From an uncultured Litoreibacter sp. (GTDB lineage: Bacteria; Pseudomonadota; Alphaproteobacteria; Rhodobacterales; Rhodobacteraceae), in the NCBI GenBank assembly GCA_947501685.1, contig CANMWQ010000004.1:62001-126000 (forward strand): 64,000 nt of DNA, written 5' to 3'. A program made the translations under genes and the position numbers. Positions within the stretch are counted from its first letter, which is position 1. Each line of letters starts with the position of its first letter. Shown in pieces: positions 1 to 64,000 of this stretch. The notes under the pieces were generated by a model. It was not told the DNA's origin. It did not search any database and saw only the letters and a program-made list of their open reading frames with translations.

Positions 1-1294
1 TGCCAAGAAAGCCGATCGCAAACAATGCCACGAGGTCCATCAGGTTTTGCCCCGACTGGAAGGCCGCAAAGCTGATGATCATGAACAGGAACGGTGCCAG
101 CAGCGAGAAGCGGATGGTGGTCAGTTTGGCGATCCCGCCTGACGCCGCGATGCAGATCACGGTGCCGACAACATTGGCCAAGGCCAGCAGCCAGACGATG
201 GAATAGGTGATGTCGAGGTTGTTTTTCAGCATCGCAGGCCCGACCTCGATCTGGCCAGAGCCCAGCAGCGCAATCGCGCCAATGAAGATCGCCATGGAGC
301 CGGAACCGGGGATACCGAACAGCAGCGTCGGCACTAGCCCGCCGCCCTCTTTGGCGTTGTTTGAGCTTTCCGGCCCGATCACGCCGCGCACTTCTCCCTT
401 GCCAAAGTTCGACTTGTCCGGCGTGGTTTGCACCGCATGGCCATAGGCGATCCAGTCGACGACGGAGCCACCCAGGCCGGGGATCACCCCGACAACAACG
501 CCGATGATCGAACAGCGCACCGACAGCCAAATGTTGGCGAACCAGTCCTTGACCCCTTCAAGCCAACCGCCGCCCAATTGCGGCTCTTGGCTGATCGCGC
601 GGTCTTGGCGCAGCAAAGCGATGATTTCAGGTATCGCAAAGATGCCAAGGCCGACAATGACCAGCTTCAACCCATCGGTCAGGTAAGGAAAATCATAGGA
701 AGACATGCGCAGGTCGCCGGAGGAGGCCCCCTCCCCAATGGTGCCGATCAACATACCCAAGCCAGCCGCGACCAGCCCCTTGATGGCCACACGTCCCGCG
801 AGGATACCCACCATAGACAGGCCAAAGAGCGTAATCATGAGCAGTTCGGGCGTGCGGAATTCCAGCACAATGGGCCGGGCGACCAGAATGAACAGGGTCA
901 GGAAGCTCGCCCCCACCAGCCCGCCAAAAAGCGACGAGGCAAAGGCGGCTGACAACGCACGAGCCGCCTGTCCGCGCTTGGCCATGGGGAACCCGTCCAG
1001 CACAGTCGCTTGCGAAGCGGAGGACCCCGGAATGCCCATCAGCACGGAGGCGAACGTGTCCGAGGTCGGCACAACTGCAACCATCCCGATCATCAAGGCA
1101 AGTCCAAGGATCGGGTCCATCCCGAACATGAAGGGCAGGAGCAAAGACAGACCAGCGATGCCGCCCAGCCCCGGAAACACCCCGATGCAAAGCCCCATCA
1201 AGACGCCCAGCACCAGATATCCCAGCACGACAGGCTGAAGGATCAAGGCCCAGGCGTCGGCCAATGCCGGAAGCGCGGTTGCGATAATGTCCAT
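1..1294 (-). CDS. tctA: Tripartite tricarboxylate transporter, large permease TctA (3' end outside window)
   Basis: This is the large membrane subunit of a TTT-family carboxylate uptake system, moving substrate delivered by the periplasmic TctC protein. The frame is open from ATG at 1294 to the left edge, giving 431 codons without a stop. The N-terminus is hydrophobic (MDIIATALPALADAWALI). Family features visible are a GVFPGLGGIAG segment near residue 40, GIPGSSASQATVLDG near residue 85, and a second GVIPGLGG plus LLFGIPGSGSMAIFIGA in the second half, reflecting the duplicated TctA fold. It starts 71 bp after tctC with no gene between, so the small subunit TctB is not in its usual place between them and may lie downstream outside the window. 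The substrate cannot be read from sequence. Confidence 0.93.
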   Translation of the reverse strand, partial: MDIIATALPALADAWALILQPVVLGYLVLGVLMGLCIGVFPGLGGIAGLSLLLPFMFGMDPILGLALMIGMVAVVPTSDTFASVLMGIPGSSASQATVLDGFPMAKRGQAARALSAAFASSLFGGLVGASFLTLFILVARPIVLEFRTPELLMITLFGLSMVGILAGRVAIKGLVAAGLGMLIGTIGEGASSGDLRMSSYDFPYLTDGLKLVIVGLGIFAIPEIIALLRQDRAISQEPQLGGGWLEGVKDWFANIWLSVRCSIIGVVVGVIPGLGGSVVDWIAYGHAVQTTPDKSNFGKGEVRGVIGPESSNNAKEGGGLVPTLLFGIPGSGSMAIFIGAIALLGSGQIEVGPAMLKNNLDITYSIVWLLALANVVGTVICIAASGGIAKLTTIRFSLLAPFLFMIISFAAFQSGQNLMDLVALFAIGFLG

Positions 1295-1365
1295 GCCGGC
1301 GCGTCCCCCGCTTTGCTTGTGAAAGCGCCCCACCCGTCACAGGCAGGGCGCTCAAAAAGCAAAGC

Positions 1366-2472
1366 TTAGTTCAGCGAAACGCCGTATTTTTCCTGCAGCC
1401 AGTTGACCACAAAGGCCTTCGCCGCCTCAGGCACCTGAGTGGCACTGGACAAAGCAGTTTGCGCCTTTTCGCCAGTCATCTGCGGGTACTTACCCAAACG
1501 GGCGCCAGAGATTTCAGCGAAATCCGCGCGCGCTTTCACGTCCTCAAACGCCTTGGTGTAGGTGACGATTGCATCGTTCGAGGCGCCATTTGGCAAGAAC
1601 ACCATTTTCTGCGCAGGGAAACCGGCGACAAAGAACGCCTTCCAAGCGTCCCATTTCTCGCCCGATGTCTCACACCCTTCGGTGGCGTCGCAGACCTCTT
1701 TAAAGGTCGGGATGTCGGGGAATGTGGGGTCGCGTACGATATTGCCCGCGTCATCCAACGAGCCCCAGGTCATCATCGGCACGGCAGTGCCTGCTTCGAC
1801 CAAAGGCGTCACGCCTTTCAGATAAGAGGACGAGGTTTGGTAGTCGATATTCGCCTCGCCGCGCTCAAACATCAAACGACCATCGCCGCGGCCTTTGATG
1901 CCCATCACGCTTTCGACGTTCAGGCCCAGCATTTCCCATGCGAGTGTCGGCACAAGGTCCAGACGGGTCGCACCTTGGTTGCCGTAGATAAAGTCCTCGC
2001 CTTGCAGACCGGACGCATCCAGTCCGTTCATCTTGGCGGCCATCTCGGGCGGCAGGTAGGCCACGCCCCCGGTGCCAGACGCCAGCACGACATTCCAGTC
2101 GGCATAGTTGTATTTAACGCGAGGATCGCCCAGCAGGAACGGGAATTGGGTGGACCCCGAAGACCCGAAGATCAATGTGCCGTCCTCGTAAGACTGCTCC
2201 TGAAAGAAATTCGCGCCCTTGGTGGAGCCCGCACCCGGCATGAACTTCACAACGACAGTTGGTTGGCCCGGCAGCGCCTCGGACAGAAGCGGAGCGTAGA
2301 AGTTTGCCCATTTGGCAGAACCGCCAGTTTCCGAGAACGGAATGATCCATTCAACGGTCTTGCCCGCCAGATCAATACCGTGGCCGCCTGCATTTGCCTG
2401 CAGACCAAAAGACGCAGCCGCTGCGGCCACAAGGCCAAGCGCCGCGCGACGCGTTGTTTTCAACTTAGACAT
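1366..2472 (-). CDS. tctC: TTT transporter periplasmic substrate-binding protein TctC
   Basis: A periplasmic receptor of 368 residues that captures a carboxylate-type ligand for TctA. The N-terminus is a signal sequence (KTTRRAALGLVAAAAASFGLQANA) with a twin-arginine-like RR followed by a hydrophobic stretch and an A-N-A cleavage site. Downstream, VEWIIPFSETGGSAKWANF and VVKFMPGAGSTKGANFF match the N-lobe motifs of the family (normally VPFxPGGxxD and xPGAgg). A strong Shine-Dalgarno (ccagggagg) precedes the ATG. The gene is divergent from tctDE, the usual arrangement in which TctD controls the transporter. The ligand is not determined; citrate is only the family's historical example. Confidence 0.92.
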   Translation of the reverse strand: MSKLKTTRRAALGLVAAAAASFGLQANAGGHGIDLAGKTVEWIIPFSETGGSAKWANFYAPLLSEALPGQPTVVVKFMPGAGSTKGANFFQEQSYEDGTLIFGSSGSTQFPFLLGDPRVKYNYADWNVVLASGTGGVAYLPPEMAAKMNGLDASGLQGEDFIYGNQGATRLDLVPTLAWEMLGLNVESVMGIKGRGDGRLMFERGEANIDYQTSSSYLKGVTPLVEAGTAVPMMTWGSLDDAGNIVRDPTFPDIPTFKEVCDATEGCETSGEKWDAWKAFFVAGFPAQKMVFLPNGASNDAIVTYTKAFEDVKARADFAEISGARLGKYPQMTGEKAQTALSSATQVPEAAKAFVVNWLQEKYGVSLN

Positions 2473-2576
2473 GTTTTCCTCCCTGGAAATGTCACCGCGC
2501 CCTCCCGAGACGCAGCGTAGATATTCAAAACCGCACGGGTGCCGCGCAGTTGATCTTCACAAACTGACCTGCGAAC

Positions 2577-2593
2577 CTTGCATGAAACTTGCA
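2577..2593 (+). promoter_or_regulatory. Direct repeat CTTGCA-N5-CTTGCA in tctC/tctD divergent region
   Basis: CTTGCA at 2577-2582 is repeated at 2588-2593, an 11-bp period (one helical turn) that is typical of OmpR/PhoB-class regulator sites. It lies in the 134-bp divergent region just before tctD. Autoregulation by TctD is inference. Confidence 0.35.
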
Positions 2594-2606
2594 GCGGCGA
2601 AAAAAG

Positions 2607-3281
2607 ATGCGGATCACCTTGGTCGAAGACAATATCGGGCTTTCAAAAGGCATCGCGTACCGGCTGCAGGACGCGGGCCACGCGGTTGACGTGTTGCATG
2701 ATGGCGCGGAAGCCTCCCAGTTTCTGGCGACGGACATGTCAGATCTGATCATTCTCGACATCAACTTGCCCGGCAAAGACGGGCTCGAAATCCTGCGCGA
2801 GCTGCGCGCCCGTGATGACCCGCGCCCCGTTGTGCTGTTGACCGCACGCACCGACATCAAGGACCGCGTGATTGGTTTGGATGCAGGCGCGGATGACTAC
2901 CTTGTTAAACCTTTCGAAATGGACGAGCTGGAGGCCCGTGTCCGCGCGCTCAGCCGCCGCAGAGCTGACAAATCTCGGCAAGTCCGCAACATCGGACCGC
3001 TGCAATTCGACGTGGCCGCGCGCCAGTTGACTGCAGCAGACATGGCGCTGGATATCCCCCGGCGCGAGCTGTCCATCTTCGAGTGCCTTATCCTCGCCGA
3101 AGGCCGCCGCATTACCAAGCCGGCACTGCTCGATCATGTCTATGGCACCGGCGCGGATGTTGAGGAGCGCGTGATCGAGGTCTACATTTCCCGCCTCCGG
3201 TCTCGGCTCAAACCCCACGGCATCGAAATCAACTCGGCCCGTGGCCTCGGCTACCAGCTTCAAAACAAGCCCGCTCCATGA
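2607..3281 (+). CDS. tctD: OmpR-family response regulator TctD
   Basis: A DNA-binding response regulator of 224 residues. The receiver domain spans about residues 1-118, with acidic pocket residues in LVEDN, the phosphoacceptor Asp51 (LIILDINLPG), Thr79 (LLTART) and Lys101 (YLVKPF). A winged-helix C-terminal domain ends with the typical EVYISRLRSRLKPHGIEINSARGLGYQL. I place the start at ATG 2607 (MRITLVEDN) and not at the in-frame TTG 2589, because the receiver beta-1 strand begins immediately and the TTG falls inside a direct repeat. It overlaps tctE by 4 bp (ATGA), so the two are translationally coupled. It probably activates the divergent tctCA genes in response to extracellular carboxylates. 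Confidence 0.92.
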   Translation: MRITLVEDNIGLSKGIAYRLQDAGHAVDVLHDGAEASQFLATDMSDLIILDINLPGKDGLEILRELRARDDPRPVVLLTARTDIKDRVIGLDAGADDYLVKPFEMDELEARVRALSRRRADKSRQVRNIGPLQFDVAARQLTAADMALDIPRRELSIFECLILAEGRRITKPALLDHVYGTGADVEERVIEVYISRLRSRLKPHGIEINSARGLGYQLQNKPAP

Positions 3282-4645
3282 ACACCCGATCCCTCCGCAT
3301 GCGGCTGATCTTGATCATCTTGATCCCCCTCTTGCTTGTTTCCGGTATCGCAGCTGTCTGGCAACTCCAAACGACGACAAAACGTGCCGAAGAAATCTTT
3401 GATCGCGGGTTGCTCTCAGCCGCTCTGGCCATTTCACGCGATGTTGCCCTGTCGGGTGGCGACGCGCTCAGCTCCTCCACGCGGCGCTTGGTCAATGACA
3501 CGTCGGGAGGAGAGCTGTTCTATCACGTCTTCGCCCCGGACGGCGTGTTCGTCACAGGCTACGCCACCCCTCCCGCATTGGGTGCCAACCTGACAACGGG
3601 TCAGCAAGACCCCTACTATTATGACGCGGTCTATCAGGGTCAGGACGTCCGCGTCCTGCGGTTTCGCGATGCGATGTCCGTGGACGGGCTCACCGGGTTG
3701 TTCACAATCACTGTCTGGCAACCAACGCAGGTCAGGGCCTCCTTTGTCCATGTGGTGGGCTTGAGGGCAATCGGGGTGATCGCGCTGATCGTGGCTTCGG
3801 TCGCCGCGATTGTCTGGTTTGGCGTCGGCTTGGGTCTGCGCCCCCTTCTGGATCTGCAAGAGGCCATTGCAAAACGCACCCCCAGCGAGCTTGAACCCAT
3901 CCGCCGCAGCGTCCCAGTTGAGGTGAAAGGTGTCGTGTCCACGCTCAACTCCCTCCTCGACCGTGTGTCGCAGCGGATCAGCTCGAAAGACGAGTTTATC
4001 TCAAACGCCGCGCATCAGCTCCGCAACCCCATTGCCGGTATCCTTGCTTTGGCCGAAGCCGTTGAAACTGCGCCAAGCGCACAGGCCGCAAAGCTCCGCA
4101 GCAAGGAGCTGGTTGCTGCGGCCCGCGACGCGACCCATCTGACCAACCAGCTCCTGTCTTTCGAGCGGGCCAGCGGTGATGCTCCAGAAAGTCGGCAAGA
4201 CCGGATTGAGGTGTCAGCGCTCATCGCCGCATGCTTGACCCGCTTCAACAAGAATGTTGGAACACAAAACGTAGAAATCATAGCCGCCCCAGCGTCTGAG
4301 GAAATTTTCCTGCGGGGCGACGCGTTGATGTTGCAGGAAGCCATTTTGAACCTGCTCACAAATGCACTTATTCACGGCGGGCCTACATTGTCCCGGATCG
4401 AAATCTCTGCGCGGCGCAGGGAGAGGAATGTCGAGATCGCTGTTCAAGATGATGGCCGCGGAATACAGCCTGAAAAGCTCGATCAGGCGCGTGTCCGCTT
4501 TGGTCAGGCAGATGCAGGCCCCGGCAGTGGGCTTGGCCTGTCCATCGTCGAACGCGTCTTAGAAAGCCACAACGGTCATCTCAACCTGAGGCTTACAAGC
4601 AATGGTCTGCGCGCTGTTATTTCCATGCCGTCCATCCCGTCTTAA
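3278..4645 (+). CDS. tctE: Sensor histidine kinase TctE
   Basis: An inner-membrane histidine kinase of 455 residues and the partner of TctD. There is a transmembrane helix near residues 9-27, a periplasmic region of about 130 residues resembling the 2CSK_N domain of TctE-type kinases, and a second helix near 162-185. The dimerisation/phosphoacceptor region carries FISNAAHQLRNPIAGIL with His246. ATPase motifs follow: the N box (EAILNLLTNALIHGG), DDGRGI and GSGLGLSIV. The stop codon overlaps the end of the IS3-type remnant on the other strand. It probably senses the ligand of the neighbouring TTT transporter; that link comes from gene order only. Confidence 0.9.
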   Translation: MNTRSLRMRLILIILIPLLLVSGIAAVWQLQTTTKRAEEIFDRGLLSAALAISRDVALSGGDALSSSTRRLVNDTSGGELFYHVFAPDGVFVTGYATPPALGANLTTGQQDPYYYDAVYQGQDVRVLRFRDAMSVDGLTGLFTITVWQPTQVRASFVHVVGLRAIGVIALIVASVAAIVWFGVGLGLRPLLDLQEAIAKRTPSELEPIRRSVPVEVKGVVSTLNSLLDRVSQRISSKDEFISNAAHQLRNPIAGILALAEAVETAPSAQAAKLRSKELVAAARDATHLTNQLLSFERASGDAPESRQDRIEVSALIAACLTRFNKNVGTQNVEIIAAPASEEIFLRGDALMLQEAILNLLTNALIHGGPTLSRIEISARRRERNVEIAVQDDGRGIQPEKLDQARVRFGQADAGPGSGLGLSIVERVLESHNGHLNLRLTSNGLRAVISMPSIPS

Positions 4646-4938
4646 TCGCCCTCCGTCGCCAAGGACGACCTGCGATGATGGGCCAGTTTCCGCACCATGC
4701 GTCCCAAAGCCTTCATCTTCGCGGCTCGTTCGATTGCAATGCCACCGCGTTGACCGGTCTCAACTTCGACCCACTTGACCCACTCGTCCAGTGTCTGCGG
4801 CGCACAGCCGATCTTTGGCGCAATCGACACAATCGCCGCGCGCCGGCTCTCATGCTGCCCTGCGCCATCCAAAACCATCCGCATGGCTCGATTGCACATT
4901 TCTGGTGAATATTTGTGCGCTGTCTTGTTCAGGATGCT
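4642..4938 (-). pseudogene. IS3-family transposase OrfA remnant
   Basis: Minus-strand codons read [19 protein letters not shown], then [39 protein letters not shown] and AAKMKALGRMVRKLAHH. This is the helix-turn-helix OrfA of IS3-type elements (usual form: YSPEVRxRAVRMV, TLNEWVKKAEVDSG, MKALERENRELRQANE). There is no ATG at the expected N-terminus. The leucine-zipper end is scrambled (the REVRELRQANEIL region is lost), and no OrfB or terminal inverted repeats are visible. It is therefore a degenerate scar. The next 140 bp up to the tRNA gene hold nothing I recognise. Confidence 0.85.
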
Positions 4939-5080
4939 CCATCGAACCCAAACTCCGTGCGTAGTGACGCGCCCCTCGTGTTTCGCTGTCCCTTAACCAT
5001 CACCCGAACGATCCAGCGACGCGTACCACAGGGATCCACCACCAAAGCCGAAAAAGTGCGATTGAATGAAAAAGGTGAAG

Positions 5081-5170
5081 TGGCGGACAGACAGGGATTC
5101 GAACCCTGGAGACGGTCTCCCGCCTACACACTTTCCAGGCGTGCGCCTTCGACCACTCGGCCACCTGTCC
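5081..5170 (-). tRNA. tRNA-Ser (anticodon GGA)
   Basis: The minus strand folds as a 90-nt class II tRNA. The acceptor stem GGACAGG pairs with TCTGTCC, followed by discriminator G and an encoded CCA (5083-5081). The anticodon loop is CTGGAAA with anticodon GGA, there is a long variable arm typical of tRNA-Ser, and the T arm is AGGG-TTCGAAT-CCCT. It lies between the IS3-type remnant and the MscS gene. The roughly 220 bp from 5171 to the end of the MscS gene hold no recognisable gene. Confidence 0.97.
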
Positions 5171-5393
5171 GTGATCGCGGGTGTACCCAAAGCCACACAG
5201 GTTTTGCAAGCACTTTCCGATCCGTCCCCACACGTCTTTCGATGTTCAAAATATCCCCACCCACTGCCTGACAGGCGATGCAATCGCCGAGAGGGGGAGG
5301 CTCCCAAACACGCAACACGTGGCCCCGCCCTTCACGACGCGTCACCTCACATACTTCAATAATGCAAACCTCGCGCGGTAGCGCTCATTTGGG

Positions 5394-7763
5394 TTACGCG
5401 CTGTTGCCGGGCAAGGCCTCCGGGTTGCGCAGCCACAGGTCGCGCTGGGCGAAGGGGATCTCGATGCCTTCTTCGGCAAAGCGCCGGGCGATCTCGTGGT
5501 TGATCTCGGAGGGCGCTTGCATCACGTAATTCACATCCCGCAAGATCGCCCGGATCTCGAAATCCATGCTGTCGGCCCCAAACCCGGTGAAATAAACGTT
5601 CGGCGGAGGGTTCACGATCACCTGAGGATGCGCCTCTGCAATCTCGCGCAAAATGCTCTCCACCTTGCGGGTATCCGTGCCGTAAGCCACGCCCACCGGC
5701 ACGATGATCCGCCCCGTCAGATTGCCCTTGGTCCAGTTGGTCACCGAGGTCGAGATCAGGTCCGCATTGGGCACAATCACGTCGCGGCGGTCAAACGTCT
5801 CGATCCGCGTGGCCCGCACCGAGATGTCGCGCACCACGCCCATCGTGCCGCCCACCTCGATCCAGTCGCCCTCGCTGATCGGGCGCTCTACCAGCAAGAT
5901 GATCCCCGAGACGAAATTCGACACGATGGTCTGCAATCCAAAGCCCACGCCAATCGACAGCGCACCCGCCACAATCGCCAGCGAGCTCAGATCAATCCCC
6001 GCCCCGGTGATGGCCATAAGCCCGGCCAGAAATATCCCCACATAGCCCACGCCCGAGACCACGGCATTGCGCCCGCCGATATCGATCTTGGTCTTCGGCA
6101 GCACTTGGGTTTTCAACGCGTTCTGCGCCAGCCGGGTCAACGTGTAGCCCAGCACGAAAATGACGGCGAAGGTGACGAAATCCGCCGGAGAAATCCGCGT
6201 GTCGCCCATCTGCACCCCAGCCGAGACCACAGCCCAGCTTTCGCGCAAATCCGCCAGCCGCGCGCCCCAGATCAGCGCCAGAACCGGGATCGCAAGGATC
6301 ACCAGCACAAAGCCAATCAGCACCGGGATCAGCGCGTTGTCCATGCCCTCGTCATTGAACACCATCGCGTAGACGTCGCGCACGAAGCGCTGCAACACGC
6401 CCAGCACGGCGCAAAGCGCGAGGGTCAACACGGTGGAAAACACCAGCTGCCCGCCCGCCGTCACATAGCCGATTGCCGCCGCCAGCGGTCCGATCACCGC
6501 CACGGCCATCGCCCCGCGGCCCAGCATTTTGCCGACCAGATGGCCGCGCGCGGCCGCACCTGACGTGGCCGCGCCCGCGTCCTCCGCTGGCATCAAGGCC
6601 GCGTCCAGCGCCAATTTGCCCAGCCGGTACAGCCCCCAGCCCGCCAGCGCGATAACAGGGAAATGCAAAACCGACAGCACGCCCGGCGTCAAAACCCCCG
6701 ACAAGAACTCCGCGTCAGCCAGCAGATCAATGCCCTGCTGCAAGGCCAGCAACAGGCCCAGATTGATGGTGTAGAACCGCCCCCGCCTGAGGCACCGATC
6801 GTCTACGTTCAGCAGCGGCTCCGGCGGGCTGGCCCTTGGAAACACCTGGTTCGACAACCAGCGCGCGGCGGCCAGAAAGGCCACGATGGTCGCCAGAATA
6901 TAGATCACCTGATCGCCCACAATGGCGGTCAGCTCGGTCGATTCCACCGCCGTCAGCAGCAGCAACACGCCCGAGACCGGCAAGATCACCCCAAAGATCG
7001 AGGCCAGAAACGTGCCGACCCGAAACGCCGCGCGCCCGTCGCGGCGGCGTGCCTTCAAGGCCCGCAACCCGCGCTCGATCCAGCGGCCCGAGCGGACCAC
7101 AAGGATCAGCCCCACAACCACCAGCGCCAGCGTGTAGGGCAAGTCGCGCAGCACGCTCGCCCGCGTGCCGGCAGAGGTATAGTTATTCGCGATCTCGCCC
7201 CCGGCGGCCTCGCCCACCAGCACCAATGCGCTCACCGCTTTGGGCCAGTTCACCGGGTTCAGCGGCGTCGGATCAAAGCGCAGCACGCGCTCCGCTTGGC
7301 GGTCGCGCACCAGCTGATCCAGCTGGGCGACCAATCCGTTGGCGCGGGTATAGGCTTCCTCGGCAGTGCGCACCGGGGCGAGCGCTTCGCTGAGGGCGGT
7401 ATTCAGCGCGCTGCGCCGCGCCGCGATCTCCTCAGGCTCGGAGGCCTCGCCTTCCGGCACCGGCCCCAAAGCCGCCACCTGCTCACGCAGCGTGGCGATG
7501 CGTTGCGCGTTGATATCTTGCGTGTCAAGAAACCTCTCGCGCCACACGGCCAAGCTGGCCCGCAGCGCGTCCAGCTCTTCATTGGAGGCTTGGCCCGCGT
7601 CCAGCACCTCCTCGGCCATCCGCGCTTCGCGCTCCCAGTCGCCGTAATCCGGCGCCACCATCTGCGTGACACTCGGCTCTTCCTGCGCCTGCACGCCGCC
7701 GCCGACACCGCACGTCAGGGCAGCGCAGGCCAGCAGCAGCACGCACAGAAGACGCCGGATCAC
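5394..7763 (-). CDS. MscS-family mechanosensitive channel with DUF3772 N-terminal domain
   Basis: A large MscS-superfamily channel (789 residues, GTG start) that releases solutes on hypo-osmotic shock. It has a signal peptide (to about residue 26), then a periplasmic region rich in Glu/Ala helices that matches DUF3772 (about 30-200), then several transmembrane helices. The MscS core is clear in the last third: a glycine/alanine-rich pore helix (LAIVAGALSIGVGFGLQTIVSNFVSGIILLVERP), then ISEGDWIEVGGTMGVVRDISVRATRIETFDRRDVIVPNADL. Its GTG overlaps the cysK stop by 4 bp, so it is the last gene of the trgA-trgB-cysK-mscS run. Confidence 0.9.
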   Translation of the reverse strand: MIRRLLCVLLLACAALTCGVGGGVQAQEEPSVTQMVAPDYGDWEREARMAEEVLDAGQASNEELDALRASLAVWRERFLDTQDINAQRIATLREQVAALGPVPEGEASEPEEIAARRSALNTALSEALAPVRTAEEAYTRANGLVAQLDQLVRDRQAERVLRFDPTPLNPVNWPKAVSALVLVGEAAGGEIANNYTSAGTRASVLRDLPYTLALVVVGLILVVRSGRWIERGLRALKARRRDGRAAFRVGTFLASIFGVILPVSGVLLLLTAVESTELTAIVGDQVIYILATIVAFLAAARWLSNQVFPRASPPEPLLNVDDRCLRRGRFYTINLGLLLALQQGIDLLADAEFLSGVLTPGVLSVLHFPVIALAGWGLYRLGKLALDAALMPAEDAGAATSGAAARGHLVGKMLGRGAMAVAVIGPLAAAIGYVTAGGQLVFSTVLTLALCAVLGVLQRFVRDVYAMVFNDEGMDNALIPVLIGFVLVILAIPVLALIWGARLADLRESWAVVSAGVQMGDTRISPADFVTFAVIFVLGYTLTRLAQNALKTQVLPKTKIDIGGRNAVVSGVGYVGIFLAGLMAITGAGIDLSSLAIVAGALSIGVGFGLQTIVSNFVSGIILLVERPISEGDWIEVGGTMGVVRDISVRATRIETFDRRDVIVPNADLISTSVTNWTKGNLTGRIIVPVGVAYGTDTRKVESILREIAEAHPQVIVNPPPNVYFTGFGADSMDFEIRAILRDVNYVMQAPSEINHEIARRFAEEGIEIPFAQRDLWLRNPEALPGNSA

Positions 7764-8791
7764 TCTTCGAAAACAGTCGGCAAAATGCGGCCCGCATCGG
7801 CCAGCCAGTCAGGGCATGGCAGGCCTTTTTCGCGCAAAAACTCAGGGTTCCACAGCTTGGACTGATACCGCGTGCCGTAATCGCACAGAATGGTCACGAT
7901 GGTGTGGCCCGGCCCCATATCCTTGGCCATACGCACCGCGCCCGCCACGTTGATCCCCGAGGACGCGCCCAGGCACAGCCCCTCGTCTTTCAACATGTCG
8001 AACACGTAAGGCAGCGCTTCTTCATCGGGGATTTGGCAGGTGAAATCCGGGGTCAGCCCCTCAAGGTTCTTGGTGATCCGCACCTGCCCAATGCCTTCGG
8101 CAATCGAGCCGCCTTCCATGGTCAGCTCACCCTTGGTGTACCAGTCATACAAAGCCGCCCCCATCGGGTCCGCGAGACCAATCTTCACGCCCTTGGGCTG
8201 GAGCGCCATCGCCACGCCGGACAGGGTCCCACCCGAGCCCACAGCACAGATGAACCCATCCACCTTGCCGGAGGTCTGGTCCCAAATCTCGGGGCCGGTC
8301 GTCTCGATATGGGCTTGCCGGTTGGCGACATTGTCGAACTGGTTGGCCCAGACAGCGCCATTGGGCTCGGTTTTGTCCAATTCCCGCGCCAGCCGTTCCG
8401 AGTAGCGCACAAAGTTGTTGGGGTTGCGGTAGGGTGCGGCGGGCACCTGCACCAGCTCAGCACCCGCCAACCGCAGCATGTCCTTCTTTTCCTGGCTCTG
8501 GGTCTCGGGGATCACGATCACCGTCTTGAACCCCATCGAGGCCCCCACCAGCGCCAGCCCGATCCCGGTATTGCCCGCCGTGCCTTCCACAATCGTGCCG
8601 CCGGGTTTCAACGCGCCCGTGTCAATTGCGTTGCGGATGATGGTCAGCGCGGGGCGGTCCTTGACCGATTGGCCGGGGTTCATAAACTCGCATTTGCCAA
8701 GGATCTCGCAGCCCGTGGCTTCCGAGGCCGCATTGAGCCGGATCAGGGGCGTGTTGCCGATCAGGTCCGCAAGGTTTTCTTTCGTGCTCAT
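7760..8791 (-). CDS. cysK: Cysteine synthase A (O-acetylserine sulfhydrylase)
   Basis: A PLP enzyme of 343 residues that makes L-cysteine from O-acetylserine and sulfide. The PLP lysine is Lys44 in NPGQSVKDRPA. EGTAGNTGIGLA binds the substrate carboxylate and phosphate, and the glycine-rich VGSGGTLSG loop holds the PLP phosphate. I place the start at ATG 8791 (MSTKENLADLIGNTPL) because a GGAGGGG Shine-Dalgarno precedes it. It is longer than typical E. coli-type CysK (about 320 aa) and may belong to a distinct alphaproteobacterial clade. It lies downstream of trgAB, as in the Rhodobacter sphaeroides tellurite-resistance locus, where cysK contributes to resistance. Confidence 0.92.
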   Translation of the reverse strand: MSTKENLADLIGNTPLIRLNAASEATGCEILGKCEFMNPGQSVKDRPALTIIRNAIDTGALKPGGTIVEGTAGNTGIGLALVGASMGFKTVIVIPETQSQEKKDMLRLAGAELVQVPAAPYRNPNNFVRYSERLARELDKTEPNGAVWANQFDNVANRQAHIETTGPEIWDQTSGKVDGFICAVGSGGTLSGVAMALQPKGVKIGLADPMGAALYDWYTKGELTMEGGSIAEGIGQVRITKNLEGLTPDFTCQIPDEEALPYVFDMLKDEGLCLGASSGINVAGAVRMAKDMGPGHTIVTILCDYGTRYQSKLWNPEFLREKGLPCPDWLADAGRILPTVFEE

Positions 8792-8868
8792 GTCAGGCCC
8801 CTCCGGCAGCATATGTCAGTGCTCAAACATCTAGGCGGGCCGTCGCATGAACTCAACCAAAAGCGACG

Positions 8869-9996
8869 TTACCCGGCACCCCGCAACCGGTCGCGATGCG
8901 TCGCCAGCCAGAGCGCACTCATTACCAACGGGCCGTTCTCCGCCTCGCCCGAGGCCAGCGCCTCCTGCAACGCCTCAAATGACACCAGCATGGAGCGGAT
9001 ATCCTCCGCCTCGCCTTCCACGCCGCCCACGCCCTCAATCCCGTCCGGCAGATCGGCCACCGCCACAAAAGAGGTCATATATTCCGAACAACACCCCGAG
9101 GAGGCGTAATACCGCGCGACCAGCTCCATCTCGCCGAGGCGCAGCCCGGTCTCCTCCAGCGCCTCGCGCCGTGCGGTTTGTTCAGGGGTTTCGCCGGGGT
9201 CCTGCCGCCCTGCAATGGCCTCCAGCGCCCAAGGGTTGGCGTCGCCGCGCAGATAGGCCCCGGCGCGGAACTGCTCGATCAGCAGCACCCGGTCGCGCTT
9301 CGGGTCATAAGGCAGCACGGTCACCGCATCCGACATCATGAACACGGCGCGTTCCGAGGGCTGTGGCATCACCCCGTCAAAACGCCTCGGGGCCACGTCG
9401 ATCTCTTCCACGGTGAAGAAATGCGAATACGGCCTGCGATGGCCGCTGACCACAACATCCGAGCGGTCATGCGCGCGGCGCAGCCGCGTCGGCGTCACCC
9501 GTGCGCGGGCGTTTACTCTCTGCTGGGCACGGATGCGAATAACCGGCATCCGGGCCGCGATCAAAGCAGGCTCCACGGAGCCAAACCCCTCCATGATCTC
9601 CACCGCCGCCTCGCGCATCAAAGGCCCGTGCTCGGCCTGCCACGCGTCCAAAGACCAATCCTCACCGCCCTGCTGTTCCAGCGCGCTTGGTGGTCGGTAG
9701 ACATCCGCAGGCCCGACATCCAGCTGCGCCGGGACCCGCGTGTACCCGTAAGGCGCCTCGTAATAATCCAGCCGCGCCAGCTGCTCGGCGCTCAGGTCGC
9801 GTAAGACCAGACCTTGCGCGTTTTGCCCCTCGGCGGCAACCAGCAGCGGGTAGGATTGCCCCTTGGCCCGCGCCACCCGCGCGCCGGGCAACACCGCGGC
9901 AGAGACGTCAGGTGCCGCGCCCAAAACAACCTCAAGCAGGTTGAGGTCGCGCAATGTACCAAACAGAAAAACTGCCGGGGTTGGCCTCAATGCCAC
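8869..9996 (-). CDS. trgB: TrgB-like fusion: gamma-glutamylcyclotransferase-like domain plus Nudix hydrolase
   Basis: A two-domain protein of 375 residues. Residues about 8-140 resemble the GGCT/AIG2 fold (VFLFGTLRDLNLLEVVLG at the N-terminus, LDYYEAPYGYTRV later). Residues about 190-370 form an ADP-ribose pyrophosphatase-type Nudix domain whose box (residues 263-285: G-x5-E-x7-REALEETGL) is intact. The start is GTG 9996, with GGAG 6 nt upstream, overlapping the end of trgA by 10 bp. Position beside trgA and cysK matches the R. sphaeroides trgAB tellurite locus. The true substrate is unknown; ADP-ribose is inferred from the Nudix subtype. Confidence 0.85.
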   Translation of the reverse strand: MALRPTPAVFLFGTLRDLNLLEVVLGAAPDVSAAVLPGARVARAKGQSYPLLVAAEGQNAQGLVLRDLSAEQLARLDYYEAPYGYTRVPAQLDVGPADVYRPPSALEQQGGEDWSLDAWQAEHGPLMREAAVEIMEGFGSVEPALIAARMPVIRIRAQQRVNARARVTPTRLRRAHDRSDVVVSGHRRPYSHFFTVEEIDVAPRRFDGVMPQPSERAVFMMSDAVTVLPYDPKRDRVLLIEQFRAGAYLRGDANPWALEAIAGRQDPGETPEQTARREALEETGLRLGEMELVARYYASSGCCSEYMTSFVAVADLPDGIEGVGGVEGEAEDIRSMLVSFEALQEALASGEAENGPLVMSALWLATHRDRLRGAG

Positions 9997-10427
9997 TTAT
10001 TCTCCGCCCACTCCGCAACGATCCCAGTGATCGCGCCACCAATCAGGATGGTCACCAGAATATGCGGGGTCAAAAGCAGTGCGCCATATTCCAGCACGAT
10101 GCCGAACATGCCCACGATGGCGTCCATCGGCCCGTCATATTGAAACCGCATGGAGCGCTTGACCATCTCGCCAATCGCAAAGGTCAACAGCGTGAAGAAC
10201 AGCGCCACGGCCATGCCGTAAACGCCAGTGTTGATGGCGTTGGTCCAGCCACGCCCGATCAAACGACCCACAACTTTCCACGCCGACAGGGCGGGCACGA
10301 TGGTGCTGACGGGGTAAAGATACGGTGTCGGCTGCCCCTCAGGCAGCAACGGCTTCACGTAGCCCGCAATAATATATCCGAGCAACGCGAAAAGTAGCGC
10401 GGCGATGACGCGTGCGGCTGTTGGCAT
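9987..10427 (-). CDS. trgA: TrgA family membrane protein (tellurite resistance-associated)
   Basis: A small inner-membrane protein of 146 residues with about four hydrophobic segments (AARVIAALLFALLGYIIAGYV, then GVYGMAVALFFTLLTFAIGEM, IVGMFGIVLEYGALLL and VTILIGGAITGIVAEWA). It matches TrgA of Rhodobacterales in length, topology and neighbours. The stop overlaps the trgB start by 10 bp. It is first in the trgA-trgB-cysK-mscS run, so the promoter should lie in the 74 bp between it and cfa. Biochemical function is unknown; the link to tellurite resistance is genetic, from the R. sphaeroides locus. Confidence 0.82.
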   Translation of the reverse strand: MPTAARVIAALLFALLGYIIAGYVKPLLPEGQPTPYLYPVSTIVPALSAWKVVGRLIGRGWTNAINTGVYGMAVALFFTLLTFAIGEMVKRSMRFQYDGPMDAIVGMFGIVLEYGALLLTPHILVTILIGGAITGIVAEWAENKWH

Positions 10428-10501
10428 GAACGTGCCCCTCTGATGTGGCCCGCCGTTTGTTTCGGCTTATATTCGGGCTCGTTTTAATGTCGTAAGGGCG
10501 T

Positions 10502-11725
10502 CTACTCAGCCCCGCTGGCAGGCCGTGTCATGGTGACCTGCGTTACATCGCAGTTTCCACTCCAGAAGGTTCCGGCGCAAGAGGTGAGATAAAAATTCCA
10601 CATGCGTTGAAAACGTGCATCAAACCCCAAAGCGGCGACGTCGTCCCAGCGCTCGTTAAAGGTCTCGTGCCAGCGCCGCAACGTGTCCGAATAGCTCTGC
10701 CCGAACTCGATGGAACCCTTCAGGTGCAGCCCCGCACGCGCGATCTCTTGGCGCAGCACGGTCGGGCTGGGCAGCATGCCGCCCGGAAAGATATATTTCT
10801 GGATGAAGTCCACGCCGCGCTTGTAAACCTCCCAGCGCTTGTCCTGCACGGTGATGATCTGCAACGTGGCATGTTTGCCGGGCTTGAGGCGCTCGCGCAC
10901 CGTGTCAAAATAGACCGGCCAGTATTTCTCGCCCACCGCCTCGAACATCTCGATGGAGGCGATGCCGTCATACATCCCCTCCTCGTCGCGGTAATCCTGC
11001 ATCTTGATCTCAACCATGTCGCTCAGACCCAGCCGCGCCATCCGCGCCACGGCATAATCGTGCTGCTCCTGGCTGATCGTCAGGCCGGTGACTTTCAGGC
11101 CCCGCTCTTTGGCGGCATATTCCGCAAACCCGCCCCAGCCGCAGCCGATCTCCAGCACATGGTCGCCCGGTACCACGCCCATCTGATCCACCATGGAGGC
11201 GTATTTGTTCTCTTGTGCCTTCTCGAGGCTCTCTTGCCCGGTCTCGAACTTGGCCGAGCTATAGGTCATCGTGTCGTCAAGCCATAGCGCGTAGAAGTCG
11301 TTGCCCAGATCATAATGGTAGCTGATATTTTTCTTGGCCTGACGCTTGGAATTAGACTGCATCCAGAACCGCAGCTTTTCATAGGCCCGCACAAGCGCCA
11401 TGCCCGGATAGCCGTCATAGACATCGTCATTATCGGCATGCACCAGATCCATGAAGGCCTGCAGGTCGGGCGTGGACCACCACCCGTCCAGATAGGCGTC
11501 GCAAAAGCCCAGATCGCCCTCGCGGATCAGCCGCGCGAACAGGTCGTCATGATGCACGGTGAACTCGGCCACCGGGCCGGGCTTGGCCCCTTCGGCCCGA
11601 AACACGCGCCCGTCTTCCAGCTTCATATCCAGCCGGCCAAACTGGACCTTCTGCGCCGTTTGAAACGCCTGCGCAAAGTAGCGTGGCAAGTTGTCTTGGC
11701 CTTGCGTCGACGTCAATATGGTCAT
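10502..11725 (-). CDS. cfa: Cyclopropane-fatty-acyl-phospholipid synthase
   Basis: A SAM-dependent methyltransferase (407 residues) that adds a methylene bridge to unsaturated acyl chains in membrane phospholipids. The N-terminal accessory domain includes EGDLGFCDAYLDGWWSTPDL. The Rossmann SAM site is HVLEIGCGWGGFAEYAA (about 185-200), followed by GLTISQEQHDYA and the family motif IASIEMFEAVGEKYWPVYF. The C-terminal part has FIQKYIFPGGMLPS and RRWHETFNERW. Length agrees with the family (380-420). It sits between trgA and the photolyase, so a stress-response grouping is plausible but not proven. Confidence 0.95.
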   Translation of the reverse strand: MTILTSTQGQDNLPRYFAQAFQTAQKVQFGRLDMKLEDGRVFRAEGAKPGPVAEFTVHHDDLFARLIREGDLGFCDAYLDGWWSTPDLQAFMDLVHADNDDVYDGYPGMALVRAYEKLRFWMQSNSKRQAKKNISYHYDLGNDFYALWLDDTMTYSSAKFETGQESLEKAQENKYASMVDQMGVVPGDHVLEIGCGWGGFAEYAAKERGLKVTGLTISQEQHDYAVARMARLGLSDMVEIKMQDYRDEEGMYDGIASIEMFEAVGEKYWPVYFDTVRERLKPGKHATLQIITVQDKRWEVYKRGVDFIQKYIFPGGMLPSPTVLRQEIARAGLHLKGSIEFGQSYSDTLRRWHETFNERWDDVAALGFDARFQRMWNFYLTSCAGTFWSGNCDVTQVTMTRPASGAE

Positions 11726-11822
11726 CGCGGCACCCCCCAGAGATTGTTAACTATTCTATGCAGATAGCCCGGAACCGCTCAAGTCCATTCGAGCCACCCT
11801 TTCATCGCAACACGTTAGGCCG

Positions 11823-13241
11823 TTATTGCGCGCGCTGCTGGTAGGCCTCCAAGGCCCGCGCACGTCCCTCGGCCAGTTCCACCACCGGGGAGGGGTAATC
11901 ATCCTCCGCGCTCATCCCCCACGCCTGCGGGATGGCGTCAAAATACAGCTCTGCCTCATCGCCATGCACGCCGTAAGGCTCCGCCAGATATTGCCGTCGG
12001 TAAGAGGCCCCCTTGTCAAACTTCTCCGCCTGCGTGTCAGGGTTGAACACCCTGAAATACGGCGCCGCATCCGGCCCCGACCCCGCAACCCATTGCCACC
12101 CCATCGCATTGGAGGCCGGGTCCCAGTCGATCAGGCAATCCTCAAACCACGCAAGCCCCACCTTCCAATGGGTCATCAGATGTTTGGTGAGATAAGAGCC
12201 CACGATCATCCGGCCCCGGTTATGCATCGTGCCCGTCACATACATCTCGCGCATCGCCGCATCGACCAGCTCAATCCCAGTGCGCCCTTGTTTCCACCGC
12301 GTGGCCTCGGCGGCGCGCGCGTCAGCTTTCCACGGAAAACTGTCCCATTCAGGCCGCCAATTGTCGCTGACAATGCACGGCGTGTGAAACGCCAGATGGT
12401 AGGCAAACTCGCGCCAGACCACTTCCTTCAGGAAATGCTCCGCGCCCTTCTTGCCATCCTCCAAAGCCCGCCAGCCCGCATGCCAACAGGTCAACGGGGA
12501 GATCTCGCCATAGGTCAGGTTCTCCGACAGGCGCGAGGTGGCGTCTTTCGCCATGAAATCCCGCGCCTCCTTATAGGCGTCCACCTTCTCCGCGATAAAC
12601 GCGTCCAGACGTGCCCGCGCGGCAACCTCGCCCACGCAAACATAACGCGCCACAATATCCGCCCCGCGCTGCATCGCGGCCCCCATTTGCCAATCATCCA
12701 ACGCAGCACTCGCAGGCCAGCTCTCGGGCACCTCCAGCGCGCCCACCGCAGGCAAACACGCCTCCAGCTGTCGGTCCCGTACCGATTTCCACATCGGCGT
12801 GTAGACCTTGTAAAAATCGCCCGTCTTGGTCTCCACCGTCCACGGCTCAAACAGCAGATGCCCGGTGAAGCTCTCCGCCTCCAGCCCGTCTTCCTTCAGC
12901 CCCGCCTTGACGCCCTTGTCACGCGCTATGGCCTCGGGGTCGTAGGCACGCGACCAATACACAGCCCCTGCCCCGGTCTCCTTGATCAGCGCGCGCAAAC
13001 ACGCCAGCGCGTCGCCGCGCCGCAGGATCAGCTTGGAGCCGATGGCCTCCAAGCTCTGCGCAAACGTCGCGACCCCTAGCCCCAGCCGCCATTTCGGGGC
13101 CGCGCCATGCGTCTCGACGATCTCGTCATGGATAAATACCGGGATGACAGGCCGGCCGCTCTTGGCGGCGGCACTCAGGGCGGGATGGTCGGCCAGCCGC
13201 AAATCGCGGCGGAACCAGACCAGAATAGGTGCATTGCTCAT
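11823..13241 (-). CDS. phrB: Deoxyribodipyrimidine photolyase
   Basis: A blue-light DNA repair flavoprotein of 472 residues that splits UV-induced pyrimidine dimers. The N-terminal antenna domain starts ILVWFRRDLRLADHPAL. The FAD-binding C-terminal half contains TSRLSENLTYGEISP, EVVWREFAYHLAFHTP, GIELVDAAMREMYVTGTMHNRGRMIVGSYLTKHLMTHW and the diagnostic DWDPASNAMGWQWVAGSGPDAAPYFRVFNPDTQ. Length matches class I CPD photolyases (450-480). Genes this close to cyclobutane-dimer repair in Rhodobacterales are often near cfa; here they are 97 bp apart on the same strand. Confidence 0.95.
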   Translation of the reverse strand: MSNAPILVWFRRDLRLADHPALSAAAKSGRPVIPVFIHDEIVETHGAAPKWRLGLGVATFAQSLEAIGSKLILRRGDALACLRALIKETGAGAVYWSRAYDPEAIARDKGVKAGLKEDGLEAESFTGHLLFEPWTVETKTGDFYKVYTPMWKSVRDRQLEACLPAVGALEVPESWPASAALDDWQMGAAMQRGADIVARYVCVGEVAARARLDAFIAEKVDAYKEARDFMAKDATSRLSENLTYGEISPLTCWHAGWRALEDGKKGAEHFLKEVVWREFAYHLAFHTPCIVSDNWRPEWDSFPWKADARAAEATRWKQGRTGIELVDAAMREMYVTGTMHNRGRMIVGSYLTKHLMTHWKVGLAWFEDCLIDWDPASNAMGWQWVAGSGPDAAPYFRVFNPDTQAEKFDKGASYRRQYLAEPYGVHGDEAELYFDAIPQAWGMSAEDDYPSPVVELAEGRARALEAYQQRAQ

Positions 13242-13285
13242 GAGGTCTGATCTAGGGCCACACCTGCCGCGTCAACCACCTGCCA

Positions 13286-13318
13286 AAGAAAAAGCCCCGG
13301 CGCTCAGGCACCGGGGCC
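13286..13318 (-). terminator. Rho-independent terminator after the BCCT transporter gene
   Basis: Read on the minus strand, GCCCCGG (13317-13311) pairs with CCGGGGC (13300-13294) around a 10-nt loop and is followed by TTTTTCT. It lies 25 bp beyond the transporter stop and before the photolyase start, so it insulates the two genes. Confidence 0.85.
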
Positions 13319-13342
13319 TTCCATTGTCTTGTAGCGCAGACC

Positions 13343-15019
13343 TTACTCAGCAGGCGTCGCCGACATGTTGTCGGTGGTGGTCGGAATGCCCGCAGCCTCG
13401 CGGCGGCCATCGTTCCAGATCGCCTTGATCAGGGCCACGCACATCAGCGCCATCACAATGGAGAACGGCAACGCGCCAATAACCATCGCGGTCTGAATGG
13501 CCCCGGTCCCGCCCGAGATCAGCAACCCGCCAACCACAAGCGCCAGCGCCACACCCCAGAACAGGATATGCGGCCGCGCCTTCGGCCCCTCATCCCCCGC
13601 TGCGTTGATCGTGTTCACAATCAGCACCGCCGAGTCAGCCGACGTGACAAGGAAGGTCATCAGCAAAACCACGATCATCACCGCCATGCCCCAAGCCAAC
13701 GCCTCCGAGATCGGCGACAGCATGAACTCGGTCATCGCAAAGATCTTGTCGCCATTCGCCGCCTCCAGGATCACCCCGTTTGCGGCACCGTTCAGCTCAA
13801 GGTCCACGGCTGTGCCACCGGCCCAAGCGAACCAGACAAAACACATCAGCGACGGCACGATCATCGCGCCCAGCACGAATTCGCGGATGGTCCGCCCGCG
13901 CGAGATACGCGCAAGGAACAGCCCCACAAAAGGGGCAAACGCGATCCACCAGGCCCAATAGAAGACCGGCCACCAGCCCTGCCACTGCGTCAGCAGGAAC
14001 GCTTCCGAGCCCTCGACACCGTCCGATGAATAGACGTTGAAGCTGAGCCATGGCAGCGCCACGAGATAGTCGAAAATCCCCACGAAGAACGCCATCGCCC
14101 CGAACCATGTGGCCCCGAAGATGATGAAAAAGCCCAGCAAGGTGATCGACAGCACCATGTTGATATTGGAGAGCCACTTGATCCCCTTGCCCACGCCCGA
14201 CAGCGCCGACAGGGTCGAGGCCCCCATGATCACGATCAGCGCCACGACGATCCCCATCGTGGTCGCGGAGCCATCCTCTTGCACCAGCCCGGCAATGCCG
14301 ATCCGGTTCAACCCGGCCACAAACTGTTCCACCCCGAAGCCCAGCGTCTGCGCCACACCCAGAATGGTGGCCACAACCGCCACGATATCAATCAAATGCC
14401 CCAGATTGCCCGACAATGCCTTGCCAAAGAGCGGCGTCAGCGACGAACGAATGGTCAGCGGCAGGCCCCTTCGGTAGCTAAAGAACGCCAGCGACAGGCC
14501 CGCGACGGCATAACACGCCCAAGCGCCCAAACCCCAATGCAGGTAGGACCAGATATAGGCCTCGCGCACATTGTTGGCGTCCAGCGCCGTGGTGACCCCT
14601 TGGATGACTGCTGGGTTGTTTTTGAAATGCGCAATCGGCTCGGCCACGGCCCAGGTCAACATACCCACGCCGATCCCGGCCCCAAACATCATCGAGAACC
14701 ACGAGAAATTGGAGAATTCCGGCACCTCGCCGTCCTGTCCCAAATTCAACCGCCCACCTGCGGGCCAAAGTGCGAGCCCCAGACAGACGATGACAAACGC
14801 TGCGACAACCCAAATATACCACGCGGCAAACTGTGCCAGAATGGCAGAGTTCCAGTTGCCCAGAATGGTCCCGGCCTCACTCGGCCAAACGATACACCAC
14901 ACAACCAACATCGAGATGATGATCTTGCTGATCACCGCCACATTCACACTGAATCCGCGATAAAACCCGCTATCGGCGGTCTTGATCGGCAAATCCGTTA
15001 AAGGAGGTTTGACTGACAT
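13343..15019 (-). CDS. BCCT family betaine/choline/DMSP-type transporter
   Basis: A 558-residue sodium- or proton-coupled transporter for quaternary ammonium or tertiary sulfonium osmolytes, in the inner membrane with 12 predicted helices. Family motifs are FGAGIGVGMLTWAVAEPIAHF near 95-115, YIWSYLHWGLGAWACYAVAGLSLAF (the conserved Trp-rich substrate helix), and the FLARISRGRTIREF loop. The C-terminal tail is short, without the long regulatory extension seen in BetP. It is 370 bp downstream of acuI on the same strand and likely has its own promoter. Context beside dmdA-acuI suggests DMSP as a substrate, but choline or glycine betaine are equally possible from sequence. Confidence 0.9.
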   Translation of the reverse strand: MSVKPPLTDLPIKTADSGFYRGFSVNVAVISKIIISMLVVWCIVWPSEAGTILGNWNSAILAQFAAWYIWVVAAFVIVCLGLALWPAGGRLNLGQDGEVPEFSNFSWFSMMFGAGIGVGMLTWAVAEPIAHFKNNPAVIQGVTTALDANNVREAYIWSYLHWGLGAWACYAVAGLSLAFFSYRRGLPLTIRSSLTPLFGKALSGNLGHLIDIVAVVATILGVAQTLGFGVEQFVAGLNRIGIAGLVQEDGSATTMGIVVALIVIMGASTLSALSGVGKGIKWLSNINMVLSITLLGFFIIFGATWFGAMAFFVGIFDYLVALPWLSFNVYSSDGVEGSEAFLLTQWQGWWPVFYWAWWIAFAPFVGLFLARISRGRTIREFVLGAMIVPSLMCFVWFAWAGGTAVDLELNGAANGVILEAANGDKIFAMTEFMLSPISEALAWGMAVMIVVLLMTFLVTSADSAVLIVNTINAAGDEGPKARPHILFWGVALALVVGGLLISGGTGAIQTAMVIGALPFSIVMALMCVALIKAIWNDGRREAAGIPTTTDNMSATPAE

Positions 15020-15239
15020 AGCTTTATCCCTGTGCTTGACGCATCAGCAAACCAAATTGGAAGGTCCGGACGCGCCTTTCCCTTGAGGGGCAGCACCGAC
15101 GACTTCATGCCGCCATAGTCTCAAAATCTGAATTCTGCCCCTAAAGACAGCAAAACAGATAAATCACCATTTGATAAGGACTAAGTTTCGACCGCCAGTC
15201 ACAGGAGGGGCACACACAGCTCTTCGGCAAGCCTCAGCC

Positions 15240-15292
15240 CCCTCCCCCGTGATAGCCTCTCGCCTATCACTGCTTCAAAAATACTCCGGGGG
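15240..15292. repeat. 53-bp intergenic repeat, copy 1, with inner hairpin
   Basis: These 53 bp are identical to 20319-20371. Each copy has an inner inverted repeat GTGATAG-N8-CTATCAC and outer arms CCCCCG and CGGGGG, separated by TGCTTCAAAAATACTC. It lies in the 370-bp gap between acuI and the BCCT gene. No gene is visible in that gap; from about 15020 to 15230 it should hold the BCCT promoter, which I cannot pinpoint. Confidence 0.85.
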
Positions 15293-15305
15293 AGGAGCGC
15301 AGCGA

Positions 15306-15373
15306 CGGGGGCGGAGCCCCCTAATAAAACGCGTGGGCGGAGCCCTCTAATAGAAAGCGTGGGCAGAGCCCCC
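15306..15373. repeat. Three tandem GGGGC-AGAG-CCCCC type hairpins
   Basis: Three imperfect units of about 30 bp, each built as a G-rich arm, a GGAG or AGAG loop and a C-rich arm: GGGGGCGGAGCCCCC, GGGCGGAGCCCTC and GGGCAGAGCCCCC. The linkers are similar (TAATAaaacGCGT and TAATAgaaaGCGT). They follow repeat copy 1 directly, and two such hairpins follow copy 2. Confidence 0.75.
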
Positions 15374-15389
15374 AATCACCGCAAAAAGA

Positions 15390-16379
15390 TCAAGCGTTCA
15401 CATCAACCACGACGCGCCCCTTGACCTGACCTTTCAAAATGTCACGCCCCAGCCCCGGCAGGTCGCTTAGCACTGCGGGTTGGACCATGCTCTCCAGCTT
15501 GGCCATCGGCAGGTCTTTCGCGATCCGCTCCCAGGCACGCAGGCGGTTGTCATAGGGCTGCATCACGCTATCGATGCCCAGCAGGTTCACGCCGCGCAAC
15601 AAGAACGGGATCACGGTCGCAGGCAAGCCTGCGCCCCCCGCCAGCCCTACGGCAGACACGGACGCCCCGTATTTCATCTGCCCCAGCACCCGCGCCAGCA
15701 TATCGCCGCCCACGGCGTCCACGCATCCGGCCCATGTCTCGGCCTCCAAGGGCCGCTTCACAGTCTCGTTCAGCTCCTCGCGGGCCACGATCTGGCTGGC
15801 CCCCAGCGAGGTCAGATACTCCGCTGTCTCCGGCCGCCCGGTGACGCCTGCCACTTCATGGCCCAAAGCCGCCAGCAGCGCTACGGCCACAGAGCCCACG
15901 CCGCCTGCCGCACCTGTCACCAGCACCGGCCCGTCGCCGGGTGTCAGCCCGTGATCTTCCAGCGCCATCACCGCCAGCATGGAGGTGAACCCGGCGGTCC
16001 CCACTGCCATTGCTTGGCGTGTGTCCAGACCGCCGGGCAGCGGCACCAGCCAATCGGCCTTCACGCGGGCTTTCTGGGCATAGCCGCCCCAATGCGCCTC
16101 GCCCACGCGCCAGCCAGTCAGCACCACCTTGTCGCCGGGTTTGTAGCGGTCATCCGAGGAGGTCTCGACGGTGCCTGCAAAATCAACCCCCGGCACATGC
16201 GGGTAATTGCGCACCAACCCGCCGCCGGGTCCAACGCACAAGCCGTCCTTGTAGTTCACGGTCGAATATTCGACCGCCACCGTGACCTCGCCGTCTGGCA
16301 GCTGGTCTTCGGAAATCTGCGTGACGGAGGCGCTCGTTTTGCCCTCTTCATCCTTTGTCACAAGCAATGCGTTGAACAT
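15390..16379 (-). CDS. acuI: Acryloyl-CoA reductase AcuI (MDR family)
   Basis: An NADPH-dependent medium-chain reductase of 329 residues without the zinc-binding residues of alcohol dehydrogenases, matching the AcuI/YhdH family. It starts FNALLVTKDEEGK and shows YSTVNYKDGLCVG, HVPGVDFAGTVE and the nucleotide-binding VLVTGAAGGVGSVAVALLAALG. AcuI turns toxic acryloyl-CoA, formed from DMSP or acrylate, into propionyl-CoA. It begins 15 bp after dmdA on the same strand, the dmdA-acuI pairing known from Ruegeria pomeroyi. Confidence 0.94.
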   Translation of the reverse strand: MFNALLVTKDEEGKTSASVTQISEDQLPDGEVTVAVEYSTVNYKDGLCVGPGGGLVRNYPHVPGVDFAGTVETSSDDRYKPGDKVVLTGWRVGEAHWGGYAQKARVKADWLVPLPGGLDTRQAMAVGTAGFTSMLAVMALEDHGLTPGDGPVLVTGAAGGVGSVAVALLAALGHEVAGVTGRPETAEYLTSLGASQIVAREELNETVKRPLEAETWAGCVDAVGGDMLARVLGQMKYGASVSAVGLAGGAGLPATVIPFLLRGVNLLGIDSVMQPYDNRLRAWERIAKDLPMAKLESMVQPAVLSDLPGLGRDILKGQVKGRVVVDVNA

Positions 16380-16394
16380 GTCGTCTCTCCTCGT

Positions 16395-17495
16395 TTAAAT
16401 CCAAAAATTGTCTTGCACCACGGCGCGGCGCGGCCCGTCCTGGGTCTCCACCTGAATTTCGGTGCCCGCGTCCCAATGGGTGATCCGCACCATACCAATG
16501 GCCACGTTTGTCTTGAAATCCGGCGACCACGCGGCAGAGGTCACTTGCCCCACCACCTTACCCTTCGCCGTCACCGGCCACAGCCGGTCGCAAGGGGGGA
16601 TGTCGCCGTCAATGCTGATCGCGCGCACCTGTTTCACCGGCCCTTCCTTGGCCACGCGCAAGAGCGCGTCGCGCCCCACGCAGCCAATCGCCGTCTGGGT
16701 GGAGCAAAACTTGCCCAAGCCGCATTCATGCGGCGTGTTGTCCCGCGTCATGTCATTGCCATAGCTCAGCAAGCCGCCCTCGACCCGCTCGATGAGGTTT
16801 GGGCAGCCCGCATGCACGTCCAAATCCTTGCCCGCCTCCATCAACGCGTTCCACAGCGGCATGCCGCGCTCATGCCCGTCCACGTAAATCTCGAACCCGC
16901 CCTGCTTGGAATAGCCCGACCGCGCCACCAAGAAGGAATGCCCGTCCACGTCGAAATAACCATAGCGGAAAAAGCGCAGCTCGGTCACCGCGTCGCCAAA
17001 TATTCTGGCGGCCAGCGCGTCGGCCTTCGGCCCCTGAATGGCCAGCGGGGAGACGTCCGGCTCCTCCACAATCACGTCGAGATAAAGCGCATGCGCCAGC
17101 CCTTTGACCCAGAGCAGCAAATCGCTATCCGCAATCGACAGCCAATACCGATCATCCGACAGCATCAAGGCCACCGGGTCGTTCAACATGCCGCCCGTGC
17201 CGTCCACCAATGGCACGTAATAGCACATCCCCGGCAGCATCCCCCTCAGATCGCGCGGCGTCAGCATCTGCATCAGGCGGCCTGCGTCTGGCCCGCGCAG
17301 CTCCACCTGCCGCTCTACTGCGACATCCCACACCTGCACCGCTGATTTGAGATGGTGGTAATCCTCCTCAACCGAGCGGAACACCGTCGGCAAAAGCATC
17401 CGGTTGTAAACGGTATATCCTTTGACCCCGGCGGCTTCGACGCCGTCAGAGAAAGGGGTGCGCCGCACGCGGCGTGAAGGTGCAATCGTGGCCAT
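16395..17495 (-). CDS. dmdA: Dimethylsulfoniopropionate demethylase DmdA
   Basis: A glycine-cleavage T-protein-like (GcvT fold) enzyme of 366 residues that moves a methyl group from DMSP to tetrahydrofolate, giving methylmercaptopropionate. The sequence follows the Roseobacter DmdA pattern closely: APSRRVRRTPFSDGVEAAGVKGYTVYNRMLLPTVFRSVEEDY, MLTPRDLRGMLPGMCYYVPLVDGTGGMLNDPVA, IADSDLLLWVKG, CPNLIERVEGGLLSYGNDMTRDNTPHECGL. I choose ATG 17495 because it gives the family N-terminus; a frame-extending upstream ATG would overlap the DinB gene. It lies 7 bp after DinB and 15 bp before acuI. Confidence 0.96.
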   Translation of the reverse strand: MATIAPSRRVRRTPFSDGVEAAGVKGYTVYNRMLLPTVFRSVEEDYHHLKSAVQVWDVAVERQVELRGPDAGRLMQMLTPRDLRGMLPGMCYYVPLVDGTGGMLNDPVALMLSDDRYWLSIADSDLLLWVKGLAHALYLDVIVEEPDVSPLAIQGPKADALAARIFGDAVTELRFFRYGYFDVDGHSFLVARSGYSKQGGFEIYVDGHERGMPLWNALMEAGKDLDVHAGCPNLIERVEGGLLSYGNDMTRDNTPHECGLGKFCSTQTAIGCVGRDALLRVAKEGPVKQVRAISIDGDIPPCDRLWPVTAKGKVVGQVTSAAWSPDFKTNVAIGMVRITHWDAGTEIQVETQDGPRRAVVQDNFWI

Positions 17496-17502
17496 GGCTT
17501 GG

Positions 17503-18003
17503 TTAATCCGGCATGAAAGGCAGATCGGTATCATCCGGGCGTTGCCCAGCTGCGGTCAGCATGGCATGCATTTGACCGCGATGATGCGTCTGGTGGTTGA
17601 AGAAATGAACGACGCAAAGCGCCGTCGGTTTGATCATCGTCTTGTTTGCAGCGCCCGAATGCCAGACCAGCGGCCCGACCAAATCCACCTGCCGCAGCTT
17701 GCCCGCCCACCGCTCAATCCGCTGATCGGTGCGCAGCCGGTCATCCAGCCACAGCTGCGTGTCGTCATGCAGACCCACGCTGTCAGGGATCCCCGTGGAG
17801 GGCCCATGCCCACCGTCAAAGCGGCTCATCCACAGCTGATCACCCCATAAAAGATGGTTCGCCGTCTTCCAAATCGAGCCGAAAAACGCCTTGCGGTCCT
17901 GCCTCAAAGCGGTGTCGTCCAGCGCCTTGATGCAGGTCGACAAGCTTCTGTTCTGCCACGCATTATAGCGCGCCATGGTCTGGCAATACTCGACCGTCAC
18001 CAT
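17503..18003 (-). CDS. DinB family protein
   Basis: A 166-residue member of the DinB/DUF664 four-helix bundle superfamily, which includes metal-dependent thiol transferases and isomerases. The likely metal-ligand histidines are in WKTANHLLWGDQLW (about 48-61) and in HFFNHQTHHRGQMHAML (about 132-148); the HxxHRGQ pattern is characteristic. It lies 3 bp after DUF1326 and 7 bp before dmdA, so it is surely co-transcribed with dmdA. Some superfamily members use a low-molecular-weight thiol, which would suit sulfur metabolism here, but that is inference. Confidence 0.85.
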   Translation of the reverse strand: MVTVEYCQTMARYNAWQNRSLSTCIKALDDTALRQDRKAFFGSIWKTANHLLWGDQLWMSRFDGGHGPSTGIPDSVGLHDDTQLWLDDRLRTDQRIERWAGKLRQVDLVGPLVWHSGAANKTMIKPTALCVVHFFNHQTHHRGQMHAMLTAAGQRPDDTDLPFMPD

Positions 18004-18006
18004 GGC

Positions 18007-18705
18007 TTAGGGACCGGACCATTCAATCGGGCAAATCTCGGCCGACTTGCCGCCGAAATCCCAAACCCGGCCATAGTCGCGGATCCGCGAGCGCGTGCCC
18101 ACGGCGGCAATGATATCGGGCCCCATCCAGTATTTCGAGTTGCTCACCATCACCGGATGCTCATCCGATTTGCCCGCGATCATCTCGATCTCGCCCTGCA
18201 GCTTGCGGCCAATATTGATCGAGCGTTTCTTGCCCTCGCGCACAATCTCCACCGGCGCGCGCTCCGCGCCAATGATCTCGGAGACCAGCATGGTAAACAG
18301 CCCCGTCGTGCCGCCAGCGGCCCCTGAGAAAATCTTCAAAATGCCGTTATAGGCCTTCTGCGTCGCGCGCTCGTCAACGTAGGCCGCGACCTTCCAGTCG
18401 CCCTCGCCCATCCGGCCCGGAATATCGACCAGCAGGCCAATATTGAGCCCGCTGAGATCCTCACCCTCGAAATGCCCCTCATCAATCGCGATGGCCATCC
18501 AGGCATGGCAATGCCCCTCAGTGGGAGGATGCGCGCCCAGCGACACCACGCAGGGGCAGAACACGGTGCAGGAGCAGTTCAAAAACAGCTCTCCCTTGAT
18601 TTCCCAATTTGTGGGCTCCTTGCGCCGACGCCGCGGGTTCATCCGCGCGTCGATCTTTTGCATGACCTGCAAGCGGTCCGATGGTTTCGTCTCTTTCTTG
18701 GCCAT
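18007..18705 (-). CDS. DUF1326 domain protein with cysteine-rich metal-type motif
   Basis: A 232-residue cytoplasmic protein of unknown function, recognised as DUF1326. The N-terminal part has a CxCx3CxC cluster (Cys44, 46, 50, 52 in NCSCTVFCPC) and a nearby HCH (65-67), which looks like a metal or cluster site. The rest is a compact fold with GLLVDIPGRMGEGDWKVAAYVDERATQKA. A GGGAGG Shine-Dalgarno precedes the ATG. It is 13 bp downstream of a DUF2182 gene; these two families are often neighbours, so they probably act together. Its chemistry is unknown. Confidence 0.85.
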   Translation of the reverse strand: MAKKETKPSDRLQVMQKIDARMNPRRRRKEPTNWEIKGELFLNCSCTVFCPCVVSLGAHPPTEGHCHAWMAIAIDEGHFEGEDLSGLNIGLLVDIPGRMGEGDWKVAAYVDERATQKAYNGILKIFSGAAGGTTGLFTMLVSEIIGAERAPVEIVREGKKRSINIGRKLQGEIEMIAGKSDEHPVMVSNSKYWMGPDIIAAVGTRSRIRDYGRVWDFGGKSAEICPIEWSGP

Positions 18706-18718
18706 GATTAAGCCTCCC

Positions 18719-19483
18719 TTACACGATCACGCCGTAAACGGCGCATCCAAGCCCGGCAAGGATCAGCACGACCCCCATCGGTTTTGTCACAACATGCCCG
18801 ATCTGCGGCAGCTTTTCGATCACCATAAACAGCGTCGCCAGCCCCATCCACAACAGGCTCATCACCCCGCCCACAAATCCAAGCGCCATAAAGCCCCAGC
18901 AGCAGCCCACGCAAAACGCGCCCAAACCCAGCCCCATGCGCAACCCGCCGGTAAAGCCGGTCTTCCAATGGCCCAGAAAATACATCCCCGGCGCGTGGCA
19001 CACGCCGTGGCAGACCTCCTTGGCGCGGGTGAACTGAAACAGCCCCACAATAATGAACAACGCGCCCGCAAACCACAGCGAGTTCGCGATGCCGAGATCA
19101 TTGATCAGGTTCGATGCCATCAGCGCAATCTGCGCCACAGTGATCACGGCGGCAAAGCCCACCCAGACCACAAAATACCCCAACAAAACGCCCAACCAGC
19201 CGCCGCGCGTGCCATTGGCACTGAGCATCAGGTCTTCATAGCTGCGCAGCGTCGGCACCAGCGTCGGCAACATCATCGCCGCCATCATAATGGCCCACAT
19301 CGGAAACAGCGCCCCAAAGGAGGTCATCTGCATCATGGGCATATCGCCCATCGCCATCATCTCCATGGGCCGCCCGATCCAGTCCACGCCCATCATCCGC
19401 GCCATCATGAACATCCAGGCCCAGGCCAGCAAAATAGCCGCAAAGAAGGACAGCCACAAAACGGATCTGGTGATGGCAGGCAT
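18719..19483 (-). CDS. DUF2182 predicted metal-binding membrane protein
   Basis: A 254-residue integral membrane protein with about seven helices. It is methionine-rich near the N-terminus (RPMEMMAMGDMPMMQM, about 39-53), with possible metal ligands in CHGVCH (158-163) and CVGCC (191-195). This matches DUF2182, described as a predicted metal-binding membrane family. I place the start at ATG 19483, with GGGAG 6 nt upstream. It is first in the DUF2182-DUF1326-DinB-dmdA-acuI run and divergent from the GntR gene across the palindrome at 19525-19547. Met and Cys enrichment suggests copper or another soft metal; that is inference. Confidence 0.85.
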   Translation of the reverse strand: MPAITRSVLWLSFFAAILLAWAWMFMMARMMGVDWIGRPMEMMAMGDMPMMQMTSFGALFPMWAIMMAAMMLPTLVPTLRSYEDLMLSANGTRGGWLGVLLGYFVVWVGFAAVITVAQIALMASNLINDLGIANSLWFAGALFIIVGLFQFTRAKEVCHGVCHAPGMYFLGHWKTGFTGGLRMGLGLGAFCVGCCWGFMALGFVGGVMSLLWMGLATLFMVIEKLPQIGHVVTKPMGVVLILAGLGCAVYGVIV

Positions 19484-19524
19484 GGGGGCTCCCGACTCAA
19501 ACGCTTGCAAATTAAATGTCAGAC

Positions 19525-19547
19525 TTTTAATTGTCATACAATTAAAA
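19525..19547. promoter_or_regulatory. Perfect palindromic operator for a GntR/FCD regulator
   Basis: Ten-base arms TTTTAATTGT and ACAATTAAAA flank CAT. The core TTGTCATACAA fits the TNGTNNNACNA pattern common to FadR-subfamily (FCD) regulators. It is 42 bp before the DUF2182 start and 16 bp before the GntR start, in an AT-rich 79-bp divergent region, so one site could control both directions. Confidence 0.85.
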
Positions 19548-19562
19548 ATAAGTGCGGACCTC

Positions 19563-20294
19563 ATGAAGATTGATCCCAACTCCTCCAAAGACCTCTCCGC
19601 GCAAATCGCGCAGGCCATCAAGGAGGCCATCATCGCGGGCCAGCTTCCCGTCGACGAGCGCCTGCCGTCAGAGGCCGAGCTGTCGGAGCAATTCGACGTC
19701 TCCCGCCCCACCGTGCGCGAGGCGCTCAAACGCCTTGCCGCCCAAAGCCTGATCCGCACCCAGCGTGGGGCCACGGGCGGCGCTTTCGTCAACCGGCTCA
19801 GCTTTGAAGACGCCTACGCGCAGCAAATCACCACCTCCACGCTGCTTTTGTCGATGAACGCCGTCAGTTTCGAGACCGCCTGCGAGGCCCGCTACGCGCT
19901 GGAACGCGCCTGCGCGCAGCTCTCCTCACAACGCCGCGAGGCCGATCATCTGGCCACGATGCGCGCCGAAATTCACCGCCAATCTCAACCGGGCCTCTCC
20001 GACGAGGCCTTCTGCGCCTCCGACGTGGCCTTCCACCGCGCATTGGTCGATGGTGCTGGCAACCCGGTCCTGAGCTACCAGCTCGCAGGCGCGGTGGAGG
20101 CGATGCAGCCCTCAATGAATATGATCACCTTCTCCGCCCGCTCCCGGAGCGAAATCATCGCGCTCCACACCCGCATCGCCGACGCGATTGAGGCCCACGC
20201 CCCCGACAAGGCCGACGCCGCTCTGGCCGAGCTGCAAACCTACACCGTCAAACTCGCCAACGACGTCATCGCCGCCCGTGCCACCAAACCCTAA
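19563..20294 (+). CDS. GntR family regulator, FadR/FCD subfamily
   Basis: A 243-residue transcription factor. The winged helix-turn-helix spans about residues 5-75 (VDERLPSEAELSEQFDVSRPTVREALKRLAAQSLIRTQRGATGGAFV), and an all-helical FCD ligand domain follows (about 95-230), with DVAFHRALVDGAGNPVLSY carrying the usual Asp/His metal or ligand contacts. It is divergent from the dmdA operon and close to a perfect FCD-type palindrome, so autoregulation and control of that operon are likely. A GntR regulator (DmdR) sits beside dmdA in Ruegeria pomeroyi; this may be its functional counterpart. Confidence 0.9.
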   Translation: MKIDPNSSKDLSAQIAQAIKEAIIAGQLPVDERLPSEAELSEQFDVSRPTVREALKRLAAQSLIRTQRGATGGAFVNRLSFEDAYAQQITTSTLLLSMNAVSFETACEARYALERACAQLSSQRREADHLATMRAEIHRQSQPGLSDEAFCASDVAFHRALVDGAGNPVLSYQLAGAVEAMQPSMNMITFSARSRSEIIALHTRIADAIEAHAPDKADAALAELQTYTVKLANDVIAARATKP

Positions 20295-20318
20295 CCCGCG
20301 CCCCACTTCCCGCGAGAG

Positions 20319-20371
20319 CCCTCCCCCGTGATAGCCTCTCGCCTATCACTGCTTCAAAAATACTCCGGGGG
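20319..20371. repeat. 53-bp intergenic repeat, copy 2
   Basis: This copy is identical over 53 bp to 15240-15292. It starts 24 bp after the GntR stop and is followed (20372-20422) by two GGGGGCAGMGCCCCC-type hairpins. Both copies therefore flank the dmdA-containing block, about 5 kb apart in the same orientation. The remaining 110 bp up to the binding-protein gene hold no recognisable gene. Confidence 0.85.
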
Positions 20372-20535
20372 TTTGGGGGCAGCGCCCCCATTTAATCGCG
20401 GGGGTGTGGGGGCAGAGCCCCCACCGGATCGGCGTGCGCAGCACGGCGATCCAATCAAGAATCTCTTGTTCAAGACGACGCCAAGCCCTATTTCTCAGGC
20501 AGAATTAGAAACCACCCGCTTGGGAGAGCCCCTGA

Positions 20536-21585
20536 ATGACTCACATCACCAAACTGCTCGGCACAGCCGTCCTCGCCGTCAGCACCACCACTGCCTTTGC
20601 CGCCGATCCCGACCTGCTGGTCTTCGACTGGTCCGGCTATGAGGAAGACGGCTTCTTCGTCAATTACGCCGCCCAACACGGCTCCGGTCCGACCTATGCG
20701 TTTTTCGGCGAGGAGGAAGAGGCCTTCCAAAAGCTGCGCTCCGGCTTCCGCGCCGATGTGGCCCATCCCTGCTCGCAATCCGTCGATAAGTGGTTTCAGG
20801 CGGACCTGATCGAGCCGTGGGACATCTCGAAAATCCCAAATTACGACACGCTGGCCGATCTCTATAAGACCGACCCCACTTTCGTGCGCGACGGCGCCGT
20901 CTATTTCATCCCCGCCGATCTCGGCATGACCGGGCTGATCTATAATGCCGACGAGGTTGCAGCCGATCAGACCGCCTCCCTGCAAATCTTCGTCGACCCC
21001 GCCATGGCGGGCCGCACCTCGCTGCCTGACAATGTGGAAGACGCCTATGCGCTCGCCTATCTGGCCACGGGTGTCTCCGACTGGACCAGTGCCTCAGAGG
21101 AAGACATGCAAAAAGCCTCCGCGTGGTTGCGTCAGGCCCACGCCAATGCGCGGGCTTACTGGGCCGATGGCGCGGAGCTGGCGCAACTCATGGCCACAGG
21201 CGAGGTGCTGGTCGCATGGGGCTGGAACGAAACCCCGGTGCAAATGGCGTCAGATGGCTACAATATCGGCTTCCAGCGCGAGGCCGCGGAAGGGTCGTCA
21301 AGCTGGTTCTGCGGCTATGTCAACCTCAAGGACGGCCCCGGCTCCGAGGACAAGGCGCATGATTTCGTCAACAGCTTTCTGAGCCCCGAGACCGCCGATT
21401 ACATCGTCAATGAATGGGGCTACGGCCACTCCAACACCGCCGCGATGGGCACATTCGACACCGCCACCCTGACAGATGTGGGCCTGAACGACATCGCCGC
21501 CCCGCAACTGGCGCAACTGCCCATGGACAACGCCCTGCGCGAAGCCATGATCAAGGAGTTCGAGCGCATCAAGGCAGGCTTCTGA
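20536..21585 (+). CDS. PotD/PotF-type extracellular solute-binding protein (orphan)
   Basis: A periplasmic ABC-transporter receptor of 349 residues. A signal peptide ends at AFA-ADPD (about residue 22). The mature start DLLVFDWSGYEEDGFFVNYAAQHG is typical of spermidine/putrescine-binding proteins, as are YFIPADLGMTGLIYNADEV and GYGHSNTAA. Aromatic residues (Trp, Tyr) expected in a polyamine cage are present. There are no ABC permease or ATPase genes nearby, and a terminator follows, so it must work with components encoded elsewhere. A polyamine or related amine is the likely ligand; this is not certain. Confidence 0.85.
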   Translation: MTHITKLLGTAVLAVSTTTAFAADPDLLVFDWSGYEEDGFFVNYAAQHGSGPTYAFFGEEEEAFQKLRSGFRADVAHPCSQSVDKWFQADLIEPWDISKIPNYDTLADLYKTDPTFVRDGAVYFIPADLGMTGLIYNADEVAADQTASLQIFVDPAMAGRTSLPDNVEDAYALAYLATGVSDWTSASEEDMQKASAWLRQAHANARAYWADGAELAQLMATGEVLVAWGWNETPVQMASDGYNIGFQREAAEGSSSWFCGYVNLKDGPGSEDKAHDFVNSFLSPETADYIVNEWGYGHSNTAAMGTFDTATLTDVGLNDIAAPQLAQLPMDNALREAMIKEFERIKAGF

Positions 21586-21616
21586 GCCCAAACAGACGCC
21601 GCAGCGTCCCACAAAA

Positions 21617-21655
21617 AGGCCCACCGAGCACGCCGCTCCGGTGGGCCTCATCTTT
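21617..21655. terminator. Bidirectional terminator between convergent genes
   Basis: AGGCCCACCG (21617-21626) pairs with CGGTGGGCCT (21639-21648). On the plus strand TCATCTTTT follows; on the minus strand the T run is stronger (TTTTTGT). It lies between the binding-protein gene and the convergent gene ending at 21693. Confidence 0.85.
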
Positions 21656-21692
21656 TGCAGAACGCGAAGGCAAAAACCGCCCTCGCAACACG

Positions 21693-22088
21693 TTACTTCA
21701 CGACGCAGTTGCCTGAGCTTTTGTAATTATTCAGATACCCAAGCGGCTTGCCTGTCACCCGAGCAGCATTGTTGTGCTTCATGATCGTCGCCCGGTACTG
21801 CATGGTCGTGAACTGGCCCCTTGAGGTTGTCGTCTTGAGGTCCGACTTGAACGTCACACGTTTGGCATTATCCGTATCCACCGCGCCATAGGACGGCCCG
21901 CCCAGAAAATGGTTCGAAATCGGGTCCCACACCTCAGCATCGCCCGTGCTTGGATCGTAATTGATCTGCACGGCCTCCGGCACCCATTTGCTGCGGTCGT
22001 TCTTGGTCATCTGACATTCATATGTGACGGCGAAAGCGGCGCTGTTCAGACACAAGAAAGCCAGCCCGGCATTAAGAATGAGTTTCAA
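21693..22088 (-). CDS. Small secreted protein, unknown function
   Basis: A 131-residue protein with a clear signal peptide (MKLILNAGLAFLCLNSAAFA) and no other membrane segment. The mature part (VTYECQMTKNDRSKWVPEAVQINYDPSTGDAEVWDP) ends with a basic YKSSGNCVVK. Two cysteines (one near the mature N-terminus, one near the C-terminus) could form a disulfide. I do not recognise a named domain. Similar small beta-rich periplasmic proteins are common in Rhodobacterales. It converges on the binding-protein gene across a shared terminator and appears monocistronic. Confidence 0.7.
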   Translation of the reverse strand: MKLILNAGLAFLCLNSAAFAVTYECQMTKNDRSKWVPEAVQINYDPSTGDAEVWDPISNHFLGGPSYGAVDTDNAKRVTFKSDLKTTTSRGQFTTMQYRATIMKHNNAARVTGKPLGYLNNYKSSGNCVVK

Positions 22089-22427
22089 ATTTCTATACTC
22101 CTAAAGAAAAATAAGTAAGCGATCATATAGGCATAGCGCCAATCAGCGGATAAGCAGCGCCACGCCAAGCCCCCATTGAAAGTGGCAAACCAGCACCGGA
22201 TTAATGCGCCTATCCTCAACATTCCCGAGGCGAATGAAGGGATTGTTAACGGATCCGCCGAAATATGCGGCGCGCGCCCCTCAGGACACCAAAAAGGAAG
22301 GAGTCCCAAAGCGCCTCCCAATTTAGTGATCGCCAATTCGCGAACGTGATTGGCGCATGTCAGACAAATTGGACAGTATAAGTGTAAACAACACATGTCA
22401 GTCGCGGAGAACAACACGGAGAGCCCC
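22089..22427. other. Intergenic region without a recognisable gene
   Basis: This 339-bp stretch separates two divergent genes and must hold both promoters. It is less GC-rich than the neighbourhood. A minus-strand open frame of 114 codons crosses it, but its residue composition (Cys- and Trp-rich, no domain) and lack of a Shine-Dalgarno argue against a gene. No repeats or hairpins stood out. Confidence 0.5.
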
Positions 22428-22898
22428 ATGCAACAGGTCCAAATGCTATCCTATGTGTCAGAATTAAACTGTGCGCCAAGTAACATTGCCAAAGCCGTGC
22501 ACCAGATCCAGCACCGCTCTGAAGCATATTGCAACGATCTTGGAATGAGCGGCATCACGCTGTTGCGCGGCAGCATCCTGTTCCAGATCATCGAAGGCGC
22601 GCCCGATGTGGTCAAAACGCACCTCAAACGCCTTCGGGCCGATGACACGCATGGCCCGGTCAATGTTTTGATCAACGAACCCAGCGAGATACGCCATTTC
22701 GAGATCGGGTCCATGACCTATTTCCACGACAGTTTGCAGGAGTGGGATCTGCTCTCCACCTTTCAGCAAATCGGCGAATATCTGGGCCATGGGCTGGGCT
22801 ATAGCCCGGCGGGGATGGTGCAATGCGCGTGGCGCATGGTAAGCGACCTGACCCTCTTCCAAATGCCGCTCCAAGCCGCACAGGCACAACACGCCTGA
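22428..22898 (+). CDS. BLUF-like sensor domain protein
   Basis: A 156-residue protein resembling the flavin-binding BLUF blue-light domain. The first strand has LSYVSE with the Tyr of the photocycle pair, and RGSILFQIIEGAPDVV carries the Gln (the FxQxxEG motif). The LRADDTHGPVNVLI segment and RHFEIGSMTYF also align with the family. The flavin-contacting Asn region (usually NxxxxITG) is altered (CNDLGMSGITLL), and the semi-conserved Trp before the Met is absent. I choose ATG 22428 because an ACGGAGA Shine-Dalgarno precedes it. No output domain is fused, so it is a short BLUF with a C-terminal extension. Confidence 0.65.
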   Translation: MQQVQMLSYVSELNCAPSNIAKAVHQIQHRSEAYCNDLGMSGITLLRGSILFQIIEGAPDVVKTHLKRLRADDTHGPVNVLINEPSEIRHFEIGSMTYFHDSLQEWDLLSTFQQIGEYLGHGLGYSPAGMVQCAWRMVSDLTLFQMPLQAAQAQHA

Positions 22899-22969
22899 CC
22901 ACCACCGCCCAGTACGCGCACCCCGCGCGCGCACCCATTGCGCACCCATTGCAAAGCCCCCACGCCGCG

Positions 22970-23295
22970 CCTATATCTAATCTGTCCTTCGGGACTATGG
23001 ACATAAACGCGCTCGTAATAAGCGGATCGGACCCGGGGGCGGTACCCGGCGACTCCACCAAACATCCCTCATTTGGGGACCAAGGGGTCGAAATAGGATC
23101 GACGAACGTCTAAAGGGGTTAGCTTTGTCTCGGTGAGTTACCACCGTTATCGGTACATTTAAGCTAGTTGCAAATGACAACAAAGCTCCAATGGCGATGG
23201 CTGCGTAAGCAGTCGGAACTATTGAAATCTTAAGCCCTGTGGCCTAGCAGCTGCAGGCGGGGCCCGCCGGAGCCTGGCAACAGAATCCGGCACTT
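22970..23295 (+). ncRNA. ssrA: Two-piece (circularly permuted) tmRNA
   Basis: The order is the permuted alphaproteobacterial one. The acceptor piece comes first and ends GACTCCACCA (23051-23060). A 23-nt intervening loop follows, then the coding piece begins GGGGTCGAAATAGGATCGACG at 23084. GGGGTCG pairs with CGACTCC (one G-U) to make the acceptor stem. The tag reading frame 23170-23208 encodes ANDNKAPMAMAA then TAA, ending in AA as needed for ClpXP. The T-arm stem CCGGG/CCCGG encloses GGCGGTA, not a standard TTCRANT loop. A terminal stem GCCGGA/TCCGGC (23266-23291) marks the 3' end. Outer limits are approximate. Confidence 0.93.
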
Positions 23296-23305
23296 AACTC
23301 CCCCC

Positions 23306-23980
23306 TCAAAACTCAAACGCCTTGCGAAACGCCGCACCGCCAAGCCCGGTGAAGCGCACCGCCCGCGTGCCCTCCACGCGCTTGGCCCAGCCCTGCGCAT
23401 AGACATGCTCCAAAATGCTGCGCCCCAGACGCCCCGCCAGATGGGAGCGCCGCTCAGACCAATCCAGACATTCCCGGCACAGGGGCGCACGGCTCTTGCC
23501 CTCCACCTCAATGCCCAGCGCTGCCATTTTCTTGTAACCCGCCGCCGTCAGTGCCAGCTCATCAGCTTTCACATGCAAGAACCCGCGCGCCATCATCCCG
23601 TCAAACAGCGCGACCCCCATGTCGCCCGCCAAATGGTTGTAACAGACCCGCGCCAAACGCAGCTCCGCGTCGCGTGGCCCGGTCCGGGTGCGCAACTGCC
23701 CCGTCTTGGCCGCCAGCCCCATCAACGCCTCCAACACGCCCGCCACATCATCGCTGGCCAGTTTGAAATAATGGTGCCTGCCTTGTTTGGTCCGCACGAT
23801 CAGCTTGCCTGCCTCCAGCCCCTGCAAATGTGCCGAAGCCGTCTGCGAGCTGACCCCCGCCTCCGCCGCCAATTCTCCGGCCGTCAGGGCCTTGCCGCTC
23901 ATCAAAGCCGCCAGCATGTTGGCGCGTCCCGGATCACCGATCAGCGCCGCCACGCGGGAGATATCTGGTCCGTCTTTCAT
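23306..23980 (-). CDS. ArsR family winged-helix regulator
   Basis: A 224-residue transcription factor with an N-terminal ArsR winged helix (RVAALIGDPGRANMLAALMSGKALTAGELAAEAGVSSQTASAHLQGLEAGKLIVRTKQGRHHYFKLA, about 6-75) and a long C-terminal domain (about 100-224) containing a CREC motif (LCRECLDWSERRSHLAGRLG). I choose ATG 23980 (MKDGPD) because GGAGGC precedes it; the upstream ATG 23992 would leave no room for a ribosome site. It is divergent from the NIPSNAP-ABM-chrB-chrA genes, with two operator copies between them. Confidence 0.88.
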   Translation of the reverse strand: MKDGPDISRVAALIGDPGRANMLAALMSGKALTAGELAAEAGVSSQTASAHLQGLEAGKLIVRTKQGRHHYFKLASDDVAGVLEALMGLAAKTGQLRTRTGPRDAELRLARVCYNHLAGDMGVALFDGMMARGFLHVKADELALTAAGYKKMAALGIEVEGKSRAPLCRECLDWSERRSHLAGRLGRSILEHVYAQGWAKRVEGTRAVRFTGLGGAAFRKAFEF

Positions 23981-23994
23981 CTTCGCCTCCATAG

Positions 23995-24010
23995 TTCGAT
24001 CTCAACCGAA
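23995..24010. promoter_or_regulatory. ArsR operator copy 1 (TTCGR-N6-CCGAA)
   Basis: Inverted repeat TTCGA-TCTCAA-CCGAA, preceded by CCATAG as in copy 2. It lies 15 bp upstream of the ArsR start, where binding would block its own transcription. Confidence 0.7.
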
Positions 24011-24048
24011 CCATGCACGGAAACCCGGCCATATGCAAGCTCCCATAG

Positions 24049-24064
24049 TTCGGCTCGAACCGAA
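24049..24064. promoter_or_regulatory. ArsR operator copy 2 (TTCGG-N6-CCGAA)
   Basis: Inverted repeat TTCGG-CTCGAA-CCGAA, with the same CCATAG lead as copy 1 and a 54-bp centre-to-centre distance. It lies 54 bp before the NIPSNAP gene, in the position expected of its promoter. Confidence 0.7.
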
Positions 24065-24117
24065 GCATCGACAGCATGTCAGCGGCTAAAACACTCCCAT
24101 ATTCACAGGAGAGACCC

Positions 24118-24441
24118 ATGCTGACCTGCATCATCCGCTACCAGATCGACCCAAGAAAGTTGCCCCAATTTGTACAATACGCCCAAAACTGGGGCCAAGC
24201 GATCCCGCGCAACGGGGCCGAGCTGATCGGCTATTACGCCCCGCATGAGGGCTCCTCAACGCTGGCCTATGGCATCTACAACATCCCCTCACTGGCCGCA
24301 TATGAGACCTACCGCGCCCGCCTCGCCGCTGATCCCTTAGGCCGCGAAAACTACGCATTCGCCCAATCCGAAAACTTCATCTTGCGCGAGGACCGCACAT
24401 TCCTGAAACTCGCCTCCACACCACATGGAGAGCCCAAATGA
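24118..24441 (+). CDS. NIPSNAP family protein
   Basis: A 107-residue single-domain protein of the dimeric alpha+beta barrel superfamily, NIPSNAP type: MLTCIIRYQIDPRKLPQFVQYAQNW, then LIGYYAPHEGSSTLAYGIYNIPSLAAYETYRARLAADPL, and ILREDRTFLKL near the C-terminus. An AGGAGAG Shine-Dalgarno is 6 nt before the ATG. Its stop overlaps the next gene (ATGA). It is first in a run with ABM, ChrB and ChrA genes behind an ArsR regulator. No enzyme activity is established for bacterial NIPSNAPs. Confidence 0.88.
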   Translation: MLTCIIRYQIDPRKLPQFVQYAQNWGQAIPRNGAELIGYYAPHEGSSTLAYGIYNIPSLAAYETYRARLAADPLGRENYAFAQSENFILREDRTFLKLASTPHGEPK

Positions 24442-24818
24442 TCGCCGTTATGTTCGAAGTTGAACCCGCAAAAGGCAAACAAGACAACTACTTACAGCTC
24501 GCAGCTCAGATGCGTCCGCTGCTGGAACAGGTCGACGGCTTCATCTCTGTGGAGCGATTCCAATCCATCACCAACCCCGAGAAAATGATCTCGCTCTCCT
24601 TCTTTCGCGACGAAGAGGCATTGGCCAACTGGCGCACCCTGGCCGAACACCGCGCTGTCCAGAAAGCGGGCCGCGAGGGCCTGTTTTCCGGCTATCGCCT
24701 GCGCATCGGCTCCGTCATCCGCGACTACGGTCTCAACGAGCGCCGCGACCAGGCCCCCGAAGACAGCAACATCGCCCATGGCTGCCCCTATATTGAGGAC
24801 GTAAAATCAAACACTTAG
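24438..24818 (+). CDS. Antibiotic biosynthesis monooxygenase (ABM) domain protein
   Basis: A 126-residue ABM-fold protein: IAVMFEVEPAKGKQDNYLQLAAQMRPLLEQVDGFISVERFQSITNPEKMISLSFFRDEEALANWRTLAEHRAVQKAGREG is a textbook ABM core. Members are small oxygenases or quinone/aldehyde-handling proteins. It overlaps the NIPSNAP gene by 4 bp and precedes chrB by 124 bp. The C-terminal tail (PEDSNIAHGCPYIEDVKSNT) holds a single Cys. Its role with the chromate genes is unknown. Confidence 0.88.
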   Translation: MIAVMFEVEPAKGKQDNYLQLAAQMRPLLEQVDGFISVERFQSITNPEKMISLSFFRDEEALANWRTLAEHRAVQKAGREGLFSGYRLRIGSVIRDYGLNERRDQAPEDSNIAHGCPYIEDVKSNT

Positions 24819-24942
24819 CACCTCACTTGACCACGCCACCCACACGTCGTTAACTATGCCCCATGGGGTCGCGCGAATACCCCGTGAGGCGTCAGCCCAA
24901 GTTTCGCATCCCACCAAGACTGACCATCATAGGGGTGCATCC

Positions 24943-25737
24943 ATGCCTGGCTTTACCGAAATTTCCTCCACGCAGCTTATGCGGCTGATCGGCACGCCCG
25001 ACGCGCCGCAGATCATCGACGTCTCCATAGACGAAGACTTCAACGCTGACCCGCATCTGATCCCCACCGCGCGCCGCTGGCCCCACACCCGGATCGAGGA
25101 GCTCGCTCCGACCCTCAAGGGCACCCATGTCGTCACCATCTGCCAGCAAGGCAAGAAGCTCAGCCGCGGCAGCGCGGCGCTTTTGGCCAGCCACAGCATC
25201 CACGCAGAGAACCTTGAAGGCGGCAACTTTGCATGGCGTGACAGTGGTTTGCCACGCATACCTCACGTAAACCTGCCCACCTCCCACCGCTGGGTGACGC
25301 GCCACCGCCCCAAGATCGACCGCATCGCCTGCCCATGGCTGATCCGCCGCTTCGTCAACCCCGCAGCGCAGTTTCTGTTTGTCGCGCCTTCAGACGTCGC
25401 GCTGGTCGCAGAGAAATTCGACGCAACACCTTTTGATACCGAAATCCCGCCCTTCTGCCATCACGGCGAGGCCTGCACATTCGACCGGATGCTTGACCTT
25501 TTCGGCCTCGACACAGAGCCGCTCCGCAGGCTCGCAACAGTGATCCGCGCCGCCGACACCAACCGCCATGACCTCGCACCAGAGGCCGCTGGCCTTCTGG
25601 CCATCAGCATCGGCCTCAGCCGCGCCTATAAGGATGACCAAGCGCAGTTAGATGCCGGCCTGCCGCTCTATGACGCGCTCTACCGCTGGGCCCGCGACGG
25701 TCAAGGCGAAACCCATGACGACGCGCCATCCACATGA
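24943..25737 (+). CDS. chrB: Rhodanese-ChrB fusion, chromate resistance protein
   Basis: A 264-residue protein in two parts. The N-terminal domain is rhodanese-like (TEISSTQLMRLIGTPDAPQIIDVSIDEDF; VVTICQQGKKLSRGSAALLASHSIHAENLEGGNFAWRDSGLP), with the active-site loop Cys in CQQGKKLS. From about residue 115 comes the ChrB C-terminal domain: RWVTRHRPKIDRIACPWLIRRFVNPAAQFLFV, then FCHHGEACTFDRMLDLFGL and IRAADTNRHDLAPEAAGL. The start is ATG 24943, and its stop overlaps chrA by 4 bp. ChrB homologues serve as chromate sensors or accessory factors; the rhodanese suggests sulfur handling. Confidence 0.9.
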   Translation: MPGFTEISSTQLMRLIGTPDAPQIIDVSIDEDFNADPHLIPTARRWPHTRIEELAPTLKGTHVVTICQQGKKLSRGSAALLASHSIHAENLEGGNFAWRDSGLPRIPHVNLPTSHRWVTRHRPKIDRIACPWLIRRFVNPAAQFLFVAPSDVALVAEKFDATPFDTEIPPFCHHGEACTFDRMLDLFGLDTEPLRRLATVIRAADTNRHDLAPEAAGLLAISIGLSRAYKDDQAQLDAGLPLYDALYRWARDGQGETHDDAPST

Positions 25738-26987
25738 CCCATACCGAGTTGTTCCGCATTTTTGGCCGCATCGGCCTGCTGTCCTTCGGCGGTCCCGCCG
25801 CGCAAATCGCGCTCATGCACAAGGAGCTGGTCGAGGAGCGCCCCTGGCTCACCGAGCAGCAATTCCTGCGCGCGCTCAGCTTTTGCATGCTCCTGCCCGG
25901 CCCCGAGGCAATGCAGTTGGCCACCTATGCGGGCTGGCGGCTGAAAGGCGTGCCCGGAGGCCTTCTCGCGGGCCTCCTCTTCGTCCTCCCCGGCGCGCTC
26001 GTCATCCTCGCGCTCGCATTGTCCTACGCCGCCATTGGCGGGCTGGATTGGGTGCAATCGGTCTTCCTCGGCATCAAGGCCGTGGTGGTCGTCATCGTCA
26101 TCGAAGCGTTGCTGAAGCTCTCCAAACGTGCGCTGCACCGCCCCGGCCACTGGGCCCTCGCCGCCGCTGCCTTTGTGGCGATCTACATCTTCTCCGTGCC
26201 CTTTCCGCTGATCATTCTGGCCGCTGGCCTGATCGGCGCGACGCTCTCCTCAGACACGCCCTCTGAGCACGCGCCTCCCGTGCCGCTGCGCCAAACGCTA
26301 ACAACCGCAGCGCTTTGGGCCGCAATCTGGCTCCTCCCCCTCGTCGCGATCTATGCTGCGGACCCCGATTTCCTCGGCCCGCTCGGGCTGTTCTTCTCCA
26401 AACTGGCGCTGGTCACCTTCGGCGGCGCCTACGCGGTGCTGGCCTATATGACCCAAGCCGTCGTCGGCGACCTGGGCTGGCTCACCACGGCGCAGATGAT
26501 GGACGCGCTGGGCTTGGCCGAAACCACCCCCGGCCCGCTGATCTTGGTGACGGAGTTCGTTGCCATCCTGGCAGGCTACCGCGAGGGCGGCATAAGCCTT
26601 GCCCTTCTCGCAGGTGCTGTCACGCTCTGGGTCACCTTCGCGCCGTGCTTTTTGTGGATCTTCGCAGGCGCGCCCTATATCGACTGGTTGGCCAGCCGCC
26701 CCCGCCTTGCAAGCGCCCTTGCCGCCATCACCGCCGCCGTGGTCGGCGTGATCCTCAACCTCACGCTCTGGTTCGCGCTGAACCTCTTTTTCACCACGCT
26801 CACCCCCATCCCCTTGGCCTTTGGTACCCTGTTGCTCCCCGACCCCAGCTCCATCCACCTCACCCCCGTGCTGCTGGCCATCGCCGCCGGATACGCGCTC
26901 CTTATGCGCCACATGAACCTGATCACGGTGCTGGCGCTTGGCGGGGCGGCGGGCTGGGCCACACTTGCAATCACCGGGGTACTCTAA
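25734..26987 (+). CDS. chrA: Chromate efflux transporter ChrA
   Basis: A long-chain CHR-family membrane transporter of 417 residues, made of two homologous halves of about 5-6 helices. The first half shows FGRIGLLSFGGPAAQIALMHKELVEERPWL and MLLPGPEAMQLATYAGW; the second half repeats the pattern as FFSKLALVTFGGAYAVLAYM and LGLAETTPGPLILVTEFVAILAGY. These are the GGP and PGP signature motifs. It expels chromate (or, in marine bacteria, may handle sulfate-like oxyanions) using the membrane potential. It overlaps chrB and ends the ArsR-controlled run. Confidence 0.93.
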   Translation: MTHTELFRIFGRIGLLSFGGPAAQIALMHKELVEERPWLTEQQFLRALSFCMLLPGPEAMQLATYAGWRLKGVPGGLLAGLLFVLPGALVILALALSYAAIGGLDWVQSVFLGIKAVVVVIVIEALLKLSKRALHRPGHWALAAAAFVAIYIFSVPFPLIILAAGLIGATLSSDTPSEHAPPVPLRQTLTTAALWAAIWLLPLVAIYAADPDFLGPLGLFFSKLALVTFGGAYAVLAYMTQAVVGDLGWLTTAQMMDALGLAETTPGPLILVTEFVAILAGYREGGISLALLAGAVTLWVTFAPCFLWIFAGAPYIDWLASRPRLASALAAITAAVVGVILNLTLWFALNLFFTTLTPIPLAFGTLLLPDPSSIHLTPVLLAIAAGYALLMRHMNLITVLALGGAAGWATLAITGVL

Positions 26988-27048
26988 TCCCCCCTTTTCC
27001 TCCGCCCAAAATCCCCTATGCTTGACCCAAAGGACACCGGGGAAACCA

Positions 27049-27639
27049 ATGCCCATGCCTGACACAATCGACTACGGCAAGAAGATGCATCACGCGATGC
27101 GCAGCCTGATCAAGGGCGTGCTTCAGGATGTGGCCGATCACGGACTGCCCGGAGCGCATCATTTCTTCATCACCTACGACACCCAGCACCCGGATGTGGA
27201 AATGGCCGACTGGCTGTTTGACCGCTACCCCGAGGAAATCACCATCGTCATTCAAAACTGGTATGACGCGCTGTTTGTGGGTGAAGACGGCTTCCAGATC
27301 ACGCTGAATTTCGGCGACAGCCCGGAGCCTTTGAAAGTCCCTTTCGACGCCCTGCGCACCTTCGTGGATCCGTCGGTGGAATTCGGCCTGCGCTTTGAAA
27401 GCCATGACAGCGACGAGGAGGAGCTGCCCGAGCTGCATGACGTGGTGGATTTGGCAAAAGACGAGCTGCCAGAATTCGAAGCGGAGTTCGAAGCGGAGTT
27501 TGAGCCCGAATTCGAACCCAAAGCCGCCCCCAAACCGGCACGCAAATCAGCCCGCAAATCAGACGCGGCCAAAGACACGGCCAATGACTCTGCGACCAAG
27601 GCCGATGTGGTCAGCCTCGACAGCTTCCGCAAATCCTGA
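27049..27639 (+). CDS. sspB: SspB-alpha ClpXP adaptor
   Basis: The alphaproteobacterial adaptor (196 residues) that tethers ssrA-tagged proteins to ClpXP. The folded domain is residues about 3-120 (TIDYGKKMHHAMRSLIKGVLQDVADHGLPGAHHFFITYDTQHPDVEMADWLFDRYPEEITIVIQNWYD; FGDSPEPLKVPFDALRTFVDPSVEFGLRF). It is followed by a flexible acidic then basic linker with EAEFEAEFEPEFEP (about 145-158), and the ClpX-docking tail VVSLDSFRKS. A GGGGAAACC ribosome site precedes ATG 27049. It is 4 kb from tmRNA, which encodes the tag it recognises. Confidence 0.93.
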   Translation: MPMPDTIDYGKKMHHAMRSLIKGVLQDVADHGLPGAHHFFITYDTQHPDVEMADWLFDRYPEEITIVIQNWYDALFVGEDGFQITLNFGDSPEPLKVPFDALRTFVDPSVEFGLRFESHDSDEEELPELHDVVDLAKDELPEFEAEFEAEFEPEFEPKAAPKPARKSARKSDAAKDTANDSATKADVVSLDSFRKS

Positions 27640-27741
27640 AAACCCGGCACATCCTCTGAAAATCTTGGCTCATGTTGTCATGCCGCCGCCCGCGCCTTAT
27701 AGCTTTTGGGCAGTGAACATTTGCCAGCAGGACACCCTTTC

Positions 27742-29136
27742 ATGAGCGAGACTTTCCGCACCGAGACTGACAGCTTTGGCCCGTTGGAGGTCCCCTCCGA
27801 CAAGTATTGGGGCGCGCAAACGCAGCGCTCGATCATGAATTTCCCGATTGGTTGGGAGCGCCAACCCGTGGCCATCATCCGCGCGCTTGGCGTCATCAAG
27901 AAGGCCGCCGCCACCGTGAACCTCGAATTCGGCGACCTCGACGCGGAGCTAGCGCCGCACATTCAAGCCGCCGCCCAAGAGGTGATCGACGGCAAGTTTG
28001 ACGACAACTTCCCGCTGGTCGTCTGGCAAACCGGCTCTGGCACGCAATCCAATATGAACGCGAACGAAGTGATCTCGAACCGCGCCATCGAGATGATGGG
28101 CGGCGAGATGGGCTCCAAAACCCCCGTGCACCCCAATGACCACTGCAATATGGGGCAATCCTCCAACGACACCTTCCCCACCGCGATGCATGTCGGCATC
28201 GGCATGATGGCCCGCGACACGCTCTTGCCCGGCCTGCGCAAGCTGCACGCAGCCCTTATGGCCAAGTCGGAAGAATTCAAAGACATCATCAAGATCGGCC
28301 GCACCCATACGCAAGACGCCACACCTCTGACTTTGGGACAGGAATTCGGCGGCTACGCGCATCAAATGGCCAAAGCCATCGAGCGCGTGGAAATGTGTCT
28401 GCCCGATATCTACGAGCTGGCCCAAGGCGGCACCGCCGTCGGCACCGGGCTCAACACCCGCAAGGGCTTCGCGGAGAAAGTTGCATCTGAGATCGCCGCT
28501 ATCACCGACCTGCCTTTTGTCACCGCCCCCAACAAATTCGAGGCGCTGGCCGCCCATGACGCAATGGTCATGTTCTCCGGCGCGCTGAAAACCGCCGCCG
28601 CCTCCATGTTCAAGATCGCCAATGACATGCGCCTCTTGGGCTCCGGCCCCCGCTCCGGTCTGGGCGAGCTGATCCTGCCCGAAAACGAGCCCGGCTCGTC
28701 GATCATGCCCGGCAAGGTCAACCCCACACAGGCCGAAGCGCTGACCATGGTCTGCGTCCATGTCATGGGCAATGACGCCGCCGTCGGCATGGCCGGATCG
28801 CAGGGGCATTTCGAGCTGAACGTCTACAACCCGATGATGAGCTACAACGTGCTGCAATCCATGCAGCTGCTGGGCGACGCTGCGGGCAGCTTCACCGACA
28901 ATATGGTCGTGGGCACGCAGGCCAATATCGAACGGATCGACAAGCTGATGAAGGAATCGCTGATGCTGGTCACCGCACTCGCGCCGACCATTGGCTATGA
29001 CAACGCCACGAAAGTCGCCAAGACCGCCCACAAGAACGGCACCACCCTCAAGGAGGAAGCCATCGCGCTGGGCCTTGTCGATGCGGAGACCTTTGACCGG
29101 GTCGTCCAGCCCAAGGACATGATTGGCCCGAAATGA
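27742..29136 (+). CDS. fumC: Fumarate hydratase, class II
   Basis: The iron-independent fumarase (464 residues) that interconverts fumarate and L-malate in the TCA cycle. Diagnostic stretches include [66 protein letters not shown] and the family signature [20 protein letters not shown]. The start is ATG 27742 ([18 protein letters not shown]). Its stop overlaps the following DUF4169 gene by 4 bp, so three small cistrons are coupled in a row. Confidence 0.97.
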
Positions 29137-29315
29137 AGCCAGACATAAAACCGGTCAACCTGAACCAGTATCGCAAAGACAAAGCGCGCGCCGAGGACAA
29201 GGCCCGCGCGGATCAGAACGCCGTCAAATTTGGCCGCACCAAGGCGCAAAAGCTGCGCGAGGCGGCCAAGCTGGAGCAGGTGCGCAAAAATCTGGACCAG
29301 CACGAGTTCGAATGA
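29133..29315 (+). CDS. DUF4169 family small basic protein
   Basis: A 60-residue, highly charged protein ([55 protein letters not shown]), likely one long helix. It matches DUF4169, a short alphaproteobacterial family of unknown function. It overlaps fumC by 4 bp and the next gene by 4 bp. The FGRTKAQK stretch is the conserved part. Confidence 0.85.
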
Positions 29316-29536
29316 GCCGCCCCAAGAAACGCTCCCTCACACTGAAAGGCCACCGCACCAGCGTGTCGCTGGAAGACGCGTTCTGGGCGGAGTTCCGCGC
29401 TATCGCCGCCGCGCAAAGCCGACCCATCAATGACCTCGCCGCCGAAATCGACGCCGCGCGCGGCCCCGATCTGGGGCTCGCCTCCGCCATCAGGCTATTC
29501 GTGCTGGCCGACCTGCAATCGCGCGCCGCGCCCTGA
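29312..29536 (+). CDS. Ribbon-helix-helix domain protein
   Basis: A 74-residue protein with a ribbon-helix-helix fold: SLTLKGHRTSVSLEDAFWAEFRAIAAAQSRPINDLAAEIDAARGPDLGLASAIRLFVLADLQSRA. The strand RTSVSLEDAFW followed by two helices is the RHH_4 pattern. It could be a small DNA-binding regulator. The ATG overlaps the stop of DUF4169, and the 3' end overlaps the convergent DUF3592 gene by 42 bp, so transcripts from both sides collide here. Confidence 0.85.
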   Translation: MSRPKKRSLTLKGHRTSVSLEDAFWAEFRAIAAAQSRPINDLAAEIDAARGPDLGLASAIRLFVLADLQSRAAP

Positions 29537-29998
29537 CACCCGGCGCAGCAGCAGCCAGATCGCGCCCAGCCAGAAGGTCAGCCCCAGAGCCGTCACCAGC
29601 GACATAATCACTGACGTCACCGTCTCGCGGCGAAACGGCACATCAATCGCCACCGTCTCCGCGCCCGGCTCCCACGCCACCAGCACCGTCTGCTCCGGCA
29701 GAAGGTCGTAATGCACAGAGCCGCGCTGCGTCTCCATAATCCGTATCTTGCCCGACGGATCCCGGAACGCGACACGCGGCACATAGGCCTGATACTCCGT
29801 CTCCGGCTGCCGGTAAGAGCGCACATCCAGCACAATCCCCGGCACCTGCGCCCCGTTAGAGGTCAGCGTCCAGAACACCCGGTCCAGATTGCCAAAAGCC
29901 ACCAAGCTGACGCCCAGGGCCAGCATCAGCGAAATCGCACCCCATGTGGGCGGCGCGAAAAACAGCACCCGGCCCACCGCCGCCTCAATCCGTTTCAC
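29495..29998 (-). CDS. DUF3592 domain membrane protein
   Basis: A 167-residue protein with two transmembrane helices (about 16-38 and 131-152) enclosing a periplasmic beta-rich domain: GAQVPGIVLDVRSYRQPETEYQAYVPRVAFRDPSGKIRIMETQRGSVHYDLLPEQTVLVAWEPGAETVAIDVP. This is the DUF3592 pattern (GxVxxxxxxxxxYxPxVxFxxxxG). It overlaps the P450 stop by 14 bp, so it is the last gene of the hydrolase-P450-DUF3592 unit. Function unknown. Confidence 0.8.
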   Translation of the reverse strand: MKRIEAAVGRVLFFAPPTWGAISLMLALGVSLVAFGNLDRVFWTLTSNGAQVPGIVLDVRSYRQPETEYQAYVPRVAFRDPSGKIRIMETQRGSVHYDLLPEQTVLVAWEPGAETVAIDVPFRRETVTSVIMSLVTALGLTFWLGAIWLLLRRVSGRGARLQVGQHE

Positions 29999-31337
29999 GT
30001 CTCGTCACCCTCAACCAAATCCCGTCCTTCGCCCGCACCGTCAAATGCGCCTGCGGCACCGGCTCTGCGCCGTCAATCACTTCAAACCGAAAGGCCCGCA
30101 CCAGCATCGACAGCAAAAGCGGCCCCTCAAACATCGCAAACCCTGCGCCGGGGCACACCCGCGCGCCCGATGAAAACGGGATAAAAGCATCCCGCGCGCA
30201 GGTCTTTCCGTTTTCCGTCTCCCAACGGGCAGGGTCAAACCCGTCCGGGTTGTCCCAAAGCCTTTCATGCCGATGCAAATGCCAGGGCGAGACCACCACC
30301 ATCGCGCCTGTCTCGACGCGACGCCCCCGAAATTCCTCCGGACACCCCGCCTCCCGCACCATCATCGGCACCGGCGGGTAAAGCCGCAGCGCCTCGCGAA
30401 ACACGTCCCGGCTGACGCGCAGCTTGCCCATCACCGCCACGTCCGGCCCCGCTTCCAATGCGACAGCCTCAGCCGCCACGCGCGCCTGCCACTGCGGCGA
30501 CATGGCCAGCAAATAGAGAGCCCATGACAGTGCCGATGCACTCGTCTCATGCCCCGCCAAAAAGAAGATCGCGACCTGATCAACCATCTCATCTGCGGTG
30601 AACAGCTCTCCCGTTTCGGGGTCCGGCGTGGTCATGATCTTGGTCGCCAGATCATCAGGGGCACTCCCCGCCTCTATCGCCGCCATCCGCGCACGGGTCA
30701 GCCCGGTGATCAGCCCCCGAATGGCCCGCGCCGCCGCCCGCGTCTTGGGCCGAAACACCCGAGGCATCCAGCCGGGCAAAGGCACGAAGGCCGCGAGGTT
30801 CAACAGCGGCTGGCTGCGCTGATAGTCGCGAAACCTCGTGAACACCTCCCCCGCCACCTTATCCTCAATCGGGATCGAAAACAGCGTGCGAAAGATCACG
30901 TCAGCCGCCGCAAAGCTGGCCGCTTGCTCGACCTCAACGCGCCCTTCTTCCATCCGCGCCACCGCCTGTTCCCCAGCGGCCCACATGGCCGGAAACGTGT
31001 CGCGCAGCCGTCCGCCCTCAAAGGCCGGGTCGATGATGCGCCGCTGCCGCTCCCACTCCGCGCCATTGGTCACAAAAACCGAGTTTCCCAGCAAAGGCCG
31101 CAGCCCCTCGCTGATCCGGTCAGACTTCGGAAAATCCTCTGGCCGCACGTTCAGCACTTCACGCACCAGCTTCGGGTCATTGACCAGAAAGCTGCGGAAA
31201 AACGGCGTCTTGAACTCCGCCATCCACGCGCCATATAGCTTGGCCGGTTGCGCCGACAGGATGTCGCGCCGAAACAGCCGCAGATAACGCAGAAACGACA
31301 CCCTCTCGGGCCGAGCTTCAGGCTTGGGCGGTCTCAT
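29985..31337 (-). CDS. Cytochrome P450
   Basis: A 450-residue heme monooxygenase. The I helix has AGHET (261-265) for proton delivery, the K helix EALR (315-318, ExxR), and the heme ligand is Cys395 in PFSSGARVCPGAGFAMFEG. The RRIIDPAF and EWERQRR region (about 94-106) matches bacterial P450s of the CYP102-like/CYP4-like clade rather than P450cam. It starts at ATG 31337 in TGAGATGAG, right after the hydrolase stop, and overlaps DUF3592. No ferredoxin or reductase gene lies nearby, so electron donors are encoded elsewhere. Substrate unknown. Confidence 0.93.
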   Translation of the reverse strand: MRPPKPEARPERVSFLRYLRLFRRDILSAQPAKLYGAWMAEFKTPFFRSFLVNDPKLVREVLNVRPEDFPKSDRISEGLRPLLGNSVFVTNGAEWERQRRIIDPAFEGGRLRDTFPAMWAAGEQAVARMEEGRVEVEQAASFAAADVIFRTLFSIPIEDKVAGEVFTRFRDYQRSQPLLNLAAFVPLPGWMPRVFRPKTRAAARAIRGLITGLTRARMAAIEAGSAPDDLATKIMTTPDPETGELFTADEMVDQVAIFFLAGHETSASALSWALYLLAMSPQWQARVAAEAVALEAGPDVAVMGKLRVSRDVFREALRLYPPVPMMVREAGCPEEFRGRRVETGAMVVVSPWHLHRHERLWDNPDGFDPARWETENGKTCARDAFIPFSSGARVCPGAGFAMFEGPLLLSMLVRAFRFEVIDGAEPVPQAHLTVRAKDGIWLRVTRRETD

Positions 31338-31338
31338 C

Positions 31339-32586
31339 TCAGGCCGCCATCGAGACATGCCGCGACACCGCCACATCAATCCGCGACTTTGACGGAGGCC
31401 TGTCCGCATAGCGCGCCGCCAAGCTCACAGGCCCCGCCGTGATCTGGAAATAATCGTAATCCTTGGGCCGGTCGAACGCGCACAGATACTGAAAATGCAA
31501 CCGAAAGAACCGCCACCTCAAGGCTTTCCACGTCTCTTCCGACAGGGTCTGCGTGAAGGCGGCGGAAAACACCAATGGCCAGCGCTTATCCGACGGCTCC
31601 ACCCCGCTCACCGACACAGGGTCACACAGCGCAAAGGCGCAGCCATCGCCGGGCGCAGTCACATCCACCCATGTCACATGCTCGGAGGCCGACAGGAAAT
31701 GCAAATCGCGCCGCAACCGCTGCGCGTCGGGCAAGAACGACACCATCGGCACCACCTGCCCCAGTGACAAAAACGCCAGTTGAGGCCCGCCGTCAGCCAC
31801 CCGCCCCGCGCGGATCAAGTCCGCCAGCACCGACACCGCCAGATGCGCGCCCGACGAATGGCCGACCACCAGAACCTCCTCCACATCCTGCGCCAAAGCC
31901 TGCGCAATCCGCTCCCCAAACGCGGCCATGCGCGCCTCCAAAGCGGGCGGGTACGCGCCCTTCAACTGCGCCGAATAGGCGTAATCATGCATCAGATAAT
32001 GCGCGTAAATCTTGTTGTCGCGCGCCTTGAACCAGCGCAACACCGCGCCGCCCAAAACAAACAGGCAGCCCAGAAACACCGCCCAGCCCAGCCAGCCGGG
32101 CACGGCAAAACCCAGCCCCATCAGGCCCAAAACCAACCGGCTCGCCAGCACGCCTGCCAAGACCGCCAGCCCCAACTGCCCCAGCAACACGACCACCGGG
32201 TAGAGCGCCGCAATCACCGGCCCTTTGCGCAACAACATCAGCCGCCACAGCGCGCCGGAGGAGATGTAAATCCACGCCGTCCGCAGCAGCTGCACATAGG
32301 TCGCAAAAATTCCCGTGGCCATGGAGTCGCGCACAATGTCCGACCAGACCAGAACCTCCATCTCGGCCGCGACCGCCACGCCGTCGATCTCTGCGGCCAC
32401 GTCCCAGCCGAACCCGTCGCCCGCCTCCTTGGCGCTTTGCGAGATTTCATAGCCACTGATCGCGGCCTGCGCCGCGCTTTCAGTGCGGTACAGCTCGCGG
32501 TAGCGGCGCGGATGGAACGGGTCATAGCCGGGAATGTAAAACACCCGCCGCCTGCGCACCTGTACCTGATCCTGCGAACTCGCCAT
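31339..32586 (-). CDS. Membrane-linked alpha/beta-hydrolase-like protein
   Basis: A 415-residue protein. The N-terminus is basic then VFYIPGYDPFHPRRYRELYRTE, a typical lipase-like oxyanion-strand region. Two or three transmembrane helices follow at about 110-195 (LYPVVVLLGQLGLAVLAGVLASRLVLGLMGLGFAVPGWLGWAVFLGCLFVLGG). A nucleophile elbow GHSSGAH (about 256-262) then supports a Ser hydrolase. The C-terminal part has WVDVTAPGDGCAFALCDPV and no other clear domain. The stop is directly before the P450 start. Substrate unknown; the pair may act on a lipid or steroid-like compound, by context only. Confidence 0.75.
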   Translation of the reverse strand: MASSQDQVQVRRRRVFYIPGYDPFHPRRYRELYRTESAAQAAISGYEISQSAKEAGDGFGWDVAAEIDGVAVAAEMEVLVWSDIVRDSMATGIFATYVQLLRTAWIYISSGALWRLMLLRKGPVIAALYPVVVLLGQLGLAVLAGVLASRLVLGLMGLGFAVPGWLGWAVFLGCLFVLGGAVLRWFKARDNKIYAHYLMHDYAYSAQLKGAYPPALEARMAAFGERIAQALAQDVEEVLVVGHSSGAHLAVSVLADLIRAGRVADGGPQLAFLSLGQVVPMVSFLPDAQRLRRDLHFLSASEHVTWVDVTAPGDGCAFALCDPVSVSGVEPSDKRWPLVFSAAFTQTLSEETWKALRWRFFRLHFQYLCAFDRPKDYDYFQITAGPVSLAARYADRPPSKSRIDVAVSRHVSMAA

Positions 32587-32668
32587 GGGGCGAGCCTAGC
32601 GCTTGATCCGGGCAAAAGTAAGGAGCCCCGCGCTGGACACGGCCCCCCGTGCCCCCTACATCACAATC

Positions 32669-32896
32669 ATGGACATCGCCGAGACATTGGACGCCACAGG
32701 GCTGCTATGCCCCCTGCCCGTTTTGAAGGCCCGCAAACGGCTGCAAGGGCTAGCCTCCGGCGAGGTGCTGAAAGTGCTCGCAGACGACCCCGCAGCCGTC
32801 ATCGACGTCCCGCATTTCTGCGCGGAGGCCGGCCACACGCTGCTCAGCCAATCGGATGATGGCCCTGCGCAAACCTATCTGATCCGCAAGGCCTGA
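32669..32896 (+). CDS. tusA: TusA-type sulfurtransferase
   Basis: A 75-residue sulfur carrier. MDIAETLDATGLLCPLPVLKARKRLQGLASGEVLKVLADDPAAVIDVPHFCAEAGHTLLSQSDDGPAQTYLIRKA has the CPxP active-site motif (Cys14) and the usual beta-alpha-beta-alpha-beta-beta fold of the family. It passes persulfide sulfur to tRNA thiolation and other acceptors. The gene is divergent from the hydrolase gene (82 bp) and ends 17 bp before the convergent indolepyruvate oxidoreductase stop. Confidence 0.92.
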   Translation: MDIAETLDATGLLCPLPVLKARKRLQGLASGEVLKVLADDPAAVIDVPHFCAEAGHTLLSQSDDGPAQTYLIRKA

Positions 32897-32913
32897 TCCG
32901 CAAAGCCTGAGCC

Positions 32914-35900
32914 CTATTCCGCCGCCTGTTTCGCGGCCTCTTGGTTCAGCATCGCCAGCAGCTCTTCCCGCCGCTTCGCCGCCGCGCGCTCATTGGCCTC
33001 TTTCACCGGGCCAAAACCCCGGACCTGCAACGGCAGCTCCGCCAGAGCAATCGCGGCATCGACATTGCTGGCCGCCATCATCTTCGGCAAATCCGCCTGA
33101 TACTGCTTGATCAACGCCCGCTCCATCTTGCGCTCAGCGCTGTAGCCAAACACATCGAGCGGCGTGCCCCTGAGCCGTTTCATCCGCGCCAGCAGCCGGA
33201 ACCCGCGCTGCATGCCCGCGCCATATTCCTTCTTCACCGGACGCCCGTTCGCGCCCATCTTTGAGACAAGCGGAGGCGCCAGATGGTAGGTCAGCTTCAC
33301 CTCCCCCTCAAACGCCTCCCGCGCCTTGGCCTCGCTGTCCAGATGCAGCCGGGCCACCTCATATTCATCCTTGTAGGACAACAGCTTATGGTAGCCCCTT
33401 GCCACGGCTTCCCTAAGCCTCGCGTCCTCGATTCGCTCCAGCGCCTTGCGGTATTTGCGGGCCAGCCCCTTGCCTTGATAGGCCACCAGATGATCCGCCC
33501 GGAAGGCAATCTTCTCGGCCAAACTCTTGGGCAGGCTCACCACCTTGCTTTCCATCATCACGCCCGCATGTTCCTGATGCAGCACCGCCCAGCGGCCCAG
33601 CTCAAAGGCGCGGATGTTGCGCTCCGGTGCGGCCCCGTTCAGCTCAATCGCGCGCGCAATCGCGTCGTAGCCCACCGGGATCAGCCCGCGCTGCCACGCG
33701 GCCCCAAAGATCATCATGTTGGAATAGATCGAGTCGCCCATCAGCACTTTGGCCAATTCAGACGCGTCAAACACGTCCAGACGATCCTGCAATTTCGCTT
33801 CAAGAGACAGCTGCAACCTATCGGAAGGTATGAAAAATTCCGTGTCCCGCGTGAAATCGCCCGTGATGATCTCATGCGCGTTCACCACAGCCCCCGCAGA
33901 GCCCGGTTTCAGCAGCCCAAGCATCTTGGCCCCGGCACTCACCACCAGATCGCCGCCGATCAGCGCATCGGCCTCGCCCGTCGCCACGCGGATGGCGGAA
34001 ATATCCTCAGGCCTGTTCGCCAGACGGCAATGGATATGCACGGCACCGCCCTTTTGGGCGAGCCCCGCCATCTCCATCATGCCGGCACCTTTGCCATCGA
34101 GATGCGCCGCCATCGCCAGCACCGCGCCAATGGTCACAACCCCCGTGCCGCCCACGCCGGTGATCACCACATTATGGGTGCCGTTGATCGCAGGCAATTC
34201 AGGCTCCGGTAGGTCAGGCAACTCAAATTCCACCGCCGCCGTTTTCTTGATCTGAGCGCCTTGCACCGTGACGAAAGACGGGCAGAACCCGTTGACGCAG
34301 CTGAAATCCTTGTTGCAGGACGACTGGTCAATCGCGCGTTTGCGGCCCAGCTCCGTCTCCACCGGCACGATGGACACGCAGTTCGACTGCACCCCGCAAT
34401 CGCCGCAGCCCTCGCAGATATCAGTGTTGATAAAGACGCGCGTGTCGGGGTCCGGGAATTGTTTGCGCTTGCGCTTGCGGCGTTTCTCAGCCGCGCAGGT
34501 TTGCACATAGATAATCGCGGAGACACCTTTGACCGCCTGTATCTTCTCCTGAACCGAAGGCAGCTCCGCGCGCGGATACCACCCGATGTCAGCCGGAAAC
34601 CCGTCGCGCAGCGGCTCTTCTTTTTCATCGAACACGACGTCGATATGCTGCACGCCCTGTGCCCGGATTTCCCGCGCGATGCGGTCCGGCGACAGCCCCG
34701 CCTCATGGGTCTGTCCACCGGTCATCGCCACGGCGTCATTGAACAGGATTTTATAGGTGATATTCGTCCCCGCCGAGACCGCCGCGCGGATCGCGAGAAG
34801 GCCGGAATGGTTATAGGTTCCGTCCCCAAGGTTCTGGAAAATATGGTCCCGTTTGGAGAACAGGCTTTCGCCCACCCACGTGGTCCCCTCCGCCCCCATA
34901 TGGGTGTAGCTCGACGTCTCCCGGTCCATCCACATCGCCATCGTGTGGCAGCCAATCCCGGCATAGGCGCGCGCGCCATCGGGCAGTTTGGTTGACGTGT
35001 TATGCGGGCAGCCAGAGCAGAAATACGGAAGCCGTGCTGCGATATCTTCGGCATTATCGGCCCCGTTCACCTCGTCAATCAGGCGCAGCCCCGCACGAAT
35101 ATCGTCGGTATCGCGGCCCTCTGCGATCAGGATGCCTCCTAGTTTCTGAGCAATATCAACAGGTTCAAGCGCGTAATGCGCAGGAAACAGGACCTCGCCC
35201 GTGACGGTGTTCTTATGGCCGTAAACCCTGCGCCTGCGGCGGTCATCGAAAATGGCTTCCTTGATCTGCACCTCGATCAGCTTGCGCTTTTCCTCGACGA
35301 CAATGATCAGGTCGAGCCCCTCGGCCCAGTCCTGAAACCCGCGCATATCCAGCGGCCAGGTCTGCCCGATCTTATAGGTCGTCAGCCCCAGCTCTTCGGC
35401 GCGGGGACCGTCAATATTGAGCAGCCCAAGCGCATGGGTCAGGTCGAGCCAGTTCTTGCCCGCTGCCACGAAACCGATCTTCGCCCCCGGACGCCCCCAG
35501 ATGCGGCGGTCCATCTTATTGGCATGCGAAAACGCCTCCGCCGCGTGGCGTTTGTAATTGATCAGCCGATCTTCCTGCGCGATCCAGTGGTCGTTCAATC
35601 GAATGTTCAAACCACCGGGCGGCAGGTCGAACTCCGGGATCACATGCGGCTCGGTCGGGACGCGGGTATTGACCACGGAGGTCGCCTCCACCGTGTCCTT
35701 CATCAGCTTCAGCCCGCTCCAAAGCCCGCTATAGCGCGACATGGCGATCCCATAGAGGCCGTAATCAATGATTTCCTGCACGCCTGCGGGCGAGAGCACC
35801 GGAATATGCGCATCCATCGCCGCAAAATCAGATTGGTGACACGTGGTCGAGCTTTCGCCCGTATGGTCATCCCCCATACAAAACAACACGCCCCCATGCG

Positions 35901-36306
35901 CGGAGGTGCCCGCGAAATTGGCATGCCGCATCACGTCGCCGGAGCGATCCACGCCCGGCCCCTTGCCATACCACAGCCCGAAGACGCCATCATAGCGCCC
36001 CTCGCCACGCAGCTCGGCCTGTTGCGTGCCCCAAAGCGCGGTTGCGGCCAAATCCTCGTTCAATCCGGGCTGAAACGTCACCTCAGCTGCCTCCAGCAGC
36101 TTGGAGGCCCGCGCCATCTGCATATCCACCGCCCCCACCGGAGAGCCGCGATACCCCGTCACCAGCCCCGCCGTGTTCAGCCCCGCCGCCGCATCCCGCG
36201 CGCGCTGCATCAACATCAACCGCACCAATGCCTGCGTGCCGTTCAACAAAACGGGTGACTTTTCCAGATCAAACCGGTCGGTCAGCGAAATATCCTGTAG
36301 CGTCAT
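32914..36306 (-). CDS. iorAB: Indolepyruvate ferredoxin oxidoreductase, fused alpha/beta
   Basis: A fused 2-oxoacid:ferredoxin oxidoreductase of 1130 residues that decarboxylates aryl pyruvates from aromatic amino acid breakdown. Order: N-terminal PP/pyrimidine domain (LVTGYRGSPVGAVDMQM, GDDHTGESSTTCHQSD), TPP-binding part (ARLPYFCSGCPHNTSTKLPDGARAYAGIGCHTMAMWMDRE), a 4Fe-4S segment (DICEGCGDCGVQSNCVS, CNKDFSCVNGFCPSF), then the gamma-type domain (NVVITGVGGTGVVTIGAVLAMAAHLDGKGAGMMEMAGLAQKGGAVHIHCRL), and a C-terminal DUF6537-like region. It is divergent from a LysR gene, which may regulate it. Confidence 0.94.
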   Translation of the reverse strand: MTLQDISLTDRFDLEKSPVLLNGTQALVRLMLMQRARDAAAGLNTAGLVTGYRGSPVGAVDMQMARASKLLEAAEVTFQPGLNEDLAATALWGTQQAELRGEGRYDGVFGLWYGKGPGVDRSGDVMRHANFAGTSAHGGVLFCMGDDHTGESSTTCHQSDFAAMDAHIPVLSPAGVQEIIDYGLYGIAMSRYSGLWSGLKLMKDTVEATSVVNTRVPTEPHVIPEFDLPPGGLNIRLNDHWIAQEDRLINYKRHAAEAFSHANKMDRRIWGRPGAKIGFVAAGKNWLDLTHALGLLNIDGPRAEELGLTTYKIGQTWPLDMRGFQDWAEGLDLIIVVEEKRKLIEVQIKEAIFDDRRRRRVYGHKNTVTGEVLFPAHYALEPVDIAQKLGGILIAEGRDTDDIRAGLRLIDEVNGADNAEDIAARLPYFCSGCPHNTSTKLPDGARAYAGIGCHTMAMWMDRETSSYTHMGAEGTTWVGESLFSKRDHIFQNLGDGTYNHSGLLAIRAAVSAGTNITYKILFNDAVAMTGGQTHEAGLSPDRIAREIRAQGVQHIDVVFDEKEEPLRDGFPADIGWYPRAELPSVQEKIQAVKGVSAIIYVQTCAAEKRRKRKRKQFPDPDTRVFINTDICEGCGDCGVQSNCVSIVPVETELGRKRAIDQSSCNKDFSCVNGFCPSFVTVQGAQIKKTAAVEFELPDLPEPELPAINGTHNVVITGVGGTGVVTIGAVLAMAAHLDGKGAGMMEMAGLAQKGGAVHIHCRLANRPEDISAIRVATGEADALIGGDLVVSAGAKMLGLLKPGSAGAVVNAHEIITGDFTRDTEFFIPSDRLQLSLEAKLQDRLDVFDASELAKVLMGDSIYSNMMIFGAAWQRGLIPVGYDAIARAIELNGAAPERNIRAFELGRWAVLHQEHAGVMMESKVVSLPKSLAEKIAFRADHLVAYQGKGLARKYRKALERIEDARLREAVARGYHKLLSYKDEYEVARLHLDSEAKAREAFEGEVKLTYHLAPPLVSKMGANGRPVKKEYGAGMQRGFRLLARMKRLRGTPLDVFGYSAERKMERALIKQYQADLPKMMAASNVDAAIALAELPLQVRGFGPVKEANERAAAKRREELLAMLNQEAAKQAAE

Positions 36307-36343
36307 GATCCCTCCCTAGAAGCTATCAGCTTAGCACGAAGCT

Positions 36344-36364
36344 TAGGTCATAATTGCTGACCTA
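36344..36364. promoter_or_regulatory. Inverted repeat TAGGTCA-N7-TGACCTA between iorAB and lysR
   Basis: Perfect 7-bp arms with a 7-bp spacer lie 38 bp upstream of iorAB and 59 bp upstream of lysR. The T-N-A dyad form and divergent position fit a LysR-type binding site. Confidence 0.65.
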
Positions 36365-36422
36365 CCAAGCAATAATTTGTGAGAAATACCTTGATTACGC
36401 GCCGCAGTGCGGCGAGGTAGAG

Positions 36423-37361
36423 ATGTATCGCAAAGAAAACCATTTGGGTCATAGTAGTAACGCCATGGATTGGGACAAGCTCAGGATATTTCACGCGGTC
36501 GCCGATGCAGGGTCTTTGACCCATGCAGGCGAAACGCTGCATCTGTCGCAATCTGCCGTGTCGCGGCAGGTCCGCGCGCTTGAGGAATCGCTCAACACGA
36601 TCCTGTTTCACCGCCATGCGCGCGGCCTGATTCTCACCGAACAGGGCGAGCTGCTGTTCGACGCCACCCGCTCCATCACCAAACGGCTTGACGCCGCCTC
36701 CGCCCGCATCCGCGACAGCGAGGAGGAGGTTTTCGGCGAACTCCGCGTCACCACCACATTCGGCTTCGGCTCGCTCTGGCTCGCCCCCCGCCTGTCCAAG
36801 CTCTATGACGAATACCCCGATCTCAACATCGACCTGATGCTTGATGAGCGCGTGCTCGACCTGCCCATGCGCGAGGCCGATGTCGCCATCCGCATGAAAG
36901 AGCCCAGCCAGGCCGATCTGGTCCGCAAAAAGCTGATGACGGTGCAGATGCAGCTCTTCGCATCGCCGCAATATCTCGAAAAACACGAGGCTCCGGCGCG
37001 CATGGAAGACCTGCGCGACCACCGCCTGATCTGCCAGAACACCCGCTCCGAGCAGGTCAGCGCCGGGGCCATGCTGGTGCGCGAGCTGTTAAGCTACGAT
37101 CTGCCAAACCTGCTGACGGTGAACAATTACTTTGGCTGTCTGCAGGCGGTGCACAATCATCTGGGCGTCGCGATCCTGCCCGACTACGTGGCGATTGATG
37201 ACCCAAATCTGGTCCGTGTGCTGCCGGATGTGGAATCAAATGACGTGCCGGTGTTCTTGGCCTACCCGGAAGAGCTGCGCCATTCCAAACGAATCTCGGC
37301 CTTCCGCGACTTCGTGGTCGGCGAAATCAATCTGCAAAGGAAACGCGCGCAAACCTCCTAA
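36423..37361 (+). CDS. LysR family transcriptional regulator
   Basis: A 312-residue LTTR. The HTH is MDWDKLRIFHAVADAGSLTHAGETLHLSQSAVSRQVRALEESLNTILFHRHARGLILTEQG, followed by the substrate-binding effector domain (VTTTFGFGSLWLAPRLSKLYDEYPDLNIDLMLDERVLDLPMREADVAIRM). I choose ATG 36423 because GAGGTAG precedes it; ATG 36465 (MDWDKL) is a plausible alternative giving the usual family N-terminus. It is divergent from iorAB, with an inverted repeat between, so regulation of the oxidoreductase is likely. Effector unknown. Confidence 0.9.
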   Translation: MYRKENHLGHSSNAMDWDKLRIFHAVADAGSLTHAGETLHLSQSAVSRQVRALEESLNTILFHRHARGLILTEQGELLFDATRSITKRLDAASARIRDSEEEVFGELRVTTTFGFGSLWLAPRLSKLYDEYPDLNIDLMLDERVLDLPMREADVAIRMKEPSQADLVRKKLMTVQMQLFASPQYLEKHEAPARMEDLRDHRLICQNTRSEQVSAGAMLVRELLSYDLPNLLTVNNYFGCLQAVHNHLGVAILPDYVAIDDPNLVRVLPDVESNDVPVFLAYPEELRHSKRISAFRDFVVGEINLQRKRAQTS

Positions 37362-37440
37362 GTCGCTCAAATATTGCGCAGCTATGCACAAAACGCATAT
37401 CGGGTATGCCCAGATTTTCGGCAAAGTTTCTTGATTGGAT

Positions 37441-37533
37441 GCATTCGAAGACATAATTCTGTCTCGAGGCCAGCGATGCTGTCCTCACCTCCCTGTTGGA
37501 CTTTGGCCGAGCTTAGCGCTCGGCCTTTTTTTT
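37441..37533 (+). ncRNA. Candidate small RNA with anti-Shine-Dalgarno stretch
   Basis: Between lysR and purL there is no protein gene for 289 bp, yet this part is structured: an imperfect hairpin TTCGAAGACA...TGTCTCGA (37445-37467), a single-stranded CCTCACCTCCCTG (37483-37495) complementary to Shine-Dalgarno sequences, then a strong terminator hairpin. The same architecture is seen in trans-acting sRNAs of alphaproteobacteria that carry CCUCC motifs. It could also be just the lysR terminator. No promoter was confirmed. Confidence 0.45.
37505..37533 (+). terminator. Rho-independent terminator upstream of purL
   Basis: GGCCGAGC (37505-37512) pairs with GCTCGGCC (37518-37525) around TTAGC and is followed by eight T. 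It ends the candidate sRNA or the lysR transcript. The 117 bp beyond it must hold the purL promoter. Confidence 0.9.
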
Positions 37534-37650
37534 GCGCAAACCAGATCCGCAGCCCGCGAAATCCCCCCATTCCACACCTGCCCTCTTTCCCCCCGTGCGC
37601 GGCTGTCATATGACACCCCCAATGCCACGCTACCTTTGGGGGAAGACGCC

Positions 37651-39807
37651 ATGCAGGACCCTGCAATCACCGAAGACCTGATCGCATCGCACGGCCTCTC
37701 GCCTGACGAATACGAAAACCTGCTCAGCATCATCGGCCGCGAGCCGACCTTCACCGAGCTGGGCATCTTCTCCGCCATGTGGAACGAGCATTGCTCCTAC
37801 AAATCCTCCAAGAAATGGCTCCGCACCCTGCCCACCGAAGGCCCGCAAGTGATCTGCGGCCCCGGCGAAAACGCGGGCGTGGTCGATATCGGCGACGGCC
37901 AGGCGGTCATCTTCAAAATGGAAAGCCACAACCACCCCTCCTACATCGAGCCCTACCAAGGGGCCGCCACCGGCGTCGGCGGCATCCTGCGCGACGTCTT
38001 CACCATGGGCGCGCGCCCGATCGCGGCGATGAATTCCCTCAGCTTCGGCGAGCCAAGCCATCCGAAAACCAAACAACTTGTCTCTGGCGTCGTCGCGGGC
38101 GTCGGCGGCTACGGCAATTGCTTCGGCGTACCCACCGTGGGCGGCGAGGTGCGGTTCCACGCGGCTTATAACGGCAATTGTCTCGTCAACGCCTTCGCCG
38201 CGGGGCTCGCGGATGCGGATAAAATCTTCTACTCCGCCGCCTCCGGCATCGGCATGCCTGTGGTTTATCTCGGGGCCAAGACGGGCCGCGACGGCGTCGG
38301 CGGTGCCACCATGGCCAGCGCGGAATTCGACGACACAATCGAGGACAAACGCCCCACCGTGCAAGTCGGCGATCCGTTTACTGAAAAACGCCTGATGGAA
38401 GCCACGCTGGAGCTGATGCAGACCGGCGCGGTGATCTCCATTCAGGATATGGGGGCCGCGGGCCTGACCTGCTCCGCCGTGGAAATGGGCGACAAGGGCG
38501 GCTTGGGCGTCAAGCTAAACCTCGAAGACGTGCCGCAGCGCGAAGAGAACATGACCGCCTATGAGATGATGCTCAGCGAGAGCCAGGAACGCATGCTCAT
38601 GGTCCTCAACCCCGCGCTGGAGGCCGAGGCCCGCGCCGTCTTCGTCAAATGGGATCTCGACTTCGCCATCGTAGGGGAAACAATCGAGGAGGATCGTTTC
38701 CTAATCGTGCACAATGGCGCCGTCATGGCCGATCTGCCCTTGTCGAAACTGGCCTCCTCCGCCCCCGAATATGACCGCCCTTGGGTCCCAACCCCGAAAG
38801 CCACGCCGTTCACGGACACGCTAGACATCACGCCGATACAGGGCCTGAAAGCCCTGATCACCTCGCCCAACTACGCCCGCAAGCACTGGGTGTGGGAGCA
38901 ATATGACAGCCAGGTCATGGCCGACACGGTGCAAATTCCGGGTGCAGGCTCTGGCATCATCCGCGTCCACGGCACCGACAAGGCGCTGGCTTTCACCTCG
39001 GACGTGACGCCCCGTTACGTCAAAGCCAACCCGTTTGAAGGCGGCAAACAGGCCGTGGCCGAGGCCTACCGCAACCTGACCGCCTCAGGGGCCACGCCCT
39101 TGGCCACCACCGACAATATGAATTTCGGCAACCCCGAAAAGCCGGAGATCATGGGACAATTTGTCGGCGCAATCAAAGGCATCGGCGAAGCCGTGGCCGC
39201 GCTGGACATGCCCATCGTGTCGGGCAACGTCTCCCTCTATAATGAAACCGACGGCTCCGGCATCCTGCCCACCCCCACCATCGGCGCGGTCGGCCTGATT
39301 GAACACACCGACCAGATCATCGCAGGACAGGTGAAAGAGGGCTACGTCGCGCTGCTTCTCGGCGATGAAGGCACACATTTGGGCCAATCCGCCCTGCTGT
39401 CGGAAGCCTTCCACCGCGAAGAGGGCGACGCGCCCGCCGTGGATCTGGACGCCGAAAAATGGAACGGCGACTTCATCCGCAAACATCGCGAATTGATCGA
39501 CTGCTGCACGGATCTGGCCGATGGCGGGCTTGCCCTTGCCGCGTTCGAGCTGGCCGACGCCGCAGGCGTAGGCGTCACCCTTGAGGCCGACAGCACCGAG
39601 GCGCTCTTCGGCGAGGACCAAGCCCGCTACCTCATCGCCTGCACGCCCGGCCACGCCAAAGCCCTGCTGCAAGCCGCCGACGGCATGGCCCTGCTCACCG
39701 AAGTGGGGCACTTCACCGGCGACAGCGTCAATTTCGGCGGTGACACGGCCCCTCTGAAAGACCTCTCAACGCTCTATCGCAGCAGCTTTGCCAACGCCGT
39801 CGGCTAG
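37651..39807 (+). CDS. purL: Phosphoribosylformylglycinamidine synthase subunit PurL
   Basis: The small-type PurL (718 residues) that works with PurQ and PurS to make FGAM in de novo purine synthesis, using ATP. The sequence shows [53 protein letters not shown]-type [42 protein letters not shown] and a second half [44 protein letters not shown], typical of duplicated AIRS folds. I place the start at ATG 37651; an upstream in-frame extension lacks family residues and crosses the terminator. PurS and PurQ are not in this window. Confidence 0.96.
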
Positions 39808-39864
39808 GCCGCACTTGCCACCTGCCCTCCCGCTTCCTACGTTAAGCTAAACAAGGACGACACC

Positions 39865-40095
39865 ATGGCCATCACCGCACAAGAGGTCGAAGACCTGATC
39901 CGCGCCAGCTTCCCCGACGCCACCATCAAAGTGGACGGCGCGGACGGTGTGCATTTCACCGGTCTGGTCATCGACGAAAGCTTCCGCGGCCAAAACCGCG
40001 TCCAACAACAACGCGCCGTCATGGCGGCCATCAAAGACAAGGTAGACAGCGGCGAAATCCACGCGCTGGGCCTCACAACCAAAATACCGGAGTAA
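39865..40095 (+). CDS. bolA: BolA family protein
   Basis: A 76-residue BolA-like protein: ITAQEVEDLIRASFPDATIKVDGADGVHFTGLVIDESFRGQNRVQQQRAVMAAIKDKVDSGEIHALGLTTKIPE. The HFTGLVID loop and the C-terminal HALGLTTKIPE (with the conserved His used in shared Fe-S binding) are characteristic. It precedes grxD by 3 bp. BolA and the CGFS glutaredoxin form a heterodimer with a bridging 2Fe-2S cluster, so the pair likely acts in iron-sulfur traffic or iron sensing. Confidence 0.93.
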   Translation: MAITAQEVEDLIRASFPDATIKVDGADGVHFTGLVIDESFRGQNRVQQQRAVMAAIKDKVDSGEIHALGLTTKIPE

Positions 40096-40098
40096 GAC

Positions 40099-40461
40099 AT
40101 GACCGACGCAAACACCCAGATCAAAGAGACCGTCACCGCCAATGACGTGGTGCTGTTCATGAAGGGCACCTCGCAGATGCCGCAATGCGGCTTTTCGTCG
40201 AAAGTCGCGGGCGTGCTGAACTATATGGGCGTCGAATACACCGACGTGAACGTGCTGGCCGACGAGGCGATCCGCGCGGGCATCAAAGACTATTCCGACT
40301 GGCCCACCATCCCGCAGCTTTATGTCAAAGGCGAATTCGTCGGCGGCTGCGACATCATCACAGAGATGACCCTGTCGGGCGAGCTGGACACGCTGCTGGA
40401 AGAAAACGGCGTGGCGTTTAACAAAGAAGCGGCGGATACGATCAGGGCGCATAATTCGTAA
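40099..40461 (+). CDS. grxD: Monothiol glutaredoxin, CGFS type
   Basis: A 120-residue Grx4-type protein. The active site is [13 protein letters not shown] (Cys-Gly-Phe-Ser), and [23 protein letters not shown] contains the glutathione-binding TIPQ and GGCD motifs. It binds a 2Fe-2S cluster with glutathione and a partner BolA, encoded immediately upstream. A convergent terminator follows 88 bp later. Confidence 0.96.
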
Positions 40462-40548
40462 AACGCCCCGGTTTTACGAATTCGTGCGACCAAGCGTATC
40501 GCAAAGCGATGCGCCGGGAGGCACCCCTCTCTGCCTATGACAAAACAA

Positions 40549-40578
40549 AAAAGGCCGCCCCACCCGGAGCGGCCTTTT
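40549..40578. terminator. Bidirectional terminator between grxD and tkt
   Basis: AAAAGGCCGC (40549-40558) and GCGGCCTTTT (40569-40578) form a perfect 10-bp stem with A and T runs on the two sides, serving convergent grxD and tkt. Confidence 0.9.
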
Positions 40579-40598
40579 CTCATCTCAAATCAAATACT

Positions 40599-42617
40599 TC
40601 AGCTCAGCAGTTCACGCACTTTCGCGGCTGTGTTCCGCGCCGTGATCCCGAAATGCTCATAGAGCTCCCCCGCCGGTGCCGAAGCCCCAAACCCGTGCAT
40701 GCCGACAAAGCCCGACTTCTCGCGGCGGCCCCGCTCCCCAAAGAGCCAGCGGTCCCAGCCAAAGCGGATGCCCGCCTCAACGGCCACGCGCACAGGCCCC
40801 GCAGGCAACACCTTGCGGCGGTATTTCTCGTCTTGTTCTTCGAACAATTCCCAGCACGGCATCGACACGACCCGGCAGCCAATACCGTCCGCCTCCAGCA
40901 GCGCCTTGGCCTCCATCGCCACCGACACTTCCGAACCCGTGGCCATCAAGATCGCCTGCCGCTTCGCCACGGCCTCCGCCAGCACGTAAGCGCCCTTCGA
41001 CACCTCGTTCCGGGTTGTATGCTCCAGCCGCAGCGTCGGCAGACCTTGGCGCGACAGCGCCAGCACAGACGGCGTCTTCTCGGACGTCATCGCGCATTCC
41101 CAGGCCTCCGCCGTCTCCACCGCGTCGCAGGGCCGGAACACGTGCGTGTTCGGCGTCGCGCGCAGCATCGCCAGATGCTCCACAGGCTGATGCGTCGGGC
41201 CGTCTTCGCCCAAACCAATGCTGTCATGCGTCATGACGTAAGTCACCGGAATACCCATCAGCGCCGACAGCCGCATCGCGCCGCGTGCATAGTCGGTAAA
41301 GCACATGAACGTCCCGCCATAAGCCCTTGTGCCACCATGCAAAGCCATGCCATTCATCGCCGCCGCCATGCCGTGCTCCCGCACGCCGTAATACATGTAG
41401 CGGCCCTTGCGGTTCTCAGGGGAGAACACGCCCAGATCAGAGGTCAGCGTATTATTAGACCCGGTCAAATCCGCCGAGCCGCCAAAGGTCTCCGGCATGA
41501 TCGGGTTGATCACTTCCAGTGCCATCTCGGAGGCTTTGCGCGTCGCCACTTTCGGCGCAGTTTCCGAGATCTGCTTTTTCAACGCCTTGATCGTCGCCGA
41601 CAATTTCCGCGGCGCCTCCCCCGATTGTTCCCGCGCAAACTTCGCCTGTTTCGAGGCGGAGACGCCTTCCAGACGCGCCTCCCACTCATCCCGCGCAGCA
41701 GCCCCGCGCGCGCCAATCGCCTCCCATGCGGATTTCACATCCGCCGGAATGACAAACGGCCCATGCGTCCAGCCATACACCTTGCGCGTGTCGGCAATCA
41801 GCTCCTCGCTGGTCAGCGCCCCGTGCCCTTTGGACGTATCCTGCGCCGAGGAACCCAGCGCGATATGCGTCTTACACGCAATCATCGAGGGTTTGCGGGT
41901 CTTCTTGGCTTTCTCGATCGCGGCATCAATCGCCGCCGGGTCATGGCCGTCGATTTCCTGCACATGCCAGCCCGCCGCCTTGAACCGCTGCGGCTGGTTG
42001 GTGCGGTCAGACAAATCGACCGTGCCGTCAATGGTGATGTTGTTATTGTCCCAAAAGACAATCAGCTTGCCCAGCTCGTGACGCCCCGCAATGCCGATGG
42101 CCTCGTGGCTGACGCCCTCCATCAGGCAGCCGTCGCCCGCGATGCAATAGGTGTAGTGATCCACCAGCTTCTTGCCAAACCGCGCGCGCTGCACCTCCTC
42201 GGCCATCGCAAAACCCACCGCATTGGCAATGCCCTGACCCAGCGGCCCGGTCGTGGTCTCAATGCCGCTCGCATGGCCATATTCCGGGTGCCCATCCGTG
42301 ATCGAGCCCAGCTGGCGGAAGTTTTTCACCTGCTCCAGCGTCATGTCTGCGTAACCCGTCAGATGCAGCAGCGAATAAAGCAGCATCGAGCCATGCCCCG
42401 CCGACAGGATAAACCGATCCCGGTCTGGCCAGTTCGGGGCGGAGGCATCGAATTTCAGGTGCTTTTCATAGAGAACCGTGGCGACGTCAGCCATGCCCAT
42501 CGGCATGCCGGAATGGCCCGAATTGGCGGCGGCCACTGCGTCCAGCGTGAGGACGCGGATCGCGCAGGCCTTGTTCCAATGCTCTGGGTGCTCTTTGCGA
42601 AGGCTGGCAATATCCAC
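40599..42617 (-). CDS. tkt: Transketolase
   Basis: A TPP-dependent transketolase (672 residues) that shuttles two-carbon units in the pentose phosphate pathway. Key parts are [52 protein letters not shown] (TPP GDG motif), [29 protein letters not shown] and [26 protein letters not shown] place the start at GTG 42617 ([17 protein letters not shown]), with GGGGAAG ahead; ATG 42644 adds nine atypical residues. Length matches the E. coli enzyme (663). Divergent from the coiled-coil/zapA pair. No Rubisco or phosphoribulokinase lies nearby. Confidence 0.95.
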
Positions 42618-42837
42618 GGTGTTCTTCCCCTTTTGGGCCCGCATCGGGGCCGCGTTTTCACTGCTGCGGTGATAACAGCGTGGTCGCTGAGTTCAAGCGC
42701 TACGGCAAGACCCCGCCGCAAGGGCTTTGAAATCGCCGCCAAATTCCGTAGGCTTTGCCCAAATAAAGGCAGGAAGCGCGGTCTCTCGATTCGATCCGCG
42801 CGAAACCGGCCTCAAAACAGACGATCAGGGGACAGCA

Positions 42838-43320
42838 ATGTCAGATATTTCCGAGCTTGAAAGCCGTATCACAGCGGCGCTGGACCGCATCGCGTGGTCC
42901 GTTGAGAACGGGCTGGACCAGCCCGCAAACATGCCAACAGCCGTGCCAACAGCAGCACCCTCAGGCGACAGCGACCTTGCCGAAGAGCTTGAGATTGAGC
43001 GCACCACCAATCAAAAGCTTTCCGCCGCCAGCGCCGAGAACGTGGCCCAGATCGAGCGGCTTGAAGTGCGGGTCTCCCGCCTTGCCGACAAGCTTGAGCA
43101 AACGGAGACAGAGAATAAGCGCCTTGAGAATGTCATCGAGACGCTCAGCCAGAACAACGACGCCCTGCGCGAGGCCAATGCCGCCTATCAAGGCGACGCC
43201 GACAGCGCGGATGCAGGGGCCAACGCTCAGCTCGAACATCTGCGCGCCCTGCGCGACGCCGACCGGGGCGAGCTGGACGACATCATGGCCGAGCTGGCCC
43301 CCATCGTGAAGGAAGGCTGA
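42838..43320 (+). CDS. Coiled-coil protein, unknown function, upstream of zapA
   Basis: A 160-residue acidic protein with a long predicted coiled coil (about 55-130: LAEELEIERTTNQKLSAASAENVAQIERLEVRVSRLADKLEQTETENKRLENVIETLSQNNDALREANAAY). A short N-terminal helix and a Pro/Ala linker precede it. It has no membrane segment or known catalytic motif. It ends 3 bp before zapA, so it is probably linked to Z-ring work. ATG 42838 was chosen because the longer frame upstream lacks helix-forming residues. The product resembles small cell-division accessory proteins of Rhodobacterales, but I cannot name it. Confidence 0.75.
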   Translation: MSDISELESRITAALDRIAWSVENGLDQPANMPTAVPTAAPSGDSDLAEELEIERTTNQKLSAASAENVAQIERLEVRVSRLADKLEQTETENKRLENVIETLSQNNDALREANAAYQGDADSADAGANAQLEHLRALRDADRGELDDIMAELAPIVKEG

Positions 43321-43323
43321 CCC

Positions 43324-43707
43324 ATGCCCGAAGTAAATATCGACATTGGCGGCCGCACCTTTCAGGTGGCCTGCCAGACCGGCGAAGAGCATTTCCTGCA
43401 ATCCGCCGCCCAGCTCCTGGACAGCGAGGCCAGCGTGCTGGCTGAACAAATCGGCCGGATGCCTGAAACCCGGATGCTGCTGATGGCGGGGCTGATGCTG
43501 GCCGACAAGACCGCTGGCATCGAGGAAGAACTCCGCGCCGCCGAGGCCCGCATCGAAGGCATGACCCGCGAGCTGACAACCCTCAAAGCCGCCCCGCCCG
43601 AGCAGGTCGAGGTCGCCGTGATCCCGCCGCAGGTCACCGACAGCATGGCCGAGCTCGCCGCCCGCGCCGAGGCCATCGCCGACAGTCTGGAAGCCAAGGT
43701 CAGCTAA
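43324..43707 (+). CDS. zapA: Cell division protein ZapA
   Basis: A 127-residue ZapA that promotes FtsZ bundling. The N-terminal globular part VNIDIGGRTFQVACQTGEEHFLQSAAQLLDSEASVLAEQIGRMPETRMLLMAGLMLADKTAGIEEELRAAEARI is the family core, and a helix with coiled-coil character follows. It follows the coiled-coil gene by 3 bp. The 129 bp after it lead to the fasciclin gene. Confidence 0.88.
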   Translation: MPEVNIDIGGRTFQVACQTGEEHFLQSAAQLLDSEASVLAEQIGRMPETRMLLMAGLMLADKTAGIEEELRAAEARIEGMTRELTTLKAAPPEQVEVAVIPPQVTDSMAELAARAEAIADSLEAKVS

Positions 43708-43802
43708 ACCCGCACAAAGCTCACGGTTTCGTGAACGCATAAAATGCGCAGAGTTTGAAACTCTTCGCGAGACTTTCTCGTTCCTCTCAGTATCCCCGGC
43801 CA

Positions 43803-43825
43803 CTTCAGGTCGGGATAACCTGAAG
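43803..43825 (+). promoter_or_regulatory. 5' UTR hairpin overlapping the fasciclin Shine-Dalgarno
   Basis: CTTCAGGT (43803-43810) pairs perfectly with ACCTGAAG (43818-43825) around CGGGATA, 11 nt before ATG 43837. The 3' arm includes GAAGGA, the likely ribosome site, so folding could hide it. Confidence 0.55.
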
Positions 43826-43836
43826 GAACGCCACCA

Positions 43837-44388
43837 ATGAAATTCACAACTTTTCTCACTTCGACCGTCGCAGCCGCCGCTCTGGCAACCGCAGCCCTAG
43901 CCGCGAACCCGGATGTTGGCGGAGCGCCGATGTTTGAATCCAAGAATATCGTTGAGAATGCCGTCAACTCGAAAGACCACACCATGCTGGTCGCCGCCGT
44001 TCAGGCCGCAGGTCTCGTAGACACGCTCGCAAGCCCCGGCCCGTTCACCGTCTTCGCCCCCGTCAACGCGGCCTTCGACGCCCTGCCCGCAGGCACTGTC
44101 GAGACGCTGCTGGCCCCGGAAAACAAAGAAATGTTGACCAAAGTTCTGACCGCCCATGTGGTTGCGGGCAACATTTCGGGCGCAGAGCTGATGGCGAAAG
44201 CCAAGGCCTCTGACACCGGCTTCTATCAGTTTCAGACCGTTTCCGGTGACACGCTTTCGGCAACGGTACGGGGCGGCAAGCTCTATATCGTCGACGAAAG
44301 CGGCAATGGTGCAGGGGTCACGATTGCGGATGTGAACCAGTCCAACGGCGTGATCCACGTCGTAAACTCGGTCCTCGTTCCGAAATAA
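43837..44388 (+). CDS. Secreted fasciclin (FAS1) domain protein
   Basis: A 183-residue exported protein. The signal peptide ends at ALA-ANPD (about residue 22). One FAS1 domain follows: NIVENAVNSKDHTMLVAAVQAAGLVDTLASPGPFTVFAPVNAAFDALPAGTVETLLAPENKEMLTKVLTAHVVAGNISG, then VSGDTLSATVRGGKLYIVDESGNGAGVTIADVNQSNGVIHVVNSVLVPK, with both FAS1 boxes (FTVFAPTN-like and NGVIHVVDSVLLP-like). Such proteins are periplasmic or secreted adhesins. It has an unusual hairpin before its start and an 11-bp stem after its stop. Confidence 0.94.
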   Translation: MKFTTFLTSTVAAAALATAALAANPDVGGAPMFESKNIVENAVNSKDHTMLVAAVQAAGLVDTLASPGPFTVFAPVNAAFDALPAGTVETLLAPENKEMLTKVLTAHVVAGNISGAELMAKAKASDTGFYQFQTVSGDTLSATVRGGKLYIVDESGNGAGVTIADVNQSNGVIHVVNSVLVPK

Positions 44389-44400
44389 GCCCTGCCAACC

Positions 44401-44435
44401 GCCACCTCTGCCTTGTCCCCAGGTGCAGAGGTGGC
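44401..44435 (+). terminator. Long perfect hairpin after the fasciclin gene
   Basis: GCCACCTCTGC (44401-44411) pairs with GCAGAGGTGGC (44425-44435), a perfect 11-bp stem around 13 nt. There is no T run, so it is a transcript end or a stability element and not a canonical terminator. Confidence 0.6.
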
Positions 44436-44486
44436 ACCCTGCCCCCCTCCCAATCCCCCCCAAAGCAGTCCTCAAAGGAACCTCCC

Positions 44487-44960
44487 ATGCGCACCCCATC
44501 CCGCCGTCATTTTCTGATCAGCGCAGCCTCACTGGCCACCCTCCCCGGTTGGGTCCACGCCGCCGAAGGCCCGTTCGAGGTGACCCGCACGGAGGCCGAA
44601 TGGCGCGCCATGCTGACTGAGACGCAATATCTCGTCATGCGCGAGGAGCAGACCGAAAACGCCTTCCTCAGCCCGATGCATAACAGCAAGGCCAAAGGCA
44701 CCTATATCTGCCGCGGATGCGACCTGCCGCTCTACAGCTCGGCCACGAAATTCGACAGCGGCACCGGCTGGCCCAGCTTCACCGCGCCCTTGCAAAACGC
44801 CATTGGCACCAAGCCTGACAACACCCTCTTCACCACCCGCACAGAGGTCCATTGCCGTCGCTGTGGCAGCCATCTGGGCCATATTTTCGAAGACGGCCCC
44901 GCCCCCGCCGGCAAGCGCCATTGCCTCAACGGCAGCGCGCTGGTCTTCCGCGCGGGCTAA
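44487..44960 (+). CDS. msrB: Exported methionine (R)-sulfoxide reductase MsrB
   Basis: A 157-residue MsrB that reduces the R epimer of methionine sulfoxide in proteins. A twin-arginine-like signal (PSRRHFLISAASLATLPGWVHA) opens the protein, so it acts in the periplasm. Zinc cysteines are Cys75 and 78 (CRGC) and 123 and 126 (CRRC). The catalytic Cys146 lies in RHCLNGSALVF, and GTGWPSF is the substrate loop. Periplasmic MsrB without a fused MsrA needs an electron source in that compartment, which is not in this window. Confidence 0.92.
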   Translation: MRTPSRRHFLISAASLATLPGWVHAAEGPFEVTRTEAEWRAMLTETQYLVMREEQTENAFLSPMHNSKAKGTYICRGCDLPLYSSATKFDSGTGWPSFTAPLQNAIGTKPDNTLFTTRTEVHCRRCGSHLGHIFEDGPAPAGKRHCLNGSALVFRAG

Positions 44961-45000
44961 GACGACTCACCTGCCAAGGCCCAGCAGCGCCCTAGAAACA

Positions 45001-45012
45001 GTTATCGCTAAC
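45001..45012. promoter_or_regulatory. LacI-type operator upstream of gap1, distal copy
   Basis: GTTATCGCTAAC, matching GTTANCGNTAAC with the central CG typical of LacI-family sites, 150 bp before gap1. A second copy is 40 bp downstream, so looping or cooperative binding is possible. Confidence 0.6.
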
Positions 45013-45052
45013 AGTTTTTATTGTGTTCACAAACCGCACATAATTTATGCAT

Positions 45053-45064
45053 GTTAACGCTAAC
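45053..45064. promoter_or_regulatory. LacI-type operator upstream of gap1, proximal copy
   Basis: GTTAACGCTAAC, the second match to GTTANCGNTAAC, 97 bp before the gap1 start. Between the two copies lies an AT-rich stretch (45016-45050) that could hold the promoter. Confidence 0.65.
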
Positions 45065-45161
45065 GGTCTGTGAAAAAACGAAAAACCCGACTTCTCGGAA
45101 AACCCAATACCCTGTATAGCCATGCGCAGGGGCACTACGGGTAACGAGGAAACTGAGTATC

Positions 45162-46160
45162 ATGACCACAACAGTCGCAATCAACGGGTTTGGCCGCATC
45201 GGCCGCTGCACCTTGGCTCACATCGCACAAAGCGCGCGCAACGACGTCCAGGTCGTCGCCATCAACGCCACCGGCCCAATCGAGACCAACGCGCATCTGC
45301 TGAAATACGACTCTGTGCATGGCCGCTTCCCCGGCGAGATCACAACCTCTGGCGACACAATGGATCTGGGCCGCGGCCCGATGAAGGTCTTCTCCACCTA
45401 CAACCCCGAGGAGCTCGACTGGTCCGGCATCGACGTCGTCATGGAATGCACCGGCAAGTTCAACTCCAAGGAAAAGGCCGCCGTGCATCTGGAGCGAGGT
45501 GCCAAACGCGTGCTGATCTCCGCCCCCGGCAAAAACGTCGACAAAACCATCGTCTACGGCGTCAATCACCGCGAGCTCATGCCCGAGCACGGCGTCGTCT
45601 CCAACGGGTCGTGCACCACCAATTGCCTCGCCCCGTTGGCCAAGGTCCTCAATGACGCCATCGGCATCGAGGAAGGCATCATGACCACGATCCACAGCTA
45701 TACCGGCGACCAGCCGACGCTGGACCGCCGCCACGATGACCTCTACCGCGCGCGCGCCGCCGCCATGGCGATGATCCCGACCTCCACCGGGGCCGCCAAA
45801 GCGCTGGGCGAAGTTCTGCCAGAGCTCTCCGGCAAACTCGACGGCACAGCGATGCGGGTTCCGACGCCAAATGTCTCCGCCGTGGACCTCACTTTTCTGG
45901 CCGGCAAAGACGTAACTGCCGATGACGTCAACGAAATTGTCCGCGAAGCCGCCGCGGGCCATATGGGCGCTGTGCTCAGCTACGACCCCGAGCCCAAAGT
46001 CTCCATCGACTTCAACCACACGAAATATTCCTCGATCTTCGCGCCCGACCAGACAAAGGTTGTGGGCAAACGCATGGTTCGGGTATTGGCGTGGTACGAC
46101 AATGAATGGGGCTTCTCCTGCCGCATGGCCGACGTGGCCTCTGCAATGGGACGCCTCTAA
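45162..46160 (+). CDS. gap: Glyceraldehyde-3-phosphate dehydrogenase, first paralogue
   Basis: A 332-residue type I GAPDH. Nucleotide site INGFGRIGR near the start, catalytic Cys in [12 protein letters not shown] (about 152) and the following His in [13 protein letters not shown]. It differs from the second paralogue at coenzyme-selecting positions: residue 36-37 is AT (INATG) where NAD enzymes have Asp-Leu, and the S-loop reads LDRRHDD where NAD enzymes have DLPHKD. That suggests NADP use and a biosynthetic direction. Two LacI-type operators precede it, and a 47-residue membrane protein follows 20 bp downstream. Confidence 0.95.
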   Translation: MTTTVAINGFGRIGRCTLAHIAQSARNDVQVVAINATGPIETNAHLLKYDSVHGRFPGEITTSGDTMDLGRGPMKVFSTYNPEELDWSGIDVVMECTGKFNSKEKAAVHLERGAKRVLISAPGKNVDKTIVYGVNHRELMPEHGVVSNGSCTTNCLAPLAKVLNDAIGIEEGIMTTIHSYTGDQPTLDRRHDDLYRARAAAMAMIPTSTGAAKALGEVLPELSGKLDGTAMRVPTPNVSAVDLTFLAGKDVTADDVNEIVREAAAGHMGAVLSYDPEPKVSIDFNHTKYSSIFAPDQTKVVGKRMVRVLAWYDNEWGFSCRMADVASAMGRL

Positions 46161-46180
46161 GCCAACAGCGCCGAGGCCCC

Positions 46181-46324
46181 ATGACCAACAAAATCGCGAT
46201 TGCTCTGGGCCTGTTCATCCTACTGATCTTCGCGCTCGATTACCTCGTGATCGGCGCGGACATCCACATCTTCCTCGGCCGCAAACTTGGCGATCTGATT
46301 GAGTATATGGCGTTCTGGCGCTGA
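46181..46324 (+). CDS. Small single-pass membrane protein downstream of gap
   Basis: A 47-residue protein, MTNKIAIALGLFILLIFALDYLVIGADIH and then a short amphipathic tail ending EYMAFWR. One transmembrane helix (about 5-26) with a charged tail. The start is ATG 46181, 20 bp after the GAPDH stop, so it is likely co-transcribed. Coding is supported by the codon pattern and the clean hydrophobic helix. Small proteins like this follow gap in some Rhodobacterales; function unknown. Confidence 0.7.
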   Translation: MTNKIAIALGLFILLIFALDYLVIGADIHIFLGRKLGDLIEYMAFWR

Positions 46325-46468
46325 TCCATCTTAGGCCCCGCTTCCTTTGCCCGCGCGTCGGGCGATCCTTCCGCGCATTACGAGCGGCACCGTCGATGCC
46401 AAGGGTTGGCGCAAGACAGGACGCACTTCCATCGTTTCTCAGTCCAACCGGTCACCCGGAACATCGCC

Positions 46469-48157
46469 TCAATTCTTGCGCCCGAAAATGCTCCAATTCT
46501 CCGGCGCTACGAGCTTCTTAAAGGCTTCGCCGCCCGGCGCATCTGCCATTGCCGCCTCGACATTGACATGCAACCCTCCGCCGCCGCTAGGTCGGTGTGG
46601 ATATGTGTGCGCGATCACGTAATCAACGGCGCCGTCCTCGATCGCTTTTGCAACGCTTTGTCCGTCACTGCTGATCGGTTCGCGCGTGCAGGAAAGAGCG
46701 AAGAACACACACAGGTTTTCGCTCGAAGCGAGCCTGATCTTTGTCCGTTGCTGGCTCGCTGCATCCAAAGCAATCGCCTCAAGCACGTCTAAGACCGGGT
46801 CCTCAATGACTGGCAATGGTTTCAACAGGGCGAGCGTCCCGGTTGCCGCAACAATTGCAAATCCGGTCGCGAGCGGTTCACTGAAACGCCTCCGGATGCT
46901 CCGAAAATCCACCATCACAAGCGAAGACGCCAGAAGAAGAATATAACTCATTTGCAAGTAATTCGTACGCGGGAAAATTAGCAGCAAAATCATCAAGGTC
47001 GGAAGAGGCGCAAGACCTATGATGCATCGCCAAAGGTCAAGATCATCGCCGCCCCCCGCGCGCCATCTTGAGACGACGCCGCGAATAAGTATGCGTAAGC
47101 TTGCGAAATAGAAGATAAGAGCCAACAACCAACCCAAGGCCCCAACGGGATCAGACAGCGCCCAAGTCGCAAAGATGTATTTCAGGTTAGCCGCTATATG
47201 ATCAAAAACCGCTGCTGGGTTGTTTGTGAGCGCACCCGAGATGGACGTCGCTTCTCCAAAATACTCTTCAAAGACAAGCTCGCTTTCGGTCCAGGGATCC
47301 CTCGCGTCTTCACTCCGAAGCCAGAGGTGGTAGGCGAAGTGCTGATAGAAAGCGACATGACCGCGATACTTGTCCAGAAACACAGGCTTATCGATCGCAA
47401 GAGAGAGGCTAAGCAAGAGGCTCGCACAAAGGGCAATTGGCCATGCGAATTTTTGGCGCCAAGCGGTCCAGCTTCGCCATTTCAAGCCCCACAACAATGC
47501 CCAGACGATACCCAAAAGAAGTGCCAGATAGAGGCTCAGGATCTGCTCAGCGCGGGCAAAGCCAACCAAAAAATAAAGCACTGTGATGCAGCAGGCAAAC
47601 AGCAGGAATGGTGGTTTTTTCGGAATGAGCAGGAGACCTGCCAGCATGATGATGCAGACGGTCTGATTGGAGTGCGGCCAAGCGCGAAGGCCGGACTCGC
47701 TGGCCAGCAACAAGGGTGCGGCGAGCAGAACGGCTATCAACGCCGATCCCGTTTGACGCAGCACATGAAGTTGAAACAAGAAGACCATGATATGAAACGG
47801 AACAAATGCGTTTAGCTGATAATTTCTGACAGGGTCTGCTTCGAACAGTCCTGTCATTGCATAGGTGAGAATATGCATTGGAAATGAGTAGATATTCCAC
47901 GGCTCGGGCCTATCCAAATTCTGCAAGCCAGACTGCAGGTAGCCTACTTCGTCAGTCAGTTGAATTGGGAACCGTGTGACATCAAGATGTGTCATCAAAA
48001 TCATGGCTGCAATCGTGAAAAGCGCCAAGCATATGCAAGTTGCCAGATGCATCTTGGGCTCAGCCTGCGTCGCCAAAGCTACTCCATCGTCTTTGGCAAC
48101 AAGTCCGTCGGAATTGCTAAGCTGACTTTCGATCTCTGGTCCGTTAGCCATCATCAA
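46469..48157 (-). CDS. Polytopic membrane protein, possible GT-C glycosyltransferase
   Basis: A 562-residue protein with about 10-12 transmembrane helices. After the first helix comes TRFPIQLTDEVGYLQSGLQNLDRPEPWNIYSFPMHI, an acidic extracytoplasmic loop (DE pair) resembling the catalytic loop of GT-C type lipid-linked sugar transferases. The C-terminal region (about 440-562) is soluble. No firm family is recognised. Its base composition is visibly less GC-rich than the flanking gap1 and rpiB genes, and it lies alone on the minus strand, so acquisition by transfer is plausible. Confidence 0.6.
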   Translation of the reverse strand: MMMANGPEIESQLSNSDGLVAKDDGVALATQAEPKMHLATCICLALFTIAAMILMTHLDVTRFPIQLTDEVGYLQSGLQNLDRPEPWNIYSFPMHILTYAMTGLFEADPVRNYQLNAFVPFHIMVFLFQLHVLRQTGSALIAVLLAAPLLLASESGLRAWPHSNQTVCIIMLAGLLLIPKKPPFLLFACCITVLYFLVGFARAEQILSLYLALLLGIVWALLWGLKWRSWTAWRQKFAWPIALCASLLLSLSLAIDKPVFLDKYRGHVAFYQHFAYHLWLRSEDARDPWTESELVFEEYFGEATSISGALTNNPAAVFDHIAANLKYIFATWALSDPVGALGWLLALIFYFASLRILIRGVVSRWRAGGGDDLDLWRCIIGLAPLPTLMILLLIFPRTNYLQMSYILLLASSLVMVDFRSIRRRFSEPLATGFAIVAATGTLALLKPLPVIEDPVLDVLEAIALDAASQQRTKIRLASSENLCVFFALSCTREPISSDGQSVAKAIEDGAVDYVIAHTYPHRPSGGGGLHVNVEAAMADAPGGEAFKKLVAPENWSIFGRKN

Positions 48158-48492
48158 TCTCTGGACTTTCTAAGCATCGGGGCATTTGAGATGATCTGCT
48201 ATATCTGTGCAACCCGTAAGAGCATGTCTTTTTAGACAGCTTTGTATTTCACACCGAGATCGGACCAATACCTGCAAGGCTCGACGCAGGACAGACCGTA
48301 ATGCCGCAATCGACGTTGGGCGGGACCGCTTTAGCCCAGCAGAACTGTCAAACGACCATTTGCACGTTGGCAGGACTGTTTGTCACCACAGCAATCGGGC
48401 ATCTTGATCTTAACCACTTGCCGCTCCCAAAAATCTATACCACCACTCTCCTAACGCTTCCCTAAGCCCGTCCCCCAAAAAGGCCCGCGCCC
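48158..48492. other. Intergenic region without a recognisable gene
   Basis: These 335 bp separate divergent genes and should hold the promoters of the membrane protein and of rpiB. A short dyad TGTCT-TTTT-AGACA occurs near 48225-48238. No tRNA, repeat or further gene was visible; composition is lower in GC than the neighbourhood. Confidence 0.5.
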
Positions 48493-48927
48493 ATGTCGTC
48501 CAAACGCATTGTCCTCTCCTCCGATCACGCCGCCCTCGCCCTGCGCGCCAAAATCGCGGAGCACGTCACCTCCCTCGGGTGGGAGGTCGCAGATATCGGC
48601 CCGACCACATCTGAAAGCACGCATTACCCGCTCCACGGGGCCGCAGCGGCCAAGCAGGTCGCGGCCGGCGAGGCCCGGTTCGGCATCATTTTATGCGGCA
48701 CCGGTCAGGGCATCATGATGGCCGCCAATAAGGTGAAGGGCATTCGCTGCGGGGTTTGCTCGGATGCGTTCTCTGCGCGGATGATCCGGCAGCATAATGA
48801 CGCCAATATGCTCTCCATCGGGGCGCGGGTCGTGGGAGAGGATCTCGCCCTCGATATCGTTGACGCATTCTTAACGGCGGAATTTGAAAGCGGACGTCAT
48901 CAAACCCGTGTCGAGATGATCGAGTAA
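48493..48927 (+). CDS. rpiB: Ribose-5-phosphate isomerase B
   Basis: A 144-residue RpiB/LacAB-type isomerase that interconverts ribose 5-phosphate and ribulose 5-phosphate. Motifs: SSDHAALALRAKIAEHV at the N-terminus, GIILCGTGQGIMMAANKVKGIRCGVCSDAFSARMIRQHNDANMLSIGARVVG, where Cys69 (in ILCGTGQG) is the catalytic base and HNDANML the phosphate loop. It precedes gap2 by about 200 bp. It belongs with tkt and the glycolytic genes in this region. Confidence 0.93.
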   Translation: MSSKRIVLSSDHAALALRAKIAEHVTSLGWEVADIGPTTSESTHYPLHGAAAAKQVAAGEARFGIILCGTGQGIMMAANKVKGIRCGVCSDAFSARMIRQHNDANMLSIGARVVGEDLALDIVDAFLTAEFESGRHQTRVEMIE

Positions 48928-49050
48928 ACACATCCTTAACAAAACCACCTCAGAGTTTTGGGACATTTTGGGTTTTCGGCCTAAAAGTTTTGCCCCATTT
49001 TGTACAAAACTCACCTATAACGGGGAACGGGCTCCCATTCGGGGGCCTGC

Positions 49051-49087
49051 TTGACCTTTTCGACAAAATGTAATTGTTAGCGGTAAC
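49051..49087 (+). promoter_or_regulatory. gap2 promoter region with overlapping LacI-type operator
   Basis: A -35-like TTGACC (49051-49056) is 17 nt from TTGTTA (49074-49079). The operator GTTAGCGGTAAC (49076-49087) overlaps the -10 box, 45 bp before gap2, where binding would compete with RNA polymerase. The -10 match is weak. Confidence 0.55.
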
Positions 49088-49132
49088 GGCGGCAGCAAGC
49101 CGCGGTCCCCCATCTGTGAAGGAGCCCTCCCC

Positions 49133-50137
49133 ATGTCCGTAAAAGTCGCCATCAATGGCTTTGGCCGTATCGGCCGCAACGTCCTGCGCGCCATCATCGA
49201 GTCCGGCCGCACCGACATAGACGTCATTGCAATCAACGACTTGGGCCCTGTGGAGACCAACGCCCACCTGCTGCAATATGACACCGTCCATGGCCGTTTC
49301 CCGCACGACGTCGTGGTCAAAGGCGACACAATCGACGCAGGCCGAGGCCCCATGGCCGTCACCGCCATCCGCAACCCCGCAGATTTGCCCTGGGGCGACG
49401 TCGACATCGTTCTGGAATGCACCGGTGTGTTCAATTCCAAAGAGGCCTGCCAGGCCCATCTGGAAAACGGCTCGTCGCGCGTCTTGATCTCCGCGCCCGG
49501 TAAAAACGCTGACAAAACAATTGTCTACGGCGTGAACGACGGCACGCTGACCGGCGATGATCTGGTCGTCTCCAACGGCTCCTGCACCACAAACTGCCTT
49601 GCCCCGCTGGCCAAAGTTCTGAACGACGAGATCGGTTTGGTCAAAGGGTTCATGACCACGGTGCACAGCTATACCGGCGACCAGCCGACGCTCGACACGA
49701 TGCACAAAGACCTCTACCGCGCCCGTGCCGCAGCGCTGTCGATGATCCCGACCTCCACCGGTGCGGCCAAAGCCCTGGGCCTCGTGCTGCCCGAGATGGA
49801 AGGCAAGCTGGACGGCGTCGCGATCCGGGTGCCCACGCCGAATGTTAGCTGCGTGGACCTGACCTTTGAGGCGGCCAAGGACGTCACCGCCGAAGAGGTC
49901 AACGCGGTGATGAAAGCAGCCTCCGAGAAGGGCCCGTTGAAAGGCATCCTTGGCTATTCCGACAAGCCTCTGGTCTCCTCCGATTTCAACCACGATCCGC
50001 GCTCGTCTATCTTGGCCTCGGAGCAGACCAAGGTTCTGGGCGGCAACATGGTGCGGGTGCTGAGCTGGTATGACAATGAATGGGGCTTCTCCAACCGGAT
50101 GAGCGACACAGCGGTTGCGATGGGCAAGCTGATCTGA
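49133..50137 (+). CDS. gap: Glyceraldehyde-3-phosphate dehydrogenase, second paralogue
   Basis: A 334-residue type I GAPDH. NAD site [14 protein letters not shown]; coenzyme-selecting Asp36-Leu37 (INDLG) is kept, as in NAD-linked enzymes. Catalytic Cys in [55 protein letters not shown] is standard. It starts with a good ribosome site (gaaggagccc). It forms a glycolytic/gluconeogenic series with pgk and fba downstream. One LacI-type operator precedes it and a terminator follows, so it is its own unit. Confidence 0.96.
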
Positions 50138-50182
50138 GACACTCTCCCTCATAAGCGACGCATGCGTCGCGGAACGAATTTG

Positions 50183-50210
50183 CAAGCAATCCCAACGGGT
50201 TGCTTGTTTT
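50183..50210 (+). terminator. Terminator between gap2 and pgk
   Basis: CAAGCAA (50183-50189) pairs with TTGCTTG (50200-50206), with an inner CCC/GGG continuation and TTTT after. A separate perfect palindrome GCGACGCATGCGTCGC lies just before (50155-50170). Confidence 0.75.
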
Positions 50211-50245
50211 CGTTAGGCATTTGTTAACCTGAGGGACGCAGGCAT

Positions 50246-51424
50246 ATGGGCTGGAAAACACTCGACGATATGGACTTGAACGGCAAAACGGTTCTGATCC
50301 GGGTGGACATCAACGTCCCCGTGGAAGACGGTCAGGTCACCGATGACACGCGCATCCAGCGCATCGTGCCAACAGTTCACGAGGTTCTGGACCGTGGCGG
50401 CAAGGCCGTGTTGATGGCCCATTTCGGACGGCCCAAAGGTCAGGTTGTGCCGGAGATGTCGCTGTCTCAGATCGTCCCCGCCGTGGAAAAATGCCTCGCC
50501 CGCACGGTGCATTTCATTGACGGCGAGTACGGCGCGCGCCTTGGCGAATTGGAAATGGGCAGCGTCGCGCTGCTGGAAAACCTGCGCTTCAATCCCGGCG
50601 AAGAGAAGAATGACGAAGGCTTCGCGTCGCGTCTGGCCTCGCTGGGCGATCTCTATGTCAACGACGCCTTCTCGGCGGCACACCGGGCACATGCCTCAAC
50701 AGAAGCCATCGCACGCCTGCTGCCCTCCTGTGCGGGCCGTCTGATGCAGGCGGAGCTGAGCGCGTTGGAGACGGCTCTGGGCACTCCGAAACGGCCCGTT
50801 GTGGCCGTGGTCGGCGGGGCGAAGGTCTCGACCAAGCTGGAGCTGCTCTCCAACCTTGTGGAGAAGACCGACCATCTGGTGATCGGCGGCGGCATGGCCA
50901 ACACGTTTCTGGCCGCGCAAGGCATTGATGTCGGCAAATCGCTGGCTGAGCATGACATGACGGATACGGCCTCTGAGATCATTTCCAAAGCCAAATCCGT
51001 CGGTTGCACGATACACCTGCCATCTGACGTGGTGGTCGCACGCGAGTTCAAAGCCGGTGCTGCGAATGAAACTGTCGCGGCAGATGCATGCCCCGCAGAC
51101 GCGATGATTTTGGACGCGGGCCCCGAGACCGTGGCCAATTTGGAAGGCGTTTTTGACACATCTGAGACGCTGATCTGGAACGGCCCGCTGGGTGCGTTCG
51201 AAATCCCGCCCTTTGACGCAGCCACCAACGCGGCAGCAGCCAAGGCAGCGGAGCTGACCAAGGCCGGCAAGCTGATCTCCGTCGCGGGTGGAGGCGACAC
51301 GGTGGCCGCTTTGAATGTCAGCGGGGCGGCCGAGGCTTTCACCTATATTTCCACCGCAGGCGGCGCGTTTCTGGAGTGGATGGAAGGCAAAACCCTGCCC
51401 GGTGTGGCTGCGCTAGAGGGCTAG
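50246..51424 (+). CDS. pgk: Phosphoglycerate kinase
   Basis: A 392-residue PGK that moves phosphate between 1,3-bisphosphoglycerate and ADP. The N-terminal substrate site is [22 protein letters not shown], with SHFGRP-like MAHFGRPKG and [15 protein letters not shown]. The C-terminal nucleotide site contains [40 protein letters not shown] and [10 protein letters not shown]. Length matches the family. It follows gap2 but is separated by a terminator; no operator of the gap type is seen directly before it. Confidence 0.97.
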
Positions 51425-51477
51425 CGCTGTGTTCAATCGGGCGCATTTGCCACGGAAACACTGATTTTCCGCAAGGT

Positions 51478-51489
51478 GTTAGCGCCACC
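51478..51489. promoter_or_regulatory. Degenerate LacI-type operator upstream of fba
   Basis: GTTAGCGCCACC matches GTTANCGNTAAC at 10 of 12 positions, one half being intact. It is 84 bp before fba. Weaker than the gap sites. Confidence 0.35.
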
Positions 51490-51573
51490 ATAATTGCAAC
51501 ACAGATCCCTGTCACCTAAGTGGAGCGCGACGGCACGGTGCCGTTGCGACATTTTTGAAGGGTATACGAGCAC

Positions 51574-52467
51574 ATGGCCAACCAGACACAAGCCGACAAA
51601 ATCACCAACGGCCCCGGCTTTATCGCCGCACTGGACCAATCGGGCGGCTCGACCCCGAAAGCCCTCAAACTCTACGGCGTGAACGAAGATGCCTATGCGT
51701 CCGAGTCCGAAATGTATGATCTGATCCACGCCATGCGCTCGCGCATCGCGCAAGCCCCGGAATTCACCGGTGACAAGGTCATCGGCGCGATCCTGTTCGA
51801 GATGACCATGGACCGCGAGATCGGCGGCAAGCCAGCGGGTCAATATCTGTGGGAAGACAGCGGCGTGGTGCCGTTTTTGAAGGTGGACAAGGGTCTGGAA
51901 GAGGGCTCTGACGGGGTGAAGCTGATGAAGCCCATTGCGGGTCTTGATGACCTGCTGAAACGCGCCGTTGAGGCGCAGATGTTTGGCACGAAAATGCGCT
52001 CTGTGATTGATGCCGCGTCGCGCTCCGGCATTGCGGCCAATGTGGCGCAACAGTTTGAGATTGGTCGCCAAATCCTGAGCCACGGTCTGGTGCCGATCAT
52101 CGAGCCGGAGATCACCATCTCCATCGAGGACAAGGCGGAGGCCGAAGCCATCTTGCTTGACGAAATCGGCAAACAGCTGGACATGCTCAAACCCGGCGAA
52201 GAGGTCATGCTGAAGCTGACCCTGCCCGAGACCGCGAACCAGTATAAACCGCTTGTCGATCATGACCGCGTGATGCGCGTTGTGGCCTTGTCGGGCGGTT
52301 ATTCGCGTGACGAGGCCAATGCGCGTCTGGCCAAGAATGCAGGCGTCATCGCCAGCTTCTCGCGGGCGCTGACCGAAGGTCTGGCCGCAGGTCAGGACGA
52401 CGCTGCATTCCGCAAGCAGCTTGGGGCCACGATCGACAGCATCTATAACGCCTCGGTCGCGGGCTAA
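51574..52467 (+). CDS. fba: Fructose-bisphosphate aldolase, class I
   Basis: A 297-residue class I (Schiff-base) aldolase that splits fructose 1,6-bisphosphate. Family features: FIAALDQSGGSTPKALKLYGV at the start, GAILFEMTMDREIGGKPAGQYLWEDSGVVPFLKVDKGLEEG (the VKVDKGL motif), GLVPIIEPEITI with its catalytic Glu, and EEVMLKLTLPETANQYKPLVDHDRVMRVVALSGGYSRDEAN with the Schiff-base lysine (MLKLTLPE). Type I rather than the zinc class II enzyme, so no metal is needed. It follows pgk by 149 bp. Confidence 0.96.
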   Translation: MANQTQADKITNGPGFIAALDQSGGSTPKALKLYGVNEDAYASESEMYDLIHAMRSRIAQAPEFTGDKVIGAILFEMTMDREIGGKPAGQYLWEDSGVVPFLKVDKGLEEGSDGVKLMKPIAGLDDLLKRAVEAQMFGTKMRSVIDAASRSGIAANVAQQFEIGRQILSHGLVPIIEPEITISIEDKAEAEAILLDEIGKQLDMLKPGEEVMLKLTLPETANQYKPLVDHDRVMRVVALSGGYSRDEANARLAKNAGVIASFSRALTEGLAAGQDDAAFRKQLGATIDSIYNASVAG

Positions 52468-52622
52468 GCCCACCCACAACATTTTGAGCAGGTTCACGCC
52501 ACAGGCGTGAGCTTTTGCGCGGATGGGTCATTTTAGGGATTCACACAGCGAATCACCTCGCCTATATTGATGTGAAGCCGCTGGACACAAAGCGGCGCAT
52601 AAAAAGCAGGCTCTATAACCCC

Positions 52623-52925
52623 ATGTCCTCCACGCGCAGCTCGCCCGGGCTCACCTCATTGCTGATGTTTTGCTTGCTGATGTGCTTGAGCGCATATTTC
52701 ACCTTTGCCGCCGTGCAAGGCGATTTCGGCATCTTCCGCCGGGTGCAGGTTGAGGCCGAGGTGCAAACCCTGCGCGCCGAATTGGACGCGCTGGAGGCCG
52801 AAGTGGCCGAGATGCGCAACAAGACCCGCCGCATGTCTGACGGCTATCTGGATCTGGACCTGCTGGACATGCAGGCCCGCGAAATCCTTGGCCTGATGCG
52901 CGCCGACGAAATCATCATTCGCTGA
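52623..52925 (+). CDS. ftsB: FtsB/DivIC family septum formation initiator
   Basis: A 100-residue divisome protein. A transmembrane helix (about 11-30: LTSLLMFCLLMCLSAYFTFAAVQG) is followed by a periplasmic coiled coil (QVEAEVQTLRAELDALEAEVAEMRNKTRRM, about 42-71) and a C-terminal DLLDMQAREILGLMRADEIIIR, the conserved end of the family. It links FtsL and FtsQ in the division complex. It sits just upstream of the pdh operon, a common Rhodobacterales order. Confidence 0.9.
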   Translation: MSSTRSSPGLTSLLMFCLLMCLSAYFTFAAVQGDFGIFRRVQVEAEVQTLRAELDALEAEVAEMRNKTRRMSDGYLDLDLLDMQAREILGLMRADEIIIR

Positions 52926-53048
52926 ACCACGTTTTTTCGGAACCGCCGCACGGCCCGTGCGTTTGGCATGGAGGAGAGCTATGCTTTTGCCGCATGGCAG
53001 TTCTGAAAAGATCTGGACGTGCAATTCAGAAGATGCTCTGATAGATAA

Positions 53049-53066
53049 TAGTTTAACGTTAAACTA
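53049..53066. promoter_or_regulatory. Perfect 18-bp palindrome upstream of pdhA
   Basis: TAGTTTAACGTTAAACTA is fully symmetric with a central CG, and its core TTAACGTTAA fits TTAnCGnTAA, the same pattern as before gap1 and gap2. It ends 27 bp before the pdhA GTG, where it could block transcription start or elongation. Confidence 0.7.
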
Positions 53067-53093
53067 CTTTTGAAATCTGGGAGGACGACGCGC

Positions 53094-54095
53094 GTGGCCG
53101 CTAAGAAATCTGCGAAGAAACCGAATGTCTCCAAGGACGAGCTTTTACAATATTACCGCGACATGCTGCTGATACGCCGTTTTGAGGAAAAGGCGGGCCA
53201 GCTTTACGGAATGGGGCTCATCGGCGGGTTCTGCCACCTCTATATCGGCCAAGAGGCCGTTGTTGTCGGTCTGGAAGCCGCGGCCAAAGAGGGCGACAAG
53301 CGCATCACCTCCTACCGCGACCACGGCCATATGCTGGCCTGTGGCATGGACCCCAAAGGCGTCATGGCCGAGCTGACGGGCCGCGAAGGCGGGTATTCCA
53401 AAGGCAAGGGCGGCTCCATGCACATGTTCTCCAAGGAGAAGCATTTCTACGGGGGCCACGGGATTGTCGCAGCACAGGTGCCATTGGGCGCGGGGCTGGC
53501 GTTTTCCGACAAATACAAGGGCAATGACAACGTCACCTTCACCTATTTCGGCGACGGCGCAGCCAACCAGGGCCAGGTCTACGAGGCCTATAACATGGCC
53601 GAGCTGTGGGACCTTCCGGTGGTGTTCGTGATCGAGAACAACCAATATGCGATGGGCACATCGACCAAGCGCTCCACCAAATCACCCTCCTATTGGGAAC
53701 GCGGTGCCGCTTACGGCATTGAGGGCGAAGAGGTTGACGGCATGGACGTGCTGAAGGTCAAGGAAGCCGGCGAAAAGGCCGTCGCCCACTGCCGCGCGGG
53801 CAAGGGGCCGTATATTCTGGAGATCAAGACATACCGCTACCGTGGGCATTCCATGTCCGACCCGGCCAAGTACCGGACGCGCGAGGAAGTGCAAAAGATG
53901 CGCGACGAGCGCGACGCCATCGAGCAGGTCCGCGACATGTTGCTGACCGGCAAACACGCGTCTGAAGACGAACTGAAAGCGATCGACAAAGAGATCAAAT
54001 CGGTGGTGAACGAGGCCGCCGAGTTCTCCAAAGAAAGCCCGGAGCCCGCATTGGACGAGCTTTACACAGACATTTACATGGAAGCGGAGGCTTAA
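53094..54095 (+). CDS. pdhA: Pyruvate dehydrogenase E1 component, alpha subunit
   Basis: A 333-residue TPP-binding subunit that decarboxylates pyruvate. Core motifs: YYRDMLLIRRFEEKAGQLYGMGLIGGFCHLYIGQEAVVVG, then TSYRDHGHMLACGMDPKGVMAELTGREGGYSKGKGGSMHMFS, the TPP motif GDGAANQGQVYEAYNMAELWDLPVVFVIENNQYAMGT, and the phosphorylation-loop-like YRYRGHSMSDPAKYRTREEV. GTG 53094 with GGGAGGA upstream is the likely start. It precedes pdhB by 3 bp. Confidence 0.96.
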   Translation: MAAKKSAKKPNVSKDELLQYYRDMLLIRRFEEKAGQLYGMGLIGGFCHLYIGQEAVVVGLEAAAKEGDKRITSYRDHGHMLACGMDPKGVMAELTGREGGYSKGKGGSMHMFSKEKHFYGGHGIVAAQVPLGAGLAFSDKYKGNDNVTFTYFGDGAANQGQVYEAYNMAELWDLPVVFVIENNQYAMGTSTKRSTKSPSYWERGAAYGIEGEEVDGMDVLKVKEAGEKAVAHCRAGKGPYILEIKTYRYRGHSMSDPAKYRTREEVQKMRDERDAIEQVRDMLLTGKHASEDELKAIDKEIKSVVNEAAEFSKESPEPALDELYTDIYMEAEA

Positions 54096-54098
54096 GAC

Positions 54099-55457
54099 AT
54101 GGCGACTGAAATCCTGATGCCCGCCCTCTCGCCGACCATGGAAGAAGGCACCTTGGCCAAATGGCTCGTGAAAGAGGGCGACACCGTGTCCTCCGGCGAC
54201 ATTCTGGCCGAGATCGAAACCGACAAAGCCACGATGGAATTTGAAGCCGTTGACGAAGGCATCGTAGGCAAAATTCTAGTGGCCGAAGGCACTGAAGGCG
54301 TGAAAGTGAACACCGCCATTGCCGTCATGGTCGAGGAAGGCGAAAGCGCCGACGACATTAAAGAGGCCAAACCAGCCGACGCGCAGGCCGCCCCGGATGA
54401 GCCTGCGGCTGCGGCCCCTGCCGCACCTGTAGCCGTGGTCACCCCAGCGGAGATGGACATTCCCGAAGGCACCGAAATGAAGCCCACGACCGTGCGCGAA
54501 GCACTGCGCGACGCCATGGCCGAAGAGATGCGGGCCAATGACAACGTGTTCTTGATGGGTGAGGAAGTTGCCGAATATCAGGGCGCGTACAAAATCTCGC
54601 AAGGTTTGCTGGACGAGTTCGGCGCACGCCGCGTGATCGACACGCCCATCACGGAGCACGGGTTTGCCGGGATCGGCGTGGGGGCTGCTTTTGGTGGTCT
54701 GAACCCAATCGTCGAGTTCATGACCTTCAACTTCGCCATGCAAGCGATTGACCACATCATCAACTCCGCCGCCAAGACGCTTTACATGTCTGGCGGTCAA
54801 ATGGGCGCGCCGATTGTGTTCCGTGGCCCGAACGGTGCCGCAGCCCGCGTCGGGGCGCAGCACAGCCATGATTACGCGTCTTGGTACAGCCAAGTGCCGG
54901 GTTTGAAAGTGGTCATGCCCTATTCCGCAGCCGACGCCAAAGGCCTGCTGAAAACCGCGATCCGCGACCCGAACCCGGTGATCTTCCTGGAGAATGAAAT
55001 TCTCTACGGCCAAAGCTTCGACGTGCCCGTGATGGACGACTACACCGTGCCGTTTGGCAAAGCCAAGATTTGGCGCGAAGGCAGCGATGTCACCATCGTC
55101 AGCTTTGGCATCGGCATGAAATATGCGCTGGAGGCTGCGGATGAGCTGGCCAAGGAAGGCATCTCTGCCGAAGTGATTGACCTGCGGACATTGCGCCCTC
55201 TCGACATGCCGACAGTGATAGAAAGCGTAAAGAAAACAAACCGTTGCGTGACCGTCGAAGAGGGCTTCCCGGTCTGCTCCATCGGTAGTTATCTCAGCGC
55301 CCAGATCATGACGGAGGCGTTCGACTACCTCGACGCGCCCGTTTTGAACTGCACCGGTAAGGACGTCCCCATGCCCTACGCCGCCAACCTCGAAAAGCTT
55401 GCGCTGACCACGACGAAAGAAGTCATGGACGCCGTCAAAGCCGTCACCTACCGCTAA
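54099..55457 (+). CDS. pdhB: Pyruvate dehydrogenase E1 component, beta subunit with N-terminal lipoyl domain
   Basis: A 452-residue E1-beta. Residues about 1-80 form a lipoyl domain (lipoyl-lysine in [15 protein letters not shown], near residue 43), followed by an Ala/Pro linker ([15 protein letters not shown]) and the transketolase-type beta domain from about 125 ([71 protein letters not shown]). A lipoyl-bearing E1-beta is typical of alphaproteobacteria. It is 3 bp after pdhA and 12 bp before pdhC. Confidence 0.96.
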
Positions 55458-55469
55458 GGAGAGCCGGAT

Positions 55470-56759
55470 ATGCCTATTGAACTGCTCATGCCCGCCCTCT
55501 CCCCCACGATGGAAGAAGGCACGCTGGCCAAATGGCTGGTGAAGGAAGGCGACACCGTGGCCTCTGGCGACGTGATGGCCGAGATCGAAACCGACAAAGC
55601 CACCATGGAATTTGAAGCCGTGGATGAAGGTGTGATCGGCAAAATTCTGGTCGAAGAAGGCACCGAGGGCGTGAAAGTGAACACGCCGATTGCGGTGATC
55701 CTGGAAGACGGGGAAAGCGCAGATGATATTGGAGCGACCTCTGCGCCGAAGGCCGAGGCCGCCCCAGCTGCGGCACCTGCCGAGGCTCCCAAAGCCGAGG
55801 CCGCAACCGCCAGTGCGCCAGCACCTGCAAAGGACGGCGACCGCGTATTCGCGTCGCCTTTGGCGCGCCGGATTGCCAAGGACAAGGGGTTGGACTTGTC
55901 GCAGATCAGAGGGTCTGGACCTAAGGGCCGGATCGTCAAAGCCGATGTATTGGATGCCAAGCCGGGCGCAGCCCCTGCCCCCGCAGCATCCGCACCTGCC
56001 GCAGCAGCTCCGGCAGCAATGGCCACTGGCCCCGCGACAGACGTGGTGCTCAAGACCTATGCCGACCGCGACTACAAAGAAGTGCCGCTGGACGGCATGC
56101 GCAAAACCATCGCCGCCCGTCTGACTGAGGCCAAACAATCCGTGCCGCATTTCTACCTGCGCCGCGACATTGAGCTGGACGCTTTGCTGAAATTCCGCAG
56201 CCAGCTGAACAAGTCGCTGGAACCACGCGGCATCAAACTGTCGGTCAACGACTTCATCATCAAGGCCTGCGCTCTGGCGCTGCAACAGGTCCCTGACGCA
56301 AACGCCGTCTGGGCCGGAGACCGCATGTTGTCGCTGAAACCCTCCGACGTGGCCGTCGCCGTGGCCATCGAAGGCGGGCTCTTCACCCCGGTGCTGAAAG
56401 ACGCGGAGATGAAGTCTCTGTCGGCCTTGTCCGCCGAGATGAAAGACCTCGCAAGTCGCGCCCGCGACCGCAGGCTGGCCCCGCATGAATACCAAGGCGG
56501 CAGCTTTGCAATCTCCAACCTCGGCATGTTCGGCATCGACAATTTTGACGCCATCATCAACCCGCCACATGCCGCAATTCTGGCTGTAGGCGCTGGGGCG
56601 AAGAAACCGATTGTCGGAGAAGACGGCAAGGTGAAAGTGGCCACAGTGATGTCCACGACCTTGAGCCTAGATCACCGCGTGATCGACGGCGCACTGGGGG
56701 CAAACCTTCTGAACGCCATCAAGGACAACCTCGAAAACCCTGTGATGATGCTTGCCTAA
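55470..56759 (+). CDS. pdhC: Dihydrolipoamide acetyltransferase (pyruvate dehydrogenase E2)
   Basis: A 429-residue E2 that transfers the acetyl group to CoA. Order: lipoyl domain (about 1-80, [15 protein letters not shown]), Ala-rich linker, peripheral subunit-binding domain (about 127-165: [35 protein letters not shown]), a second linker, and the catalytic trimer-forming domain ending with [27 protein letters not shown], where DHRVIDG carries the catalytic His. Its lipoyl domain is nearly the same as that of PdhB. It is the last gene of the operon; no E3 (lpd) gene follows before the terminator. Confidence 0.97.
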
Positions 56760-56784
56760 ACGCCAATCTTCAAAACGCAAAAAA

Positions 56785-56816
56785 GGCCCTCCGCAGATAT
56801 GCGGAGGGCCTTTTTT
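56785..56816. terminator. Strong bidirectional terminator between pdhC and cysE
   Basis: GGCCCTCCGC (56785-56794) pairs with GCGGAGGGCC (56801-56810) around AGATAT, flanked by AAAAAA on the left and TTTTTT on the right. It serves convergent pdhC and cysE. Confidence 0.95.
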
Positions 56817-56835
56817 AATACGCTATGTGAATGGG

Positions 56836-57645
56836 TTACACCTTGCCAGACAGCAGCTGATCCATGGACAAGGCAGGCTGCGAACACCCGGCCTCACCAA
56901 CAATCTTAGCAGGCACCCCGGCGACAGTTTTCATCGGAGGCACCGGCTCCAAAACCACCGACCCCGCCGCAACCCGCGAGCATTGCCCGACGGTAATATT
57001 GCCCAGCACTTTCGCGCCCGCGCCGATCAGAACCCCATCCTCAATCTTGGGATGGCGGTCATCATCTTCCTTACCTGTCCCGCCCAGCGTCACCGAATGC
57101 AGCATGGAGACATTATCCCCCACCACCGCCGTCTCGCCAATCACAATGGAATGCGCGTGGTCGATCATGATGCCCCGGCCAATCCTGGCCGCCGGGTGTA
57201 TATCAATACCAAACATCTCGCTGACCCGCATCTGGAAGAAATAGGACAGGTCCTTGCGGCCCTGCTTCCAGAGCCAATGCCCGACCCGGTAGGCCTGGAT
57301 CGCCTGAAATCCCTTGAAATAGACCAAAGGTTGCAGGAAACGGTGGCAAGCGGGGTCGCGCTCGAACACGGCCATAATGTCGGCCCGCGCGGCCGCCCCA
57401 AGCTCCGGGTCGGCGCGGTAAGCTTCATCCGAAATTTCGCGCAGGATCTGCGCCGACATCTCCGCAGAGGCCAGCTTTTCGGAAATCCGAAACGACAAGG
57501 CCCGCTCCAGCGACTTGTGATGCAGAATCGTGCCATGAAGCAGCCCGCCCAAAAGCGGCTCTGTGGCAATCGCAGCGCGCGCCTCGTCCGAAATCTGCTG
57601 CCAGACCGGGTCAATTTCCGAGAGTTTGGTGCTCTGGTGCTGCAT
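56836..57645 (-). CDS. cysE: Serine O-acetyltransferase
   Basis: A 269-residue CysE that acetylates L-serine, the first step of cysteine synthesis; its product is the substrate of CysK encoded at 7.8 kb. The N-terminal helical domain precedes a left-handed beta-helix of hexapeptide repeats (about 145-245): DIHPAARIGRGIMIDHAHSIVIGETAVVGDNVSMLHSVTLGGTGKEDDDRHPKIEDGVLIGAGAKVLGNITVGQCSRVAAGSVVLEPV. The catalytic His is in MIDHAH. The C-terminal tail ends LLSGKV. Divergent from the GTA end. Confidence 0.95.
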   Translation of the reverse strand: MQHQSTKLSEIDPVWQQISDEARAAIATEPLLGGLLHGTILHHKSLERALSFRISEKLASAEMSAQILREISDEAYRADPELGAAARADIMAVFERDPACHRFLQPLVYFKGFQAIQAYRVGHWLWKQGRKDLSYFFQMRVSEMFGIDIHPAARIGRGIMIDHAHSIVIGETAVVGDNVSMLHSVTLGGTGKEDDDRHPKIEDGVLIGAGAKVLGNITVGQCSRVAAGSVVLEPVPPMKTVAGVPAKIVGEAGCSQPALSMDQLLSGKV

Positions 57646-57750
57646 GACAATCTCCTTTGCCTCAGGCTGCTACAGCAAACCAAACTTGGGAGCAAAGCAC
57701 AATGCCAGCGCCGCACAGTCTCGTGAGGTCGACAAAACCCCTCAAGATCC

Positions 57751-58464
57751 CTAATCGCCTAACGGCAAATCAAACCGCATCAAGTGAATGGCCAACCGCA
57801 CCGATCCGCCCGTAAAGCTGCCTCCGTTGGCGGTCAGATCAAGCCGCGACGCGCTGTAATAGGTCACGGGCTGTCCCGTCAGCCCTCGGAGCCACGACCC
57901 AGCGCCCAAACCAAGCCCGTCACCATAGCGCGTCGCAGACCCGTCAACGCCCAATGACCAGTCACTCAGATCACCAGTAATGGGCTGCAACACCCGGCCC
58001 GTCACGCCCCAAACGCTCGTATGGGACGGGATAACGAACCCGGTTTGCTCGAACGTACCGCCAGTGAAAACATGGTCAATCTCGACAATATCCGCATGCA
58101 TCGCCGCTTGGTTCTTGGACAGTGCAACAGCATTGTCGATCCACGTATCTCCTGTGAACGTCAGACGTCGGAACTCGTCAGAAACCCAGATCTCCCAGCC
58201 CGGAAGCGGTTGAAAAAACGCCCAGGCACCGTTGAGAAAACTAGTGACCTCTCCGTCATGGTCCTGCCAGTCATTTACCCCACCAGCAGGGATCAGATAT
58301 GTCTCCCCCTCGCTGACCACCAAAGGCGGCGATTGGAGCGTCCGGCTTTCGGCAGTGACCTGCACCATGGCGTCCACCCGCGCCAACGCCTCATTTACCG
58401 TTATATGTTTTTGCGCCTGCGCGGCGGCGACGAATGGCAGGTGCAATCTTGCTGAATCAGGCAT
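57751..58464 (-). CDS. DUF2793 domain protein downstream of the GTA cluster
   Basis: A 237-residue protein starting MPDSARLHLPFVAAAQAQKHITVNEALARVDAMVQVT, the DUF2793 signature, with GETYLIPAGGVNDWQDHDGEVTSFLNGAWAFFQPLPGWEIWVSDE. DUF2793 proteins occur in phage-like tail regions of Rhodobacterales and are probably fibre- or capsid-surface proteins. The start ATG 58464 overlaps the GTA g15 stop by 8 bp, so it is translationally coupled to the GTA genes. The C-terminal half is beta-rich and has no recognised domain. Confidence 0.85.
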   Translation of the reverse strand: MPDSARLHLPFVAAAQAQKHITVNEALARVDAMVQVTAESRTLQSPPLVVSEGETYLIPAGGVNDWQDHDGEVTSFLNGAWAFFQPLPGWEIWVSDEFRRLTFTGDTWIDNAVALSKNQAAMHADIVEIDHVFTGGTFEQTGFVIPSHTSVWGVTGRVLQPITGDLSDWSLGVDGSATRYGDGLGLGAGSWLRGLTGQPVTYYSASRLDLTANGGSFTGGSVRLAIHLMRFDLPLGD

Positions 58465-61400
58465 CAATATTCTTCCTTGCAAAGGGCCCAGGCCCGAAAC
58501 TTTGTGAAATCTGCGCGACATGCACCTCAAACGGCGAGACCACGCCGTCCAAAGCGACAAGCGCATTTGGGTAGCTCCATTCGGGCTGCGTCGTTGTGAC
58601 CTCGCGCAGAACCGTGCCGTCTTTGACGATCCGGATCAGGTAAGCTTCCACGTCTTCGCCCAGCGGCACCTCGACCGAGGCCCAACTGTCCCCATCAATC
58701 CGCGTCCGGCGAACCCACTTCATCTCCCAGCCACTGCTCGTAGGCGCAACACGCAAATGCGCCGGCGCGTATGGCCTCAGCCCGATCCCCGGAAACGCCT
58801 CGACATAATGCCGGTATGATGGATCATCCAGCGGCCTGAGCCCCGGCCCGACACGGTAATGGCGCACGAGATCACGTTGCGCGAGACCGTGCTCCAGCTG
58901 CTCCGGGCCGCCATCAAGCAAAACAACCCGGCTGCCAACGGGCCAGACCTCAGGCATAATCCCGTCGGTTCCGGCCTGGCCGCGCAACAGCTCGGACAGC
59001 TCATATGTATTCGGCCCGACGAGATCTGCTTGCGCGAATTGCAGCACCTCCCACAGCGTCGAAGACCCGTCGCCGATAGCCAGCGCGTTTCGTCCCGCCA
59101 GCACATCTGTCCGGCTGGCGGAGCTCAGGACGCCGTCTTGCAAAACAACCCTAAAGGGTTGCCCAAAGGACCACCGCCCACTTTGCGCAGCTATAAGCGC
59201 GGTCGTGGTGAGGCCAATCGTGGATGGCCGCTCGATCAGTGCGTTAAGCGCGTAGCCTGCATCCTCCACCGCGTCATACACCGCCGCTGAGCCGGGCCAA
59301 GGGTTGGCAGACACCGCAATATAGGGCGCGTGAGGCACCTCGTCGCCACGCAACAGCGGAAGGTCCATAAACTGCGCGGTGATCGGGATCGGCACGCTGA
59401 ACGCGCGAGGGATTGGCGTGGTTTCAACACTCTGGCTGGGAACGTAAAGCTGACGCTCGATCCGTGTGGCCTCCAGCAGACGCGCGCCCGAGGCCTCGAC
59501 CCGGTCAACGCGGTATTCCGCCCCTGCCCCGTCCTCGTCCAAAAGCTGCACCGTGTCGCCCGCCCGGATCTCGCTACGTGACGGAGGCACGCTGATCCGA
59601 ACACTCTCCCGCGCCACCCGCGCCTCAGACAGCCAGCGCTCCACGACGCTATTGGCCTCAGGGCGGGTCAGGCTCAATGGCACTTCGTTATGTGTGGTCT
59701 GCGCGGTCGTGTCCCTCGGAAACCGGGCTGACACCAGACGGCTTTCAAACGCCCCGTCTCCAGCCGAATAGCCCAAACGCACCTCGCCCACGACCTCAGC
59801 CTCCGGGGCGCGGATGGCCTCAAACACGGCCTCGCCACCATCGCTCAGAACATGGTCCTCTGCGCGCAACACATGGCTCTCAGCAAGGCTACGGTTGCGA
59901 AACACCAGCCGCCCACCGGCCTCAATCGCGTCAATAGCATAGGTCACCATCAGCGTCTGAAGGCTGGCGCGAGGGCTCTCGCTATCGGCCACGATGAAGC
60001 CCCGAACGACCCCGTGCAGCGCGCTGACGTCATATTCTGTGACGCCTGCCCTTTCGCACAGCTCCGCCACCACGGCGGCCAAAGACTGGTTGCTGCTGCG
60101 GCCGGTGATCCAATGCCCGGTCAGGTAATTTTCACCATCGCTCCAGACGGCACGGTTGTTCGGGAAGTCAGGCCAAGGCCGCGCGTCCCAGGCCCAGACA
60201 TGCGTCTTCGACATATCCACCATCGGGCCGCCATACACCTCCGACACCGGGTTATTCTCCGCCTCAACATAAAACTCGGAATAGGCGCGCAGGAACTGGT
60301 GCTGAATATAGTCGTCCCGCGCCCCGGAGCTGAAATGCGGCAAGGCGCTTTCGCTCGACTTCGCGTCGACAAATTTGTTTGGCTCATTGGACCCTTTGTC
60401 AATCGCCGCACAGCCCAGCTCTGTGAACCAGATCGGCTTGGAGCCTGGCACCCAGTCCGAGGGCGTCTCGGAGCGCACCCCGCCAATCCGGTCATGATGG
60501 GCATTGCTCCACCAGCCCTGAATGTCCTTGTAACGGAATACCCAATCCTCGCCATAAGCCACGTCAGAGATTGGACGGCGCAGCTGCAACGCGCGGTCCT
60601 CGGGGCTGGCGTAAAACCAATCATACCCCTCACCGCCCGCGAAATTGCCCTTCAGATACTCCGGGTCATACAGGGTGCGGAACCCCGCATCCGCATGGCC
60701 GTCGCCATCACGCCAATCCGACAGGGGCATGTAATTGTCGATGCCCACAAAGTCGATTGCATCATCCGCCCAAAGCGGGTCCAGATGAAACAGAACGTCG
60801 CCAGAGCCGTCCTGTGGCTGATAGCCAAAATACTCCGACCAATCCGCCGCGTAGCCAATCTTGGCACCGGGCAACAGAAGCTTCACATCCGCCGCCAAAG
60901 CGCGCAACGCTTCTACCGCCGGGAACCCACCCGCCGCATCCCGGATCTGGGTGAGACCTCGCATTTCAGAGCCGATGCAGAACGACCCCACGCCGCCCGC
61001 CGCAGCGCAAAGCGCCGCATAATGCAGGATGAACCGCCGATAGGAAAACTCTGCTGGACCGGTATAAATCACCCGCTTATTGGCAATCGCAAAATCCGAC
61101 GGCACAGCCGTCCCCATAAACGCCGCAACCTCCGCCTCCGCCGCAGCCGTCCCATCCGTCGAGCCCACCTGCCCCGGCCCCACATTGCTGGTGATCCGCC
61201 CTCGCCACGGCAATGCCGGCTGGCTGGCGGACCCCGTCCACGGGTCCAGCAACGCGTTGCCCTCCAGCACCTCCATCAGCAGGAACGGATAAAACATCAC
61301 GTCTTGGCCTGCGTCCCGCAGCGCCTCAATGGCTTCCACCACCGACGCATCGCTGGGCGTGCCACCATAAACAGGCCGCCCGTCAATCTGGTCCACTTCC

Positions 61401-62458
61401 GCAGCCTGCCCACGGGACAAGCCCCCAACTTGCCAAGGCGTGCGGTCATCCGCCCCCGCCGCAGGGTTCCACGGCAAGGGGTCGTTGCCAGTGTCGCTAT
61501 AAACTGGCCTGCTTCCGAGAGGCGCCGGAGCACCGCCATTCGTCTCCACCTTCGGCTGACAGCTGCAATGCCCGGCCCGCAAATCGTCGCCAAACCAGCT
61601 GACAATCAACGAGGTCGCGCCGCAATTGGGCAACTCATCCTGTAGCGCTTCGAGTGAGCCCAGAATATCGGTGCGCCCGTCCTCGGTGTTCTGGTTGGCA
61701 ACGCTGCCCTGCCCGGTCGCGCCTGAGCGATACACAGGCGTCGTCGCCAATGCATATTCCCCAGAGCCCGGCAGCATCGCCACGCCCTGAACCATATCCG
61801 CCAAAGACGCGGGCGCGTCCAAATGCGTGGGCTGCGCCGGGCGGATCACCTCGAAAGTGAACTGCGGCACGCGGTTGCCCCATTGCTCAAGCTGCAGGTC
61901 CTCCATTACCACATAGGCCGTACCGCGATACGCAGGCACATTATCGGCGCCCTCGATGGAGACCATCACAGGGTCAGGCTGCTGATCCTCCGCGCCGGTA
62001 TAAACGCGCAGGTTCAAATCTGAGCGCGGCACGATCTGCCCGTCTACCCACACCCGGCCAACCCGCGCGATCTCCCCCTCGCAAACCGCCACGGCCAACG
62101 AGATAGAATAGCTATAGTTGCGCACCGTCGGCCCGCTTGGCGCCCCCTTGCCGCCGCCTGTTTCTTGCTGCGTCACTCGCTCGCGGTAATTCGACGTCCA
62201 GATCACGTTGCCCGGCACCCGCACGCGACCAAAGACGCGCGGCACAGAGCCGCCCTCGCTGGCCCCCATAATGCGCATCCGATCCAGCTTGCCGGTCTCC
62301 ACCGTTTCGCTGCCCCCACCCATAAGGCTTTGGTCAATGGCCCGCCCAATCGTGGCCCCGATGGCCCGCCCGATTACAACTGAGCTCAACCCCAGCGCGC
62401 CGCCCCCTACCGCGCCGCCAAGGGCCGCTCCGGCTGCAGAAAGTAATATGGTCGCCAT
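58457..62458 (-). CDS. GTA tail protein g15, TIM-barrel-like megatron-type protein
   Basis: The largest GTA tail protein (1333 residues), homologous to R. capsulatus orfg15. N-terminal low-complexity Gly/Ala helix (ATILLSAAGAALGGAVGGGALGLSSVVIGRAIGATIGRAIDQSL) is followed by an adaptor region, then the GTA TIM-barrel-like domain (about 430-700, with WFTELGCAAIDKGSNEPNKFVDAKSSES), then a phage tail domain and beta-rich C-terminal part. It overlaps the DUF2793 start. In the GTA particle this protein sits in the baseplate/tail tip and probably helps contact recipient cells; that role is from the capsulatus system. Confidence 0.92.
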   Translation of the reverse strand: MATILLSAAGAALGGAVGGGALGLSSVVIGRAIGATIGRAIDQSLMGGGSETVETGKLDRMRIMGASEGGSVPRVFGRVRVPGNVIWTSNYRERVTQQETGGGKGAPSGPTVRNYSYSISLAVAVCEGEIARVGRVWVDGQIVPRSDLNLRVYTGAEDQQPDPVMVSIEGADNVPAYRGTAYVVMEDLQLEQWGNRVPQFTFEVIRPAQPTHLDAPASLADMVQGVAMLPGSGEYALATTPVYRSGATGQGSVANQNTEDGRTDILGSLEALQDELPNCGATSLIVSWFGDDLRAGHCSCQPKVETNGGAPAPLGSRPVYSDTGNDPLPWNPAAGADDRTPWQVGGLSRGQAAEVDQIDGRPVYGGTPSDASVVEAIEALRDAGQDVMFYPFLLMEVLEGNALLDPWTGSASQPALPWRGRITSNVGPGQVGSTDGTAAAEAEVAAFMGTAVPSDFAIANKRVIYTGPAEFSYRRFILHYAALCAAAGGVGSFCIGSEMRGLTQIRDAAGGFPAVEALRALAADVKLLLPGAKIGYAADWSEYFGYQPQDGSGDVLFHLDPLWADDAIDFVGIDNYMPLSDWRDGDGHADAGFRTLYDPEYLKGNFAGGEGYDWFYASPEDRALQLRRPISDVAYGEDWVFRYKDIQGWWSNAHHDRIGGVRSETPSDWVPGSKPIWFTELGCAAIDKGSNEPNKFVDAKSSESALPHFSSGARDDYIQHQFLRAYSEFYVEAENNPVSEVYGGPMVDMSKTHVWAWDARPWPDFPNNRAVWSDGENYLTGHWITGRSSNQSLAAVVAELCERAGVTEYDVSALHGVVRGFIVADSESPRASLQTLMVTYAIDAIEAGGRLVFRNRSLAESHVLRAEDHVLSDGGEAVFEAIRAPEAEVVGEVRLGYSAGDGAFESRLVSARFPRDTTAQTTHNEVPLSLTRPEANSVVERWLSEARVARESVRISVPPSRSEIRAGDTVQLLDEDGAGAEYRVDRVEASGARLLEATRIERQLYVPSQSVETTPIPRAFSVPIPITAQFMDLPLLRGDEVPHAPYIAVSANPWPGSAAVYDAVEDAGYALNALIERPSTIGLTTTALIAAQSGRWSFGQPFRVVLQDGVLSSASRTDVLAGRNALAIGDGSSTLWEVLQFAQADLVGPNTYELSELLRGQAGTDGIMPEVWPVGSRVVLLDGGPEQLEHGLAQRDLVRHYRVGPGLRPLDDPSYRHYVEAFPGIGLRPYAPAHLRVAPTSSGWEMKWVRRTRIDGDSWASVEVPLGEDVEAYLIRIVKDGTVLREVTTTQPEWSYPNALVALDGVVSPFEVHVAQISQSFGPGPFARKNIDA

Positions 62459-62504
62459 CAGGCACCTCGTTCAGTTGAATTGGGGAAAGCGAAAAAGCGA
62501 GCTT

Positions 62505-62942
62505 CTAGCCGGGAAACGCAAACCGGGCCGCGATCCGGCGCGCCCACGGCGTGGACAGCGGAGACACCCGCACCCCATGCCCGTTATAGGCATGGATAAA
62601 TTCCGAGGCGTCCCCGATCCGGGTCTGGATGCCCAAATGCTTGGCGACCCCACCCTGCCGCATCCGAAATAGCACAACATCGGCTACAGCCGCGTCCCGG
62701 ATGGGCTTCGAGATCAAATGCCGCTCTGCGGCCCGCATCAAGACCTCGTCGCCTTGCGGCTCGGACCAGTCGGGGGTGTAGGCCGGCACAAGCTCAGGCT
62801 CCTCGCCGTAAAGCCCACGCCACACGCCACGCAGCAATCCAAGGCAATCGGCCCCCGCCCCCAGGCACGAGGCCTGATGCCTGTAAGGCGTTCCTACCCA
62901 GGCCATCACCTCACGGATCACCCGCTGCTCCACGCCGCTCAT
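62505..62942 (-). CDS. GTA g14, NlpC/P60 peptidase
   Basis: A 145-residue cell-wall peptidase of the NlpC/P60 fold, homologous to orfg14 of R. capsulatus. Catalytic Cys33 in GADCLGLLRG (the DCxGL pattern), then histidine in GGVAKHLGIQTRIG, and SEFIHAYNGHGVRVSPLS near the end. It locally cuts peptidoglycan when the particle delivers DNA. ATG 62942 is used; it overlaps g13 by 4 bp. There are 46 bp to g15. Confidence 0.93.
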   Translation of the reverse strand: MSGVEQRVIREVMAWVGTPYRHQASCLGAGADCLGLLRGVWRGLYGEEPELVPAYTPDWSEPQGDEVLMRAAERHLISKPIRDAAVADVVLFRMRQGGVAKHLGIQTRIGDASEFIHAYNGHGVRVSPLSTPWARRIAARFAFPG

Positions 62943-63817
62943 CTGTACCGGCTCCCACCATCGTTGCGGCTGCCAGCGGTGGGGTATCCGACCAACCAAT
63001 CCTCTCCCGGAATATGCGGAAAGCCCCGAAAATTGGGCAGGTTGTTGAACTTCAAACGGCATGTCTCAGGCCGCTTGTCACATCCCGCCTGCAACACCAT
63101 CGTGTCGCCTTGCGCAATCGGCGCGCGCAACTCTTCCCACAGCTCAATCACCCGGGCGCTGCCCTCCAAGCGGTCATTCTTGACGACAGCCATCAGCCCC
63201 TCGGCCTCACCACTGGTGACCCGCAACAGCCCGCGCTCGAACCAGCGGTCGTCAAATCCGGCAATCCCTTCAAAGGTGAACACCCGCCCCGCCTCGACCT
63301 GCTCAACAGCAAGCACCGTGCTGTAGCCCGGCGCGCTCAGATCGTGGCGGCATTTCGCGTCGCCAAGCACTGCCTGACAGCCCCCTTGAAACACCGTACC
63401 GACAGGCCGATTCAGAATTTCACTCAAGCCCCGCAGCTCTGCATGAAACGCGCCATCGGCGCGCTTGATCTCCCCAATAGAGCCCGCAAACACCATCTCG
63501 CGCTGGCTCACATCCTGCCAATTGACCAGCCAAGCCTGCACCTGTGCGGCGTCAAAACGGCCCGCAACAATATCAGCCTCCGTCACCGAAATATCCGACA
63601 GAGCGCCAACGGCCTCCGTATTGTCCACCGCCAGCCCGGTCACCTGCTCTAGCACCCGTGCAGTCATGCCGCTATCGGCGCGAAACCTGATCCCGTCAAA
63701 GCTCAGCTCCCGGTCATGGTCGGTAAAGCCAAACACCCGCCCATCGCGCCGCGTCAGCGCCCAGCAGCGCGCCACATGGGTCAGCTTTTCGCGCAAATGC
63801 TCCTGAAGCGCGCTCAT
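62939..63817 (-). CDS. GTA g13, DUF2163 tail hub protein
   Basis: A 292-residue DUF2163 protein homologous to R. capsulatus orfg13. It begins SALQEHLREKLTHVARCWALTRRDGRVFGFTDHDRELSFDGIRFRADSGMTARVLEQVTGLAVDNTEAVGALSDISVTEADIVAGRFDAAQVQ, the family core. Its C-terminal part includes CDKRPETCRLKFNNLPNFRGFPHIPGEDWLVGYPT, with cysteines typical of these hub proteins (an Fe-S cluster has been described for the GTA hub). It overlaps both neighbours by 4 bp. Confidence 0.93.
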   Translation of the reverse strand: MSALQEHLREKLTHVARCWALTRRDGRVFGFTDHDRELSFDGIRFRADSGMTARVLEQVTGLAVDNTEAVGALSDISVTEADIVAGRFDAAQVQAWLVNWQDVSQREMVFAGSIGEIKRADGAFHAELRGLSEILNRPVGTVFQGGCQAVLGDAKCRHDLSAPGYSTVLAVEQVEAGRVFTFEGIAGFDDRWFERGLLRVTSGEAEGLMAVVKNDRLEGSARVIELWEELRAPIAQGDTMVLQAGCDKRPETCRLKFNNLPNFRGFPHIPGEDWLVGYPTAGSRNDGGSRYR

Positions 63818-64000
63818 ATGCGCACCTCCACCACTGGCACGCTCGGCACCTCGCCCGCGTGAAACGAGGCCACGCTGGTCTGAATAGCATCCGTGTCAAA
63901 CCGCACCGGCACGTCAAATTCGAACCCGGCCGTGATCTCCACATCCATATCCGGCGGATGCGCAAACGTAACCAGGCCCGAGCCCAGATCAACGCTCCAA
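63814..64000 (-). CDS. GTA g12, DUF2460 protein (5' end outside window)
   Basis: The last 61 codons of a DUF2460 family protein. The minus strand reads WSVDLGSGLVTFAHPPDMDVEITAGFEFDVPVRFDTDAIQTSVASFHAGEVPSVPVVEVRI then stop, which is the typical C-terminus (VTFxxPPxxGxxItAGfeFDVPVRFDtD). It is the homologue of R. capsulatus orfg12, a distal tail component. The stop overlaps the g13 start by 4 bp, so the cluster continues upstream of the window. Confidence 0.93.
   Translation of the reverse strand, partial: WSVDLGSGLVTFAHPPDMDVEITAGFEFDVPVRFDTDAIQTSVASFHAGEVPSVPVVEVRI

Follow-up and report, generated by a model that had tools for sequence, protein, structure and literature searches.

Demethylation of DMSP is one of the major sulfur fluxes in the sea, and its genetics has in large part been worked out in Ruegeria pomeroyi. 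In R. pomeroyi DSS-3, dmdA is the first gene of its operon and is followed by acuI (SPO1913-SPO1914; Todd et al. 2012). According to the available part of PMC3338564, dmdA and acuI are induced about 14-fold by 5 mM DMSP and about 12-fold by 5 mM acrylate, and MMPA is no inducer; another study cited there saw no marked induction with 80 µM DMSP.

Three further systems resemble the locus described here. The PpoB1-PpoB2 operon of Marinomonas mediterranea (PMC2855505, in its accessible part) has a PpoB2 protein, placed in COG5486, of the same family as the one studied here, but its partner is a tyrosinase, and not DUF1326 with acyl-CoA and DMSP enzymes. One member of this family has been shown to transfer copper (same part of PMC2855505). 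The mtoX-SCO1-mauG operon, as presented in the accessible part of PMC5739008, is likewise DMSP-linked and places a copper chaperone gene beside its client; it differs in its chaperone family, in its IclR regulator and in occupying a separate locus. On plasmid pMaD9 of Marinovum algicola DG 898 (CP010864.1), the PpoB2 gene (MALG_05029) is labelled 'Transmembrane protein involved in DMSP breakdown' and the DUF1326 gene (MALG_05028) 'protein involved in DMSP breakdown'. The tie of both genes to DMSP breakdown is thus already present in one GenBank record, as a label only; a search for literature behind the wording 'protein involved in DMSP' found nothing related. Unlike the locus described here, pMaD9 has DUF1326 and dmdA separated by an acyl-CoA synthetase gene, and it carries an SBP56 gene after the MDR gene (acuI) downstream of dmdA.

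The stretch of DNA that was analysed, here called the window, comprises 64,000 nucleotides from an uncultured Litoreibacter sp. and contains the following features:

13343-15019, minus strand: BCCT-family transporter, downstream of acuI at a distance of 370 bp (PF02028, 486.7 bits)
15390-16379, minus strand: acuI, acrylyl-CoA reductase (TIGR02823, 449.9 bits)
16395-17495, minus strand: dmdA, DMSP demethylase (equivalog NF009133, 661.7 bits)
17503-18003, minus strand: DinB-family protein, optional operon member (PF05163, 81.3 bits)
18007-18705, minus strand: DUF1326 protein (PF07040, 178.4 bits)
18719-19483, minus strand: PpoB2/DUF2182 protein, first gene of the operon (PF09948, 197.8 bits)
19517-19525, minus strand: predicted operator site 2, AGTCTGACA, 15 bp from site 1 and one mismatch from TGTCNGACA
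19532-19540, minus strand: predicted operator site 1, TGTATGACA, one mismatch from TGTCNGACA
19563-20294, plus strand: GntR/FCD regulator, divergent from the operon (PF00392 and PF07729, scored on a longer ORF)

The open reading frames agree with the preliminary description, which had listed five minus-strand genes separated by 13, 3, 7 and 15 bp, and PpoB2-DUF1326-DinB-dmdA-acuI is firmly regarded as one operon. No clear promoter or terminator separates DinB from dmdA, as judged by comparing the counts of a consensus scan with those in shuffled sequences: the operon contains three promoter-like matches (1.4 ± 1.1 in shuffles), one of them on the coding strand, inside DUF1326 at 18138-18110, and four terminator-like matches (4.7 in shuffles), including two that overlap within DinB and one within dmdA. 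The dmdA product is assigned as a DMSP demethylase by the equivalog model (cut-off 410 bits); all GcvT models score below their own cut-offs, and PDB 3tfh is a relative (E 3e-106). AcuI exceeds the TIGR02823 cut-off of 297.25 bits and falls just below that of NF051456 (430.1 against 440). Over 330 aa it shares 86.7% identity with the R. pomeroyi AcuI (locus L365), which is itself the AcuI of PDB 5gxf (100% over 330 aa), and scores 626.9 bits against that entry.

The regulatory region links the window to R. pomeroyi. The operator noted earlier as one palindrome before the first gene is present, in the form of two TGTCNGACA-like sites at a spacing of 15 bp. In R. pomeroyi, the same operator pair with the same 15-bp spacing stands before dmdA, and the GntR protein encoded directly before dmdA is 77.5% identical to that of the window; the window operon differs in having three extra genes before dmdA. 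Because the induced R. pomeroyi operon has this operator pair in common with the window, together with a closely related GntR protein, PpoB2 and DUF1326 are, by analogy, probably induced by acrylate or DMSP in the window organism. A GntR homologue is divergent from the operon in 85 of 134 DmdA loci. Sites matching TGTCNGACA with at most one mismatch occur in 93 of 93 GntR-divergent intergenic regions (L061-L240), with 3.9 expected by shuffling, the consensus having been derived from the same 93 regions that were scored with it. At least two such sites are present in 79 of these regions, and the commonest spacing is 15 bp (57 site pairs). The first gene behind the sites is PpoB2 in 86 regions, dmdA in four, acuI in two and DinB in one, and exact copies of the operator, mismatched sites being excluded, are found within 150 nt upstream of dmdA in none of 98 PpoB2-bearing loci.

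A true DmdA is encoded in 125 of the 295 genomes of the window's own family, and the PpoB2-DUF1326 pair lies just upstream of dmdA in 99 of these 125, the window included. The proposal that the upstream genes form an accessory module, conserved together with dmdA-acuI, holds in the comparison of gene order: at 98 of 134 other DmdA loci, more than chance would give, both genes are on the dmdA strand and no more than 3.5 kb upstream of that gene (start codons at some relatives' loci were set by a guess from homology). In 20 of the 125 DmdA genomes the fetched stretches contain no pair, a count that includes genomes whose DUF1326 region was unfetched, such as G146, where both genes are on another contig.

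The pair is also independent of dmdA. Among the matches listed, the analysis covered 46 DUF1326 loci that are not beside dmdA, the loci of the f155 genomes with relatives of about 300 bits being left out; 31 of the 46 are close relatives whose fetched stretch contains no DmdA, and in all 31 PpoB2 lies within 100 nt. There, acuI is directly downstream in 22 loci, with at most DinB between, and divergent in two; ccr (crotonyl-CoA carboxylase/reductase) is present in three and an acyl-CoA synthetase gene in one. Seven of the 31 have no acuI nearby, L230 among them stopping at a contig edge, and at two loci from another family the pair accompanies an acyl-CoA synthetase gene. Since the pair adjoins acuI, ccr or acyl-CoA synthetase genes where dmdA is absent from the stretch, the suggested tie to demethylation or methanethiol as such is not upheld. 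The alternative in the preliminary description, that dmdA-acuI simply joined a pre-existing pair, comes nearer the truth as far as dmdA is concerned; 'simply joined' is too weak, because the pair so often stays by acyl-CoA genes.

Conservation of the pair is in part plain chromosomal synteny: of 81 PpoB2-bearing DmdA loci, 54 have a photolyase gene and 48 have CFA in the fetched stretch. The pair might then be a passenger, trapped downstream of a useful promoter and passed on by vertical descent and conserved synteny without a functional link to acrylate or DMSP, a reading that gains from the linkage counts having been taken without control for the organism tree and from the use of DMSP by R. 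pomeroyi, whose genome (G535) lacks DUF1326; DUF1326 is therefore not needed for DMSP or acrylate use as such. We regard this reading as unlikely, however, because the linkage persists at loci beyond the reach of the wider synteny with photolyase and CFA (acuI is retained at 20 of 27 such loci that have dmdA and at eight of nine that lack it), because it recurs in other families (L352-L354) and on plasmids with different flanks, and because two subtypes of the pair, delimited by author-set limits of 330 and 240 bits, hold the same spot. The distances of PpoB2 and DUF1326 correlate overall (r 0.71), since the pair switches jointly between the two subtypes; within them r is 0.32 and 0.38, no better than for other gene pairs, which weakens co-evolution as proof of joint function.

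The upstream genes had been called uncharacterised, which no longer holds in full for DUF2182, as Pfam now names this family (PF09948; cut-off 28.7 bits) PpoB2, copper chaperone. PpoB2 is a polytopic membrane protein with conserved Met 62, 66, 70 and 71 and Cys 158, 162, 191, 194 and 195 (alignment A2); the four Met residues and C195 are invariant in 19 of 19 aligned sequences, and the motifs CHGVCH (158-163) and CVGCC (191-195) are both found as described. These conserved candidate ligands suggest a role in copper binding or transfer. The AlphaFold2 model is mainly helical (mean pLDDT 86.1); it matched no PDB fold at E ≤ 0.001, and the sequence gave one irrelevant PDB match (E 0.99). The DUF1326 protein (PF07040 cut-off 25 bits) is probably soluble and was found in a single copy in the window's genome. 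Its motif CxCx3CxC was recovered at residues 44-52, and C44, C46, C50, C52 and C66 are invariant in 18 of 18 sequences (alignment A1). The sequence had no match in the PDB, and the AlphaFold2 model (38 close relatives) is too poor for use (pLDDT 51.4).

Both families also stand side by side in 14 of 15 type B loci, and the five type B PpoB2 proteins aligned have the same ligand residues. There the order is mostly reversed, the best DUF1326 copies score 48-117 bits against that of the window (above 200 for type A, an author-set limit of 200 bits), the neighbours are varied as judged by eye from ORF lists, and no acuI match above 30 bits occurs at the 15 loci. The first Cys residues of the DUF1326 cluster are found in type B N-termini too. 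As the PpoB2 ligands and these Cys are common to type B in other contexts, they do not favour an acrylate role.

By combining these observations, it is possible to propose, with slightly less than an even chance of being right, an acrylate/DMSP-responsive operon in which PpoB2 and DUF1326 are a Cu(I)- or soft-metal-handling pair, made when acryloyl-CoA rises. The GntR/FCD regulator would read the two TGTCNGACA-type sites before PpoB2. In the window's family, the usual operon would consist of PpoB2-DUF1326 and a gene of CoA-thioester chemistry, mostly acuI, with dmdA and DinB as optional inserts between them. PpoB2, in the membrane, would use its Met/Cys/His sites to bind or pass Cu(I) or another soft metal; DUF1326 is probably cytosolic in orientation and would hold the metal on its CxCx3CPC...C cluster. 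The pair would be made as acrylate and acryloyl-CoA rise, because these electrophiles may use up the thiols that normally buffer soft metals; acrylyl-CoA is described as an electrophile that attacks sulfhydryl groups (PMC4029986, available part). AcuI would clear acryloyl-CoA, and DinB may act as a thiol-transferase-type helper. Soft-metal handling is the best guess from the PpoB2 family and the invariant Cys and Met residues, and we infer the identity of the metal, the direction of its movement and the link to thiol stress. Against copper, family profile searches recognised no copper enzyme among the five operon genes; mtoX, SCO1/SenC and mauG were among the families not found there.

The invariant cysteines could instead be the target: the DUF1326 thiols would sense or scavenge acryloyl-CoA-type electrophiles (or bind structural Zn), with PpoB2 as an anchor in the membrane and DinB as a thiol transferase. 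The frequent position of the pair beside acryloyl-CoA or other acyl-CoA genes, the five invariant Cys of DUF1326 and the invariant His of DinB are consistent with this, but the PpoB2 sites recur in type B pairs with varied-looking neighbours, a copper role is known for one member of the PpoB2 family (PMC2855505, accessible part) and 46 of 98 PpoB2-bearing DmdA loci lack DinB, so that we consider it improbable. Copper delivery by the pair to an SBP56-family methanethiol oxidase that disposes of the methanethiol from demethylation is very unlikely and was set aside as a general role on co-occurrence counts: MtoX, an SBP56 protein, is a copper enzyme (PMC5739008, accessible part), the window's genome has a homologue (on another contig, C3), and SBP56 genes, mostly with a small membrane-protein gene and mostly on the other arm of GntR, are in the fetched stretch of three of 134 DmdA loci and six of the best 80 of at least 561 named loci (hence close relatives only), besides following acuI on pMaD9; yet 61 of 130 pair-bearing genomes have no SBP56 match at E ≤ 1e-80, contrary to the suggested methanethiol link, SBP56 is hardly commoner in DmdA genomes with the pair (62/105) than without it (10/20), it occurs in seven of 25 genomes with the pair and no DmdA and in the stretch of none of the 46 dmdA-less DUF1326 loci, it follows dmdA without PpoB2 at L149, and MtoX operons have their own SCO1/SenC gene (same part of PMC5739008).

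Returning to the soft-metal reading, the stronger form, in which PpoB2-DUF1326 serves as a soft-metal module dedicated to acryloyl-CoA stress and ties copper, or a similar metal, to DMSP catabolism in most roseobacters, is rather doubtful. If true, it would give DUF1326 its first physiological setting. Such a module may have escaped notice because R. pomeroyi, the model strain, lacks DUF1326 and has neither gene beside dmdA (PpoB2 was looked for in the 4.1-kb stretch L365). If most relatives place the metal pair before dmdA-acuI under the same acrylate-responsive operator, R. pomeroyi would be an atypical model, insertions in the leading genes of the operon would have polar effects on dmdA-acuI, and the supply of trace metals may influence the handling of acrylate and DMSP. 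The locus offers a testable physiological context for DUF1326, and for PpoB2 beyond its tyrosinase setting. In one paper collection, no literature on the pair in a DMSP setting was found; PMC2855505 was the only match for DUF1326/PF07040, DUF2182/PF09948, COG5486 or COG5588, SPO1908-SPO1912 gave none, and copper in the acrylate, acuI and DMSP literature appeared in PMC5395565, in its accessible part in another sense.

Two neighbours of the pair are more variable. Of 98 PpoB2-bearing loci, 52 have DinB no more than 3.5 kb from dmdA; the window's DinB protein has no sequence match in the PDB. Its H50, H137, H140 and H141 are invariant (alignment A3, 15 sequences); the His-RGQ site reported earlier exists, with the spacing HxxxHRGQ (H137...H141-RGQ) in place of HxxHRGQ. 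The BCCT gene downstream of acuI is possibly a separate unit; 29 of 81 PpoB2-bearing DmdA loci have a homologue in the fetched stretch.

The five minus-strand genes of the operon and the gaps between them are as the preliminary description had them, according to the ORF coordinates, and Pfam and NCBIfam assign them to the families PpoB2 (formerly DUF2182), DUF1326, DinB, DmdA and AcuI. The operon and its immediate neighbors are:

19563-20294, divergent, upstream of the operon: GntR/FCD regulator
15390-19483, minus strand: PpoB2, DUF1326, DinB, dmdA and acuI, in this order
downstream of acuI: BCCT transporter

The dmdA product is a true DmdA, with 661.7 bits against the NCBIfam profile (cut-off 410). 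AcuI scores 449.9 bits with TIGR02823 and 430.1 with the stricter NF051456, just below the cut-off of the latter (440). Genome searches found one DUF1326 and one PpoB2 in the genome of the window, both in the operon; the four top-scoring named relatives of its DUF1326 come from Litoreibacter and are 90-94% identical to the window protein. The same genome contains a DMSP-lyase-family match (PF16867, 83.9 bits; contig C3, G000:C3:138498-138866), so that, together with dmdA, both DMSP pathways are probably present. A gene for a BLUF blue-light sensor (22395-22898) lies a few genes past the regulator; a search of 111 DmdA stretches found no homologue. A single ORF at 8869-9996 fuses gamma-glutamyl cyclotransferase (GGACT) and NUDIX domains and adjoins the gene of a PLP-dependent (PALP) enzyme.

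The core dmdA-acuI operon was already known (PMC3338564), the two genes being adjacent in 24 of 26 DmdA-bearing Roseobacters according to the same source. Among 295 genomes of the family to which the window belongs, DmdA is above the curated cut-off in 125, DUF1326 is found in 151 and PpoB2 in 155. The 134 DmdA loci above the cut-off apart from that of the window were fetched, at 15 kb apiece where the contig permitted, and the upstream arrangement that the preliminary description saw in the window recurs there: PpoB2 and DUF1326 are located at most 3.5 kb upstream of dmdA on the same strand in 98 loci, AcuI is downstream in 96, a divergent GntR gene is found in 85, and PpoB2, DUF1326 and AcuI occur together in 88. 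Counted by genome, and with the window included, the pair of PpoB2 and DUF1326 adjoins dmdA in 99 of the 125 DmdA genomes. Of the 98 PpoB2-bearing loci, 52 also have DinB within 3.5 kb of dmdA. The median gaps in 80 named loci are 4 bp (PpoB2-DUF1326), 20 bp (DUF1326-DinB), 1 bp (DinB-dmdA) and 81 bp (dmdA-acuI); these loci are the best 80 of at least 561 and hence close relatives, and their gene starts are guessed from homology. Of 264 stretches searched, 101 have a cysteine-desulfurase-like gene (a TIGR01976 relative) within a few kilobases of the operon (for example L062, 4586-5800, and L083, 9915-11129), in most cases downstream of acuI. Five DmdA loci without the pair (L129, L140, L159, L162 and L164) have an acyl-CoA synthetase, possibly a DmdB-type ligase, directly upstream of dmdA.

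Part of this gene order is inherited chromosome structure, since a photolyase gene (54/81) and a cyclopropane-synthase-like gene (48/81) are also in the fetched stretch of those PpoB2-bearing DmdA loci that have 6 kb or more on both sides. When both of these genes are out of reach, acuI persists in 20 of the 27 dmdA-bearing loci and in 8 of the 9 that lack dmdA, counting those with 5.5 kb or more downstream; of the 7 dmdA loci that have no acuI, 6 carry an acyl-CoA synthetase instead. The operon unit is also found on two plasmids with different flanks. In the window, the photolyase and cyclopropane-fatty-acid-synthase-like genes follow the operon and the BCCT gene (10502-13241), and they occur in 56 and 54, respectively, of 111 DmdA stretches fetched.

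The pair is not dependent on dmdA. From the matches listed, 46 DUF1326 loci away from DmdA were fetched and divided into two groups at 200 bits to the window DUF1326. In all 31 loci above this limit (type A), PpoB2 is at most 100 nt away, and acuI follows directly, with at most DinB between, in 22, which does not bear out the tie of the pair to DMSP demethylation proposed in the preliminary description. In two more, acuI is divergent. In the remaining seven, acuI is not nearby: a crotonyl-CoA carboxylase/reductase comes next in L213, L220 and L228 (TIGR01751, 554 and 550 bits in the two scanned, the third being 78% identical to the first), an acyl-CoA synthetase (NF006020) is near the pair in L221, a cysteine-desulfurase-like gene in L239, and DinB and BCCT genes in L201, while the contig ends at the locus in L230. 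In L085, L089, L107, L126, L128 and L134, an acyl-CoA synthetase of the L128 kind (NF006020) lies between DUF1326 and dmdA. The order PpoB2-DUF1326-acyl-CoA synthetase is found in two genomes of another bacterial family (f37; L353, L354), and PpoB2-DUF1326-dmdA-acyl-CoA synthetase in one genome of a third (f77; L352). Because of these neighbors (acuI, crotonyl-CoA carboxylase/reductase and acyl-CoA synthetase), the shared theme of the type A loci is CoA-thioester chemistry, mostly acryloyl-CoA reduction, and not demethylation. The other 15 loci (type B; 48-117 bits for the best copy) mostly have the order DUF1326-PpoB2 and varied-looking neighbors, and no acuI match above 30 bits was found in them.

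Both the pair and dmdA appear to have been exchanged within a standing gene order. With subtype limits set in this analysis, 129 loci comprise 55 with both proteins long, 62 with both short and 12 with a long DUF1326 and a short PpoB2; a short DUF1326 with a long PpoB2 was found in none of the 129. The distances of PpoB2 and DUF1326 correlate with r = 0.71, against 0.15-0.23 with DmdA and AcuI (88 loci), because the pair switches jointly between two subtypes; inside each subtype, r falls to 0.32 and 0.38, values that other gene pairs also reach. This speaks for PpoB2 and DUF1326 having been exchanged together at one position rather than co-evolving tightly. A divergent DmdA occupies the place between DUF1326 and acuI in 15 of these 88 loci (L153, L155, L157, L163, L165-L169, L171, L177, L180, L182, L183 and L186), at a distance of 0.28-0.45 to the nearest main-group DmdA, and DUF1326 (0.07-0.33) and AcuI (0.09-0.30) stay nearer the main group. 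Thus dmdA, too, seems to have been replaced in place.

The sequence TGTCNGACA is found with at most one mismatch in all 93 GntR-divergent intergenic regions among L061-L240, where shuffling predicts 3.9; as the consensus was derived from the same 93 regions, this count is descriptive and is no independent test. The site is present whichever gene comes first behind it (PpoB2 in 86, dmdA in 4, acuI in 2, DinB in 1), and 79 regions have a further site, the commonest spacing being 15 bp. No exact TGTCNGACA lies within 150 nt upstream of dmdA in the 98 PpoB2-bearing loci. A consensus scan of the window operon gave 3 promoter-like matches (1.4 ± 1.1 in shuffles), including one on the coding strand inside DUF1326, and 4 terminator-like matches (4.7 ± 2.4 in shuffles), including ones inside DinB and dmdA. 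Thus, within the power of such scans, no separate regulated start of dmdA is visible, in line with the single operon of the preliminary description.

The AcuI of Ruegeria pomeroyi DSS-3 (G535) is 100% identical over 330 residues to PDB 5gxf, an R. pomeroyi protein. Of five genomes of one genus, G535 is the one with an exact match to a 20-nt R. pomeroyi DSS-3 primer (PMC5739008). Genome searches found no DUF1326 in G535 or in G532; the other three (G031, G533, G534) have it, with a copy beside dmdA. R. pomeroyi has the same operator pair as the window and a GntR protein 77.5% identical, but its dmdA is directly behind the operator pair, where the window has PpoB2, DUF1326 and DinB first, and both PpoB2 and DUF1326 are absent from its 4.1-kb dmdA stretch. 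The dmdA and acuI genes of R. pomeroyi are reported to rise about 14-fold with 5 mM DMSP and about 12-fold with 5 mM acrylate, and reporter fusions to answer to both compounds, MMPA being no inducer in that account (PMC3338564); as told there, another study saw no such induction at 80 μM DMSP. By analogy, given the operators and the close GntR protein, PpoB2, DUF1326 and DinB of the window would also be under acrylate/DMSP control.

The structural model of PpoB2 shows a helical membrane protein. In 19 sequences of both types, M62, M66, M70, M71 and C195 are invariant and C158, C162, C191 and C194 nearly so; Ctr copper transporters are characterized by MxxxM spacing. DUF1326 has a single hydrophobic stretch (residues 40-58) and, in the alignment, five invariant cysteines. 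A PpoB2-family member of Marinomonas mediterranea takes part in copper transfer to tyrosinase (PMC2855505). As the ligand residues of PpoB2 are common to type B proteins, metal binding, if real, would be a family property put to use in the operon. Cu(I) is buffered by thiols. Since thiols are attacked by acrylyl-CoA (PMC4029986), the pair might handle metal under electrophile stress. DinB has conserved histidines in the alignment; such residues are typical of the DinB fold, and a thiol-transferase role is known for DinB/YfiT relatives.

The known dmdA-acuI operon thus has a conserved extension in the pair, whose role is probably metal-related. In the record of the Marinovum algicola DG 898 plasmid pMaD9, both PpoB2 and DUF1326 are annotated with a part in DMSP breakdown, so that the extension has been noticed by at least one annotator; no paper studying or naming PpoB2-DUF1326 in a DMSP-operon setting was found in the open-access literature searched.

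It is possible that in some strains the pair matures methanethiol oxidase (SBP56), whose gene is in the same stretch in 3 of the 134 DmdA loci and 6 of the 80 named loci, and also on pMaD9, but 61 of 130 pair-bearing genomes have no SBP56 match at E ≤ 1e-80, and a general role of this kind was therefore set aside. L073, L086, L325, L327, L331, L332, L341, L348 and L149, as well as L378 (11457-13602), have an SBP56-family gene within the dmdA operon or next to it, mostly on the other arm behind GntR. A gene for a membrane protein of about 220 residues (YHGLNPGMGWP) adjoins SBP56 in eight of these nine loci and on L378; in the genome of the window, both genes are on another contig (L350). The SBP56 matches form two groups, at about 570 and 690 bits.
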